This document shows, piece after piece, positions 1 to 51,582 of a stretch of DNA of 51,582 bases. Under the pieces are notes generated by a model. That model was not told the DNA's origin. It saw only the letters and a list, made by a program, of their open reading frames with translations, and made no database searches. The DNA lies in assembly GCA_011389575.1 (NCBI GenBank), contig JAABUB010000016.1:1-51582 (forward strand), read 5' to 3'. Source of the DNA: Desulfotignum sp. (GTDB lineage Bacteria; Desulfobacterota; Desulfobacteria; Desulfobacterales; Desulfobacteraceae). How positions within the stretch are numbered: the stretch's first letter is position 1; every line of letters starts with the position of its first letter. The translations under genes and the position numbers were made by a program.

Positions 1-201
1 TTCAATGATTTTTTTGGATGACAGAATCGGGCCGGTCACCTCTATGATCCCGATATTTGCCCGGGATTCCTTATAGGGGGCGGCTGTGTCCATCATCTTT
101 GCACTTACAAAGATAAGGGCCACCACCCCTAAAAACATGGCAGTACCGCAGCAGGCCATCATCAACAAAAAAAACAGAACCGGGTGTCGTCGTGAAAACA
201 T
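1..201 (-). CDS. sppA: Signal peptide peptidase SppA, N-terminal part (runs off the window)
   Basis: Only the first 67 codons are present; the gene continues beyond base 1. The ATG at 199-201 has an AAGAGG ribosome site just upstream. The product begins with basic residues (MFSRRHP) and a long hydrophobic segment of about 30 residues, a signal anchor. It then reads NIGIIEVTGPILSSKKIIE, typical of the first strand of SppA (protease IV family S49), which degrades leftover signal peptides in the inner membrane. The catalytic Ser and Lys would lie outside the window. Its place directly after rpsA matches the order seen in many deltaproteobacteria. The fold call rests on a short stretch. Confidence 0.75.
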   Translation of the reverse strand, partial: MFSRRHPVLFFLLMMACCGTAMFLGVVALIFVSAKMMDTAAPYKESRANIGIIEVTGPILSSKKIIE

Positions 202-214
202 ACCTCTTATCCCC

Positions 215-254
215 AAAAAAAACGGGCCGGATAAAATCGTATTTTACCCGGCCC
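215..254 (-). terminator. Intrinsic terminator or attenuator between rpsA and sppA
   Basis: A hairpin at 224-254 has GGGCCGG/CCGGCCC arms, one mismatch and an AT-rich extension. It is followed on the minus strand by a run of eight T (215-222). It follows rpsA and lies immediately before the sppA ribosome site, so it could end most rpsA transcripts and leave reduced read-through into sppA. Confidence 0.75.
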
Positions 255-302
255 TTGTTTAGTATCAAAAAACCCTGTGTGTGTTACAGAAAAAAAACAG
301 TT

Positions 303-2189
303 TTATTCATCTTCTTTATTATTTTCCTGGGCTTTGTTGGCTTCAATCTGCTCCTGAATATTGGAGCGCAGGATCTCTCCAAAAGAAGAAGTGGCAGGTT
401 TCATGTTCTTGGCAAATTCTTCCAGGTATCTGTCATCATCATCATCTTCCAGACGCTTGATGGAAAGTCCGATACGTCTTTCATCAGAATTGATGTTCAT
501 TACCTTGGCTGTGATGGTATCACCCACCTGGTAGTGGTCTTTGGGGCTTTTGATATTTTCCTTGCTGATTTCAGATACATGGACCAGGCCTTCAATGCCC
601 TCTTCCAGCTCCACAAACACACCAAAGTCTGTGAGATTGGTGATCACACCGGAGATTTCCTTGCCCACTTCATACCGCTGTGCCACTGTTTCCCATGGAT
701 CTGACTGGGTCTGCTTGATGCCCAAGGAGAAGCGCTCATTGGCCTTGTCAATATCGAGCACCACCGCCTGAATGGTGTCACCTTTTTTGTACACCTCAGA
801 CGGATGTTTGATGCGTTTGGTCCAGGAAATATCGGAAATATGCACCAGGCCGTCAATATCATCGTCAATGCCGATGAACAGGCCGAATTCCGTAATGTTT
901 TTAATTTTTCCTTCAATGATGGTGCCCACCGGGTATTTCTGGGAGATAACTTCCCAGGGATTTTCCTGGGTCTGTTTGATGCCCAGAGAAATACGGCGGT
1001 TGTCGGGTTTGAGATCCAGAACAACGGCTTCCACTTCTTCTCCCACCGTTACCATCTGGGATGGATGGCGGATTTTGCGGGTCCAGGACATTTCACTCAC
1101 ATGGATGAGCCCTTCCACCCCTTCTTCCAGTTCTATGAATGCACCATAATCGGTGAGGCTGACCACTTTTCCCACAATTTTTGAACCAATGGGGTACTTG
1201 TCCACTGCCGTGGTCCAGGGATCGGGTGTGAGTTGTTTCATGCCCAGAGATACCCGTTCCTTTTCAAAATCAAAGGACAAAATTTTAACCGTTATTTTAT
1301 CACCCACGGAATACAGTTCCGACGGATGTTTCACCCGGCCCCAGGAGATATCTGTAATGTGGAGCAGTCCGTCCACACCGCCCAAGTCCACAAAAATACC
1401 GTATTCCGTAATATTTTTAACAATACCTTCCATGACCTTGTCATTTTCAATGGCCTGAAGGGTGGCTGCACGCAGTTTTTCACGTTCGGCTTCCAGCAGC
1501 ACCCGGCGTGACAGAACAATATTGTTGCGTTTCTTGTTGTACTTGAGGATCTTGAACTCATAGGTCTTGTTGACCATTTCATCCATATTGCGTATGGGGC
1601 GCAGATCAGCCTGGGATCCGGGCAAAAATGCCTGCAGTCCGATATCAACGGAGAAACCACCCTTGACCCGGTTGGTGATAACCCCTTCGATGGTACCGTC
1701 TGCATCATATATTTCCTTGATGGCATCCCATACCTTGACTTTCTTGGCTTTTTCACGGGATAAAAGAACGGTTTCCTCTTCCTCATCCCATACCTCAATC
1801 ATTACCTCAAAGCGATCATTGAGTTTGACATTGACATTGCCTTCCTCATCAATGAATTCCTGAATAGAGATCCGCCCTTCGGATTTGTATCCCACATCCA
1901 CCAGCACCATATCACGGCCCACGGATATGACGGTTCCGGTAACCACCTGACCTTCTTCGAATTTTTTCAGGCTGGATTCATAAATACCCAGAAGTTCTTC
2001 CATTGACTCTTCACCGGTAAATTCATGGCCGGACATGGAAGAATCATCCTGTTCATTCTGTTCTTCAGGTTCTTGCCGGGCTTCGTCCTGGGCATCAAGT
2101 TCTTCTTGTGCCGCAAATTCACTTTCCTGTGTCTGTGTTGTTTCAGTATTCATGTCTTGATTTTCGTTTTCTTCAGTAATGTTGTTCAT
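303..2189 (-). CDS. rpsA: 30S ribosomal protein S1
   Basis: The 628-residue product carries six S1 (OB-fold) RNA-binding repeats from about residue 80 to 600, with recurring motifs such as GxVxxxxxxGxFVxL and GLVHISD/EISW. S1 binds mRNA and brings it to the 30S subunit. It is longer than E. coli S1 (557 residues) mainly because of a very acidic, Glu/Gln-rich N-terminal tail of about 60 residues with no S1 fold. A strong AGGGGGA ribosome site precedes the ATG. It follows cmk, as in many proteobacteria, but has its own promoter and a long leader of about 70 nt. The identification is secure; the role of the acidic tail is unknown. Confidence 0.97.
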   Translation of the reverse strand: MNNITEENENQDMNTETTQTQESEFAAQEELDAQDEARQEPEEQNEQDDSSMSGHEFTGEESMEELLGIYESSLKKFEEGQVVTGTVISVGRDMVLVDVGYKSEGRISIQEFIDEEGNVNVKLNDRFEVMIEVWDEEEETVLLSREKAKKVKVWDAIKEIYDADGTIEGVITNRVKGGFSVDIGLQAFLPGSQADLRPIRNMDEMVNKTYEFKILKYNKKRNNIVLSRRVLLEAEREKLRAATLQAIENDKVMEGIVKNITEYGIFVDLGGVDGLLHITDISWGRVKHPSELYSVGDKITVKILSFDFEKERVSLGMKQLTPDPWTTAVDKYPIGSKIVGKVVSLTDYGAFIELEEGVEGLIHVSEMSWTRKIRHPSQMVTVGEEVEAVVLDLKPDNRRISLGIKQTQENPWEVISQKYPVGTIIEGKIKNITEFGLFIGIDDDIDGLVHISDISWTKRIKHPSEVYKKGDTIQAVVLDIDKANERFSLGIKQTQSDPWETVAQRYEVGKEISGVITNLTDFGVFVELEEGIEGLVHVSEISKENIKSPKDHYQVGDTITAKVMNINSDERRIGLSIKRLEDDDDDRYLEEFAKNMKPATSSFGEILRSNIQEQIEANKAQENNKEDE

Positions 2190-2260
2190 TAATGGTATTC
2201 CCCCTAATCGAATTTAGTTACCTGTCCTCATTGGGTCAAAAAGAACAAGTACAAGTTGCC

Positions 2261-2289
2261 TTTATAGCAATAAAAAAAAATAAAATCAA
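2261..2289 (-). promoter_or_regulatory. Sigma-70 type promoter of rpsA
   Basis: On the minus strand TTGATT (2284-2289) and TATAAA (2261-2266) are separated by exactly 17 bases, about 70 bases upstream of the rpsA start. The -35 hexamer lies inside an arm of the cmk terminator hairpin. Confidence 0.6.
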
Positions 2290-2318
2290 TAAAATATTCT
2301 TATGTTTTGATTGATTTT
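2271..2318 (-). terminator. Intrinsic terminator of cmk
   Basis: AAAATCAAT and ATTGATTTT arms (9 bp; bases 2310-2318 and 2282-2290) enclose a 19-nt loop and are followed on the minus strand by a T-rich run at 2271-2281. The stem is AT-rich, so it is weak thermodynamically. The stem begins within the cmk stop codon. Confidence 0.6.
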
Positions 2319-2967
2319 ACAGATATGCGTGCATCTTCTCCACTACCTGCCTGGGTGTCAGATAAGAGGCATCAATGTGGATGGCGTCAGGGGCCGGCTT
2401 CAAGGGAGCCTGGGCCCTTAAGGTATCGTCTGTGTCACGCTTCTGGATTTGTTCTTTGACACAGGAAAACTCTTTTTTTTCATCCTGTATTTCATCATAG
2501 CGCCGTCTGGCCCGCACGGACAGATCAGCAAAAAGATAAAACTTGACCGTGGCATCCGGAAAAACCACAGTGCCCATATCCCGGCCTTCAAAGACCGCAT
2601 CCTGCTGCCGGGCGATCCCGCGCTGGAGCTCCAGCAGGGCCGATCTGACAGCGGATTTGGCAGAAGCGGCAGATGCCAGCATGGTGATCTGGGGTGTCCG
2701 GATACGGGGGGTGATATCTTTTCCAGAAGAAAACAGCCGCAGACCATCTTTTTCTAAACCAAAACGCAGGTCAAGGGTAGACAAAAATCTTTTCAGGGCA
2801 GCATCGTTTTCCCAGGTAATATTCTGCTGAATAATTTCATAGGCAACCCCCCGGTAAAGGGCCCCGGTATCAACCCGGACACATCCCAGGTCTTGGGCCA
2901 AAAGCTTGCTGACCGTTGTTTTTCCGGCCCCTGCCGGTCCGTCAATTGTGATGATGCGGTGGCGCAT
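2317..2967 (-). CDS. cmk: Cytidylate kinase
   Basis: This 216-residue protein phosphorylates CMP and dCMP with ATP in pyrimidine nucleotide salvage and synthesis. It opens with a P-loop, DGPAGAGKTT (residues 9-18), followed by DTGALYR, the CMP-binding signature of the family. EGRDMGTVVFPDA near residue 125 and a charged lid segment (RARRRYDE) complete the usual set. Length is normal. An AAGGA ribosome site precedes the ATG. The gene lies 34 bases after hisC and is probably co-transcribed with it, with a terminator behind it. Confidence 0.96.
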   Translation of the reverse strand: MRHRIITIDGPAGAGKTTVSKLLAQDLGCVRVDTGALYRGVAYEIIQQNITWENDAALKRFLSTLDLRFGLEKDGLRLFSSGKDITPRIRTPQITMLASAASAKSAVRSALLELQRGIARQQDAVFEGRDMGTVVFPDATVKFYLFADLSVRARRRYDEIQDEKKEFSCVKEQIQKRDTDDTLRAQAPLKPAPDAIHIDASYLTPRQVVEKMHAYL

Positions 2968-3001
2968 GTCTGTTTATCCTTGCTTGGTTTTCAAAAAAGG
3001 T

Positions 3002-4099
3002 TCAGGCATCTGATTTCAGAACATTTTTCAATGCAGTAATAAATGCCTGGTTTTCTGAAAAAATGCCTGCGTTAACCCGCAAAAACGAATCAAACCCGTA
3101 TGATTTCATGGACCGGACAATCACGCCCTGACCGAGCAGTTTGTGAAAAATTTCTGTGGCATCGGTTTTGACATCCACCATCAGGAAATTGGCCTGGGTG
3201 GGCAATGGCTTTAACCCCATGGCGGACAGCTCGGCAGTTAAAAAATCAACACCCTGGTGAATGACATCAATGCTGTGTTCCAAAAAAACCTGGTCGGCCA
3301 GGGCGGCCTTTGCCGCTGTCTGGGCCAGGCCGTTGACATTGAAGGGCTGACGGATCCGGTTGAGTATCCGGGCTGCTTCTTTGTCCATGATGCCGTACCC
3401 GATCCTGAACCCGGCCAGGCCATAGGCTTTGGAAAATGTTCTCAACGTCACGATTCTGGGATCCTGCAACGGTTTTTCCAGGGAATTGAATACATCCGGG
3501 TTCCTGACAAACTCCATATATGCCTCATCCACTACAATGAGCACATCAGAAGGAATTTTTGCCGCAAACTCCTGGAAAGCATCCCTGGAAATGATACTGC
3601 CGGTGGGGTTGAAAGGATTGGTGACAAATACCATCCGGGTGTGAGGAGATATATTTTGGGCTATTGCACAAAGATTGGTATCAAATCCGTCCAAAGGCAC
3701 CATCACCGGTACCCCTTTTGCCGTTTTTACACTGATTTCATACATGAGAAAAGAAGGCAGGGGCATCAGGGCCTCATCCCCGGGGTCTAAAAAAGCATGG
3801 GCCAGAAGGGCGATAAGATCGTCAGACCCATTGCCCAGCACGATGTTTTCCGGCTCCACCCGGTATTTTTGGGCCAGAGCGCAGCACAGATCATGGGCAG
3901 CCGGTTCCGGATACCGGTTCATGCCGGACAAACTTTTCAGCACAGCTGCATGCACCGTGGTAGAAAACCCCAGGGGATTTTCATTGGATGCCAGTTTTAC
4001 AGTGGAATGGATATTGTATTCCCGGAACAGCTCGGTTAAAGGTTTACCAGCTTCATAGGGTTTGATACCGGCAATGGACCTGCTTGTCTTAAACTTCAT
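3002..4099 (-). CDS. hisC: Histidinol-phosphate aminotransferase
   Basis: This 365-residue class I/II PLP aminotransferase makes histidinol phosphate from imidazole-acetol phosphate and glutamate in histidine synthesis. The PLP lysine is in TFSKAYGLAGFRIGYG. SNENPLG near residue 38, NPFNPTG and VVDEAYMEF are all family signatures. Length is normal. The start has an AAGGAG ribosome site. No other his gene is near, so it is an isolated pathway gene heading the hisC-cmk pair. A relaxed role on other aromatic or phosphorylated substrates cannot be excluded by sequence. It has its own promoter with an overlapping palindrome. Confidence 0.93.
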   Translation of the reverse strand: MKFKTSRSIAGIKPYEAGKPLTELFREYNIHSTVKLASNENPLGFSTTVHAAVLKSLSGMNRYPEPAAHDLCCALAQKYRVEPENIVLGNGSDDLIALLAHAFLDPGDEALMPLPSFLMYEISVKTAKGVPVMVPLDGFDTNLCAIAQNISPHTRMVFVTNPFNPTGSIISRDAFQEFAAKIPSDVLIVVDEAYMEFVRNPDVFNSLEKPLQDPRIVTLRTFSKAYGLAGFRIGYGIMDKEAARILNRIRQPFNVNGLAQTAAKAALADQVFLEHSIDVIHQGVDFLTAELSAMGLKPLPTQANFLMVDVKTDATEIFHKLLGQGVIVRSMKSYGFDSFLRVNAGIFSENQAFITALKNVLKSDA

Positions 4100-4113
4100 T
4101 TATAAGGAACTCC

Positions 4114-4159
4114 TTGTGGTAGAACCACAATATTTAGTTAGGATTTGAATTTTTGTCAA
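4114..4159 (-). promoter_or_regulatory. hisC promoter with overlapping palindromic operator or leader hairpin
   Basis: On the minus strand TTGACA (4154-4159) and TAAATA (4131-4136) have a 17-base spacer. Starting next to the -10 and covering the expected start point is the inverted repeat TTGTGGT-AGA-ACCACAA (4114-4130). Its position would let a repressor block transcription, or it may fold at the RNA 5' end. Confidence 0.65.
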
Positions 4160-4213
4160 CACCTGTGATAAAAATCAAGGCACCACAAATTGCCAATTTT
4201 ATGGAGATAATAC

Positions 4214-5389
4214 ATGCTCCCCTGTGTAAATCTTGGACTTGAGAATCTGAAACACTGTTCCCCGGATGCTTTGCAGGGTTGTCGGCTGGGTCTGCTGGCC
4301 AATCCCGCATCGGTTGATTCACGGTTTACCCATGCCCTCGAAATCATCTCGGACCTTTTCCCGGGACAACTCACCGCAATTTTTTCTCCCCAGCACGGAT
4401 TTTATGCGGAAAAACAGGACAATATGATCGAATCAGACCATGGCATGGAACCGGATCTGAACATTCCCATATACAGTCTTTACAGCAGCACCCGGGTCCC
4501 AGATTCCCGGATGCTGGCAGACATCGACACCCTTGTGGTGGATATCCAGGATGTCGGTACACGGGTGTATACCTTTATATACACCATTTCTTTATGCATG
4601 GAAGCGGCCGCGCAGATGAACAAGCAGGTGGTTGTCCTTGACCGGCCCAATCCCATTGGGGGCTGCCAGGTGGAAGGCAATGTCCTGGACCCCTCGGCAG
4701 CTTCGTTTGTGGGCCGATTTCCCATTCCCATGCGCCACGGTATGACCGTGGGAGAAATCTGCCAATTTTTCAACCATGAATTTCAACTGGGGTGTGATCT
4801 GACCATTGTTCCCATGACCGGGTGGAAACGCAGCATGTACTGGCAGGATACCGGTCTGACATGGATCCCGCCCTCTCCCAATCTGCCCACCCCTTTATCA
4901 TGCATGGTCTACCCGGGCCAGGTGATTTTTGAAGGCACCAACATCAGTGAGGGCCGGGGCACCACCCTGCCCTTTGAACAGTTCGGCGCCCCGTTTCTGG
5001 ACACATCCCAAATAGAACCGCTGCTGAACCGGATGGTTTCCGGCGCCTGGTTCAGGCCGGTATGGTTTCAGCCCACATCCGGCAAATGGCAGGACCAGGT
5101 ATGCAAAGGATTCCATATCCATGTAACAGACAAAAATATTTTCAGCCCTTATGCTGCATCCCTGCTGGCATTGCAGCTGATCATCAGGCACCACCCGGAT
5201 GCGTTTGCATTCAAGCAGCCCCCCTATGAATATGAATATGAGCGGCTGCCCATGGATCTGATATTGGGAGACAAAAATATCCGGGAATGTATCGCTGCAC
5301 TGGAAGACATAAAAATTCTGGAAGACTGCTGGCAAAAGGATCTGTCCACCTTTAAAACCATTTCCAGAAACTATTATCTCTATGACTGA
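4214..5389 (+). CDS. namZ: DUF1343 (NamZ-like) exo-beta-N-acetylmuramidase, GH171 family
   Basis: The 391-residue product belongs to DUF1343, now glycoside hydrolase family 171. Its characterised member NamZ of Bacillus subtilis releases MurNAc from the non-reducing ends of peptidoglycan chains. Visible hallmarks are SPQHGF near residue 58, DIQDVGTRVYTF near 112, DRPNPIGG near 141, HGMTVGE near 176 and the SEGRGTT/PFEQFGAPF block. I see no signal peptide (the protein starts MLPCVNLGLEN), so it may act in the cytoplasm, unlike the secreted Bacillus enzyme. A GGAGAT ribosome site supports the start. The genome also offers a MurU/AmgK-like fusion and Mpl nearby, which suits cell-wall recycling. 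Activity here is inferred from the family. Confidence 0.88.
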   Translation: MLPCVNLGLENLKHCSPDALQGCRLGLLANPASVDSRFTHALEIISDLFPGQLTAIFSPQHGFYAEKQDNMIESDHGMEPDLNIPIYSLYSSTRVPDSRMLADIDTLVVDIQDVGTRVYTFIYTISLCMEAAAQMNKQVVVLDRPNPIGGCQVEGNVLDPSAASFVGRFPIPMRHGMTVGEICQFFNHEFQLGCDLTIVPMTGWKRSMYWQDTGLTWIPPSPNLPTPLSCMVYPGQVIFEGTNISEGRGTTLPFEQFGAPFLDTSQIEPLLNRMVSGAWFRPVWFQPTSGKWQDQVCKGFHIHVTDKNIFSPYAASLLALQLIIRHHPDAFAFKQPPYEYEYERLPMDLILGDKNIRECIAALEDIKILEDCWQKDLSTFKTISRNYYLYD

Positions 5390-5420
5390 GGTCTTTTCGG
5401 ATAAAACAGTTTTTCATCCC

Positions 5421-5454
5421 ACAAAAAAAAAGGGCCGCTTTGCAACAGGCCCTT
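5421..5454 (-). terminator. Intrinsic terminator of the MamI-like gene
   Basis: AAGGGCC and GGCCCTT arms enclose an 11-nt loop (5430-5454). On the minus strand they are followed by a run of T (the A tract at 5423-5430). There is no T run on the plus strand, so it mainly serves the minus-strand gene. Confidence 0.75.
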
Positions 5455-5481
5455 CTTAATAAAAAATATACGCAAACCGGT

Positions 5482-5742
5482 TTATTTGCTTTTTTTCAAA
5501 TCGTTGAGCTCTTTTTCAAGTTCAGCAATTCTGGACTCGTCATCAGCAGGAAGGTCTTTACCCTCCTTGTTTTTCCAGGAGTCCTTGAGTTCATCAAAGC
5601 CCAGATACAGAGCCAGCCCACCGCCAAGGAGCAGTACAGGCGGAATACATCCAGCAAGAAGATCCAGAAATTCACCAAACCAGACTGCCAGTCCCACAAC
5701 ACCGAGAAGAACAGCAATCGCACCACCAATTAATGTTTTCAT
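5482..5742 (-). CDS. Small two-helix membrane protein resembling magnetosome protein MamI
   Basis: The 86-residue protein has two hydrophobic helices (about 2-22 and 30-48) joined by a short WFGEFLDLL segment. A charged tail DESRIAELEKELNDLKKSK follows, likely a short coiled coil. The spacing of Gly, Trp and Pro residues in the helices resembles MamI of magnetotactic bacteria as I remember it, but no other magnetosome gene is present. The function is therefore unassigned. The ATG has an AAGGAGG-type ribosome site. The gene stands alone between two plus-strand genes, with its own promoter and terminator. Confidence 0.8.
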   Translation of the reverse strand: MKTLIGGAIAVLLGVVGLAVWFGEFLDLLAGCIPPVLLLGGGLALYLGFDELKDSWKNKEGKDLPADDESRIAELEKELNDLKKSK

Positions 5743-5788
5743 AAAGTCATCCTCCTTAAAATTTTATTCAACACCCAAATCATCAAAA

Positions 5789-5816
5789 CAATTAAGCAAC
5801 TACTTGTGTTTGTCAA
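5789..5816 (-). promoter_or_regulatory. Promoter of the MamI-like gene
   Basis: On the minus strand TTGACA (5811-5816) and TAATTG (5789-5794) are 16 bases apart, about 50 bases before the start codon. Confidence 0.5.
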
Positions 5817-5900
5817 TGGCGTGTGAAAAATAACACAGCCCAAACGATTAATCAAGGCTATTTTGGGAGGGTTTCATACCTGGTGCAGCCAATTATGATA

Positions 5901-5929
5901 TTGCCTTTAAACACCAGTTTTGATAATAC
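5901..5929 (+). promoter_or_regulatory. Promoter of the plsB operon
   Basis: TTGCCT (5901-5906) and TAATAC (5924-5929) are separated by 17 bases, about 50 bases before the chosen plsB start. Confidence 0.55.
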
Positions 5930-5979
5930 CTAGTGGCTGGATACCACCACAGCAAGGCCAACTATTAAAGGGAAATTTC

Positions 5980-8625
5980 ATGAACCTGTTTGCGCAGCTC
6001 AAAACCATTGTTCCCAGAACCAGGGCAAAGATTCGCACTACCATTGATTGCCTGCTGGGAGACACCCATGATTATTTTTCCAATCTTTATCCCGGCAACA
6101 ACAGCTATATCACAAAAAAAATCCTCAACCGGCTTATTCGAAAACTTACCCTGGATGACCATAGCCTGGAAAAAATCCAATCTGTGGAGCCAAGCAACTA
6201 TATTGTATTTGTCAGCAAGAACAAACGGCTTTTTGATTTTTTATATTTTCATACCAGACTCAAACAGCTTGATCTTCCGTATCCGGAACTGGGATTTGAT
6301 CTGCGGTTTTTTTTTCTGCTGCCAGTCAAACGCCTGTTCAGGATCTGGCTGTCCCAGCTGGATTATTTTTTTCATCATTTTTCTTTCAAGGATTTTTATA
6401 ATTCCGGATATGCGGAACATGAACTGTTATCAGGAAAATCCGGATTTGTCTGCCTGATTGAAGAAGAGGATTTTTATAACCGGTTCATCAAAGCATCGCC
6501 TGATCCTTTGTTTCATTTGATAGAATTTCAAAAACGCGTGGAAAAACCGGTAATGATTATACCTGAAGACATCATTTATGTCACCAAACCCATGCACAAG
6601 AATCCAGGTCTGGGAGAAATTCTCTTTGGTACCCATGAAAAACCGGGATTTATCAAACGGCTGTATATCCTGATACGTCACCCGGAAAAAATCCGGGCAG
6701 AAATTGCACGGCCGGTTAATCTCAAAGAATTTATTTTGCGGCCCGATATCAGCTGCCTGGATTCAGAATTTCAAACCCACCGCCTGAGAAGCCATCTGGT
6801 GGATATTTTAAACCGGCAGCGCAAAAGTATTACCGGCCCGGTGCTCAAATCCCGCCAGGAAATAACCGAAGATATATTGACCAGACAATCATTACGGGAA
6901 TTTCTGGCTGATTATGCTGCAAGAAACAATATTTCCCTGAAAAAAACCAACAAAAAAGCAGCCGCCTATATCAATGAAATCGCAGCCAATTATACCCTGC
7001 GGGTTATCAATTTCGGCAACTGGATACTGACCTGGATATTTAAAAACATTTTTGAAGGGCTGATGGTCAACCAGAAGGAAATCAACCGGATGCGCGAAAA
7101 ATCCACGGAAGCCCCCCTGATTCTGGTGCCCTGTCACAAAAGCCATCTGGATTATCTGCTTTTACCCTATGTCATGTTCAGAAACAATATGCCCTGCCCC
7201 CATATTGCCGCAGGAAAAAACCTGTCCTTCTGGCCTTTGGGCCCTCTGTTCAGAGGGGGCGGTGCCTTTTTTTTGCGCCGTACTTTTAAAGGCGCTGAAT
7301 TATATGCCAAAATTTTTGCAGCGTACCTGGAAAAATTGCTCTATGAAGGATTTAATATAAAAATCTTCATCGAAGGCGGCAGAAGCCGCACCGGCAAGCT
7401 TCTGCCGCCCCGGCCCGGCGGAATGGCCATGATCATCAATGCATACCTTAGCGGTGCCTGCGACAATCTGTATTTTGTACCCATATTTGTGGGTTATGAC
7501 CGGGTTCTGGAAGAAGATGCCTACCTCAAGGAAATTGAAGGGGGCCATAAAAGCCCTGAAACCCTCAAGGGGCTGATCAGCACCCGCAAATTTTTAAAAA
7601 AAAAATACGGCAAAGTCTATATCCGGTTTGATGAGCCCATTTCCATCAAAGACTATATCCTGCAAAAAAATATTAACCTGTCCCGGGCCGGGACCCGGGA
7701 ATATATGGACTTTGTCAAAAACTTCAGTTACCAGCTCATGGCAGCTATCAACAAAAAAGCCGTGGCCACGCCCCACGGCATCATTGCCAGTGCTATTCTC
7801 AACAGCCCGACCAACAATTTTGCCAAAGGCCATATGATCGAACAGGCCAATACCTACTTGAATATATTGATGGTCCATAATGCGGAATTGTCTGAAACTC
7901 TGCTGCTGGACCTGGATAATACCTTTAATACGGTTATCTTCAATTTTTTATCCAGAAACTTCATTGAACTGTCAGACGAAGATGAAGAAGAAATAACAGA
8001 TGAGACCTATTTTATTGTCAAACACAACAAACGGGCCATCCTGGATTACTATAAAAACTCGGTGATTTCCTTTTTTGTGCCTTCTGCCTATACTGCGGTT
8101 GCCATTCTGGAGGTGGACCGGTTCAAATTTGCCCTGTCTGATCTGGTCCAGAGGTTCCGTTTTTTACAAAAAATGTTTCAGGATGAATTTTTCTGTGACC
8201 AGGAGATCACCTGTGAAGAACACATTTCCAGATGTATCAAAGGATTTATCAACGAAGGGATTCTGGTACCGGATATCGACCGCCAGGACATGCTCAACCT
8301 CACCTCCCGGGGATTACGCAAACTCAAATGGTTTGCCGATTTTATGCTGCCATTTTTTGAATCCTATGAAACCGCACTCCAGTATTTTGAACGAGAAAAG
8401 AAACCTGTTTCCAACGAAAAGGAAAGGGCCAAAAAAATCCATTCTTACGGTATTCGTTTATATAAACGCAAACAAGTAAACCTCAAAGAATCTTTGTCCC
8501 TTATCAACTACCGGAATGCTGTCAGATTTTTCTCTAAAAACGGTATCAACGGATCTGAAGACCAGATCCAGATTGATTATTATAAACAGATCATCCACCG
8601 CCTGTCCCGGCTCATTATCTCCTGA
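5980..8625 (+). CDS. plsB: Glycerol-3-phosphate acyltransferase PlsB
   Basis: The product (881 residues from this start) transfers an acyl chain to position 1 of glycerol 3-phosphate, the first step of phospholipid synthesis at the inner membrane. The HX4D catalytic motif is PCHKSHLDYLLL (His386, Asp391). It is followed by FFLRRTF and FIEGGRSRTGK, the glycerol-phosphate binding blocks, and by the long C-terminal region typical of PlsB rather than PlsC. The frame stays open upstream to 5920, but AAAGGGA sits seven bases before the ATG at 5980 and that start is preferred. It heads a tight run of five genes with gaps of 7-14 bases. Confidence 0.93.
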   Translation: MNLFAQLKTIVPRTRAKIRTTIDCLLGDTHDYFSNLYPGNNSYITKKILNRLIRKLTLDDHSLEKIQSVEPSNYIVFVSKNKRLFDFLYFHTRLKQLDLPYPELGFDLRFFFLLPVKRLFRIWLSQLDYFFHHFSFKDFYNSGYAEHELLSGKSGFVCLIEEEDFYNRFIKASPDPLFHLIEFQKRVEKPVMIIPEDIIYVTKPMHKNPGLGEILFGTHEKPGFIKRLYILIRHPEKIRAEIARPVNLKEFILRPDISCLDSEFQTHRLRSHLVDILNRQRKSITGPVLKSRQEITEDILTRQSLREFLADYAARNNISLKKTNKKAAAYINEIAANYTLRVINFGNWILTWIFKNIFEGLMVNQKEINRMREKSTEAPLILVPCHKSHLDYLLLPYVMFRNNMPCPHIAAGKNLSFWPLGPLFRGGGAFFLRRTFKGAELYAKIFAAYLEKLLYEGFNIKIFIEGGRSRTGKLLPPRPGGMAMIINAYLSGACDNLYFVPIFVGYDRVLEEDAYLKEIEGGHKSPETLKGLISTRKFLKKKYGKVYIRFDEPISIKDYILQKNINLSRAGTREYMDFVKNFSYQLMAAINKKAVATPHGIIASAILNSPTNNFAKGHMIEQANTYLNILMVHNAELSETLLLDLDNTFNTVIFNFLSRNFIELSDEDEEEITDETYFIVKHNKRAILDYYKNSVISFFVPSAYTAVAILEVDRFKFALSDLVQRFRFLQKMFQDEFFCDQEITCEEHISRCIKGFINEGILVPDIDRQDMLNLTSRGLRKLKWFADFMLPFFESYETALQYFEREKKPVSNEKERAKKIHSYGIRLYKRKQVNLKESLSLINYRNAVRFFSKNGINGSEDQIQIDYYKQIIHRLSRLIIS

Positions 8626-8633
8626 AAAAGCCC

Positions 8634-10310
8634 ATGAAAGCACTGATACTGGCCGCAGGATTCGGCACACGGCTTTTGCCCTATACAAACACTGTTCCCA
8701 AACCCCTTTTCACCCTGGGATCTTTCCCCGTACTGGGACATACCATACATCTTCTTATCCGGTCCGGATGCCGGCAGATCATCATCAATACCCATTACAT
8801 GCCTGATCTGATCACAGGTTTTATAGAAAACAGCAAAGAACAGTTTGATGCACAAATCCACTGCATTCACGAACCTGAAATTCTGGATACCGGAGGTGCC
8901 ATAGCCAATGTAAAAGATTTCATGGCAGACCAGGATTTTTTTGTCATCAACGCTGATGTGGCAACCAATCTTGATCTGACAGATGTCTACAAGTTCCATG
9001 TAAAAAAAAGGGGCCTTGCCACTTTGGTACTCCATGACACAAACGCGTTCAACAAGGTGGCAGTGGATGCCGGAGGCTGGATCACAGGCTTCAACCATCC
9101 CGGCAAGGGACTTGCCTTCACCGGTATCCAGGTGCTGTCCCCGCAGATCTATGAGTTTATGCCGGATTGCAAGGTTTTCTCCAGTATTGATCTGTACGCA
9201 GAACTGTGTAAAAAAAAACAGGTCGCAGCATATGTGGCTGACACTGTTTTCTGGGAAGACCTGGGCACACCAGACGCCTATGCACGGACTGCCAGGCAGT
9301 GGATGGGTGCGGCTGCCCTTGAAACAGATATCCAGAATACAAAAATACTGCCTTTGGCTGGTGACGGATCTGACCGGGCGTGGTTCCGGGCTGAGCCTGA
9401 AAACCCCTCAGGAAACCCCAAAATATCTGAATCGGTTGTCATCTGTGACCATGGAATCTGTCTGCCCGGCACTGACCCAAGGGCACAACTGGAGGCGTTT
9501 GTCCATATCGGCACCCATTTGTTTAAACAAAAAGTGCCGGTGCCGGCCATACTGGCCCATGATTCTCTGGCAGGCCTGGTGGTTTTAGAGGATCTGGGCA
9601 ATACCCATCTGGCAGACCTGGTACAAGATACCAGCAACATATTAACAATAAAAAAGATGTACCAACAGGTCATTGACCTGTTGGTACATCTTTCCCGAAA
9701 AGGGGCAGACAGGTTTGATCCGTCCTGGACCTGCCAGACCCCATTTTATTCAAAATCCCTTATCCTGGAAAAAGAATGCCGGTATTTTATGGATGCTTTT
9801 GTGAATGGCTATCTGGGAAAAAACCTGCTCTTTGAAACTTTTGAAGACGAATTTTGCTTTGTTGCACAAAAAGCTTTGGAGGGAAGCTTTCAAGGACTCA
9901 TGCACCGGGACTGCCAGTCCAGAAACATCATGGTGAAAAATGAGACCTTTTATTTTATTGATTTTCAGTCTGCCAGAATCGGTCCGTTTCAATATGATCT
10001 GGCTTCCCTTTTGATCGATCCCTATGTTACACTTCCTTGGCAGGTGCAGCAGGATCTTGTATCCTATGCCATGGACCGGCTTGGTCTTGGATCCAAAAAC
10101 CTAAGACAGCAGTTTACACAATGTTTTCAGTTCTGCTGCCTGACCCGGAATCTGCAGATGCTCGGGGCATTTGCCTTTTTAAGCCGGATAAAGAAAAAGA
10201 ATGGCTTTGAAACATATATCCCGGCGGCAGTGGCTTCTTTGAAACATCTGATGCAAAACATGGAACCATACCCTGTGACCGGTCTCAAAGAACTCATAAT
10301 GCGATTGTAA
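8634..10310 (+). CDS. Fusion of a MurU-like sugar nucleotidyltransferase and an AmgK-like sugar kinase
   Basis: This 558-residue protein joins two enzymes. Residues 1 to about 230 form a nucleotidyltransferase with AAGFGTRLLP at 7-16, VPKPL at 21-25 and INADV near 105. This is closest to MurU, which makes UDP-MurNAc from MurNAc 1-phosphate. Residues about 235-558 form an aminoglycoside-phosphotransferase fold with HRDCQSRNIM (Asp426) and FIDFQ (Asp443), like AmgK, which phosphorylates the anomeric hydroxyl of MurNAc or GlcNAc. In Pseudomonas these are two separate genes of one recycling pathway. The order here is MurU then AmgK. Substrates are inferred from the domain pair. It starts eight bases after plsB. 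A 41-bp perfect inverted repeat lies inside the kinase half. Confidence 0.85.
   Translation: MKALILAAGFGTRLLPYTNTVPKPLFTLGSFPVLGHTIHLLIRSGCRQIIINTHYMPDLITGFIENSKEQFDAQIHCIHEPEILDTGGAIANVKDFMADQDFFVINADVATNLDLTDVYKFHVKKRGLATLVLHDTNAFNKVAVDAGGWITGFNHPGKGLAFTGIQVLSPQIYEFMPDCKVFSSIDLYAELCKKKQVAAYVADTVFWEDLGTPDAYARTARQWMGAAALETDIQNTKILPLAGDGSDRAWFRAEPENPSGNPKISESVVICDHGICLPGTDPRAQLEAFVHIGTHLFKQKVPVPAILAHDSLAGLVVLEDLGNTHLADLVQDTSNILTIKKMYQQVIDLLVHLSRKGADRFDPSWTCQTPFYSKSLILEKECRYFMDAFVNGYLGKNLLFETFEDEFCFVAQKALEGSFQGLMHRDCQSRNIMVKNETFYFIDFQSARIGPFQYDLASLLIDPYVTLPWQVQQDLVSYAMDRLGLGSKNLRQQFTQCFQFCCLTRNLQMLGAFAFLSRIKKKNGFETYIPAAVASLKHLMQNMEPYPVTGLKELIMRL
9653..9693. repeat. Perfect inverted repeat with 20-bp arms inside a coding sequence
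   Basis: The arm aaagatgtaccaacaggtca (9653-9672) is followed after one base by its exact reverse complement (9674-9693). It encodes about residues 340-354 of the fusion protein (KKMYQQVIDLLVHLS) without breaking the frame. There is no T run after it. Confidence 0.95.
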
Positions 10311-10324
10311 GGAAAAAAAACCCC

Positions 10325-11158
10325 ATGGAAAAAACCCAGATCATGGTCAATGGACTGCCCGGCAATGTTGCTGCCACCATGGCACAGGCTGCCGTCACAG
10401 ACCAGCGCTTTGCACTGATTCCCTATTCGTTGACAGGACCTGATATTGTCCAAGATTTTATCCAGGTTGCGGATGTGCGCATCTGCCTGGTGAAACCAGA
10501 CACCCGTGATGAAACCATTACAGATATCTGCAAACAGTTTGCCCCCTTTATTGCCATTGATTATACCCATCCCAGTGCTGTCAACACCAATGCCGAATTC
10601 TATACACGCCATAACATTCCCTTTGTCATGGGTACCACAGGCGGAGACCGGAAAACTTTGGAAGCCACGGTATCCCGGTCTCGGACCCCGGCTGTTATCG
10701 CCCCGAACATGGCCAAGCAGATAGTGGGATTCCAGGCCATGATGGCCTTTGCAGCGGACCGGTTTCCCGGTCTTTTTGCAGGATACCGCCTGGAAATAAA
10801 GGAAAGCCACCAGCAGGAAAAAGCCGACACTTCCGGTACTGCAAAAGCGATGGTAACCTATTTCAACCGACTGGGAGTGGATTTTGATCCAGCAGAAATT
10901 CAGCAGGTACGCGATCCCCGGGTGCAGAAAAATCAATGGCAGATTCCCGAAAAACACCTGTCCGGCCATGGCTGGCATACCTATACACTTACAGCGCCGG
11001 ATGAATCTGCCCTGTTTGAATTCACCCACAATGTGAATGGACGTAAAATCTATGTGGCAGGCACCTTTGATGCGGTATTGTTTTTAAAAAAACAGGTTGC
11101 AGACCCTGAAAGATCCCGACAGGTGTTTACCATGATTGACGTTTTAAACCAGGCCTGA
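10325..11158 (+). CDS. dapB: 4-hydroxy-tetrahydrodipicolinate reductase (plant/cyanobacterial-type DapB)
   Basis: This 277-residue protein reduces dihydrodipicolinate with NAD(P)H on the way to diaminopimelate and lysine. VNGLPGNVAATMA near the start is the dinucleotide-binding turn, in the shape seen in plant-type DapB rather than the E. coli form. GTTGGDR, APNMAKQIVGFQAMM and the catalytic block ESHQQEKADTSGTAKA with its conserved lysine and SGTA follow. FTHNVNGRKIYVAGT near the C-terminus completes the fold. Length is normal. It supplies meso-diaminopimelate for peptidoglycan, in keeping with its envelope-related neighbours. Confidence 0.92.
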   Translation: MEKTQIMVNGLPGNVAATMAQAAVTDQRFALIPYSLTGPDIVQDFIQVADVRICLVKPDTRDETITDICKQFAPFIAIDYTHPSAVNTNAEFYTRHNIPFVMGTTGGDRKTLEATVSRSRTPAVIAPNMAKQIVGFQAMMAFAADRFPGLFAGYRLEIKESHQQEKADTSGTAKAMVTYFNRLGVDFDPAEIQQVRDPRVQKNQWQIPEKHLSGHGWHTYTLTAPDESALFEFTHNVNGRKIYVAGTFDAVLFLKKQVADPERSRQVFTMIDVLNQA

Positions 11159-11166
11159 TTTTTTCC

Positions 11167-11688
11167 ATGAGCTTGTTTTTCAAAATTCTGCTTATACTTC
11201 TGGGTCTGGCCTATCTTATCGCCCCTGTGGACATCATCCCGGAAATTCTGGTTCCGTTTCTGGGCTGGGTGGATGACGGACTGGTCTTGTACTGCATCTT
11301 TTATCTTATCCGCTACGGTCAACTGCCCTGGTTTTTTTTCAAACGCAACACTGGTGATGGATATGGCCAAAAACCTGCCGACGGGTCCAGGCCTGATCCA
11401 GGATCACACACAAAAAACAACGGCTTCGGCAACCGGAAAACTGAAGGAAACCAAAAATTCACATCCAAAACAAACAGTTTTCACCCCCCCAGGCCGGCAC
11501 ATGAAATTCTTGGTGTTGCAAAGGATGCCTCTTGGGAGGAAATCCAGGCTGCCTATAAACAGCTGGTCAAAAAATACCATCCAGACAAATTGTCCCATCT
11601 GGGAAAAGAATTTTCAGATCTGGCTGCCAAACGCTTTGTGGAAATTCAGAAAGCGTTTGAAACCCTTAAAGATAAAAAGGGCCGATAG
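11167..11688 (+). CDS. DUF1232 membrane domain fused to a C-terminal J domain
   Basis: Residues 1-50 form a hydrophobic DUF1232 unit with the diagnostic APVDIIPEILVPFLGWVDD. A polar linker of about 55 residues, rich in Asn, Lys, Gly and Thr, follows. Residues 111-173 form a J domain (HEILGVAKDASWEEIQAAYK) with the HPD motif at 138-140 that stimulates DnaK-type ATPases. The protein is thus probably a membrane-anchored Hsp70 co-chaperone facing the cytoplasm. No zinc finger or client-binding domain of DnaJ is present. It starts eight bases after dapB. Confidence 0.9.
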   Translation: MSLFFKILLILLGLAYLIAPVDIIPEILVPFLGWVDDGLVLYCIFYLIRYGQLPWFFFKRNTGDGYGQKPADGSRPDPGSHTKNNGFGNRKTEGNQKFTSKTNSFHPPRPAHEILGVAKDASWEEIQAAYKQLVKKYHPDKLSHLGKEFSDLAAKRFVEIQKAFETLKDKKGR

Positions 11689-11695
11689 ACACCAA

Positions 11696-12493
11696 ATGCA
11701 ACCGGCAAAAGGACTCCCTGTGACCGACCGCCTTGTTGTTGACAACAATGTTTTTGAGATCCAATGGCACTGGCAGAAAAATAATAATCTCCCCGCTCTG
11801 ATTTTCCTCCATGAAGGCCTGGGGTGTGTACAGATGTGGAAAACCTTCCCGGAACGTCTGGCCAAAGAAACCGGGTGTAACGCTTTTGTATTCTCCCGAC
11901 TGGGTTACGGCAGATCCGGCACCTGCAGCCTCCCCTGGAAAACCAATTTCATGCACACCCAGGCCTTGACGGTTCTGCCCAAAGTTCTTGCAAAAGCCGG
12001 TATACAGGATTATATCCTCATCGGCCATTCAGACGGCGGCTCCATTGCCCTTATTTTCGCGGGCAGCCCCCATGCAGCCGGAATTTCGGGTGTAATCACC
12101 GAGGCTGCCCATGTTTTTTGCGAACCTGTGACCCTGGCATCCATCCAGGCGGCCAGGCATGCATATCTTACAGGAACCCTCAAAGAAAAGCTGGTCCGGT
12201 ACCATGGCAAAAACACGGACACCGCTTTTTGGGGATGGAATGATGCCTGGCTGCATCCAAAATTTGTGCACTGGAATATCACAAAATATCTTTGCCGCAT
12301 CCAGGTGCCGGTACTGGCTGTTCAGGGAAAAGATGATCCCTACGGCACGCCACAGCAGTTGACAGCCATAAAAACTGGTGTCCAGGACTGTGAGACACAA
12401 CATATCAAAAACTGCGGCCATGTCCCCCACCATGAACAGCCGGATTTGGTGCTGGCCCGCATGGCCGCCTTTATAAAAAAACATTTGCAGTAA
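11696..12493 (+). CDS. Alpha/beta-fold hydrolase
   Basis: The product (265 residues) has the order of an alpha/beta hydrolase: an oxyanion region LIFLHEGLG, the nucleophile elbow GHSDGG (Ser), an acid in QGKDDPYG and the catalytic His in NCGHVPHHEQPD. The substrate is unknown. An open frame extends upstream in the J-domain gene but is a shadow. The ATG at 11696 has a distant AAAAGGG. A GTG at 11720 has AAAAGGA at good spacing and may be the true start. It is the last gene of the plsB run. Confidence 0.85.
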   Translation: MQPAKGLPVTDRLVVDNNVFEIQWHWQKNNNLPALIFLHEGLGCVQMWKTFPERLAKETGCNAFVFSRLGYGRSGTCSLPWKTNFMHTQALTVLPKVLAKAGIQDYILIGHSDGGSIALIFAGSPHAAGISGVITEAAHVFCEPVTLASIQAARHAYLTGTLKEKLVRYHGKNTDTAFWGWNDAWLHPKFVHWNITKYLCRIQVPVLAVQGKDDPYGTPQQLTAIKTGVQDCETQHIKNCGHVPHHEQPDLVLARMAAFIKKHLQ

Positions 12494-12512
12494 ACCTGCC
12501 GAAGGTCATGTC

Positions 12513-12548
12513 AAAAAAACAGGACCATCACACGTAACCACATCCTGT
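12513..12548 (-). terminator. Intrinsic terminator on the minus strand behind structured element copy B
   Basis: ACAGGA (12543-12548) and TCCTGT (12519-12524) enclose an 18-nt loop and run into seven T on the minus strand (12513-12519). No minus-strand gene lies between here and the terminator at 13084, so the transcript it ends is most simply the structured element itself. On the plus strand there is no T run. Confidence 0.6.
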
Positions 12549-12566
12549 TCAGCTGCTTGATACCCC

Positions 12567-12632
12567 CCTGCGGGTGCCGTTTGACCGGCCCGAGATTGGC
12601 ATCTGAGAGTCCAGTCACACGGCACCTTCAGG
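12567..12632 (-). ncRNA. Structured RNA-like element, copy B
   Basis: Read on the minus strand, GGTGCCGTGTGAC (12614-12626) pairs with GTCAAACGGCACC (12573-12585) with one mismatch. A CCTG/CAGG helix lies below it across a 2x2 internal loop. The 28-nt apical part (12586-12613) contains TCAGAT and CCAATCTCGGGCCG. It matches copy A near 49 kb at 25 of 28 bases, while the stems differ by compensated changes. It fills a 274-base gap without a gene. An intrinsic terminator follows on the same strand. I do not recognise the family. Read on the other strand it would instead be a leader of the gene at 12768. Confidence 0.65.
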
Positions 12633-12767
12633 AAGCTATGGCAATATAGGTAACGTTGCATTTACATGCGATTACTCTGCCAAAAATGACCGCCGGCATT
12701 GACAAACCTTTGGATCTCTGGGATATAGAACCATTTTACAATACCCATACAAAAGGGGGGAAACCGC

Positions 12768-13052
12768 GTGACCGGCGTAAGTGAAATTCTGGTTCTGATC
12801 CTGTTGATATCCGGTATGCTTATTCTGCCAAGAATGCTTAAACCGGCACCACCCAAAAAAGACACAGACACTCTTGCGCCCCTGTCCAAAAAAAAACGTG
12901 CCGCCATTGTAGCTTCCATTTTGTATCCCATTGCCTGTGCCATGATTATCAAACCCTGGAACGGACAACTGGTGCTGTTTGCAGCCACAGGCCCTGCCCC
13001 GGTGGCCCTGGCCTGGGCAGTTTACTGGGTTTTGTCAGCCCCCAAAAAATAA
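12768..13052 (+). CDS. Small two-helix membrane protein of unknown function
   Basis: The 94-residue product starts at a GTG preceded by AAAAGGGGGG. It has a hydrophobic helix at about 5-22, a basic linker (PPKKDTDTLAPLSKKKRAA), and two hydrophobic stretches at about 45-60 and 66-88. I do not recognise a family. It stands alone between structured element copy B and the terminator shared with the qrc operon. Confidence 0.7.
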   Translation: MTGVSEILVLILLISGMLILPRMLKPAPPKKDTDTLAPLSKKKRAAIVASILYPIACAMIIKPWNGQLVLFAATGPAPVALAWAVYWVLSAPKK

Positions 13053-13083
13053 ACACCGCCTGAACTGAACAACCCTTAAAAAA

Positions 13084-13124
13084 AACAGCCGTTCAGATCC
13101 TTGTACAGAACCTGAACGGCTGTT
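13084..13124. terminator. Bidirectional intrinsic terminator
   Basis: AACAGCCGTTCAG (13084-13096) and CTGAACGGCTGTT (13112-13124) form a 13-bp stem with a 15-nt loop. On the minus strand a long T run follows, ending the qrc operon. On the plus strand TTTTG follows, serving the gene at 12768. Confidence 0.85.
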
Positions 13125-13161
13125 TTGTCTCAGATAAGATAGTCAGTATCCGACAAAGGGT

Positions 13162-13320
13162 TCAATGACGGCTGTTTTTTGATTCATTTACAGTATCATA
13201 GGCTGCTTTGGCAATACAGTATGCCATGCCCGCTCCCAGAATTCCGACAGCATACCACAAACCGCCGAAAAAAAGTAAATGCCCGATATCCCAGACCCAT
13301 TCAAAGATAAATGGAAACAT
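13162..13320 (-). CDS. 52-residue single-helix membrane protein at the end of the qrc operon
   Basis: This short frame lies 15 bases after qrcD with a good GGAGAA ribosome site before its ATG. The product begins MFPFIFEWVWDIGHLLFFGG, continues with a hydrophobic helix containing AVGILGAGMAYCIA, and ends with a polar tail NESKNSRH. It is in the same operon as qrcABCD and upstream of the operon terminator. It may be a small accessory subunit of the membrane complex, but no such role is known to me. It is easily missed because of its size. Confidence 0.75.
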   Translation of the reverse strand: MFPFIFEWVWDIGHLLFFGGLWYAVGILGAGMAYCIAKAAYDTVNESKNSRH

Positions 13321-13335
13321 GATTTTTCTCCTTTT

Positions 13336-14586
13336 CTAAGATTCCTGCGCCTTGGATTGATTCAGTTCCCGTTCCTGGGGAAACACCGGCAGATAGCGGT
13401 ATGTCACCGCAATAAGGATGATGCCGTAGGCCACAGGCAAAATGGTGGTGGCCACTTCCTGCCAGGAGGGAATATACAGGGCCCAGGTATCAAAAGGCAT
13501 AACCGGTACCGCCATTACCTGAAGGACCATGACCCAGCGGTTGAGGCTTACACCGATAACCCCCAGAATGATAGCCACCAGCCGCAGGGTGGGGTTTTCC
13601 CGGGTGCTCTTGTTGATGAGCAAAAGACCGGGGATCAGACCGCAGATGATAACCTCGGTAATCAGAATCCAATAGCCGTAAAAGCTGTTGCCTGTATAAA
13701 AATGGCTGAGTTCAAATCCGAGACTGGGCGCGGTAACCGTTGCCCAGTATATGGTATCGATGATTTTGGCAATAATATAGGTGAATATCATCCATCCGGA
13801 AATTTTGGCAAGTAGATGGACCACATTGTCTTTGACCAGTTTTTTCCCGGTGACAGCCTCGGTGATCCGGGTCACCAAAAGGGTAAAACAAGGGCCGAAT
13901 GCTGCGGCAGACCAGGTGAAAAGAAAAAAGGTCCAGGGCCAGATCAAAAGACCCTCCCGCACAGCAAAGGGCCTTCCGTACAGGACACCGGCAACACCGC
14001 CGAGGGAACCCTGGTGGAAAAAGGACAAAAATGCACCAGTGGCCGCAAATATGGCCATTACACCGTGCATGTTATGGGCCAGGTGATGAAAAAAAGGCAC
14101 CTTGTTGAGCTGCCTGTTTTCCAGAACATTGGGAATGAACTCAATCGTGAGCACCGCAAAATAGGCGGAAAGACAAAAGGCCACCTCAGTGAGCATGGAA
14201 TGCACATTGGCATGCCAGAATATGAACCAGCCCCGCAGCGGCTGCCCGATATCAATAGCCAGAATCAGCAGTGCCGAGCTGTAACAGATAAACCCGATGA
14301 TCACCGCAAAATTGATGATATTTTTGAGTTCATCCACTTTAAAAATATATTTGAGCAGCCCGGTGAAAAACGCCCCGCCGCCCACGGCTATAACAGCCAG
14401 GTCCGCCCAGATCCACAGGGCAAATCCGTAATAATCATTCATATTGGTCTGGTTCAACCCTTTGAACCAGCACAGCAGCATGGCATAAACGCCCCAGAGC
14501 AGGACAGCACCTACAATGGCTATTCCCAGCATGAATTTGGGAAACGAACACCGTTTTGCGCCTTCAGGTATTAATGCAGCATCCAT
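13336..14586 (-). CDS. qrcD: Quinone reductase complex subunit QrcD, NrfD-like membrane protein
   Basis: The 416-residue product is almost entirely hydrophobic, with about ten transmembrane helices, and belongs to the NrfD/PsrC family. In the Qrc complex of sulfate reducers this subunit binds menaquinone in the inner membrane and receives electrons from the iron-sulfur subunit. An upstream TTG in frame is ignored because GAGGAG sits nine bases before the ATG at 14586. It ends the ordered set qrcA-B-C-D and is followed by a small membrane protein gene. Confidence 0.92.
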   Translation of the reverse strand: MDAALIPEGAKRCSFPKFMLGIAIVGAVLLWGVYAMLLCWFKGLNQTNMNDYYGFALWIWADLAVIAVGGGAFFTGLLKYIFKVDELKNIINFAVIIGFICYSSALLILAIDIGQPLRGWFIFWHANVHSMLTEVAFCLSAYFAVLTIEFIPNVLENRQLNKVPFFHHLAHNMHGVMAIFAATGAFLSFFHQGSLGGVAGVLYGRPFAVREGLLIWPWTFFLFTWSAAAFGPCFTLLVTRITEAVTGKKLVKDNVVHLLAKISGWMIFTYIIAKIIDTIYWATVTAPSLGFELSHFYTGNSFYGYWILITEVIICGLIPGLLLINKSTRENPTLRLVAIILGVIGVSLNRWVMVLQVMAVPVMPFDTWALYIPSWQEVATTILPVAYGIILIAVTYRYLPVFPQERELNQSKAQES

Positions 14587-14619
14587 ATTCAATTACTCCT
14601 CACATAGATTTTGGATTTT

Positions 14620-15477
14620 CTAGTCATGGGAAGCAGACCCATAATGATTTTTTACCTTTTCCCATTCACCATTCAGGTAGCTGTCCCCCAGTTTTCTGAT
14701 CCATTCGCGTTCTGACATATAATAGACCTTGGGGTTGGTTCCCAGGCGCTCCAGCAGCCTGAACACCTTGGGATTTCTTGATTTTCTCACCACATCATGG
14801 TTCAGGGGATCTGGATGGGGGTCAGGTTTGACGATCTGGTGAATCTTGTGGGAAGGATTGTTCAGATCACCGAATATGATGGCACCGGCAGGACAGGCTG
14901 TGGTGCATGCGGTCTGGTATGCGTCTTCTGCGATTTCATCGGTTTCATTGTAATAGGCCTGTTCTCTGGCCAGCTGATACCGGTGGTAACAAAAACTGCA
15001 TTTTTCCACCACTCCCCGCATTCTTGGCGATACATTGGGGCTCAGATACTTTTCCATACCTTCGGGCCAAACCGGGTCCCACCAGTTGAAATACCTGGCA
15101 TGGTACGGGCAGGCTGCCATGCAATACCGGCATCCGAAACACCGGGTGTAGATCTGGGAGACAATACCGGTGTCATATCCGTAGTCGGTGGCCGTTGCCG
15201 GGCACACAGTAACACAGGGGGAATGGCCATGGTCACCTTTGCCGCCGCAGTGCTGGCAGGGTCTGGGCAGATAAGCTGTCTGGGTATCTGGAAATGATTT
15301 GCCATTGGAAACCTTGTAAACCCGCATCCAGGTGAGACTGTCCTTTTTATTGGATTCATCCTCCTTAAACGGAATATTGTTTTCAGCCATGCACGACACC
15401 GTACAGGAACCGCATCCGGTACATTTGTCCAGATCAATAACCATTCCGAACATATGTGCTTTTTTATCTTGTATCAT
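14620..15477 (-). CDS. qrcC: Quinone reductase complex subunit QrcC, iron-sulfur protein
   Basis: The 285-residue protein carries four cysteine clusters of the DmsB/PsrB type. They are CTGCGSCTVSC at 19-29, CQHCGG followed by CVTVCP, CFGCRYCMAACPY, and CSFCYHR with a later CTTACPAG. These would hold four iron-sulfur centres that carry electrons from QrcB and QrcA to QrcD. The longest frame starts inside qrcB. The ATG at 15477 has AGAGG five bases upstream and gives the usual N-terminus for the family. No signal peptide is present, so export would be with Tat-bearing QrcB. Confidence 0.93.
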   Translation of the reverse strand: MIQDKKAHMFGMVIDLDKCTGCGSCTVSCMAENNIPFKEDESNKKDSLTWMRVYKVSNGKSFPDTQTAYLPRPCQHCGGKGDHGHSPCVTVCPATATDYGYDTGIVSQIYTRCFGCRYCMAACPYHARYFNWWDPVWPEGMEKYLSPNVSPRMRGVVEKCSFCYHRYQLAREQAYYNETDEIAEDAYQTACTTACPAGAIIFGDLNNPSHKIHQIVKPDPHPDPLNHDVVRKSRNPKVFRLLERLGTNPKVYYMSEREWIRKLGDSYLNGEWEKVKNHYGSASHD

Positions 15478-15508
15478 CAGAACCTCTTTGAAAGTTTGTC
15501 CACACCAT

Positions 15509-17638
15509 TTAGGCCTTTGAAATCCTGGCTTTGATTCCAGAAGCAGCATCCAGTCCTGAACCGGGTTCAATTACCGGGCTTATCAATTCATGTACGTTCA
15601 CACCCTTGCCGGAAACATATTTGTTATCAAACCAGTGGCCGAGTCCTTCGACCATTCCAATGACACCCGGCATGATCCCTTCATTGAAATCAAGTCGCAC
15701 TTTTGCAGATCCGGCAGGAGTGGTCAGGGTTACAAAGCCTCCGTTTTTGAATCCTTTTGCAGTCTGGGGATTTATTTCCACAAATATGTCCTTGTTCTTT
15801 ATCACCCGGTCAGATACTGTTTTGATGGCAAAAGGAGAAGAAGCCGGCACCGTGCTGATCACCCGCATATTGTCTATGGGCACCAGAGTAAGATCAAAAT
15901 CCCCCTGGAGCTGAATTGTTGGGGGGTTATCGGCAAGAAAAGCAAAATCGGTCTCCACCCTGCCGGTGGGAGAGGCTTGTAAAACAAGGGCATAGCCGTC
16001 CCTGGACAAAGCTTTCCATATACCGGGAACCAGATTTTTGAGGCAGGTTTCATAATTGTCCCATTCAAAACTTTGGGCTATGGTGCCCCCGCAGGCTTTT
16101 GCCAGCCGGATCAATGCATCGCCCGGACTGCGGGTATTGAACACGGGATCCACCACAGGACTTGTCAGTCCGACAACCGAACTGGCAAGTCCTGCTTTGG
16201 AGGGGACATCTTCAAACCGTTCCAAAAATGTGGATACAGGCAGGATCATATCCGAAGACAGGGCGGTTTCATCCATAAATGATGAAAAACTGACCACAAA
16301 AGGAATCTTTTCAAAAGCTTTTACAGCCTGCATGGGCTCATTCAGGGTATAGCAGGGATTGGCATTGTAAACAAACAATGTATCCACAACCGGTTCATCA
16401 GACTGGTTTACTTTGGTCACAAGTTCCTGTACAGATGCTGCTATTTTTTTTCTGGCCCTCCCTTTTCGGGCCACCGTATCCTGAACCGGATCAGGAAATG
16501 CCAGATAATTGTGGACCGGCTTGACAAAAGTGCCGCCTTTTTTATTTATATTGCCGGTGAGGCAGTTGAGGGTGTGTACAGCGGCAAATTCCTTGAGGCT
16601 CTGGGCACCGTTCCCGCGGCCTTTGCCGGGGATGGCCACCGGCATTTTTGCTTTTGCAAAAGCAATGGCAGTCTTTTTGATGTCAGCTGCACTGATACCC
16701 GTAGTGGCTGCCACCTGCTCCAAGGGGTATTTTTGCTGCACCATTGCGTTGAACCGGTTGAGCCCTCCTTTGAATCCTGTGGCAAATTCCGGATCGAACA
16801 GGTTCTCCTGCAACAGGATACCGCACATGGCCATGGCCAGATCCGCCTGAGTACCCGGATTGATCGGTATCCATCTGTCTGCTGCAGCTGCAGTGGTGGA
16901 AAGCCGCGGTTCAATCTGATAGAGCTTTGCATCTCTTTTTTTGCGGCTGGCATTGGCCTTGAAACAGGCAACCGGAGAACCCCAGCCTTCAATGAAACCA
17001 GCCCCGAAGCTTAAGATAAAATCAGCATTGTCCAGATCAAATCCCAGGGTATGCCCGCTGCCGTGGAGGGTCTGAGCGGTCAGCGCCAGCCAGGATTCAA
17101 GGGTTGGCATGGTAACATGGTTGGGAGAGCCGAAAGCCGCCATAAAATGCCTGAACAGCCCGGCAACCGATCCCAGATCCGTGTCCGTGATACAGGCCAG
17201 GGTATCAGGAGACTGGTTTTCCCGGATTTTTCCCAGTCTTTTTGCCAACAGAGATATGGCATCTTCCCAGGATATGGGTTCAAAGCGGCCATTGTTTTTT
17301 TTCAAAGGTGTTTTCACCCGGCTGGGATCATACAGATACTGAATCCCGGCAATGCCATGAAGGCACGCCCCGCCGTTATTCACCGGAAAAGAGTCGCGCC
17401 CTTCTATTTTCACGGGCCTGTTGTCTATTTTTCTGACTTTTATGCCGCAGGTTCCCGGGCACAGGGTGCAGACCGACTGGTCATAGGATATTTTACCGTC
17501 AGGCGGAACAGGAGTCCAGGGCCAGTTCTGGGTCCAGATGGAAGAATCATCTGTCAGCTTGGCCCCCACAGGGGAGATTGCAATACCTGCAACCGCGCCC
17601 AGTCCCAATCCCAAGAAGCTTCTTCTGTCAACTTTCAT
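15509..17638 (-). CDS. qrcB: Quinone reductase complex subunit QrcB, molybdopterin-oxidoreductase-like
   Basis: The 709-residue protein begins with a Tat signal (DRRSFLGLGLGAVAGIAI). It then has a cysteine motif for one [4Fe-4S] cluster at Cys57, Cys60, Cys64 and Cys92 (CTLCPGTC and ACLHG). The rest follows the molybdopterin oxidoreductase fold. In Desulfovibrio vulgaris QrcB belongs to this family, yet the purified complex was reported without molybdenum, so catalytic pterin chemistry should not be assumed. Qrc oxidises periplasmic cytochrome c3 and reduces menaquinone. The start chosen has AGAGGA upstream. The longer frame would begin inside qrcA. Confidence 0.93.
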   Translation of the reverse strand: MKVDRRSFLGLGLGAVAGIAISPVGAKLTDDSSIWTQNWPWTPVPPDGKISYDQSVCTLCPGTCGIKVRKIDNRPVKIEGRDSFPVNNGGACLHGIAGIQYLYDPSRVKTPLKKNNGRFEPISWEDAISLLAKRLGKIRENQSPDTLACITDTDLGSVAGLFRHFMAAFGSPNHVTMPTLESWLALTAQTLHGSGHTLGFDLDNADFILSFGAGFIEGWGSPVACFKANASRKKRDAKLYQIEPRLSTTAAAADRWIPINPGTQADLAMAMCGILLQENLFDPEFATGFKGGLNRFNAMVQQKYPLEQVAATTGISAADIKKTAIAFAKAKMPVAIPGKGRGNGAQSLKEFAAVHTLNCLTGNINKKGGTFVKPVHNYLAFPDPVQDTVARKGRARKKIAASVQELVTKVNQSDEPVVDTLFVYNANPCYTLNEPMQAVKAFEKIPFVVSFSSFMDETALSSDMILPVSTFLERFEDVPSKAGLASSVVGLTSPVVDPVFNTRSPGDALIRLAKACGGTIAQSFEWDNYETCLKNLVPGIWKALSRDGYALVLQASPTGRVETDFAFLADNPPTIQLQGDFDLTLVPIDNMRVISTVPASSPFAIKTVSDRVIKNKDIFVEINPQTAKGFKNGGFVTLTTPAGSAKVRLDFNEGIMPGVIGMVEGLGHWFDNKYVSGKGVNVHELISPVIEPGSGLDAASGIKARISKA

Positions 17639-17678
17639 ATATAAATCCTCTATAAAGTTTGCAATTCTTGTGTTTGGT

Positions 17679-18350
17679 TTATTTGTGGCACTGGAAACAA
17701 TACCCTTTATGGCCGGTTTCTTCCTGGTGACACGCTGCGCAGTCATCCATTTTCATACTGTCCCAGGTATTTTTCTTGATTCCCCAGATATTTCTTCCCC
17801 AGATATCACGGCTGTAACCGGTAAGTCTGTTTTCTTCATAAGGCCTGGAAGAAATGGATTCACCAATGGGACCATGGCAGGTTATGCAGTCCATGCCGGC
17901 TGCCGTGATATGGGCTGCGTGGGAAAAGAAAACACAATCAGGCTGTTTTGCATACACATACCAGGGTACCTCCCGCCCTTTTGCCACATACTCTGCTGCA
18001 AAAATGGCTTCATCTTCTGTTGTACCCATGGGTTCATCTGTATGACAATCCAGGCAGGATTCTGTTTCGGGGATGCCTGAAAAGGTGCCATCTTCTCTGA
18101 GATAATGGCAGGATTCACAGTCCCCTGTTTCCTGTACATGCAGCGCATGATCAAAATCAAAGGGTTGCTCGTGTTTGGAATACAGCAGCTTGGGAAACAG
18201 CAGCCAGCCGGATAAAAAGCATATCAAAAATGCCAAAATAAAAAAAATGACACCCAGCCCCAGGGCTGTGTCATTTTTTGGATCACCGGCAGCACATTCC
18301 TTTGTACCATCCATGGAACCATGTTCTGTTTTGTTTTCTATTTCACTCAT
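17679..18350 (-). CDS. qrcA: Quinone reductase complex subunit QrcA, membrane-anchored multihaem cytochrome c
   Basis: The 223-residue protein has a polar N-terminal tail, one transmembrane anchor at about 31-52, and a periplasmic part with five canonical haem c sites. These are CESCH 78-82, CLDCH 99-103, CITCH 155-159, CAACH 204-208 and CFQCH 218-222. QrcA is described as hexahaem. The remaining site is probably Cys139, in CVFFSHAAH, which lacks the second cysteine of CXXCH. QrcA takes electrons from cytochrome c3. It is the first gene of the operon and has a clear promoter. Confidence 0.93.
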   Translation of the reverse strand: MSEIENKTEHGSMDGTKECAAGDPKNDTALGLGVIFFILAFLICFLSGWLLFPKLLYSKHEQPFDFDHALHVQETGDCESCHYLREDGTFSGIPETESCLDCHTDEPMGTTEDEAIFAAEYVAKGREVPWYVYAKQPDCVFFSHAAHITAAGMDCITCHGPIGESISSRPYEENRLTGYSRDIWGRNIWGIKKNTWDSMKMDDCAACHQEETGHKGYCFQCHK

Positions 18351-18488
18351 GAAAACTCCATCAATGTTAAAATGTTGATGTTTACTATAACCATTTTATC
18401 CAGGCACCCACCCGGACGTATATTTGTTTTTGCATCCGACACAGCTCGGGCCGGCTGCAATCAGTCCCAAACAGGATAATCGCGTTAT

Positions 18489-18517
18489 TCTATAGTAATA
18501 TCTGGATTTGTTGTCAA
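18489..18517 (-). promoter_or_regulatory. Promoter of the qrc operon
   Basis: On the minus strand a perfect TTGACA (18512-18517) and TATAGA (18489-18494) are 17 bases apart. The leader to qrcA is about 130 nt. It contains a small CAGC/GCTG hairpin with a TCGGGCCG loop near 18443-18458. Confidence 0.75.
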
Positions 18518-18571
18518 GATAAAATGAGGCAGGGATAAAGGAAGACAAAGGCAGGAAAAAGTTGAGGCCGG

Positions 18572-18620
18572 AATACTTTCACATCCATTTTCATATGTTG
18601 AAAAAGGATGTGAAAGTATT
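18572..18620. terminator. Long inverted repeat between the qrc promoter and ccsA, probable terminator
   Basis: AATACTTTCACATCC (18572-18586) and GGATGTGAAAGTATT (18606-18620) form a 15-bp perfect stem with a 19-nt loop. On the plus strand it runs into six T. On the minus strand, where ccsA ends just upstream, no T run follows. It therefore suits plus-strand termination, yet no plus-strand gene precedes it. Confidence 0.55.
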
Positions 18621-18636
18621 TTTTGAACCCGGGGTT

Positions 18637-19500
18637 CTACCCATAACTGTGCAGGCCGGAAAGCAGGTAGTTAACTCCGAAATAGGTGAACAATACCGCC
18701 ACAAATCCCACAATGGAAACCAGGGCCAGGTTGCGGCTGTGCCATCCCCGCATCAGGCGCAGGTGCATGAAAATGGCATAAACAAACCAGGTGATCAGGG
18801 ACCAGGTTTCCTTGGGATCCCAGGACCAGTATTTTCCCCACGCTGAATTGGCCCATACCGCCCCGGTAATAATACCGATGGTCAAAAACAAAAAACCGAA
18901 AACCACCATCTGGTAGGTAAGTTCATCAATCACTTCCCAGGCAGGCAGCCGGGCAGAAACAGCATCTTTGACCGGCTGCCGGGTAGAAACAGCATCTTTG
19001 ACCGGCTGCCCGGGTTTGATAAAATAAATGATGCTGAACCCGAAAGCCACTGCAAAACCGGCATATCCCAAAAAGCAGGTGATGACATGGGCAATGAGCC
19101 AGTTACTTTTCAACGCCGGGATCAATGGATTTATTTTCGAACTGATCCCAGGATCAAAAGAAGCATAGGCAATGGCCAGAAATATCAATGGAGAAATAAA
19201 TACGCCGAACCCCTGCTCCTTGTATTTGAGTTCCACAAAAATAAACAAAAGGGCCATGGTCCAGGAAAAAAAGACCAGAGATTCATACATATTGGAAAAG
19301 GGGGCATGTCCATACCCCATTTGATAGGATTCCACCCATCGCAGCCCGATTCCTGCCGTATTGAACACAAAGCCTGTAACCAGTGTGAAAAAACCTGCCT
19401 TTGCCAGCATTTTTTTCTTAAAGGCAAAGGATCCTATATAAAAAACCGTGGCCAGTCCATAAATAAAAGTGGTTGAGGATAATGCAAAGGAGCTGTTCAT
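18637..19500 (-). CDS. ccsA: Cytochrome c biogenesis protein CcsA (system II haem handler)
   Basis: The 287-residue polytopic protein has about eight helices and the WWD-type haem-handling segment WGKYWSWDPKETWSLITW near residue 230. With ResB it exports haem and attaches it to CXXCH motifs of periplasmic cytochromes. It follows resB by two bases. A periplasmic or cytoplasmic loop at about 165-184 contains a fresh tandem duplication, QPVKDAVSTR then QPVKDAVSAR. Its position beside qrcA and its multihaem cytochrome fits its role. Confidence 0.92.
   Translation of the reverse strand: MNSSFALSSTTFIYGLATVFYIGSFAFKKKMLAKAGFFTLVTGFVFNTAGIGLRWVESYQMGYGHAPFSNMYESLVFFSWTMALLFIFVELKYKEQGFGVFISPLIFLAIAYASFDPGISSKINPLIPALKSNWLIAHVITCFLGYAGFAVAFGFSIIYFIKPGQPVKDAVSTRQPVKDAVSARLPAWEVIDELTYQMVVFGFLFLTIGIITGAVWANSAWGKYWSWDPKETWSLITWFVYAIFMHLRLMRGWHSRNLALVSIVGFVAVLFTYFGVNYLLSGLHSYG
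18948..19007. repeat. Tandem duplication of 30 bp inside ccsA
   Basis: Two adjacent 30-bp units (18948-18977 and 18978-19007) differ at a single base (18954 versus 18984). They add ten residues to a loop of CcsA while keeping the frame. Confidence 0.95.
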
Positions 19501-19502
19501 AT

Positions 19503-20879
19503 TCAGTAACCTTTTTTAAATTGATTTTCCAGATGGGTTGCCATTCTTGCAAGTTTCAGCTTCAGGTTCTGTGCGCTGCGGTTAGTCCTGCCTGCCAGAT
19601 GGATACGGGTTCTACCACCATCCAGGGGGTGCAGGGTAATGAGAAAAGACTGGTAGGACATGAAAAAGGTCACCCAGCAACCCAGTATCATGAGAACAAA
19701 ACCCGCATATACATACCACACGCCCGGATCTTTTGTGACCTGGAGGCCGGTATAGTATTTTTTTTCAAATTCTTTGACAAAGAAAGAGAATCTGCCTTTA
19801 CGCATTTTGTCAAAGGTGGGAAACTGCAAGGGTAGACCGATTTGGAATTCTTGTTTTCCCTTCAGACTCACTTTGCCGAAAAAGGCCTCACCCATGTTGC
19901 GGCCCCTGAAATCAAAATGGGGCAAAAATCCCTGGAGCTGGAAACTGCCTGCATCATCAGGAAGGGGTATGGTCTCACCCACCTGTATGGTCCGGGTGAT
20001 TTCCTGTCCGGTGCTGTTGTCCGCAACGGTGACCACGGCTGCCCCGGGGGATGCTGTCCCGTAAGAAGACTGAAATATATTGATTCCTTTGTAGCGCAAT
20101 GGATGGTTGACCCGGATATCTGTGGTAAGCGTTTTGTCTCCGTCTTCTATGATGGTCAGATTGGATCGAAATTCTTCAGGCGCCCCGGTATCATAAAATT
20201 TCACTTCAAATTCATTGCACCGGATCACAAAATCCAGATGAACAGGTTCTCTTGTTTTGGCGGTGAACACCGTCCTGGTCTCATCTCCTTCATCAATTCG
20301 GACATTGGCCTTAAACCCGAAAACAGCGCCTATCAGCGCACCCAGCAGCAAAAGAAGCACACTGGCATGTACAACAAAAACCCCGAGCCGGGTCCACCGC
20401 CCTTTTTCCGCATACATTCTCCGGGTGCTGTCATCATTTTGCCTGTGCACCGGTCCCACCTGTTTTGACAGCCACTTTTCACAAACTGCATCCACAAGAT
20501 CTGCATCCTGGTCCGCAACAAATGTTTGTTTTGTTTTGCCCCGCAAAAACCGGTCCGGGTTGAACCGGATCTGTTTTGGAAAAATAATTTTCCATATCAA
20601 TGAAAGCCGTTCCACCGAACAGACAACAATATTGATGCACAAAAGCGCCAGTAAAAACAGAAACCACCAGGCATGATACATGTCATCAATATGAAAGACC
20701 TTTATCAGGTTATACATACCTTGTCCGTAAATATCGATATATTGGCGGGGGGTTCCGTTCTGGAGCACCACTGTTCCGATGATGGAAGTGACAGCCAGCA
20801 GTACCAGGGTATAAACCGTTAGTTTGACAGAACAGAAAAATTCCCATATCTGCCGGGGGATGGTGTCTTTGTTTTTCAC
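19503..20879 (-). CDS. resB: ResB-like cytochrome c biogenesis protein (Ccs1)
   Basis: The 458-residue protein has three N-terminal helices (about 20-40, 68-88 and 168-190), a large hydrophilic domain, and a fourth helix near residue 390, the layout of ResB/Ccs1. WEFFCSVKLTVYTLVLLAVTS and VLQNGTP near the start and INIFQSSYG in the soluble domain are typical. It works with CcsA to deliver and ligate haem. The start codon is GTG with only a weak purine-rich ribosome site. A few bases separate it from recD upstream, which is unrelated. Confidence 0.9.
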   Translation of the reverse strand: MKNKDTIPRQIWEFFCSVKLTVYTLVLLAVTSIIGTVVLQNGTPRQYIDIYGQGMYNLIKVFHIDDMYHAWWFLFLLALLCINIVVCSVERLSLIWKIIFPKQIRFNPDRFLRGKTKQTFVADQDADLVDAVCEKWLSKQVGPVHRQNDDSTRRMYAEKGRWTRLGVFVVHASVLLLLLGALIGAVFGFKANVRIDEGDETRTVFTAKTREPVHLDFVIRCNEFEVKFYDTGAPEEFRSNLTIIEDGDKTLTTDIRVNHPLRYKGINIFQSSYGTASPGAAVVTVADNSTGQEITRTIQVGETIPLPDDAGSFQLQGFLPHFDFRGRNMGEAFFGKVSLKGKQEFQIGLPLQFPTFDKMRKGRFSFFVKEFEKKYYTGLQVTKDPGVWYVYAGFVLMILGCWVTFFMSYQSFLITLHPLDGGRTRIHLAGRTNRSAQNLKLKLARMATHLENQFKKGY

Positions 20880-20906
20880 TTTTTTTCTTTCATTGTCAGT
20901 TTTTTT

Positions 20907-22634
20907 TCACACAGGATCAGCAGTATTGCTTCCCAGTTCACTGGCCAAAAGGCTTGATAAATTGGAGGTCTTTTCCAAAGACAGGCCCATGGCTTCCTTG
21001 ATAACATCCAGGCGGCCCACGATAACGGCCTTCTGCCTGGCCCGGGTCACCCCGGTATACAGCAGCTGGCGGGTAATCACCCGGGACAACTGGTCCGGAA
21101 TCACTATCAGAACCGTATCAAATTCTGAGCCCTGACTTTTATGAATGGTCACCCCGAAGGCTGGTTCATGAGTGGGCAGATCCAGGTAACGAAACTTTTT
21201 CACCATACCGTTCTCCATTGTAAAGCCGGCCGTCATGATGCCTTTGTGCTCCAGAACAACCCCTGTATCTCCATTAAAAAGCCCTCTGGTATAATCATTG
21301 GCAGTGATCATAACCAGTTGTTTTAAAAACCGCTCCTTTATACCAGAATCAAAAAACTTGCGCAAAATCTTTTCACAAAGATGATTAATTTGTAATGTTC
21401 CGTATTCCCCTTTTTTATGGGCACATAAAATCCTGAAACTGTCCATGGCAGCAAGGGATGCTGTCATGCCCTGCTGCTGCATGAATCGGGCATATCCTTG
21501 TTTGATATGGGTTTCAAGTGTCTGGTGCGGGCCTTTTTTGGGCTGCTCAAATAAAAGATCCGGGTACTGACCTGCTGTAAGAACTTTTGTCACACAAGTG
21601 ACATCATTTTTACGGATGGCATTGGACAGATTCTCAATCCCTGTTTTTCCCCCGGATCTGAAATTATAGGCCAGAAAAACCACAAACTTTTTCAGGGCAT
21701 CTGTCTTACAGATATCACGGAAAACAGCCCCGGCCTGAACCGGAGACAGCTGGTTTTCATCCCCAAGAAGAATCACCCGGGCAGTCAGGGGTATGGCTTC
21801 AAGCAGCCGGGTCATCAACGCCATATCAATCATGGAAGCCTCGTCTATGATCACCACGTCTGCAGCAAGCAGATTGTCTTTTCCATGCACAAATCCGGGC
21901 TGGTCTTTTCTGGGAATCAGCACTGAATGGATAGTAGCCCCGTCCTGGAGGCGAACCGCTGCCCTGCCTGTGGGAGCGACAGACAAGAAACACGGTACAG
22001 GCAGACCGCAGGCAGCGGCATGGACTTCAATCACCTGTCTGATAATTTTGGTGATATGGGTTTTACCGGTGCCGGGCCCGCCTGAAATAACGGTGAAATT
22101 GCTGGACAATGCCTTGATAACGGCTTCTTTCTGGTATTGAACATGACCTGGATTCTGTTTTTTGAACCACGGATCCAATGCCCGCTGGATAAATTTCTGG
22201 TCCACGGGTAAAGGAGTCGATCGGATACGAGAAGCCAGCGCCTGGACCAGACGATTTTGAAAATCATGGTATTTGGACAGGTAAAGACACCCATCTGCAT
22301 CAAGAACCAGAGGAAACAGATGATGATCCGGATCTTCGGGCTTTCCCACCATGGGTGCCGATTCCAGAGCTTTTATCCAGGTGTCAAAATCCGGTAACTG
22401 CAGTCTGTCTTCTTTATTTTGTGTCAAGTGGATGGCAGTACCGCCAGCAGATTTCACATCCAGACAGATCTTTCCCTCAGCCAGTGCCCGGGACACCAGG
22501 GCACTGGCAACCGGTAGGAGTGGATGGTCATGGGCAAAAACACCTGCCAGACTGGTGGCAAAATAATAATCCAGATGAGAGATCTCGCCATGTGCATGCA
22601 GTTTGTTTAACTGACTGAAATCCGGCTGGGTCAT
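20907..22634 (-). CDS. recD: RecD, exodeoxyribonuclease V alpha subunit (helicase)
   Basis: The 575-residue protein has the RecD order: an N-terminal domain, a Walker A VISGGPGTGKTHITK near residue 185, Walker B VVIIDEASMID, LLGDENQLSPVQAG, and the C-terminal helicase motifs FGVTIHKSQGSEFD and YTGVTRAR. RecD is the 5'-3' helicase of the RecBCD complex for double-strand break repair. No recB or recC is next to it, which is unusual, so it may join a complex encoded elsewhere or act alone. Of two in-frame ATGs the one at 22634 has the better AGGA spacing. Confidence 0.9.
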   Translation of the reverse strand: MTQPDFSQLNKLHAHGEISHLDYYFATSLAGVFAHDHPLLPVASALVSRALAEGKICLDVKSAGGTAIHLTQNKEDRLQLPDFDTWIKALESAPMVGKPEDPDHHLFPLVLDADGCLYLSKYHDFQNRLVQALASRIRSTPLPVDQKFIQRALDPWFKKQNPGHVQYQKEAVIKALSSNFTVISGGPGTGKTHITKIIRQVIEVHAAACGLPVPCFLSVAPTGRAAVRLQDGATIHSVLIPRKDQPGFVHGKDNLLAADVVIIDEASMIDMALMTRLLEAIPLTARVILLGDENQLSPVQAGAVFRDICKTDALKKFVVFLAYNFRSGGKTGIENLSNAIRKNDVTCVTKVLTAGQYPDLLFEQPKKGPHQTLETHIKQGYARFMQQQGMTASLAAMDSFRILCAHKKGEYGTLQINHLCEKILRKFFDSGIKERFLKQLVMITANDYTRGLFNGDTGVVLEHKGIMTAGFTMENGMVKKFRYLDLPTHEPAFGVTIHKSQGSEFDTVLIVIPDQLSRVITRQLLYTGVTRARQKAVIVGRLDVIKEAMGLSLEKTSNLSSLLASELGSNTADPV

Positions 22635-22745
22635 TTTTAGCATTTCCTGTAAATTGCGGTTGTGCTGTAATGTTTACCAGTGTTTTCACAAGAAATAAAG
22701 GGGTGATGGATTTCATTGAAAGAAGACAACGTCTGAAATATAAAA

Positions 22746-22768
22746 CAGCACCTTTTTACAAGGTGCTG
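22746..22768 (-). terminator. Hairpin downstream of the arginine-rich gene
   Basis: CAGCACC and GGTGCTG form a 7-bp stem with a 9-nt loop. On the minus strand it is followed by TTTTATATTT, a modest T tract. Confidence 0.5.
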
Positions 22769-22798
22769 CGGGGGTTATACTTGTTTAGGCTTGTTTTG

Positions 22799-23089
22799 TT
22801 ATCTGGAATATGTCGGGTATACACCGGATTTTCTGGTGGATTGTCTTCTGTCACCAGACACGTTTCTTCTGTCCACACCCTTTCTGCGATTGTTTTTAAA
22901 GGAAAGCTCCACAAATATGCCTTCTCTTACACTGCTCCTTCTGTCTGCCCTGGCTTTTCGCCGGTCCCTGCGGAATTTGCGGGTGACAGTTCTTCTTCGC
23001 TCGGAAAATCCCCGGATTCTGTAAGGAGCATCAATGGTTTCGTCCTTAACCGGTAATATTTTATAATCAAATACCATGATGTTTTCCAT
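22799..23089 (-). CDS. Arginine-rich small protein of unknown function
   Basis: The 96-residue product is strongly basic. After an ordinary first 30 residues it has repeated DRR-type units: RKFRRDRRKARADRRSS, then NNRRKGVDRRNVSGDRRQ. No domain is recognised. The repeats could bind RNA, DNA or acidic partners. A second ATG (23077) has GGAA at better spacing and may be the real start. An overlapping plus-strand frame exists but reads as a shadow. It has its own small terminator. A similar DRRVNRDRR motif occurs in the unrelated gene at 27855. Confidence 0.6.
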   Translation of the reverse strand: MENIMVFDYKILPVKDETIDAPYRIRGFSERRRTVTRKFRRDRRKARADRRSSVREGIFVELSFKNNRRKGVDRRNVSGDRRQSTRKSGVYPTYSR

Positions 23090-23160
23090 ATAGTTTCAGA
23101 TTAATATTGCACCTTTAACCTTAACCTGATTATACATATCGTCACTCATGGCATTCTTCT

Positions 23161-23601
23161 TTAATTTTTTTGCATGGTGTCGTCGATATACTGATGAATT
23201 CTTAAAAACGGTACATATAGCGAATCACTGGTTTTAATGTGATCCACAAGCCAGTTTCGCAGTTCCAGGATGGTGTCCATGGTCAGGTTTGTGATATCTT
23301 CTGCAATCTCCCGCCGGAGGCTGATGGCGCTCCTGATGAACCGGCGATGTGCCCTGGAATGGATCTCCCGGTCAGGATATTTTCTTTTCCGCAGAATTTT
23401 TTCCTCCGCAGAAAAATACAGTTTTCCATAATCATTGATTTCAGAAATCAAATTGGCAACAGCTTTGGGATCTGCTTTTTTTTGTTTCAAATCTATCAAT
23501 TCATTAAAAAGATCAAACATTTTTTTCTGGTGATTATCTATTTCCTGGACATCCACACTGAATGTGGGATCCCATTCGATCTTAAGATCGGCTTGTGTCA
23601 T
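23161..23601 (-). CDS. Hemerythrin-like protein with altered metal ligands
   Basis: The 146-residue product follows the bacteriohemerythrin pattern (WDPTFSVDVQEID, then EEKIL, HSRAH, and WLVDHIKTSD). Expected ligands Glu66, His81, His85, His121 and Asp126 are present. The first ligand position holds Gln25 (the usual QH is reversed to HQ), and the second holds Tyr62 instead of His (LYFSAEE). A classic di-iron oxygen site is therefore unlikely to be intact. The chosen ATG has GAGGAG upstream; the longer frame is discarded. It follows mpl and a small membrane protein and may be co-transcribed. Confidence 0.85.
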   Translation of the reverse strand: MTQADLKIEWDPTFSVDVQEIDNHQKKMFDLFNELIDLKQKKADPKAVANLISEINDYGKLYFSAEEKILRKRKYPDREIHSRAHRRFIRSAISLRREIAEDITNLTMDTILELRNWLVDHIKTSDSLYVPFLRIHQYIDDTMQKN

Positions 23602-23614
23602 TATTATTATCTCC

Positions 23615-23803
23615 TCAATACTTCTTTTTTTTCCGGAACCATACATTTCCGACAATTGCAATGGAAATCCCCAGTGCCAGAACCGTTGCAATCACAACAC
23701 CCTGCTTTCCAAACCGCGGATAAATAACCCGGGGAACCATATAGATGTATAATACTATATGACAGATTCCGATACAGACAAGGCGATACCAGTTTTTTTT
23801 CAT
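23615..23803 (-). CDS. Small two-helix membrane protein of unknown function
   Basis: The 62-residue product has two hydrophobic helices (about 6-24 and 34-55) and a basic tail FRKKKKY. Its ATG overlaps the mpl stop in an ATGA arrangement, which suggests translational coupling. It ends 13 bases before the hemerythrin-like start. I do not recognise a family. Confidence 0.7.
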   Translation of the reverse strand: MKKNWYRLVCIGICHIVLYIYMVPRVIYPRFGKQGVVIATVLALGISIAIVGNVWFRKKKKY

Positions 23804-25191
23804 TTAATCATCTCAAGCAGTCTGGTATGAATATTATCAAATCCTCCGTTGGACATGATCAATACCAGATCTTCCGGGGCAAGCCTGGGTGACAAAAATG
23901 CCAGCATCTTTTGTACATCAGCAAAATGGTGGGTTTCAACCCCCAGATTGTTAATGTCTGAAACCAGTTTTTCGTGTGACAGCTGTTCGTTTTCCGGAAT
24001 CTTTTTTTTCACACAAGGATTGCATATACAAACCAGGTCAGCCTGCTTAAAAGCCTGTGGATAGCTGGTCTGGAAAAAAGTACGCATGGAGGTGTTGGTA
24101 CGGGGTTCAAAAACGGCAATAACACGGCCCTTGCTGTAAAAAGGCTTGACCGCCTGAATGGTTTCTTTGACCGCTGTCGGGTGATGGGCAAAATCATCCA
24201 TCACCGTGATCCGGTTTTTAACCCCCCGGATTTCCTGGCGGCGCCTGATACCGGAAAAAGAGGCCATGGCCGTCTGAACCATTGCAATATCGACACCAAT
24301 GATATCAGCTGCAGCAGCACAGGCCAGAAAATTGAAAAGATTGTGCTCCCCCTGCAGCCGGGTTTCAATTTCATAGGAGGTGTCCGGACCCTGGATCCGG
24401 GCACGGGTAAGAAAATCATGGTATGCAGGAGCAGCAAATGACCAGTCTGCACCTTTGCCGTATGTGATAACATTTCTGGCCGCATTTTTCAGGATATCCA
24501 TGAGATGGGGACTGCCTGCATAAGCGATGACATGGCTTTTGTCCGCCACTTTTTTAACCAGACCGGCAAAAACCGTCTTCACATGGTCCAGATCCTTAAA
24601 AATATCAGCATGGTCAAATTCCACCCCGGTGATAATGGTAATAAAAGGATCATAGTGCATGAACTTGGGGCCTTTGTCAAAAAAGGCTGTATCATACTCA
24701 TCTCCTTCAATCACCATGTAATCACCTGCACCGATCCTGAAACTGGACTGGTAATCCTTGAGAATGCCGCCGATCAGAAAACCGGGATCCAGTCCGGCTG
24801 CTGCAAGGATATGCGCCATAATGGATGCAGTGGTGGTCTTACCATGGGTGCCGGTTACCAGAATAATTTTTTTGCCCGCTGCAACAAACCGGTTCACAGC
24901 CTGGGGCATGGACAGATAGGGTATACCGCGCTCCAGCACTGCCTGTGCTTCCGGGTTATCCCGGGTGACAGCATTGCCGATGATAACAAGATCCGGATCA
25001 TGGGCCAGATTCTGTGGGCCGAACCCGTTTAAAAGCGGTATGCCGCTGTCAGCCAGAAAATCACTCATGGGCGGATACACATGCTGATCTGAACCGGTAA
25101 CTTCATATCCCATCTGTTTTAACACACAGGCCAGGGTGCCCATACCCGTGCCGCAGGCAGCTGTCAGATGGATTTTATGGATGGGGGGCAT
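23800..25191 (-). CDS. mpl: UDP-N-acetylmuramate:L-Ala-gamma-D-Glu-meso-Dpm ligase (Mpl)
   Basis: This 463-residue Mur-ligase family enzyme joins recycled tripeptide to UDP-MurNAc, returning cell-wall peptide to synthesis. The N-terminal MPPIHKIHLTAACGTGMGTLA is the Mpl form of the MurC nucleotide-binding turn. It is followed by VTGTHGKTTT (P-loop), GDEYDTAFFDK and DDFAHHPTAVKETI, all diagnostic. The length matches Mpl rather than MurC. It starts three bases after hemL. Together with NamZ and the MurU/AmgK-like fusion it points to active recycling. Confidence 0.93.
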   Translation of the reverse strand: MPPIHKIHLTAACGTGMGTLACVLKQMGYEVTGSDQHVYPPMSDFLADSGIPLLNGFGPQNLAHDPDLVIIGNAVTRDNPEAQAVLERGIPYLSMPQAVNRFVAAGKKIILVTGTHGKTTTASIMAHILAAAGLDPGFLIGGILKDYQSSFRIGAGDYMVIEGDEYDTAFFDKGPKFMHYDPFITIITGVEFDHADIFKDLDHVKTVFAGLVKKVADKSHVIAYAGSPHLMDILKNAARNVITYGKGADWSFAAPAYHDFLTRARIQGPDTSYEIETRLQGEHNLFNFLACAAAADIIGVDIAMVQTAMASFSGIRRRQEIRGVKNRITVMDDFAHHPTAVKETIQAVKPFYSKGRVIAVFEPRTNTSMRTFFQTSYPQAFKQADLVCICNPCVKKKIPENEQLSHEKLVSDINNLGVETHHFADVQKMLAFLSPRLAPEDLVLIMSNGGFDNIHTRLLEMIK

Positions 25192-25194
25192 GGA

Positions 25195-26478
25195 CTAAAG
25201 ATCCGCCATTACCGCTTTTGCAGCGGCAATGGTGTCAGTAATATCTTCGTTTGTATGTGCCAGAGATACAAAACAGGCTTCGAACTGGGAAGGTGCCAGA
25301 TATACGCCTTTTTTGAGCATACCCCTGTAAAACGCAGCAAACTTTTCCAGATCGCTGGTTTTGGCCTCTTCAAAATTACGCACTTTGCGCTCATTAAAGA
25401 AAAACCCTGCCATGGAACCGGCATACCCGCTTTGAAAGGCAATGCCTGCATCATCTGCAGCTGCCTGCAGTCCTTCCATCAGGGCCTTGGTCCGGCGGTA
25501 CAGGGTATCATACACCCCGTCCTCCTGAAGGGCGGTCAACGTGGCAATACCGGCTGCCATGGCCAGAGGATTGCCTGACAGGGTACCGGCCTGGTAAATG
25601 GATCCGGTGGGGGCTATCTGGATCATGATATCCCGCCTGCCGCCATAGGCCCCCACAGGCAGGCCCCCGCCAATGATTTTACCAAAACAGGTCAGATCCG
25701 GTGTAATGTTGAACAGTCCCTGGGCAGATCCTTTGTCTACCCGGAATCCTGTCATAACCTCATCAAAAATCAGCAAGGCACCGTATTTTTCGGTTTCCTG
25801 TCTCAGGGTTTCCAGAAATCCCTCTTCAGGCATCACCATACCCATGTTTCCTGCCACCGGCTCCAGGATTACCCCGGCCACCTGGTCTCCTTTCTGTTTC
25901 ATCACCTGTATGAATCCGTCAATATCATTATACGGCAATGACAAGGTGTTCTGGACAACCGATTCGGGAACACCCGGACTGCCGGGAATACCTAAGGTGG
26001 CCACCCCGGATCCGGCCGCCACCAGCAGGGTGTCGGCATGCCCGTGGTAGCAGCCGTCAAATTTAATGATAATATCGCGTCCGGTAAAGCCCCTGGCCAG
26101 ACGTAAAGCGCTCATGGTGGCTTCAGTGCCGGAATTTACCATCCGCACCATGTCCACTGACGGAACCAGACGGGTTACCATACCGGCCAGACGGGTTTCC
26201 AGATGGGTGGGCGCTCCGAAACTGGTACCGATTTCCAGTACATCCCGAAGGGCCTGGATGACAGCCGGCGGCCGGTGCCCGAGGATCAAAGGTCCCCAGG
26301 ACAGTACATAATCTATGAATGCATTGCCGTCTGCATCATACAGCCGGCTTTTGTCCCCTTTTTCAATAAACAGCGGTTTTCCCCCCACAGAGCCGCAGGC
26401 CCTGACCGGAGAATTAACGCCGCCGGGAATAAGGTCTTTTGCCTCATCAAACAAAGCCCAAGATTTTGAAAATATCAT
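25195..26478 (-). CDS. hemL: Glutamate-1-semialdehyde 2,1-aminomutase
   Basis: This 427-residue PLP enzyme converts glutamate 1-semialdehyde to 5-aminolevulinate, the C5 route to haem, sirohaem and cobalamin. Signatures include GGVNSPVRA near residue 19, [37 protein letters not shown] and the PLP lysine in [17 protein letters not shown]. Length is normal. The ATG has AGGAGA upstream. It heads a run with mpl, a small membrane protein and the hemerythrin-like protein. Sirohaem demand is high in sulfate reducers. Confidence 0.95.
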
Positions 26479-26550
26479 ATGGTTTCTCCTGACATCTTAA
26501 AGTGTAATATCCAGACCAAACTGGATAGTGGCGTATTTCATAAATTTACG

Positions 26551-26586
26551 ACTATACCAAACCTGCTTTTAACCGGTCAACCGGTT
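26551..26586 (-). promoter_or_regulatory. hemL promoter with a palindrome over the -35
   Basis: On the minus strand TTGACC (26575-26580) and TATAGT (26551-26556) are 18 bases apart. The -35 lies within the inverted repeat AACCGG-TCAA-CCGGTT (26571-26586), a possible operator. Confidence 0.5.
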
Positions 26587-26613
26587 TGTTTGCCCTTGCA
26601 GGTGAAAAAACCA

Positions 26614-26642
26614 TTGACAAGGGGTTTTCCGGCTGGTATTTT
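26614..26642 (+). promoter_or_regulatory. Promoter of tRNA-Lys
   Basis: TTGACA (26614-26619) and TATTTT (26637-26642) are 17 bases apart, placing the start about 14 bases before the tRNA. Confidence 0.65.
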
Positions 26643-26662
26643 GCCTTTTGTTGAAATTCAGC

Positions 26663-26738
26663 GGGCCGTTAGCTCAATTGGTAGAGCAACTGACTCTTAA
26701 TCAGTAGGTCCAAGGTTCGATCCCTTGACGGCCCACCA
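26663..26738 (+). tRNA. tRNA-Lys (anticodon CTT)
   Basis: The 76-nt gene folds as a cloverleaf: acceptor GGGCCGT/ACGGCCC, D arm with AGCTCAATTGGTAGAGCA, anticodon arm ACTGA-CTCTTAA-TCAGT with CTT reading AAG, and a T arm with GGTTCGATCC. The CCA end is encoded (26736-26738). It has its own promoter and terminator. Confidence 0.97.
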
Positions 26739-26746
26739 GTAATGAC

Positions 26747-26781
26747 AAAGGTTTTCAGCTTTTTGGTTGAAAACCTTTTTT
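26747..26781 (+). terminator. Intrinsic terminator of tRNA-Lys
   Basis: AAGGTTTTCA and TGAAAACCTT form a 10-bp stem with a short loop, followed by a T run to 26781. Confidence 0.85.
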
Positions 26782-26827
26782 GATTGGACTTGGTTTTTTA
26801 ATGTGGTTTTCGAAATTCTTTTAAATA

Positions 26828-27089
26828 ACTTCCCGTGAAGTCACTTGCTCGTTTGGTCTGGGCGCGCGCCCAGAGGTGGACTTTTAAGTAACACCCATGC
26901 CCTGGCGGGCACAACAAATCATGAAAGAATTCATAGTGGTACAGAGTTCTTTCATATAAACTCATATGAGTTGCTGGTCGGTTTGGTGCCGGGCATTGCC
27001 CGGCGGGTGCGCTATCTATAAGTACAGAGATCGCCATTGAAGAGGATGGCGAATCGGGTACCCCCAAGGCCGGGATGAAAAAATTCATC
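26828..27089 (+). other. Array of eight stem-loops before the RRM gene
   Basis: This gene-free stretch holds consecutive hairpins. They are ACTTC/GAAGT (26828-26841), CTGGGCGCGCGCCCAG (26858-26873), TGCCC/GGGCA (26898-26911) and an 11-bp stem TGAAAGAATTC/GAGTTCTTTCA (26922-26954). Then come AACTCATATGAGTT (26959-26972), GCCGGGC/GCCCGGC (26988-27004), TCGCCAT/ATGGCGA (27031-27052) and GATGAA/TTCATC (27074-27089). The second and sixth share upstream GTTTGGT and downstream GGTG, as if duplicated. It may be a structured leader of the RRM gene, an RNA gene, or a repeat cluster. I recognise no known family. A long minus-strand frame here looks like a shadow. Confidence 0.6.
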
Positions 27090-27183
27090 TTTCTTAACTC
27101 CGTGTTTTCTGGTACTGTGTTCTCAAAATACATTGAAACAAAACCAAGGCAGCTTCTGAACAGGAACACAACAAGGATATTAC

Positions 27184-27465
27184 ATGAATATTTATGTCGG
27201 CAATTTATCTGAGCAAATAACAGAGAACCATTTGAAAACCATCTTTGGGGAATATGGTGAGGTGGAAAGAACAAAAATCATATCTGACCGGTTTTCCGGC
27301 CGGACCAAAGGGTTTGGTTTTGTTGAGATGCCCAGCAATTCAGAAGCTGATCAGGCAATCAAAGCCTTGAACAGAACCGTTCATGAAGGAAAACAGATAA
27401 AAGTAAATCCGGCAGACTCAGGGGGAAAAAAACCCAAAAAAAAATTCCGTAAAGGCCGGTTCTGA
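27184..27465 (+). CDS. RRM-type RNA-binding protein
   Basis: The 93-residue product is one RNA recognition motif: RNP2 is IYVGNL at 3-8 and RNP1 is KGFGFVEM at 40-47. A basic tail of Gly, Lys, Pro and Arg ends the protein. Such small RRM proteins in bacteria bind single-stranded RNA, and in cyanobacteria several are cold induced; the role here is unknown. The ATG follows an AAGGAT ribosome site. The long stem-loop array upstream could be its leader and an autoregulatory target. Confidence 0.93.
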   Translation: MNIYVGNLSEQITENHLKTIFGEYGEVERTKIISDRFSGRTKGFGFVEMPSNSEADQAIKALNRTVHEGKQIKVNPADSGGKKPKKKFRKGRF

Positions 27466-27466
27466 T

Positions 27467-27495
27467 CCCGACCTGCATGGCCATGCCCGGGTTTT
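27467..27495 (+). terminator. Possible terminator of the RRM gene
   Basis: CCCG/CGGG with an inner GCAT-GGCC-ATGC hairpin is followed by four T. The stem starts at the stop codon. It is short and interrupted. Confidence 0.4.
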
Positions 27496-27693
27496 ACAAT
27501 TTATAGAAAAATTTACATATCCCTGACCTTGGTGTCTTGTATGATGTATAACAAAGCTTTTATTCAGGTCTGAAAATCGCCGGACAGTAAAAGGCATGCG
27601 TCACAGAATTTGGCACCGGTTGCTGCATCCATATTTTTGCCGCCGGTATTTCAGACGGTTTACCTGATCCTGTTCAGATAAACCTGGTTCAGA

Positions 27694-27762
27694 TATAATG
27701 CGATGCCTGACAGGCACAATGTGGCATAAATATTTTGACTTTTTCTAATATTATGGTAATAT
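27694..27762 (+). promoter_or_regulatory. Two candidate promoters before the gene at 27855
   Basis: A perfect TATAAT lies at 27694-27699 with a weak TGTTCA 17 bases upstream. Closer to the gene TTGACT (27735-27740) and TAATAT (27757-27762) are 16 bases apart. A TGCCTG-A-CAGGCA palindrome lies between them (27704-27716). Apart from these and the possible terminator, the 389-base gap between genes holds nothing I can name. Confidence 0.45.
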
Positions 27763-27854
27763 TTTTCTTAATGTAATGCCAAGGTAAAGCCCTCTACAAA
27801 CTGGTTGCGATTATGTTTATATTATAAATCGCGTTCAATCATGGAGATGCAGTG

Positions 27855-28397
27855 ATGAATGATTTTTTAAAGAATCTGAGAAGCTCCCAGAAAAAAGATA
27901 CGGCCGGCACTCGCAAGAACATGGCCGGCAACTATTCCCCTGAACAGGACCGGCGCGTGAACCGGGACAGAAGAAGCCCGTATCCAAACACCATGGACTC
28001 CGCCCCCTGGCAGGGCCGCGATATCATGCCTGAAATACTCGAACATATTGCAAACCTTTCTGACCAAGTGGAACGTCTGGTCAATTCACATGAACTTCTC
28101 GTGGAAGCACAAATCAAACAGCACCATGTGGTGACCCGATTTTTCGCCACCCTCAACACCATGCTTTCCAAAGACACGGCCGCTGCAGATCCCGGTGATC
28201 ATCCTCCCAAGACAACCACCAGCTATACTTCGGGCACACATTATACCAAAGACGAGGTACTTGCCATGATCCAGGACATGCGAAACCAGGGGGCGACTTT
28301 TTCCATGATTGCAGATCATCTAAGACAAAAAGAGATCCCCACCTTCTCAGGAAGGGGGGAATGGCATGCCCAGACAATTCACAGGCTCTGCAAATAA
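27855..28397 (+). CDS. Protein of unknown function with a recombinase-like C-terminal helix motif
   Basis: The 180-residue product has a polar N-terminal part with DRRVNRDRR, a helical middle (EILEHIANLSDQVERLVNSHELLVEAQ) likely to be a coiled coil, and a C-terminal segment of about 50 residues. That segment (GATFSMIADHLRQKEIPTF then W..QTIHRLC) resembles the small helical unit found in serine-recombinase accessory domains, and would suggest DNA binding. No catalytic recombinase domain is present. The ATG at 27855 follows GGAG by eight bases. Function unassigned. Confidence 0.75.
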   Translation: MNDFLKNLRSSQKKDTAGTRKNMAGNYSPEQDRRVNRDRRSPYPNTMDSAPWQGRDIMPEILEHIANLSDQVERLVNSHELLVEAQIKQHHVVTRFFATLNTMLSKDTAAADPGDHPPKTTTSYTSGTHYTKDEVLAMIQDMRNQGATFSMIADHLRQKEIPTFSGRGEWHAQTIHRLCK

Positions 28398-28402
28398 TAA
28401 TG

Positions 28403-29032
28403 CTATTGTGCCTTTAATCCCTGGATAATAATTTTAAATGCAGTAATGAGTGTGGACTTTACAAAATCTTTCTGGTCATTGAGCTTTTTTTTGGAGTCCA
28501 CCCAGAGCACTACCCCTGCATAGGAACCCCACAACACATCTGCCAGGGCCACGGGATGCTCATCAATAAAAATGCCTTTTGCAATCCCCTCTTTTATCAC
28601 CTGGATGATGGCACCATGGGCCTGGGCTGAATTGTATTTTAGCTGCTCCATCACTTCGTCAGACAAATTGTGAAGGGTTTCCCCGGATTGCAGGTGAAAC
28701 AGGTTGATCAGAATACTGGCATCATGGTCATACACATCAATGAACACATCCCTGAACCGTTCTATTTTTTCTTCTACACAGATATCCAGATTCACCACCT
28801 TATGAATCTGGATGGACAGATATTTGAGTATATCAAGGGAAAGGGAAGTGTGAAGTTCTTCTTTGTTTTTAAAATACAAATAAATGGTCCCGGGACTCAG
28901 TTCAGCCGCAGATGCAATTTCTTCCATGGTTGCGCTGTTGAATCCTTTTACGGAAAAAATCTTCTGGGCTGCATCGATGATGTCTTTGCGCCGTTGCTGT
29001 TTTTCCCTTTGTTTCCGCTCATGTATACCCAT
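28403..29032 (-). CDS. TetR family transcriptional regulator
   Basis: The 209-residue product begins with a TetR DNA-binding domain: [46 protein letters not shown], with the helix-turn-helix at about residues 34-55. The C-terminal ligand domain is helical and not recognisable further. It is divergent from the CoA-transferase/GNAT gene with 220 bases between. An imperfect palindrome lies 26 bases before its start. Control of that neighbour and of itself is the simplest inference. The ligand may be an acyl-CoA or related compound, which is a guess from context. Confidence 0.92.
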
Positions 29033-29058
29033 TTCTTCCCCGTTATTTTATGAAGCAA

Positions 29059-29081
29059 ATTCATTTACTGTACAACTGAAT
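29059..29081. promoter_or_regulatory. Candidate TetR operator
   Basis: ATTCATTT and the opposing AACTGAAT form an imperfect inverted repeat across the 220-base divergent intergenic region, next to AT-rich sequence (29083-29098) able to serve as -10 elements. Confidence 0.4.
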
Positions 29082-29252
29082 AGAATATATATATAATTTG
29101 TTTGCATATCGCAAGGATAAAAATGGAAAATTCAGATGATTTAATCACTTTTCTGATTTTATTCAATTGGTTCTTTTTTTCCGGTTTTTGTTCCCATTTC
29201 CAGGATTTTTGTTTATTATCTCAGGGTAAAATCATACTTGGAGATATAAATT

Positions 29253-31172
29253 ATGCCAAAAACAACATATTGGGCAGATGCATACGTGCAAAAAGCCTGC
29301 AGCGCAGCAGATGCTTTACAGCATATACGGCCGGGACAACGGGTGTTTATCGGGTCATCCTGCGGCGAACCCCAGCACCTGGTGTATGAGCTGTCCAAGG
29401 CATCGGCCCGGTTCACAGATCTTGAAATCGTCCGTCTTTTAAGCATTGAAAGCGGTCCGTTAACCCTGATTGCCAACCGGTCCCATTCCCGGCAGTTCAA
29501 CATCCGCTCCTTTTACCTGGGATCAGCCTCCCCCAGCAAAATTAAAAAAAACCAGCGGTTTATCACCCCCATAAATCTGTCCCAGATTCCCCACTTGTTC
29601 AAATCCAGGCTTATGCCCCTGAATGCCGCCCTGATCCAGGCATCTCCGCCTGATGATTTCGGATGGATGAGTCTGGGGGTTTCCGTGGATATCACCATGG
29701 CGGCCTGTGAGTCCGCCGACCTGGTGATCTGCCAGGTCAACCCCAACATGCCCAGAGTTTTGGGACGAAGTTTTATCCATGTCAATGATGTGGATTATAT
29801 TGTTGAATATGAAGAAGAACTGCTCACCATCCAGGCCCTTCCGGAGCTGGAAACCGCCATTACCATAGGGAAGCACATTTCCCGGCTCATTGATGACGGC
29901 TCCACCATCCAGACAAGTCTGGGGGTCACCAATGATGCCACCATGGTATGTCTGGCTGAAAAAAATGATTTGGGGGTCCATTCCCAGTATATATCAGAAC
30001 CCATGATGCGCCTGTTTTCCATGGGGGTAATCACCAACAAGAAAAAAGGATTCAACGACGGCAAACTGGTGGCCGGCAGTGCCGTGGGGTCCAATCTGCT
30101 GTATGAATTCATTGATGACAATCCCTCCATTGAGTTTCATCCATCTGACTACATCAACAACCCCACCATCATCGGCCGCCACAACAAAATGATATCTTTG
30201 AATACCGCCATGTCCATTGATCTCACCGGCCAGGTGGCGGCAGATGCCCTGCCCTACAACAATTACACCGGTATCAACGGGCTGCTGGATTTCACACGCG
30301 GGGCTGCCATGGCCCCGGGCGGCAAATCCATCCTCATGATGACATCCACGGCAGACAACGGGCGCAGCAGCCGGATCATCCCCCAGATGTCAGATATTGC
30401 CGTGGTGGTGCCAAGAGGGGATGTCCAGTTCGTGGCCACGGAATACGGGGTGGTGAACCTGTTTGGCAAAACCCTTCAGGAACGGGCCATGGCCCTTATC
30501 AGCATTGCCCATCCAGACTTCAGGGATGAGCTGTTTTCCAAAGCCAAGGAACTGGATCTCATTGACGTGGAACGTAAATTCAAACAGGCCATCAAAGGGG
30601 TCTATCCCCTCAAATATGAGGAAAACATTGTCATCAAGGGGATTCCCATCACCTTCCGACCGGCCAAAACCATTGATGAACGCGGCATTCAGGAACATTA
30701 TTATACCATGAACAGAGGAGATATCATTTCCCGGTTTTTCCATGAGAAAAAAAGTTTTGTTCATAACCAGATCGAAACCACTTTTGAAATTGATTATATC
30801 AATGATCTGACCATGGTGGCCACCATCGGAGAACTGGGATTTGAAAAAATCATTGCCGTGGGCGAATATTTTCGCAATACCATTATCAATATGGCGGAAA
30901 TCGCTTTTTCCGTATCCCGGGAGTACCAGGGCATGGGGATTGCCCGGGTACTCCAGGAAAAGCTGGCAACCGCTGCACGGGAAAACGGCATCAAGGGTTT
31001 GATTGCTTATACCTCTCCGCATAACAAGGGCATGATCAAGCTGTTCAACAAACTGCCCTATAAGGTCAATGTGGAAAAAGATGATGACATGATCATCCTC
31101 AACTGCCTGTTTTCCGAACCCCGGGACAAGACAGCGGTCTCTGATACCATCCCCAATATTTCCATGGTATAA
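29253..31172 (+). CDS. Acetyl-CoA hydrolase/CoA-transferase fused to a GNAT acetyltransferase domain
   Basis: The 639-residue protein has a class I CoA-transferase/acetyl-CoA hydrolase part (about 1-440). Recognisable blocks are GQRVFIGSSCGEPQHLV, LVICQVNPNMPRV and the C-terminal FTRGAAMAPGGKSI and TEYGVVNLFGKTLQERA. A GNAT domain with EYQGMGIARVLQEKLA follows at about 480-620. At the segment corresponding to the usual HTE, where family members carry the catalytic Glu, this protein reads HSQ (Gln245). This may mean altered catalysis or a different alignment. The substrate is unknown. A TTGGAG ribosome site supports the start. It is divergent from a TetR gene. Confidence 0.88.
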   Translation: MPKTTYWADAYVQKACSAADALQHIRPGQRVFIGSSCGEPQHLVYELSKASARFTDLEIVRLLSIESGPLTLIANRSHSRQFNIRSFYLGSASPSKIKKNQRFITPINLSQIPHLFKSRLMPLNAALIQASPPDDFGWMSLGVSVDITMAACESADLVICQVNPNMPRVLGRSFIHVNDVDYIVEYEEELLTIQALPELETAITIGKHISRLIDDGSTIQTSLGVTNDATMVCLAEKNDLGVHSQYISEPMMRLFSMGVITNKKKGFNDGKLVAGSAVGSNLLYEFIDDNPSIEFHPSDYINNPTIIGRHNKMISLNTAMSIDLTGQVAADALPYNNYTGINGLLDFTRGAAMAPGGKSILMMTSTADNGRSSRIIPQMSDIAVVVPRGDVQFVATEYGVVNLFGKTLQERAMALISIAHPDFRDELFSKAKELDLIDVERKFKQAIKGVYPLKYEENIVIKGIPITFRPAKTIDERGIQEHYYTMNRGDIISRFFHEKKSFVHNQIETTFEIDYINDLTMVATIGELGFEKIIAVGEYFRNTIINMAEIAFSVSREYQGMGIARVLQEKLATAARENGIKGLIAYTSPHNKGMIKLFNKLPYKVNVEKDDDMIILNCLFSEPRDKTAVSDTIPNISMV

Positions 31173-31194
31173 CCACCACAATTACACGTTTTTG

Positions 31195-31223
31195 TCCACA
31201 GATGGCAAAACACCATCTGTGGA
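31195..31223. terminator. Hairpin between the convergent CoA-transferase and rlmD genes
   Basis: TCCACAGATGG and CCATCTGTGGA form an 11-bp perfect stem with a 7-nt loop between two convergent genes. Neither strand shows a good T run after it, so its terminator role is inferred from position. Confidence 0.5.
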
Positions 31224-31225
31224 AC

Positions 31226-32614
31226 TTACCGCACGGTGAGCAGGGCCACGGATTCAATGTGGTAGGTATGGGGGAACATGTCCACCGGCTGGACCTTCTG
31301 CACCGCATACACAGAAGAAAGCAGCTCCAGGTCCCGGGCAAGGGTGGCCGGGTTGCACGAAACATAGACAATGGTATCAGGCCGAAGATTGAGCACCCGG
31401 GCCACCACATCCTTGTGCATCCCCACCCGGGGCGGGTCGATGACAACCACATCCGGGGTCTGTCCCAGTTCCGGCAGGACCTGCCGGATATCCCCCTGCA
31501 GAAACCGGCAGTTTTCAATCTGATTCAGCCGGGCATTTTTCCGGGCATCTGCCACAGCGGCATCGATGATTTCTATGCCGGTGACCCGGGCTGCCCTGTC
31601 TGACAGCCAGATGGGAATGGTGCCGGTGCCTGAATACAGATCCAGCACTGTCTGCTTTCCTGTAAGTCCGCTGTATTGGGCAACAATATCATACAATTTT
31701 TCACAGGCCCTGGTGTTGGTCTGGAAAAAAGAATTGGCAGATATCTCAAATACAAACCGGCCCAGGCGCTCTGTGATGACATCCCGACCGTGGAGCAGCA
31801 ACTCTTCTTTGCCCATGCTGACCCCGGATCTGGCATCTGTGATATTGTTGACAATGGATGCAATCTCGGGAAAAGTCTCGGCCAGTTCATGGGCCAGATC
31901 TGTTACCACGGACAGATTTTTGTCCCGGGTGACGATGTTGACCATCCACTGGTCATAGGCCACGGAATGCCGGAGCATGACAAACCGCCAGAATCCGGTG
32001 TGATGGCGCAGATGATAGGCAGGCAGGCCGGATTTTTTCACAAACTCCCTGACATGGGACAGGATCCTGTTCCCCAGATCCGGCATGATTTCGCATTGAA
32101 GGATATCAATGACCTGGTCAAAGGTGCCCGGTACATGCAGCCCGATGCCCAGATCCTTTGAAATACTCTCATCCGCCAGCTCTTCAGGCATGAGCCAGCG
32201 TTTCGCAGAACAGGAAAACTCCATTTTGTTGCGGTATGCATACACCTGGTCAGAGGGAATCACCTCCAGAACCGGCACTTCGGACAATCTGCCGATATGG
32301 GCCAGAGACGCAACCACATGCTGTTTTTTATATGCCAGCTGGGTGTGGTAGGGTATCTGCTGCCATTTGCACCCCCCGCAAAACCGGCAGTAACGGCACC
32401 GCCCTTCCTGCCGCAGGGAGGATGGGGTGATAATATTGATTAATTTGCCTTCTGCCCAGGATTTTTTCTTTTTGGTAATCTTGACAAGCACGGTATCACC
32501 GGGAACGCACCGGTCCACAAACACCGGAAATCCATCCGGTTTTGCCAGGCCTTTGCCGCCATAGGCAAGGTCGATTATGTCAAGTTCACAGGTCTTTCGC
32601 TTTTTTATAGCCAT
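31226..32614 (-). CDS. rlmD: 23S rRNA (uracil-5-)-methyltransferase RlmD family
   Basis: The 462-residue protein has an N-terminal TRAM domain (about 5-60), a cysteine cluster CRYCRFCGGC for an iron-sulfur centre near residue 75, and a class I SAM methyltransferase domain. LDLYSGTGTIPIWL is the SAM-binding loop, VIDPPR motif IV, and YVSCNPATLARDL holds the catalytic Cys. The family methylates U1939 or U747 of 23S rRNA, or U54 of tRNA (TrmA lacks the cluster). RlmD is the best fit, but RlmCD-type specificity cannot be excluded. Confidence 0.88.
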   Translation of the reverse strand: MAIKKRKTCELDIIDLAYGGKGLAKPDGFPVFVDRCVPGDTVLVKITKKKKSWAEGKLINIITPSSLRQEGRCRYCRFCGGCKWQQIPYHTQLAYKKQHVVASLAHIGRLSEVPVLEVIPSDQVYAYRNKMEFSCSAKRWLMPEELADESISKDLGIGLHVPGTFDQVIDILQCEIMPDLGNRILSHVREFVKKSGLPAYHLRHHTGFWRFVMLRHSVAYDQWMVNIVTRDKNLSVVTDLAHELAETFPEIASIVNNITDARSGVSMGKEELLLHGRDVITERLGRFVFEISANSFFQTNTRACEKLYDIVAQYSGLTGKQTVLDLYSGTGTIPIWLSDRAARVTGIEIIDAAVADARKNARLNQIENCRFLQGDIRQVLPELGQTPDVVVIDPPRVGMHKDVVARVLNLRPDTIVYVSCNPATLARDLELLSSVYAVQKVQPVDMFPHTYHIESVALLTVR

Positions 32615-32691
32615 CTGTATCCATCTGTTTTTTTTGTATTTTAGTTATCTTCTGCCTTGATATTATATGGATTTGGTGGCATAAAAACAAG

Positions 32692-33447
32692 ATGCAAAGC
32701 AAATATCCAGTTCTGGAAACCCATTTTACAGTGGACAGCCTCACCCTGACAGGGGAACTGTTTTTGCCAGGCACGGACCAGCCACCCCTGGTGGTGGGAT
32801 CCCACGGTCTGGAAGGCAGCCGGCACTCAGCCAAACAACAGGTATTGTCCCGGCTGCTGCCGGAAAACGGCATGGCTTTTTTCAGATTCGACCACCGGGG
32901 ATGCGGGGACAGCCAGGGCAGTTTTGTTTCAGACACCTCCCTTGCCACACGCACAAAAGACTTTGTGGCAGCAGTAAAACATGCCCTGCATATGGAAATG
33001 ACATCAACCGACCTGGGAGTGTTTGGCTCCTCCATGGGAGGAGCCGTCTGCATCAATGCCTGGCAGGAACTGGAAAAAACAGATGCCAGGGTCTGCGGCG
33101 GGGTATTGTGTGCTGCACCGGTAAAAAGCCGGACCATCCATAACATCCCCACCCGGGCCAATGACACCCGGCCGGCCCTGCCCCTGGATTTTTTCAGACA
33201 AAACCTGCTGTTTGATCTTACCAAACAGGCAGCAGCCCTTCACCATGTATTGATTTTCCACGGAGGTGCAGACCAGGTGGTGCCGGTATCCAATGCCCAT
33301 ATCCTTTTTGACAGCATGCAGCCCCCTAGAAAATGCATCACACAAAAAGGCGGGGACCACCAGATGTCTTCTGAAAATCATCAGGCGGAATTTGAAGCCC
33401 GGACCCTGGCCTGGTATAAAAAGATATTTGCCCTTTCTGTGTCTTAA
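32692..33447 (+). CDS. Alpha/beta hydrolase of the dienelactone-hydrolase/BAAT type
   Basis: The 251-residue product shows a classic hydrolase: VVGSHGLEGS, then FRFDHRGCGDS, the nucleophile elbow GVFGSSMGGAV, the acid in FHGGADQVVP and the His in GGDHQM. There is no signal peptide, so it is cytoplasmic. The substrate is unknown. The ATG lacks a strong ribosome site. It is divergent from rlmD and converges with cinA. Confidence 0.87.
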   Translation: MQSKYPVLETHFTVDSLTLTGELFLPGTDQPPLVVGSHGLEGSRHSAKQQVLSRLLPENGMAFFRFDHRGCGDSQGSFVSDTSLATRTKDFVAAVKHALHMEMTSTDLGVFGSSMGGAVCINAWQELEKTDARVCGGVLCAAPVKSRTIHNIPTRANDTRPALPLDFFRQNLLFDLTKQAAALHHVLIFHGGADQVVPVSNAHILFDSMQPPRKCITQKGGDHQMSSENHQAEFEARTLAWYKKIFALSVS

Positions 33448-33458
33448 ACCCGCACTGT

Positions 33459-34790
33459 TCAATTTTCCCCTGCCAGTTGCCTGCGCAAAACCTCCAGGGC
33501 CATGGCTGCAAATATCTTCTTGTTTCTGCTCCTGTCATCAAATGTAAAATGATACTGCCTGGCATCTGCCACCCCGGGGCCTGCCAGACCGATACACACG
33601 GTTCCCACTTTTTTCTCGGTGGGGCCGCCGCCGGGCCCGGCAATGCCGGTGGTGGAAACTGCCCAGTCCGCCCCGGATACCTGTCTTGCCCCTTGTGCCA
33701 TTTCCCGGGCTGTTTTTTCATGGACTGCTCCGTGGGTTTCCAGGGTTTCGGAGGCGATCCCCAGCACCTTTATCTTGGCTGCGTTGGCATAGGTGACAGC
33801 GGACAAAAGAAAATAATCTGAACTGCCGGGCACCTCGGTGATCAAATGGGAAATCAGGCCCCCGGTGCACGATTCTGCAACAGCCAGGGTCTGGCCCCGC
33901 TGTTTCAACAGCCGGCCCACCTCGGCTTCCAGAGCCAGGCCGGTCAGAGACACCACTTTTTTGCCCAGCTGCCGGACAACCCAGTGCCCGGCTTTTTCAA
34001 AATATGCCCGGGGGTCAGTTTTTTCAGCGTCCAAGTCTTTTTCACCTTGAATGGTGCTGTCAACCTGGATACTGCTGTCAAAAATTTTCTGGTTTTCAGG
34101 ACAAAATCCGGTGGAGTCAAAAACCAGTTTCACCTCAATGGTGGGAAAACTGGCCCGAAAACCCAGACGGATATCAGCAAACAGGTCATTAAAATCCTTA
34201 AGCAATGCCCCCACCCGGGATTCAGGCAGTCCGAAGATGGTGAGACGTCGGATATGCAGGTTCGGGGTCAGGCCGAATACCTTTGTGATATGGGGCACCA
34301 CCTGTGTTTCCATCATCTGTTTCATCTCCGAGGGCACCCCGGGCATACAAAAAAACAGACACTGGTTTAACTGAAAGCAAAATCCCGGTGCTGTGCCGTG
34401 GGTATTCTTCAAAACATCTGCTTTTGCCGGCAGCAAAGCCTGTTTTTCATTTTCAGGTGTCAGTGCAAATCCCCGGCGGGCAAAATATGTTTTCATGGAT
34501 TCATAGGCCCCGGGATGCAGCACCAGAGTCTGCTCAGCCGCTTTGGCACAGGCCTGGGCAGTAATATCATCGCTGGTGGGACCCAGGCCGCCGGTAACCA
34601 GGCAGATGCCGGCCCGCCGGGAAATGTGCAAAATTGTTTCACTAACAGCTTCTACATCATCTCCTCTGGCAGTAATCCGGGAAACCACAATGCCCAGCTG
34701 TTTGAGCCGGTCACATAAATAAGCGCTGTTGGTATCAACCAGATCCCCCAGCATCACTTCATCTCCGGTGGACAGAATTTCAGCAATCAT
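33459..34790 (-). CDS. cinA: CinA-like protein, nicotinamide mononucleotide deamidase
   Basis: The 443-residue protein has the N-terminal MoaB-like COG1058 domain (MIAEILSTGDEVMLGDLVDTN, VTGGLGPTSDD, CMPGVPSEMKQMM). It also has the C-terminal PncC domain (VAESCTGGLISHLITEVPGSS, STTGIAGPGGGPTEKKVGTV). The PncC part deamidates NMN for NAD recycling, and the N-terminal part has been linked to ADP-ribose pyrophosphatase activity in homologues. Length is normal. The ATG follows AAGGA. A middle insert of about 35 charged residues (near 240-275) looks lineage specific. Confidence 0.93.
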   Translation of the reverse strand: MIAEILSTGDEVMLGDLVDTNSAYLCDRLKQLGIVVSRITARGDDVEAVSETILHISRRAGICLVTGGLGPTSDDITAQACAKAAEQTLVLHPGAYESMKTYFARRGFALTPENEKQALLPAKADVLKNTHGTAPGFCFQLNQCLFFCMPGVPSEMKQMMETQVVPHITKVFGLTPNLHIRRLTIFGLPESRVGALLKDFNDLFADIRLGFRASFPTIEVKLVFDSTGFCPENQKIFDSSIQVDSTIQGEKDLDAEKTDPRAYFEKAGHWVVRQLGKKVVSLTGLALEAEVGRLLKQRGQTLAVAESCTGGLISHLITEVPGSSDYFLLSAVTYANAAKIKVLGIASETLETHGAVHEKTAREMAQGARQVSGADWAVSTTGIAGPGGGPTEKKVGTVCIGLAGPGVADARQYHFTFDDRSRNKKIFAAMALEVLRRQLAGEN

Positions 34791-34823
34791 ATCGAATCCT
34801 TATGTCAACTGGTGCGTTTTTGA

Positions 34824-36419
34824 TTATAGGTTTTTCGGGGTTTTCACCCCTTTTGACTCCAGGGCATTTATGTGTCCTTGTGTAGCCAGGGTATCATATA
34901 TATGGTGATTGAAAAACATGGCGTGGTTGGAGGAAAAAAAAGCCGGGTTTTTGCGGAACCGTGATCCGATGGCCAGCTGTTTTTTAAAAGTTTTATCCAG
35001 AAACTGCTTCACCTGTTTTCTGTCCCATCCTTTTGGGTGGACAAAATTCAGATACAAGGAAAGATCGCCATGGTAAAATTCACAGGTTTCAACACCCCGG
35101 GCATCTTCACTGTGTTTTGGCAGATTAAAAACCGCCAGGTTGAGATAATCGATATATGCCTGGTGTTCCCGGGTGAAATCAAGGGTTTTGCAGGCAGAAG
35201 CAGCATCTTCAAAAATGGTGCCGAACAACAGGTACACATAAGTGAAAATACCTGCCTGGTGAAGATTCTTCAAAATCCTGGATACCATGCCAAGGTCAGT
35301 GCCTTTGTGCATATTGTCCAGCACACACTGGTCCCCGGATTCCAGGCCCAGCTTGAGCATGCCGCAGCCGCTGCGTTTGAGTCGATGACAAAAATCCGGG
35401 TCTGCCAGGTCTTTTTCAAACCGCACAAACCCGTACCAGGTAAAAGGAATATCCGCTTCTGACCCTGCCAGTGCCCGCAAAAAAGCCGGGGTCATGGCAT
35501 TGTCGATAAAATGTATGGTACCGGGCGAAAATCGCTGATACATGGCCATGACATCATCCAGCATGCGGGAGGCGCGCCTGGCACTATAAGGACGGGTTTC
35601 CGCTTTTTCCGGACAAAACCGGCACTTGCGCCAGTAGCACCCGATGGTGCCCCGGAAAGGCAATATCCTGGTGGGGCTCAGATAGGTTTTTTGTACGGCA
35701 AACCGGTAATCCGGAACATAATGGCATCTCGTGGTGCCCGTCTTTCCCAGAAGGTCCAGCAGCGGTATTTCCCCCTCTCCTGGTATGATTTTATCGATGA
35801 GCCCGGAAAAAGGGTTCCCTGTCTTTGGCCGGCTCATCCAGGAAGAAATAAGGCCCCCGCCCATGACAATCTTTTTGTGGGCAAAATTCTGCCGGATCCA
35901 GCCGGCCAGAGCAAAACTTACCAGGGCCTGGTTGAGATAACACAAAGAGATTCCCACCCAGGCAGATTCCCACTGGGACAAAACCGGTCTGAGCATTTCT
36001 TCAAAATAAGGATAAAACGGGTTGGTCTGAAAGGTTTCTGCGCTTTTGTGCAGATCCCTGCTGCGCACGCCAGACAGTTTTTGGTCTGAATAATCACTGA
36101 GGGTCACTTTGAACCGGGACTGGTCCACTGCCAGAGACAGCAGTTTGTTCAAATCATACACCCGCTGGTGGTAACGGTCCTGGTTGGTATACAAACCAGG
36201 GTTCTGCAGGTCCGCCAGGATGGTTTCCCTGTTTTTCAGGGCCCGGGCAGACCAGGAGTCTGTGGGGGTAAGATCCTGGTTGATCAAAAACATCAATCCT
36301 TCAATACTGGCATCCACCACCTGGCAGGCAATGCTGTTTTCTGCCAGAGCCCCGGCAAGATAGGCCACACCGGCCGGCGGTTCACAGGGTTTTGTCACCG
36401 GCGGAAACACTAATAGCAT
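34824..36419 (-). CDS. B12-binding-like radical SAM protein, substrate unknown
   Basis: The 531-residue protein opens with LLVFPPVTKPCEPPAGVAYLAGAL, the start of the B12-binding-type domain in this superfamily. MGGGLIS and PGEGEIPLLDL close that half. The radical SAM part has CYWRKCRFC at the cluster site: four residues between the first two cysteines instead of three. The C-terminal half (SGCGMLKLGLESGDQCVLDNM) is the usual barrel. Such proteins act in cofactor, lipid or peptide modification, and no partner gene indicates which. The ATG follows AAGGA. Confidence 0.85.
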   Translation of the reverse strand: MLLVFPPVTKPCEPPAGVAYLAGALAENSIACQVVDASIEGLMFLINQDLTPTDSWSARALKNRETILADLQNPGLYTNQDRYHQRVYDLNKLLSLAVDQSRFKVTLSDYSDQKLSGVRSRDLHKSAETFQTNPFYPYFEEMLRPVLSQWESAWVGISLCYLNQALVSFALAGWIRQNFAHKKIVMGGGLISSWMSRPKTGNPFSGLIDKIIPGEGEIPLLDLLGKTGTTRCHYVPDYRFAVQKTYLSPTRILPFRGTIGCYWRKCRFCPEKAETRPYSARRASRMLDDVMAMYQRFSPGTIHFIDNAMTPAFLRALAGSEADIPFTWYGFVRFEKDLADPDFCHRLKRSGCGMLKLGLESGDQCVLDNMHKGTDLGMVSRILKNLHQAGIFTYVYLLFGTIFEDAASACKTLDFTREHQAYIDYLNLAVFNLPKHSEDARGVETCEFYHGDLSLYLNFVHPKGWDRKQVKQFLDKTFKKQLAIGSRFRKNPAFFSSNHAMFFNHHIYDTLATQGHINALESKGVKTPKNL

Positions 36420-36497
36420 CTGGTTGCATCCTTGTCTTATGTTTGTCCGGCCATGCTTGTATCATAATTTATAAGAAATTGCCCAAGAAAATCCGGA

Positions 36498-36523
36498 AAA
36501 TGTTTCTATAAACAGAAACATTT
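36498..36523. repeat. Inverted repeat next to the trp promoter
   Basis: AAATGTTTCT and AGAAACATTT (10-bp arms, 6-base spacer) end four bases before the trp -35. They lie between the radical SAM gene and the trp operon, and could be an operator for either direction. Confidence 0.75.
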
Positions 36524-36526
36524 GTC

Positions 36527-36555
36527 TTGACAACCTATGACAAATCGTTTAATTT
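36527..36555 (+). promoter_or_regulatory. Promoter of the trp operon
   Basis: TTGACA (36527-36532) and TAATTT (36550-36555) are 17 bases apart. The leader to trpE is about 170 nt. I see no leader peptide with consecutive Trp codons and no classical attenuator, so regulation is not by the E. coli scheme. The open frame through the leader has no coding features. Confidence 0.7.
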
Positions 36556-36733
36556 GCGCGTCAACCTGTAACCACAGCAAAACCCGGAACTGCAGAAACA
36601 CAATGAAGCAAACCTGTGTGACAAATATTGCAATGGTCTATAAAAAGATGTCCCATCATAACAGCCGACCCCTTATCATTCCCCTGCCCCTTATACCGGT
36701 GCCCGGGCCCGACTTCGCCCTAAAGAGGCTGCC

Positions 36734-38236
36734 ATGATCATCTCCCGATTCCCGGACAGAAAAACATTTTCACACCTTGCCAAAACCCACAATGTGGTGC
36801 CGGTGTGCACCCGGATCCTGGCAGATACCCACACCCCGGTATCCCTTCTGCAAAAATTTCATGCCAGGGATGCGGCATGTTTTTTACTGGAAAGTGTTGA
36901 GGGCGGAGAGCGCTGGGCCAGATACAGTTTTCTGGGGGTACGTGCCCACGGCAGCCTGCAGGTGTTTTCCGATCATGTGGAACTGGTCACCGGTAAAAAC
37001 ACCTCCCGCGCCCGGTGCACAACCATTGCCCATAACAACGATCCCCTGGCGGTGATCAGACAGATCATCCAGACATACGATCCTGCGGAAATAAAGGAAC
37101 TCCCCCGGTTCTGGACCGGCCTGACCGGGTATGTGACCTATGAGATGGTTTCTTTTTTTGAAAAAATTCCGGTATCGCTGCCAAAGAATACCCCCTATGC
37201 CCATTTTATCATTCCAGACCAGATGATCATTTTTGACAATATCCAGCAGACCGTAACCTGTGTGCAGATCTGTTATCTGGATGATGTTACAGCCCCGGAT
37301 ACCGCTTTTGACCAGGCATGTCAGGACCTTGAACACCTGCTGACCGTTATCCACACCCCTGCCGGGGTTCCGGATACCCCGAAAACACCGCCTGCGGAAC
37401 TTTCCTGCCAGATTCCCGACCACCAGTACCTGAACGGAGTCAACACCATCAAACACCACATCCTGGAAGGCGATATTTTCCAGGCTGTGTATTCTCTGCC
37501 TTTTTCCTGTACAACCAATCTGGATCCGGTCCTGTTCTACCGGGCCCAGCGGTATATCAACCCTTCTCCATACATGTTTTTCATGAATTTCACTGATATG
37601 GTCATTGCCGGGTCATCCCCGGAAACCATGGTGAGACTGGAGAACCGGGTGGCCACCCTCAGGCCCATTGCCGGCACCCGCCCCAGGGGTGCCACCGAAC
37701 AGCAGGACCTGGCCCTGGCAGATGAACTGCTCTCGGATGAAAAGGAGAAAGCCGAGCATATCATGCTCATAGATCTGGGCAGAAACGATCTGGGCCGGGT
37801 GGCGGCACCGGGCACTGTCCAGGTGACAGATACCATGGTCATTGAACGCTATTCCCATGTCATGCACCTGGTATCCAACATCACCTGCGATCTTACGCCT
37901 GGATATGATGCCTTGGACCTGTTCAGGGCCGCCTTTCCGGCCGGCACCCTCACCGGGGCCCCGAAAATCCGGGCCATGGAGATCATCTCCGGCCTGGAAA
38001 ACCGCCCAAGGCGGGTATATGGCGGTGCTGCCGGATATATCTCCTTTACCGGAAACATGGATTTTGCTATCACCATCAGAACCGCTGTCATGGAAGGCGG
38101 CACCCTCACAGTCCAGGCCGGGGCCGGCATTGTCCATGATTCAGACCCGGCCGCAGAACTTGAAGAATGCAGGAACAAGGCCAAAAGCGTGGAAGCCGCC
38201 TTGAAATTCGCCCTTTCCCATACAAATGGAGACTGA
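36734..38236 (+). CDS. trpE: Anthranilate synthase component I
   Basis: The 500-residue protein makes anthranilate from chorismate together with TrpG. LLESVEGGERWARYSFLG near residue 52 carries the Trp-feedback site seen in TrpE. GDIFQAVYSLPF, AGSSPETMVRLEN, RPIAGTRPRGAT, DLGRNDLGRV, FPAGTLTGAPKIRAMEII and the C-terminal QAGAGIVHDSDPAAE are the chorismate-binding signatures. An AGAGG ribosome site precedes the ATG. It heads trpEGDCF. Confidence 0.96.
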   Translation: MIISRFPDRKTFSHLAKTHNVVPVCTRILADTHTPVSLLQKFHARDAACFLLESVEGGERWARYSFLGVRAHGSLQVFSDHVELVTGKNTSRARCTTIAHNNDPLAVIRQIIQTYDPAEIKELPRFWTGLTGYVTYEMVSFFEKIPVSLPKNTPYAHFIIPDQMIIFDNIQQTVTCVQICYLDDVTAPDTAFDQACQDLEHLLTVIHTPAGVPDTPKTPPAELSCQIPDHQYLNGVNTIKHHILEGDIFQAVYSLPFSCTTNLDPVLFYRAQRYINPSPYMFFMNFTDMVIAGSSPETMVRLENRVATLRPIAGTRPRGATEQQDLALADELLSDEKEKAEHIMLIDLGRNDLGRVAAPGTVQVTDTMVIERYSHVMHLVSNITCDLTPGYDALDLFRAAFPAGTLTGAPKIRAMEIISGLENRPRRVYGGAAGYISFTGNMDFAITIRTAVMEGGTLTVQAGAGIVHDSDPAAELEECRNKAKSVEAALKFALSHTNGD

Positions 38237-38240
38237 AAGC

Positions 38241-38816
38241 ATGCAGGTTGTCATTATCGACAATTATGATTCTTTTACCTTTAATCTTGTCCACTATCTT
38301 TTGCATACCGGGGTTACAGTTGAGGTGTTCAGAAATGACAAGACCTGTGCTCAGGATCTTGCGGCCATGAACCCCGGCGCCATTGTGATTTCCCCCGGCC
38401 CGGGACGGCCTGATGATGCCGGTGTGTCCCTGGATGTGGTGCGGCAGTTATCCGGTAAAATTCCCATCCTGGGGGTCTGTCTGGGCCACCAGGTCATTGC
38501 CCAGAGCTTCGGCGGGACCATTGTCCACGCCCGCAGGATCATGCACGGCAAAACATCGGTCGTCACAGCCGACGGTACCCATATTTTTGCGGGGCTTTTG
38601 CGCCCTTTTCCGGTCATGCGCTACCATTCCCTTTCCGTACAGGAATCAGATCTTCCGGATTGCCTTGTGGTCACAGCCAGAACCGAAGACGGAGAGATCA
38701 TGGGAATCCGCCACCAGCACCACCCCACCCAGGGAGTCCAGTTTCATCCGGAATCCTTTATGACCACTGTGGGCAAACGCCTGATCCGCAACTTTATCAA
38801 AGGGGCTGCAAAATGA
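38241..38816 (+). CDS. trpG: Anthranilate synthase component II (glutamine amidotransferase)
   Basis: The 191-residue protein releases ammonia from glutamine for TrpE. IDNYDSFTFNLVHYL starts the class I amidotransferase fold. ISPGPGRPDDAG forms the oxyanion strand, GVCLGHQVIA holds the catalytic Cys, and GVQFHPES holds the His and Glu. The ATG at 38241 has GGAG eight bases upstream; the frame is open to 38226, which would overlap trpE. It could also serve folate synthesis as PabA, which the sequence does not separate. Confidence 0.95.
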   Translation: MQVVIIDNYDSFTFNLVHYLLHTGVTVEVFRNDKTCAQDLAAMNPGAIVISPGPGRPDDAGVSLDVVRQLSGKIPILGVCLGHQVIAQSFGGTIVHARRIMHGKTSVVTADGTHIFAGLLRPFPVMRYHSLSVQESDLPDCLVVTARTEDGEIMGIRHQHHPTQGVQFHPESFMTTVGKRLIRNFIKGAAK

Positions 38817-39832
38817 ATTTCACCCTTCTTCTCAACCGCATCATCGCAGGCCAGGACCTGACAGAAGACCAGGCCGCAGACATGATCACAGATATTTTTT
38901 CCGGCACCATCACCCCGGCCCAGGTAGGGGCGTTCATGGCAGCCCTGGCCACCAAAAAAGAAACCTTTGAAGAGCTGGCCGGTGCAGCCCGGGCCATGCG
39001 CACCAAAGCACGGCGCATCCAGGCCGTGTCCAAAAAAGTGATTGACACCTGTGGCACCGGGGGGGATGCGTCAGGCTCCTTTAATATCTCCACCGCCACC
39101 GCCTTTGTGGTGGCAGGTGCCGGCATCACCGTGGCCAAGCACGGCAACCGGAGCGTTTCCAGCAAATGCGGCAGTGCGGATGTGCTCGAAGCCCTGGGGG
39201 TCAACCTGGACCTTGATCCGGAAATCGTGGAAGAGGCAGTGAACGACATCGGCATCGGCTTCATGTTTGCCCCGGTTTTCCACGGGGCCATGAAATATGC
39301 GGCCCAGGCCAGGAAAGAATGCGGTATCCGCAGCATTTTCAACATGCTGGGCCCTTTGACCAACCCGGCTGCCGCCTCCTGCCAGATCCTCGGGGTCTAT
39401 GCCTCCCACCTTACCCAGATGTTTGCCAAGGCACTCAAGCTGCTGGGTGTGGAAAAAGCCTTTGTGGTCCACGGCCATGACGGCATGGATGAGATCACCA
39501 CCACAGATCTGACCCGGGTATCTGAATTGTCAGACGGTCATATCAAATCCTATGATCTGGATCCGCTGCAGTATTTTGATGACTATGCTGATCCTGCAGA
39601 CCTCAAAGGCGGGGATGTGCACACCAATGCCGCCATCATCCAGTCTGTTCTTGCCGGAGAAAAAGGCCCGAAGCGGGATATTGTTCTGATCAATGCCGGG
39701 GCCGGTCTTGTGACAGCCGGTGCTGCAGCCACCATCCACCAGGGGATACAACTGGCAGCCGATGCCATAGACACAGGCAGAGCAGAACAAAAACGCAATG
39801 ATCTGGTGCGGTTCACCCGGGAGAATGCATGA
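38813..39832 (+). CDS. trpD: Anthranilate phosphoribosyltransferase
   Basis: The 339-residue protein adds phosphoribose from PRPP to anthranilate. VIDTCGTGGDASGSFNISTA near residue 77 is the PRPP loop, followed by KHGNRSVSSKCGSADVLEALG and FMFAPVFHGAMKYA. The length is typical. The ATG overlaps the trpG stop by four bases (ATGA), so the two are translationally coupled. The long frame that starts in trpG is not used. Confidence 0.96.
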   Translation: MNFTLLLNRIIAGQDLTEDQAADMITDIFSGTITPAQVGAFMAALATKKETFEELAGAARAMRTKARRIQAVSKKVIDTCGTGGDASGSFNISTATAFVVAGAGITVAKHGNRSVSSKCGSADVLEALGVNLDLDPEIVEEAVNDIGIGFMFAPVFHGAMKYAAQARKECGIRSIFNMLGPLTNPAAASCQILGVYASHLTQMFAKALKLLGVEKAFVVHGHDGMDEITTTDLTRVSELSDGHIKSYDLDPLQYFDDYADPADLKGGDVHTNAAIIQSVLAGEKGPKRDIVLINAGAGLVTAGAAATIHQGIQLAADAIDTGRAEQKRNDLVRFTRENA

Positions 39833-39833
39833 A

Positions 39834-40631
39834 ATGAAACCTGAAGGGTTTATAAAAACCATGGTCCGGATAAAACAAGATGCGGTGGCACATAGCCACC
39901 GCACCCTGCCGCTGGCTGAGCTGCGCAAAGAAGCGGAAAAACTGCCTGCCGGGGCGGACTTTCACAAAGCCATGGCCCGGAGCACACTCCAGGATGTGGG
40001 TATCATTGCAGAAATCAAAAAAGCCTCTCCATCAAAAAAAGATATCTGCCTGGATCTGGATCCACATACCTATATCAGGGACTGTGAAAAGGCAGGGGCC
40101 AGGGCCATATCCGTGCTCACCGAAGAAGTGTATTTCAAAGGCAGCCTCAAGGATCTGAAAACCGCCTGCACTGCCACCCGTCTTCCTGTACTGCGCAAGG
40201 ATTTTATCATCAGCGCATACCAGATCTATGAAGCAAAGCAGGCCGGGGCCGGTTCCGTGTTGCTCATCACCACCCTTTTGTCCCGAAACCAGCAGACAGA
40301 CTATACAATCCTTGCAAGGGAACTGGGCATGGAGCCTCTGGTGGAGATTTCTTCTGAATGGGAATGTGAACAGGCCCTTGTCACCGGAGCCAAGGTGATC
40401 GGTATCAACAACAGAAACCTTGCCACGCTGGATGTGGACCCTGAAACCGCCCTGCGGGTTGCAGGGGTTCTTCCCGCAGATACCGTTCCGGTAGCAGCCT
40501 CGGGAATTTCCTGCCGCCAGGACATAAAAAAAGCAGTGGATGCCGGCATATACAATTTTCTGGTGGGAGAAAGCATTGTCCGGGCCAAAGACCGCAAGGC
40601 ATTTATCCGCTCCCTTTTACAGGATGCATAG
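39834..40631 (+). CDS. trpC: Indole-3-glycerol phosphate synthase
   Basis: The 265-residue barrel enzyme closes the indole ring. IIAEIKKASPSK has the substrate-binding lysine, and VLRKDFIISAYQIYEA, VEISSEWE, IGINNRNLATLDVD and AASGISCRQDIKKA follow. Length is normal. The ATG at 39834 is just past the trpD stop; an ATG at 39825 overlapping that stop is also possible. It is a separate protein from trpF here, not fused as in E. coli. Confidence 0.95.
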   Translation: MKPEGFIKTMVRIKQDAVAHSHRTLPLAELRKEAEKLPAGADFHKAMARSTLQDVGIIAEIKKASPSKKDICLDLDPHTYIRDCEKAGARAISVLTEEVYFKGSLKDLKTACTATRLPVLRKDFIISAYQIYEAKQAGAGSVLLITTLLSRNQQTDYTILARELGMEPLVEISSEWECEQALVTGAKVIGINNRNLATLDVDPETALRVAGVLPADTVPVAASGISCRQDIKKAVDAGIYNFLVGESIVRAKDRKAFIRSLLQDA

Positions 40632-40635
40632 GACC

Positions 40636-41307
40636 ATGGACCCATCCCGGTTTCAATCCCTGCCGCACCATTCTCCTTTCATCAAAATCTGCGGGCTCAC
40701 AGATCCGGACAATGCACAGGCATGCGTCCGGGCCGGGGTAGATATCATCGGGCTGGTGTTTTATCCCAAAAGCCCCAGGCACCTGGAAATCCCCCGGGCC
40801 GCGCAGGTTGCCCAACCCCTTTCCGGTCAGGTACCGATATGGGGGGTGTTTGTGGATGCCGGACTGGACACGATCATGGCCCATGTACACGCCTGCGGCC
40901 TGACAGGGGTCCAGCTCCATGGCAGTGAAACACCGGGCCTGGTGGATGCTTTGAAGGAAAAAAAACTGACCGTGACAAAAGCGGTTTTTGCCGCCGGATC
41001 TCCGTCTCTGGACGTCGTGCATACCTATGCCGCTGCCGACTGTTTTCTGGTGGAATGCGGGCTGGGAAAATTACCCGGGGGCAATGCCAGAACCTGGGAC
41101 TACCGCCTGGCCCGAAAAATTGCCGCCCAATACCCGGTAATGCTGGCCGGCGGGCTGACCTGCACCAATATCACAAAAGCTCTGGCTGATGCCGATCCCC
41201 TGGGTGTGGACATCTCCTCAGGTATGGAAACCGCTTTCGGCATCAAGGATATCCAGCAGGTGGCTGACCTGGTCAGGATGGTGAAAGGGCCGGATGCCAT
41301 GCGGTAA
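40636..41307 (+). CDS. trpF: Phosphoribosylanthranilate isomerase
   Basis: The 223-residue protein isomerises phosphoribosylanthranilate. FIKICGLTDPDNAQACVRAGVD holds the catalytic Cys, and GVQLHG and MLAGGLTCTNITKA are usual. A catalytic Asp near VDISSGME is present. It follows trpC by four bases; an ATG at 40624 would overlap trpC. It is the last trp gene: trpB and trpA are not here, and the next gene is on the other strand. Confidence 0.94.
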   Translation: MDPSRFQSLPHHSPFIKICGLTDPDNAQACVRAGVDIIGLVFYPKSPRHLEIPRAAQVAQPLSGQVPIWGVFVDAGLDTIMAHVHACGLTGVQLHGSETPGLVDALKEKKLTVTKAVFAAGSPSLDVVHTYAAADCFLVECGLGKLPGGNARTWDYRLARKIAAQYPVMLAGGLTCTNITKALADADPLGVDISSGMETAFGIKDIQQVADLVRMVKGPDAMR

Positions 41308-41316
41308 AACAGTGCA

Positions 41317-42015
41317 TCAGCGCACCACTATATTGGTGCCGGGATAGATATCAGCATCAGGGGCCAGTTTGTTGAGCTTGCGCAGTGCCGTCACAGTGGT
41401 ATTGTATTTTCGGGAAATACTCCACAGGGTCTCCCCTTTTTTCACAGTATGAAATATGCTGGCAGGTTTTTTGTCCTGCACAGCCGTGGATTTTTTTACA
41501 ACAGGCCTGGTTTCTGCGGATTGACTTGTGACAGGTTCCGGTGCTGCAGCCATTTTTCTGACAGCTGACAGCTTTTGTTCCAGGTTTCCCATCCGTTCGG
41601 TCAGTGAATCAAATTTCACCTGGGCAGCAACCTCAAGACGAGATATCTGCTGCTGCAGCCGGGCCAAAGTGGCATTCAGATCCGCATCAGTGCCGTCCCC
41701 CGCAGCAAACGATAATTTGGCCTGCATGTTTTCTATGGCAGCTTCCATGGATGCCAGGCGTTCCTGCATTTCCCCTGACAGGGTATCCCGGGAAACAGAA
41801 GGCACTGCCTGGGTCTGTGAATCAGATGACCTGAAAAACAAAAAAAACACCAACACCGTTACAACCAGTGCGCCGGCAATAATCAAGGTAAATTCATTTT
41901 TTTTCAACAAGGATGACCCGGCAGTCCTGGCACCGGCGGGGGCAGGCTTTTTTTTCCGGTTGGCGCTGACCTGGGCAGCGGCCGTTTTTGCATCTGGTTT
42001 ATCTTTTTGTTTCAT
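41317..42015 (-). CDS. LysM-domain membrane-anchored protein
   Basis: The 232-residue protein has a basic N-terminal tail, a single helix FTLIIAGALVVTVLVFFLFF (about 37-56), and a helical coiled-coil region (about 80-145, SMEAAIENMQAKL and LQQQISRLEVAAQ). A C-terminal LysM (FHTVKKGETLWSISRKYNTTV, 188-232) ends the protein. LysM binds peptidoglycan. The anchor faces the LysM into the periplasm. It converges with trpF with nine bases between. Function beyond wall tethering is not shown. Confidence 0.9.
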   Translation of the reverse strand: MKQKDKPDAKTAAAQVSANRKKKPAPAGARTAGSSLLKKNEFTLIIAGALVVTVLVFFLFFRSSDSQTQAVPSVSRDTLSGEMQERLASMEAAIENMQAKLSFAAGDGTDADLNATLARLQQQISRLEVAAQVKFDSLTERMGNLEQKLSAVRKMAAAPEPVTSQSAETRPVVKKSTAVQDKKPASIFHTVKKGETLWSISRKYNTTVTALRKLNKLAPDADIYPGTNIVVR

Positions 42016-42146
42016 CCCCTGCTCCTGTTTTTTTTAAGCTTTGTTTTTTTCTTTTCATATCATTTCTGAACATTTTTTTAAAACCGTTTCACACCTTTTT
42101 GTTTTATAATTTTCAATTCTTGCTTGTTTCATGGTTGGACAGGTTC

Positions 42147-42175
42147 TTGGATATATGGTAAAAGTATTTTATAAA
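42147..42175 (+). promoter_or_regulatory. Promoter of the SUMF1-domain gene
   Basis: TTGGAT (42147-42152) and TATAAA (42170-42175) are 17 bases apart and 27 bases before the start codon. Confidence 0.55.
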
Positions 42176-42201
42176 CCGGTTACCAGATTTCAGGAATTGT
42201 T

Positions 42202-43068
42202 ATGATGATTGTTTTTGCCCGATACCTTGTACAGGCGGTGTTTTTTTTTGGCATTATACTTTGCTGTACAGGAAACTGCTTTGCTGATGAAACCCGGATA
42301 TACACCAACCAGATCGGTATGCGCTTTGTTTTGATTCCGGCAGGACAGTTTGTCATGGGCAGTCCGCCTTCTGAAAAAGGCAGGAGATGGAATGAAAAAC
42401 AACACCGGGTGACCATTTCAAAAAGTTTTTATATGGGAGAAACAGAGGTCACCCAGGGCCAGTGGAACCGCCTGGCTTCCCCCAACCCCTCTGCATTCAA
42501 ACTCGGGAACCGATACCCGGTGGATTCGGTGTCCTGGTATGAAGCCATGCAGTTCATTGCCTTTCTCAATAAACTGGAAAAAACAGACCGATACCGGCTG
42601 CCCACAGAAGCGGAATGGGAATACGCCTGCCGGGCCGGCGCCACCACCGCTTTTGCCACCGGTCCCATCACCACCATTTCCTGCACAGAGCCGGAACCGG
42701 CACTGCTCAATACTGCCTGGTATTGCTACAATTCAGGACTGGCAGGCCCACCCAGGGATTTCAAACCCCACCCGGTCAAAACCCTGAAACCCAATGCCTG
42801 GGGGCTTTACGACATGCACGGCAATGTCCAGGAATGGGTATTGGATGCATGCAAAAGCCACAGTTTATGGCGCAGAAGTATAGGACCTGTGACAAGTACC
42901 TACCAGGATAATATCGTAGATCCTCTGGAAAAAAATGGGGATCACCGAATTTTCCGCGGGGGTGGCTGGTTCCAGAACGGCAAATACCAGAGATGTGCCT
43001 ACCGAAGTTTTTACAAACCCGTGGCTGTCAGAAACAGCCTGGGATTCCGGGTTGTTTTAACCCGATAA
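42202..43068 (+). CDS. Secreted SUMF1-type (formylglycine-generating-enzyme-like) protein
   Basis: The 288-residue protein begins with a hydrophobic signal (ARYLVQAVFFFGIILCCTG), so it is exported. The rest is a SUMF1 domain: MRFVLIPAGQFVMGS, TISKSFYMGETEVTQGQW, YRLPTEAEWEYACRAG, WGLYDMHGNVQEWV and RIFRGGGWF. The active formylglycine enzyme needs two Cys near the C-terminus, but here the first position is not Cys (FQNGKYQRC). A sulfatase-activating role is thus unlikely. It may bind ligands or act in other oxidation chemistry. It is monocistronic. Confidence 0.88.
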   Translation: MMIVFARYLVQAVFFFGIILCCTGNCFADETRIYTNQIGMRFVLIPAGQFVMGSPPSEKGRRWNEKQHRVTISKSFYMGETEVTQGQWNRLASPNPSAFKLGNRYPVDSVSWYEAMQFIAFLNKLEKTDRYRLPTEAEWEYACRAGATTAFATGPITTISCTEPEPALLNTAWYCYNSGLAGPPRDFKPHPVKTLKPNAWGLYDMHGNVQEWVLDACKSHSLWRRSIGPVTSTYQDNIVDPLEKNGDHRIFRGGGWFQNGKYQRCAYRSFYKPVAVRNSLGFRVVLTR

Positions 43069-43089
43069 TGAAAAGATGCGGCAAATGGG

Positions 43090-43407
43090 CTACATCCTGG
43101 CCTGAATACGCTTGAACAGATTCAGACGTTTTTTCACGATTAACAGCCTGATCCATTCTTCCAGATGTTGTGCCACCCGGGCATCGCCTTGTTTGATATC
43201 AGTACTCCGGTTTTGTTCCGTGTGCATCACTCTGCTGGGTCCGGCATTTTCCAGGGATTTTTTCATGCGTGTGCAGGCAGCCTGGATGTCTGTGTCTTTT
43301 CTTTGGGATTTTTCATTGAGCCTGTCATAAATATTTTTCGCATCCTGATAATATCCCTGGCTTTCATATGCCTTTGCCAGAGACAGGGTATTGTATTCAT
43401 GGACCAT
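43090..43407 (-). CDS. Small helical TPR-like protein
   Basis: The 105-residue protein starts with SLAKAYESQGYYQDAKNIYDRL, a typical tetratricopeptide helix pair. The remainder is helical and charged with no further recognised repeat (EEWIRLLIVKKRLNLFKRI). The gene is 15 bases after ftsB in the murJ run. No function can be assigned. Confidence 0.75.
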   Translation of the reverse strand: MVHEYNTLSLAKAYESQGYYQDAKNIYDRLNEKSQRKDTDIQAACTRMKKSLENAGPSRVMHTEQNRSTDIKQGDARVAQHLEEWIRLLIVKKRLNLFKRIQARM

Positions 43408-43422
43408 GGGTTCTGCCTTGTG

Positions 43423-43704
43423 TTATTTTTGTTGTTTGAAAATCAATTCATCAGGTTCTGCCATACCGTGTTCATGCCTGGCCAGGTGTTTGATATAGCC
43501 GATATCCTGTTTCAACCGCAGAATCTGTTTTTCTATGATTTTATTTTCCTGTCTTGCGATGTGTATCCGGGATGATACAGCTGTTTTTTTTAATTTAAGC
43601 TGGTCATAATCTCTGATTCCGTTTTCGGAAAACACAATCAAAAACAGTATGAAAACCATGAGTACAAGGGCCAGAAAAAAACCTGTTTTTTCAAGTACTG
43701 CCAT
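43423..43704 (-). CDS. ftsB: Septum formation initiator FtsB/DivIC family protein
   Basis: The 93-residue protein has one transmembrane helix (FFLALVLMVFILFLIVFSENG, about 8-28) and a coiled coil with LKLKKTAVSSRI and ENKIIEKQILRLKQDI. RHEHGMAEPDELIFK, near the C-terminus, is the family hallmark for DivIC/FtsB. It stabilises the divisome with FtsL and FtsQ. Its start overlaps the end of murJ by 14 bases, suggesting coupled translation. Confidence 0.87.
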   Translation of the reverse strand: MAVLEKTGFFLALVLMVFILFLIVFSENGIRDYDQLKLKKTAVSSRIHIARQENKIIEKQILRLKQDIGYIKHLARHEHGMAEPDELIFKQQK

Positions 43705-45259
43705 ATGAATCAGTCCTTTTCTGTTTTTTTTTCAGCCAGTGCAGTGCCATATCAACCTCAGGAAACCGCATTGCTCTGGCTGCAAAAACAACCACTGACA
43801 TCCCCATTATCACACAGGCTGTCACACCTGCACCAAGCAGCAGTTTTCCTTGTGCATCAGTGATGATAAACCCGGCTGCCGTTTTTACGCATAATGCCAT
43901 TATAGCAGATAAAAAAAGTGCTCTGCAAGCTGAAATAACCATTTGGATGCGTGAAAATTTCACCTGTGCCGGAGGGTGAAAGACAAGATAGACAAATCCG
44001 GCCGCCGATGACAGGGATACAGACAAAGCCAGTCCTGTAATCCCCAGGGGATCGATTAAAACAGATGCAAATACAAGATTGGCAATAATGCAGATAATGC
44101 CGGCAAAAAACGGATCCCGGAAACTGGACACAGCATAGTGAAGGGTGACAAAAACCCGGGCCCCGATGAATGCCCACAACCCGGTTGCCAGATACAACAG
44201 ACAATGTGCTGTCTGGGCAGCAGCACCGGCATCAAACGCCCCCTGACTGAACAACAACCGGACAATGGGATCATTGAGGGCCATGAGTCCGGCCATGGCC
44301 GGTATGGCCACAAACATCACCAGCCGGACCCCGGTATCAAATAGGGGCACGATTTCCTCTGTATTCCCGGCTGCCGCTTTTCTGGAAAAAAAAGGCAGCA
44401 GTACAATAGAAAAAGACACGGCAATCAAAGCCAAAGGAAACTGCACCAGACGGTCTGCATAATAAAGGAAAGACACACTGCCCTCTGCCAGAAAAGAAGC
44501 AAAAAAAGAAGCCACAAGGATATTCACCTGATAGGGTGCAGCCCCCACCATGCAGGGCAGCATTTTTTTTGCACTGTTCACCACCCCGGGATGGCACAAG
44601 ACAAACCGGCCATGCTTCAGCATGCCGGAACGGATCAAAAAAGGCACCTGAAACACAAGCTGCACCAGACCGCCAAAAACAACGCCCAGTGCAAGTCCTG
44701 TGACCGGGACATCAAAACAGCCGGTTGCACAAAGAGTGAACAAAATCACCACCAAATTAAACACAAGGGGCATCATTCCTGGCACATAAAAATTGCCCAA
44801 AGTATTGAGCACCCCCATGAACAAAGAAATTACCATGATGACAAACACATAGGGGATCATGATTTTAAACAGCAGCAGGGCCAAAGAAAACTGCGCTTCT
44901 CCGGGCACAAACCCCGGTGCCATGACCTGCAGTATCCAGGGTGCCAGCAGCAGGCCGGTCACAACCAGAAAAACACCCAGTGCAGACAGAACAATAAGAG
45001 CGGAAAACACCATGGAAACTGCCTGGTCCTTGCGCCCGGTCTCCAGAAACCGGGAAAATTGCGGCACAAAGGCAATACTGAATATGCCGTCAGACAAAAG
45101 TTTTCTGAGCAGGTCAAAAGGTCTAAACGCAATAAAAAAGGCATCGCTCTGGGCGGATGTGCCAATGACCATGGCAATCAATGCATCACGGATGACCCCG
45201 AAAATACGGCTTACAAGGGTAAAACCGCTGAGCGAAGCTGTATTTTTAACCAGGGACAT
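43691..45259 (-). CDS. murJ: Lipid II flippase MurJ
   Basis: The 522-residue membrane protein has about 14 helices and the MurJ/MviN start MSLVKNTASLSGFTLVSRIFGVIRD. It also has SDAFFIAFRPFDLLRKL and FSIAFVPQF. The family moves lipid-linked peptidoglycan precursor across the inner membrane. The frame extends upstream through a TTG, but the ATG at 45259 gives the family N-terminus and has AAGGA upstream. It is the first of three minus-strand genes with ftsB and the TPR-like protein. Confidence 0.93.
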   Translation of the reverse strand: MSLVKNTASLSGFTLVSRIFGVIRDALIAMVIGTSAQSDAFFIAFRPFDLLRKLLSDGIFSIAFVPQFSRFLETGRKDQAVSMVFSALIVLSALGVFLVVTGLLLAPWILQVMAPGFVPGEAQFSLALLLFKIMIPYVFVIMVISLFMGVLNTLGNFYVPGMMPLVFNLVVILFTLCATGCFDVPVTGLALGVVFGGLVQLVFQVPFLIRSGMLKHGRFVLCHPGVVNSAKKMLPCMVGAAPYQVNILVASFFASFLAEGSVSFLYYADRLVQFPLALIAVSFSIVLLPFFSRKAAAGNTEEIVPLFDTGVRLVMFVAIPAMAGLMALNDPIVRLLFSQGAFDAGAAAQTAHCLLYLATGLWAFIGARVFVTLHYAVSSFRDPFFAGIICIIANLVFASVLIDPLGITGLALSVSLSSAAGFVYLVFHPPAQVKFSRIQMVISACRALFLSAIMALCVKTAAGFIITDAQGKLLLGAGVTACVIMGMSVVVFAARAMRFPEVDMALHWLKKKQKRTDSYGST

Positions 45260-45272
45260 AAATATATTTTCC

Positions 45273-45301
45273 TTGACAAAAAACAAAAAATTTTATATCT
45301 G
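45273..45301 (+). promoter_or_regulatory. Candidate rpsT promoter
   Basis: TTGACA (45273-45278) and TATCTG (45296-45301) are 17 bases apart in an A-rich region about 60 bases before rpsT. The -10 is weak. Confidence 0.45.
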
Positions 45302-45363
45302 TTTCTTTTTAAATGATAACACGTAATACAATTTAATTGACGAATATAAGGAGCACACCCAAA

Positions 45364-45618
45364 TTGGCCAACCACAAATCTGCAAAAAAACGGGCAAAAC
45401 AGAACCTGGTCAGACGACAGAGAAACAGATCGGTTAAAACCACACTGAAAACCTTGGAAAAAAAGGTGCGTACGGCCAAAGAAGCCGGTGATGACACAGC
45501 TTTGGAATTGATGCGCAAGAACCAGTCCGCCCTTCAAAAAGCATCCCAAAAAGGCATCATCCATAAAAACACCGCTTCCAGAAAAATTTCAAGACTTTCC
45601 AAATTGGTGAATGCCTGA
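45364..45618 (+). CDS. rpsT: 30S ribosomal protein S20
   Basis: The 84-residue product begins LANHKSAKKRAKQN when read from a TTG codon, exactly the conserved ANHKSAKKR start of S20, with AAGGAG ten bases upstream. The longer frame adds residues unlike S20. S20 binds 16S rRNA early in 30S assembly. E. coli rpsT also uses UUG, and the rare start contributes to its feedback control, which may hold here. A hairpin terminator follows. It is divergent from murJ. Confidence 0.95.
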   Translation: MANHKSAKKRAKQNLVRRQRNRSVKTTLKTLEKKVRTAKEAGDDTALELMRKNQSALQKASQKGIIHKNTASRKISRLSKLVNA

Positions 45619-45632
45619 GCATTTATAGATAG

Positions 45633-45664
45633 AGACAGGATCTGCCTGCTGGTAGCTCCTGTCT
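45633..45664 (+). terminator. Terminator behind rpsT
   Basis: AGACAGGA and TCCTGTCT form an 8-bp stem with a 16-nt loop. The T tract after it is short (TTT). Confidence 0.6.
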
Positions 45665-45683
45665 TTGCAAAGTATCCATTCTG

Positions 45684-46217
45684 TTAGAAATTGGCCATCA
45701 TCTGGCTGACAAGGCGTTCTGCAATCCGTTGGGCAATTATCTTGATGGCCTCATTGATACTGGCCTCATCATCTATCTTGTCTTCATCCACCAGATAGGA
45801 GTCAAACGAAGAAAAATTGTTTGCAGACCAAAGGACATCGCTGTCTGCGTCCAGAAGCTGAACATCCACCAAAGCTGTTATCCTTCTTTCCAATACTGTT
45901 TCTGTGGAAGACCGGGACAAAGTGGAAAAAGTAATGGCTTTGATCCTTCCTTTGATCCGGCGGGGGGCATTGGCAGGATCCACCACTTTTGTATCGGTTT
46001 CCTCCTGAATTTCTCTGATCAGCTCATTGGTAAAATTTATGCCGGCCCGGGTCTGGTTGCTCCTGTTTTCAAATACTTCCACCCCCACCCTGGCCACATT
46101 CTGATGAACATATCCTCCGCCTTCCAGGCGGTATCCGCAACCGGCAACCAGCAGGATCCCCAGTATTATCCAGACTGATTTTTGCATATTGCCGGTTTTC
46201 ATCTCAGGCAGTTTCAT
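45684..46217 (-). CDS. lptE: LPS-assembly lipoprotein LptE
   Basis: The 177-residue product has a lipoprotein signal with LILLVAGC-type lipobox (ILLVAGC, Cys about 27), then YRLEGGG and a mixed alpha/beta domain with VFENRSNQTRAGINFTNELIREI typical of LptE. LptE plugs the LptD outer-membrane translocon. Translation may start at the ATG at 46217 or at later in-frame ATGs (46202, 46187), since ribosome sites are weak. It follows leuS by one base and is probably coupled, an order common in proteobacteria. Confidence 0.9.
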   Translation of the reverse strand: MKLPEMKTGNMQKSVWIILGILLVAGCGYRLEGGGYVHQNVARVGVEVFENRSNQTRAGINFTNELIREIQEETDTKVVDPANAPRRIKGRIKAITFSTLSRSSTETVLERRITALVDVQLLDADSDVLWSANNFSSFDSYLVDEDKIDDEASINEAIKIIAQRIAERLVSQMMANF

Positions 46218-46218
46218 A

Positions 46219-48828
46219 TTACACCACTATGTTTACAAGAATCTGTTTTTTGCGCACGAGAATTATTTTTTTCACTGGTTTGTCCTGAATATGTTTTGCC
46301 ACCTTGTCATCTGCCAGGGCGGATTCTTTAATAGCATTTTCCGGGGCATCCGGTGTCACACTGAATCTGGACCGCAGTTTGCCGTTCACCTGCACCACCA
46401 CCAGCACTTCATCTGTTTCAAGGCTGTCTTTGCGAAAGATGGGCCAGGACTGTTCCAGAATGGATCCCTGATGGCCCATTTTTTCGAACAACTCCTCACA
46501 AAAATGCGGAACAAAAGGACTGAGCAGCAGCACCATGTTTTCCATTGCTGACAATACCACGGCCTGCATCTGGTTGTCTGCCGTATCCAGGTCCACCGCA
46601 TATACAGCATTCACCAGCTCCATAACCGCTGACACAGCCGTGTTAAAATGAAAACTTTCATCAATATCTGCTGTTACCTTCTGTATGGTCTGATGGATTT
46701 TGATATACAGGGATCTGGCTGCCTGGTTTTTAAGGTCAGCCGCGGGTCCGGTGAAGGGAAATACCTGCTGCTTATCAATTTTGTGCATACATTCCAGGGC
46801 CAGGCGCCAGACCCTGTTGATAAAGCGGCTGCTTCCCTCAACACCCTCTTCACTCCATTCCAGATCCCTTTCCGGAGGCGCTGCAAACAGACAGAAAAGC
46901 CGGGTGACGTCTGCCCCGTATTTTTCCAGAAGGTCATTGGGGTCCACCACGTTCTTTTTGGACTTGGACATTTTAATGACCCGGCCGATGGCAACTTCCT
47001 TGCCGCATCGGGTGCAGACAAATGTATCGTTGGCTTCTTTTCTGGCCTGCTCCGGATACAGGTATCCATGCTCCGGGCAGGTCATGGTTTCTTTGCACAC
47101 CATTCCCTGGGTGAGCAGCCGGGTAAATGGTTCTTTAAAATCAATCATGTTAAAATGGTGCAGCACCCGCATAAAATACCGGGAATACAAAAGATGCAGC
47201 ACAGCATGTTCCACTCCGCCGATATACTGGTCCACCGGTGCCCAGTATTTTACGGCCTGATGATCAAACATGCCTTTGTCAAACCGGGGAGAGCAGTACC
47301 GCAGATAATACCAGGATGATTCCACAAAGGTATCCATGGTATCGGTATCCCGTCTGGCATCTTTGCTGCCGCACGCAGGACAGACTGTATGCGTGAAATA
47401 ATCCAGGACAGGCAGCGGGGAACCGCCTTTTTCCAGCAGATTGGCATCTTCAGGTAGTTCTATGGGAAGGTCTTCTTCCGGCACCGGCACCACCCCGCAG
47501 TCCGGGCAGTGAATAACCGGAATGGGGGTCCCCCAGTAGCGCTGGCGGGAAATCCCCCAGTCCCGGAGCCGATAGGAGACAGCTTTTTTTCCCCTGCCCT
47601 GCTCTGCCAGCCAGTCTGTGATGGCTTCAATGGCTTTTCCGCTGTCCATGCCGTCAAACCGGCCGGAATTTACCATGACCCCGGGTCCGGTATAGGCGGT
47701 TTCCATGGTATCCGGATCAAGGGTATCGGATTCCGGCTGCACCACCACCCGAATCTCAAGGCCATATTTTTTTGCAAAGTCAAAATCCCGCTGGTCTCCG
47801 GCGGGCACCGACATGATGGCGCCAGTGCCGTACCCCATGAGAACGAAATTGGCCGTATAGATGGGGATTTGCTCTCCTGTGGCTGGATTGATGCAGTATC
47901 TGCCGGTGAAAACCCCTTCTTTTTCATATTTTTCCAGACCTTCCAGGGACCGTTCCTGGGCAGCCACTTTTTCAAGAAAGCCGGCCACATCCTTTTCTTG
48001 TTGTGTTCCTTTGCATAAAGTTTCCACCAGGGGATGCTCCGGTGCCAGACACATGAAAGTAGCCCCGAAAATGGTATCCGGACGGGTGGTAAATACCTTG
48101 ATCTGCGCATCCATGCCGGCAACCTGAAATGTCAGTTCAGAGCCCACGCTTTTGCCGATCCAGTTTTTCTGCATCACCGTTACCTTTTCCGGCCATCCCG
48201 GCAGTTTATCACAATAGACCAGCAGATCTTCAGCAAAATCCGTGATCCGGAAAAACCACTGCCACAGCTTTTTCTGATGCACCGGCCGGGAGCACCGCCA
48301 GCATTTGTCCTGTTCCACCTGTTCATTGGCCAGAACGGTCTGGCATTTTTCACACCAGTTGACAAAAGATTCCTTGCGGTATGCCATGCCGTTTTCCAGC
48401 ATTTTTAAAAACAGCCATTGCTCCCATTTATAATACTCAGGCCGGCAGGTGGCTATCTCCCGGTCCCAGTCATAGGAAAATCCCATTTTTTTCAACTGAG
48501 CGCGCATGGCCCGGATATTCTCATATGTCCAGGCAGCCGGGTGGGTGTTGTTGTCTATGGCTGCATTTTCCGCGGGCATGCCAAACGCGTCCCATCCCAT
48601 GGGATGGAGGACGTTAAACCCCTGCATCCGTTTGTACCGCACCACCACATCACCGATGGTATAATTGCGCACATGACCGATATGAATTTTACCTGACGGA
48701 TAGGGAAACATTTCCAGCAGATAATATTTTTCTTTTGCAGGGTCTTCGAAAACCTTGAAAATGTTATGGTCCTGCCAATATGCCTGCCATTTGGGTTCCA
48801 CATCAGCAGGATTGTACCGTTCCTCCAT
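46219..48828 (-). CDS. leuS: Leucyl-tRNA synthetase
   Basis: The 869-residue enzyme attaches leucine to tRNA-Leu. The HIGH motif is in [15 protein letters not shown] near residue 43, the KMSKS motif in [13 protein letters not shown] near residue 620, and the CP1 editing domain lies between, with TTRPDTIFG and [16 protein letters not shown]. An upstream GTG at 48858 has no ribosome site, whereas the ATG at 48828 follows AAAGGAA. The leader on this strand would include structured element copy A if transcription starts near 49090. Confidence 0.96.
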
Positions 48829-48941
48829 TCTGTCTTTTCCTTTCACAAGCAGCTTCACAATAATTTTTGATTATTAAAACCTATTAGATGCCACAACCAA
48901 AGGCAAATAGCAAGACAACAATTATTGAATTGGATCTTTGC

Positions 48942-48947
48942 TATAAT
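48942..48947 (+). promoter_or_regulatory. Extended -10 promoter upstream of structured element copy A
   Basis: TGCTATAAT is a perfect extended -10, with no good -35. A transcript from it would start near 48954 and enter element copy A about 14 bases later. Confidence 0.5.
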
Positions 48948-48967
48948 GGATGGTGTAATCATAAGAA

Positions 48968-49078
48968 CCGCGGCAGGGAGCCCCTGGAGGTGTGCTGTGA
49001 CAGGACTGTCAGATACCAATCTCGGGCCGGTCACAGCACACCTCCAGGTGCGGGGCTTGGGACCAGGACATGCCGTGG
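48968..49078 (+). ncRNA. Structured RNA-like element, copy A
   Basis: CCTGGAGGTGTGCTGTGAC (48983-49001) pairs perfectly over 19 bp with 49030-49048. Outside lie an AGCC/GGCT helix (48979-48982 with 49054-49057, leaving a 3'-side bulge) and CCGCGGCA/TGCCGTGG (48968-48975 with 49071-49078; 7 of 8 pairs). The apical 28 nt (49002-49029) include TCAGAT and CCAATCTCGGGCCG, matching copy B at 25 of 28. It lies between divergent leuS and rpsF, upstream of the rpsF promoter. An extended -10 stands just before it. I do not recognise a known RNA family. The opposite strand cannot be excluded. Apart from the promoters and the rpsF leader, the rest of this 440-base gap shows nothing. Confidence 0.65.
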
Positions 49079-49146
49079 ACAAATGAAAACCTGATACACT
49101 TATGGCAAATATCCAGTGCTGACAATTTTTGCTGCCAATTTTGAAC

Positions 49147-49175
49147 TTGACCAAAGCACTCTGCGATGGTATATA
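49147..49175 (+). promoter_or_regulatory. Promoter of the rpsF operon
   Basis: TTGACC (49147-49152) and TATATA (49170-49175) are 17 bases apart and 94 bases before rpsF. Confidence 0.65.
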
Positions 49176-49189
49176 AAATGGTTTTGATA

Positions 49190-49247
49190 AGCACCTGGAA
49201 GGCAGGTGCTGTTGTATTTAATCCTTGCTCCGGAATCATTTCGGGGC
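49190..49247 (+). promoter_or_regulatory. Candidate rpsF leader (S6:S18 autoregulatory type)
   Basis: Two hairpins fill the leader: AGCACCTG/CAGGTGCT (49190-49210) and GCTCCGGAA-TCA-TTTCGGGGC (49227-49247), with CCG in the second. S6:S18 leaders in many bacteria use a conserved CCG in a structured region before rpsF. The match here is by position and general shape, not by full consensus. Confidence 0.4.
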
Positions 49248-49269
49248 TTTATATCCGCAAGGAGAAGAA

Positions 49270-49770
49270 ATGAGAAAGTATGAAACCGTAGTGATTTCTG
49301 ACCCTGATCTGCAGGATCAAACACGCACTGAGCTGTTTGATAAAATCAGAAATATCATTGCCAGAGAAAACGGTATTTTTCTGAATCTTGATGACTGGGG
49401 CAGCAAAAAAATGGCCTATGAAATCAGAAAAAAATTACGGGGACACTATGCCTGCCTGACCTATGGCGGTACAGGAGACCTTGTAAAGGAACTTGAAAGA
49501 AATCTGCGCCTTACCGATAATGTCATGAAATTTATGACTATCCTCATCTCTGACGCTGTGACAGCTGAATCATTGGCTCAGGAACTAAAAGATGCCGAAG
49601 ATGCAAAAACGGCTGCCGCTGATGCTGCCCGGGCTGCTGATACCGTAAAAGACACTGACACGGACACTGATGCCGGCGCCACACAGGTGGTTCAAGAATC
49701 CGGATCAGATGAACCAGGGGCTGAAACAGCATCAAAAACTGCTGAAACAGTTACTGACGACAAGAACTGA
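49270..49770 (+). CDS. rpsF: 30S ribosomal protein S6 with a long C-terminal tail
   Basis: The 166-residue product begins [14 protein letters not shown], the S6 start, and continues with [21 protein letters not shown], which contacts S18. The conserved domain ends at about residue 100. A tail of about 65 residues rich in Ala, Asp, Thr and Glu follows ([19 protein letters not shown]) and is probably disordered. S6 and S18 bind 16S rRNA as a pair. The ATG has AAGGAG five bases upstream; a longer frame is not used. It heads rpsF-rpsR-DUF2232-rplI. Confidence 0.95.
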
Positions 49771-49793
49771 TAAAGGACTGGAGGATAGATATT

Positions 49794-50051
49794 ATGTATA
49801 AAGGCCAAAGAGGCGACAGCAAAAACCGATTTTACCAGCGCCGCAAAATATGCAGATTCTGTGTGGATAACGGCATGGACATAGACTACAAAGCCCCCAA
49901 AGCCCTGAAACAGTTCATTACTGAACGGGGGAAAATCATACCCAGACGGATCACCGGCACCTGTGCCAAACACCAGCGCAAGTTATCACTGGCCATCAAA
50001 CAGTCCCGTCAGATAGCCTTGCTTCCGTTCGTGGGAAGACCCCCGCAATAA
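49794..50051 (+). CDS. rpsR: 30S ribosomal protein S18
   Basis: The 85-residue protein has the S18 core ([46 protein letters not shown]). Before it is RKICRFC, a CxxC pair which with the later Cys marks the zinc-binding form of S18. It pairs with S6 on the 30S platform. It follows rpsF by 23 bases. Confidence 0.97.
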
Positions 50052-50074
50052 TCAGACTGCCGGAGAATCTTACG

Positions 50075-51004
50075 GTGACCAACATCATCCCCCTGCCCTC
50101 CGCTGCCAAAGAAATTGTGCTGGGCATCTGCCTGTGCATTTTGATCTTTGCAGTCAGCTATACCTTCCCCTTTTTAGGGGTATTTGCCCTGCTGGTGCTT
50201 CCCTTGCCGGTGCTGTTTTACCGGCTGAAACTGGGACGTAAAAGCGGTGGTATCATAGCAGTGGTCAGCTTTGTGGTGCTCATGTTGATGACCCGGGGAT
50301 TTGCCTTTGATTCCCTGTATTTTGGTGCCCTGCTTCTGACCGGCATGTTCTTAGGGGAATGTATCGAACGACACATGGGTGTTGAACGGACCATGGTCTT
50401 TACTGTTACAGGTGTCATGGGTCTGGCTCTGGCGGCATTTCTCGTATATGCCGGCCTCCATACCACCGCCATGGGGGATATGGTATCTGATTATATCTCC
50501 CAGTACTTCAGCCTGACATCTGCCCTGTACACGGATATGGGGATTGAAAAAGAACAGATTGCCGCATTGAATTCCGCCTTTCTCATTGTTCTGCCCGGCA
50601 TGTTCATTGTCTCATATACGACCACGGTGTGGCTGAATATTCTGATCATCAAAAAACTGCTGGCCAGGATCGGGATAACCCTGAAGAACATGGAAAACCT
50701 GAACCGTTTCAAAGCACCTGACGTACTTGTGTGGGTGGTGATCGCCATGGGATTGCTCCTGGCGCTACCTGTCGGGGCTGCCAAATACGTTGGCATCAAC
50801 TGTCTGATTATATTAATGCTTGTTTATTTTTTTCAAGGAATTGCCATTATATCATTTTATTTCCAGAAAAAAGGATCCCCTACCTTTTTAAAGGTATTTT
50901 GCTATGGACTGATCGCTGTACAGATCTATTTTCTCATTCTGGTCATCGGCCTGGGATTCTTTGACAATTGGATCAACTTCAGAAAACTGGAGTTTCAAAA
51001 ATGA
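50075..51004 (+). CDS. DUF2232 (YybS-like) membrane protein
   Basis: The 309-residue product has about eight transmembrane helices and belongs by position and pattern to DUF2232/YybS, often found between rpsR and rplI. The start codon is GTG with CGGAGA upstream. Its function is unknown. A periplasmic loop around residues 140-175 (GDMVSDYISQYFSLTSALYT) is the longest polar part. Confidence 0.85.
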   Translation: MTNIIPLPSAAKEIVLGICLCILIFAVSYTFPFLGVFALLVLPLPVLFYRLKLGRKSGGIIAVVSFVVLMLMTRGFAFDSLYFGALLLTGMFLGECIERHMGVERTMVFTVTGVMGLALAAFLVYAGLHTTAMGDMVSDYISQYFSLTSALYTDMGIEKEQIAALNSAFLIVLPGMFIVSYTTTVWLNILIIKKLLARIGITLKNMENLNRFKAPDVLVWVVIAMGLLLALPVGAAKYVGINCLIILMLVYFFQGIAIISFYFQKKGSPTFLKVFCYGLIAVQIYFLILVIGLGFFDNWINFRKLEFQK

Positions 51005-51057
51005 TACCAACCCCTATCAGCTTGTTTTTAAAAAGCTGAATCCTTTTGGAGGTTTAC

Positions 51058-51516
51058 ATGAAAGTCATATTAAAAGAAACCATAGATACCCTGGGCATTG
51101 CAGGCTCGGAATGTGAAGTTGCAGCAGGCTACGGCCGCAACTACCTGCTTCCCCAGGGAAAAGCAATGATTGCCACACCCCAGAACAAACGCATCATGGA
51201 ACAGGCCAGGGCAAAACTCGAACTGCAGATTGCAAAAGAGAAAAAACTGGCTGAGGAAATGGCTGATAAAATCAAGGATGTGGTCTGCAAACTCAAAGCC
51301 AAAGTCCGTGAAGAGATTTATCTTTACGGATCCATCACCACCCACGACATCAAGGAATCCTTGAACAACCAGAACATCTCGGTGGAACGCCGCTCCATTC
51401 TTCTGGCGGAACCCATCAAGGAAACCGGAGAATACAAGGTTCCCATAAGGCTCTACAAGGATGTGGAACCGGAAATAACCGTGGTTGTTGAAGCAGAAAA
51501 AAAACAGGAAAAATAA
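51058..51516 (+). CDS. rplI: 50S ribosomal protein L9
   Basis: The 152-residue protein has the N-terminal L9 domain (MKVILKETIDTLGIAGSECEV, GYGRNYLLPQGKA), a long connecting helix, and a C-terminal domain (LYGSITTHDIKESLN). L9 binds 23S rRNA near the L1 stalk base. GGAGG lies at the correct distance from the ATG at 51058; a longer frame from 51046 would start before it. A hairpin follows. Confidence 0.97.
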   Translation: MKVILKETIDTLGIAGSECEVAAGYGRNYLLPQGKAMIATPQNKRIMEQARAKLELQIAKEKKLAEEMADKIKDVVCKLKAKVREEIYLYGSITTHDIKESLNNQNISVERRSILLAEPIKETGEYKVPIRLYKDVEPEITVVVEAEKKQEK

Positions 51517-51525
51517 CTTCATCTG

Positions 51526-51563
51526 CCTGTGCTGTCCGGTGACCTGGCCGGTGTCAGCACAGG
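51526..51563 (+). terminator. Hairpin behind rplI
   Basis: CCTGTGCTG and CAGCACAGG form a 9-bp stem with a 20-nt loop, followed by TTTACC. The T tract is short, so it may be a weak terminator, or rplI may be co-transcribed with the next gene. Confidence 0.55.
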
Positions 51564-51582
51564 TTTACCAAATTTGGAAAAC

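What the first reader, a model, noticed from the sequence alone, without database searches (positions are those of the whole stretch)
48968..49078. A structured RNA-like element occurs twice with a conserved loop and covarying stem
Copy A (here, plus strand) and copy B (12567-12632, minus strand) share an apical 28 nt at 25 positions, including CCAATCTCGGGCCG. The stem arms differ (GGTGTGCTGTGAC versus GGTGCCGTGTGAC) yet each pairs with its own partner; several pairs change together (T-A to C-G, G-C to C-G, C-G to G-C). That pattern favours selection on RNA structure over simple repeat copying. Copy A is preceded by a TGCTATAAT promoter. I do not recognise it as a known riboswitch, ribozyme or sRNA. 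On the opposite strand it would sit in the leuS leader, and copy B in the leader of the gene at 12768.
Basis: partly seen in the sequence, partly recalled or inferred. Interest (0 to 1): 0.8.

Follow-up and report, generated by a model that had tools for sequence, protein, structure and literature searches.

The report
Two mobile-element families share one hairpin
The two look-alike hairpins are copies of small non-coding jumping-DNA elements scattered through Desulfotignum genomes; the paired stem is real, but the copies belong to two different element families that oddly carry the same hairpin core.

Summary
In detail: two hairpins share a 28-nt apex and have covarying stems; no Rfam family reaches its gathering score there. 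They are not a pair. The hairpin is the core of two dispersed, non-coding, MITE-like elements, found only in Desulfotignum in what was searched: own genome and 12 of 12 same-genus genomes, 0 of 85 others. In the stretches fetched from the window's genome 60 places carry the core, A and B included. Copy A is a 187-bp 'class L' element (ends CTGGATATTTGCYATA; 7-8 bp target duplications across the class); copy B a 160-bp 'class S' element (ends CAGGGYAATCGCATGT; 10 bp duplications). The copy B site is empty in three relatives, the copy A site in one. The 'TGCTATAAT promoter' overlaps class L's terminal repeat. Covariation is genuine, but orthologous copies show blocks of stem swapping, with half-swapped arms: copying between arms or copies can explain part of it without RNA selection. 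A leader role is not supported. The unusual part is that two transposition systems share one structured core. No autonomous parent was found.

The parts
48930..49116 (+). Copy A: class L MITE-like element, 187 bp, lacking the ~90-nt extra apical arm that most class L copies carry
   Evidence: Terminal repeats by pattern and caller; site empty in G002; no clear target duplication at this copy
48930..48945 (+).
49101..49116 (-). Right terminal inverted repeat, exact CTGGATATTTGCCATA
48983..49048 (+). Hairpin core of copy A; conserved apex 49002-49029
12520..12679 (-). Copy B: class S MITE-like element, 160 bp
   Evidence: Terminal repeats by caller; site empty in G005, G001 and G006
12664..12679 (-). 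Left terminal repeat of copy B, CAGAGTAATCGCATGT
12520..12535 (+). Right terminal repeat of copy B, CAGGACCATCACACGT (degenerate)
12565..12632 (-). Hairpin core of copy B, stem with some mismatches
46219..48858 (-). leuS (named from its sequence by eye), divergent neighbour of copy A
49270..49770 (+). rpsF (named from its sequence by eye; one search lists the frame from an earlier TTG, this is its ATG), divergent neighbour of copy A

Best explanation
Copies A and B are non-autonomous, MITE-like transposable elements of Desulfotignum. Shown: two classes with different terminal repeats and different target-duplication lengths (class L 7-8 bp, class S 10 bp), dispersed mostly outside predicted genes, polymorphic between species. 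Inferred: each class is moved in trans by its own transposase, probably of the DDE type, acting on the terminal repeats. Both classes carry the same internal hairpin, with a conserved bulged apex (GGACCGTCAGA...TCTCGGGCC) on a freely varying stem. Inferred: the stem stays paired because arms are re-copied from each other by replication template switching or from other copies by conversion, plus removal of badly paired copies; the apex is kept because something recognises the folded strand, or simply because of recent spread. Class L left ends resemble an extended -10 promoter, so the hairpin may be transcribed; untested.
For: Dispersed copies. Sharp target-duplication peaks: class S identity 0.557 at exactly 10 bp against 0.257 shuffled (z 10.6, n=30); class L z 5.9 at 7 bp and 4.4 at 8 bp (n=22). 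That set holds some orthologous copies; in the window's genome alone class S gives z 8.6 at 10 bp (n=16), class L z 6.3 at 7 bp and 4.5 at 8 bp (n=18), 0 of 2000 shuffles as high. Empty sites: copy B absent in G005, G001, G006; copy A absent in G002; L025 absent in G006 and G007. Terminal repeats against backwards-pattern control: 28+37 against 2+2. Found in the genus only. Block swaps and mosaics at orthologous sites; template switching as a source of multi-base compensation is published (PMC8794818, abstract and outline seen). Chimeric elements: L123 has an L left half and an S right half where the own genome has adjacent L and S elements; L030 is a further L/S chimera. Outside predicted ORFs in 47 of 60 places (2 of these at a stretch edge), against 952 of 4000 random points; the 13 inside are in ORFs of at most 504 nt (crude ORF caller).
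Against: No autonomous parent or transposase with these ends was found: end pairs were looked for by eye in the listed matches of the window's genome (the list was cut at 100 of 123), of five relatives for class L and of five for class S. The three pairs of insertion-sequence size that I looked into enclose ordinary genes (73 and 84; 85, 87 and 88). Copy A has no recognisable duplication and copy B only a decayed one. Five core copies have no inverted repeat in their flanks (L010, L011, L012, L033, L037).
Confidence: 0.85

Rival explanations
1. The hairpin is a selected RNA, cis or trans, carried by mobile elements: the stem covaries because the transcript must fold, as reported for the RNAs of ERIC and Correia elements.
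For: Strong covariation with all slide controls far lower; conserved apex; class C copies change an apical pair C-G to T-A (GGACTG/CAGGCC; by eye); more G.T than A.C mismatches on the core strand, 45 against 25, p=0.02; extended -10-like left end in class L.
Against: The G.T excess is small and not corrected for relatedness (29 copies with G.T, 22 with A.C). No orientation preference relative to unidirectional genes, 11 against 12. At the copy A site orientation is not conserved. Block swaps can produce covariation without RNA selection.
Confidence: 0.15
2. The core is a REP-like element moved by a RAYT (Y1) transposase and inserted into other palindromes.
For: Hairpin with a GGAG or GTAG-like 5' foot in some copies; Y1 genes exist in the genome; REP dimers inside longer palindromes are described (PMC3733652, passages seen).
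Against: 0 of the 14 Y1/RAYT loci examined (of 22 Y1 matches in five genomes) have a core nearby at E<0.1; one weak match had E=0.37. The core is ~80 bp with a ~20-bp stem; REPs are given as 20-40 bp (PMC3733652 abstract). Core-only copies are not shown to move alone: the L066 'empty' site in G010 looks like a deletion; the L068 site holds longer elements in G004, G006 and G007, with class L right ends in G004 and G007.
Confidence: 0.05
3. Leader, attenuator or terminator hairpins of the adjacent genes.
For: Copies lie mostly outside predicted genes.
Against: No T-run after the stems of A or B (by eye); no orientation bias; sites empty in relatives.
Confidence: 0.03

Closest known systems
Correia/NEMIS elements of Neisseria (MITEs)
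   Same: Short elements with terminal repeats, short and long forms differing by an internal insert, promoter-like sequences, transcripts that can fold (passages of PMC2229807)
   Different: Here a separate internal hairpin is shared by two classes with different ends and duplication lengths; no sequence comparison with Correia elements was made
ERIC/IRU and QMITE-type MITEs
   Same: Dispersed non-coding elements with stable folded transcripts (passages of PMC2229807 and PMC10969869)
   Different: Those are described as folding end to end; here apex and stem form a distinct core that two element classes share; no sequence comparison was made
REP/REPIN/BIME with RAYT
   Same: Conserved hairpin, many copies, published cases of REP dimers nested in longer palindromes (passages of PMC3733652)
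   Different: Longer hairpin, no adjacent RAYT in the loci examined, true terminal repeats and target duplications

Membership tests
[quoted passage not shown]
[quoted passage not shown]
   Class S 10 bp, z 10.6 (n=30) and 8.6 own genome only (n=16); class L 7-8 bp, z 5.9/4.4 (n=22) and 6.3/4.5 own genome only (n=18); not recognisable at copy A
[quoted passage not shown]
   Lengths 48-282 bp; 60 places with a core in fetched own-genome stretches
[quoted passage not shown]
   Copy B, copy A and L025 sites
[quoted passage not shown]
   None found; draft assemblies often lose insertion sequences
REP/REPIN | 20-40 bp palindrome with an unpaired GTAG or CGTC tag at one end | tested here: not met
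   Core about 80 bp; CGTC lies inside the apex, not at the foot; definition from PMC3733652
REP/REPIN | Linked RAYT transposase | tested here: not met
   0 of 14 examined Y1/RAYT loci with a core at E<0.1; 14 of 22 Y1 matches in five genomes examined
Known Rfam RNA family | Match above gathering score | tested here: not met
   permissive scans gave only sub-threshold matches at the hairpin or none
Cis-regulatory leader RNA | Conserved position and orientation at homologous genes | tested here: not met
Functional transcribed RNA | Transcription from a defined strand | not testable with these tools
   No RNA-seq available

The most novel reading that the evidence does not exclude
The hairpin is a portable, structure-conserved module adopted by two unrelated transposition systems (different ends, 7-8 against 10 bp duplications) because the folded strand gives both an advantage, for example a single-stranded DNA or RNA structure bound by a shared host factor; its stem is renewed by arm-to-arm copying while its apex is under selection.
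Probability: 0.25. Interest if true: 0.6.

Novelty: new variant of a known kind. Interest (0 to 1): 0.38.

Why it matters
It warns that covariation in a multi-copy hairpin is not proof of RNA function, and supplies a natural set of orthologous and paralogous stems, with mosaic intermediates, in which template switching and point compensation could be told apart. If the shared core proves functional, it would be a structural module used by two separate transposition systems. No paper on these elements was found in the held library (searches; most subscription journals are not held). Passages seen of the one Desulfotignum genome paper (PMC4046663) count 120 transposable elements in D. phosphitoxidans and do not mention such elements.

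Tried and rejected
Riboswitch, ribozyme or known sRNA: no Rfam match above gathering at the element; weak sub-threshold hits (E about 0.01-1), all microRNA models but one (DUF3800-IV RNA, E 0.42), are what a long perfect stem gives; copy B gave none. REP/RAYT. Core-only mobility: the L066 site in G010 looks like a deletion; the L068 site is empty in G005 and G001 but holds longer elements in three relatives; L012 (absent in G005) and L037 (absent in G004) lack flanking bases too, so these losses are imprecise; L033 and L064 were inconclusive and L062 is filled in G005. So independent movement of the core was dropped. Autonomous parents: a 2.7-kb class L pair in G006, a 1.9-kb imperfect class L pair in G011 and a 1-kb imperfect class S pair in the own genome enclose ordinary genes; exact single ends in G008 and G011 had no partner in the fetched stretch, and the one in G010 belongs to an element of about 265 bp. 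Streptomyces pattern hit L114: no model match, taken as chance; the Desulfotignum locus L134 also had none. Viral contigs: 0 pattern matches; plasmids: no match to one class L copy. The first strand-asymmetry count counted many copies twice and was replaced, which kept 91 of 96 distinct arm pairs. Literature: one search returned nothing, nothing useful; some searches gave the papers cited.

Full report
What was claimed and what is there. The two hairpins exist as described and fold significantly. A BLAST search with copy A against the window's own genome (3.56 Mb in 163 contigs) gave 58 matches at E<=1, itself and both halves of long copies included, so this is a dispersed repeat and not a pair. 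I fetched stretches around the places and aligned them. In those stretches 60 places carry the core, 40 with a short and 20 with a long apex, copies A and B included, no two of them identical stretches.

Two element classes. The alignments show conserved sequence beyond the hairpin, of two kinds. Class S (copy B) is mostly 160-168 bp and runs from CAGGGYAATCGCATGT to its imperfect inverse. Class L (copy A) is mostly 261-282 bp and runs from CTGRATATTTGCYATA to its inverse (lengths); most class L copies have an extra ~90-nt arm in the apex, which copy A lacks. The end patterns occur far more often than their backwards controls: class L 28+37 against 2+2 at up to 2 mismatches, class S 62+61 against 1+7 at up to 3.

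Mobility. A systematic caller over the window, own-genome and named-MAG loci found 30 class S and 22 class L elements with both ends. Flanking identity peaks at exactly 10 bp for class S (0.557 against 0.257 shuffled, z 10.6) and at 7-8 bp for class L (z 5.9 and 4.4); the next highest z is 2.7, at 9 bp, in both classes. Some of these copies are orthologous and so not independent; with the window's genome alone the peaks stay: class S z 8.6 at 10 bp (n=16), class L z 6.3 at 7 bp and 4.5 at 8 bp (n=18), 0 of 2000 shuffles as high. Perfect examples are L025 (GTATAAAATA), L042 (TGCTTAAA), L026 (TTGCCGGT) and L045 (TTCCCACC). Copy A's own flanks show no duplication. For copy B the empty site in relatives reads TGTCAAAAATGACC and the filled site has a decayed second copy of it.

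Empty sites. Joined-flank queries over 13 own sites against 12 same-genus genomes gave continuous hits, aligned: copy B in G005, G001 and G006 (in G006 the left flank matches only over its last 45 bases), copy A in G002, L025 in G006 and G007, L068 in G005 and G001; L045 in G002 was seen only. At the copy A site (between leuS and rpsF, genes named by eye) G006 has a class L element in the same orientation, G004 and G007 have one inverted, and G005 has an unrelated short palindrome. Other genomes gave one-sided or broken hits and are not counted either way; L026 and L042 gave no clear result.

Where it occurs. A covariance model from 28 own-genome short cores found the core at E<=1e-4 in 13 of 98 genomes: the own genome and 12 of 12 same-genus genomes, none of 85 in other genera of the family and order (stricter filters were used). 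Copy numbers vary: 14 to 42 matches in six of the 12 and 1 to 6 in the other six, both strands counted. A pattern scan of the named genome collection gave 50 stretches, 49 of them Desulfotignum or Desulfobacteraceae MAGs and one Streptomyces; 48 of the 50 matched the model, not L134 and not the Streptomyces one. Viral contigs gave none, and plasmids none for one class L copy.

The stem. On A1 (28 sequences) 97.8% of cells pair, 17 of 31 pairs change on both sides, and no shuffle of 500 reached any of the five measures; sliding the partner by 1-3 columns collapses the signal. None of the apical pairs (columns 30-41) changes on both sides in A1; class C copies (cores without recognisable ends and with a slightly different apex) do show one such change, C-G to T-A, by eye. 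Cells changed on both sides (90) far outnumber cells changed on one side (16, my sum over the table). Orthologous sites show how this arises: at one site the stem has GGTAGCGGTG with a largely matching right arm in the own genome and GGTGCCGTG in both arms in two relatives; L113 and L153 have arms of different types at sites where the ortholog's arms match or nearly match; L018 and its orthologs show single compensated pairs and some uncompensated ones. Among 90 distinct short arm pairs, 5 have the TAGCGG type on both arms, 6 the TGCCG type on both, and 3 are TGCCG left with TAGCGG right, none the other way round. Multi-base compensation by replication template switching is described in PMC8794818 (abstract and outline seen). 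So covariation is real but is not by itself proof of selection on RNA.

Recombination. L123 has an L left half and an S right half at a site where the own genome has adjacent L and S elements, most simply a deletion through the shared core. L030 is another L/S chimera; L052 has an L left end and a degenerate S-like right end. Elements without a full core exist: a 48-bp class L palindrome with a perfect 8-bp duplication (L045), a 101-bp class L copy (L043) and five class S copies of 92-106 bp. This suggests, but does not prove, that the core is not needed for movement.

RNA or DNA. Between unidirectional genes the core lies on the gene strand in 11 and on the opposite strand in 12 of 23 cases (crude ORF caller). 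G.T exceeds A.C mismatches on the core strand, 45 against 25 (p 0.02, uncorrected for relatedness; 29 and 22 copies). That is weak evidence for function of one strand, as RNA or as single-stranded DNA.

Core-only copies and REPs. Five cores have no inverted repeat in their flanks (L010, L011, L012, L033, L037), and more lack recognisable ends by eye. I first took them for an independently mobile unit; one search did not bear this out. Y1/RAYT genes exist, but none of the 14 such loci examined, of 22 matches, has a core nearby at E<0.1.

Parent element. No pair of ends enclosing a transposase was found by eye in the listed matches of the window's genome, of five relatives for class L or of five for class S. 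Three pairs of insertion-sequence size enclose ordinary genes, named by eye: an aminopeptidase-like and a permease-like gene, a methyltransferase-like and an L-aspartate-oxidase-like gene, and small heat-shock-like genes. These are mostly draft genomes, so absence is weak.

Verdict. Ordinary in kind (MITE-like elements), with an uncommon twist: two classes with different ends and duplication lengths share one structured core whose stem turns over rapidly yet stays paired.

Noticed in passing
L045 right flank; L066 left flank; G011:C1:1693809-1694015: Another palindromic repeat of about 200 bp, unrelated to the core, with dozens of copies across Desulfotignum, including genomes where class S and L elements are rare; no Rfam match.
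   Followed up: partly
L176 (G005:C149), the copy A site: An unrelated short palindrome (ttggggtcagaagttaac ... gttaacttctgacccca) sits in the leuS-rpsF gap, so this gap looks like an insertion hotspot.
   Followed up: no
L014:3993-4335: Two class S elements back to back, 11 bases apart, the second beginning just after the first one's duplicated target.
   Followed up: no
L060:1192-1863: A RAYT-like Y1 gene beside two small genes resembling a nucleotidyltransferase/HEPN-type toxin-antitoxin pair, named by eye.
   Followed up: no
L196:204-311: A likely S-left/L-right chimera of about 108 bp in G004.
   Followed up: no
window 26663-26735: A tRNA gene, the only Rfam gathering-level match in the window.
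   Followed up: no
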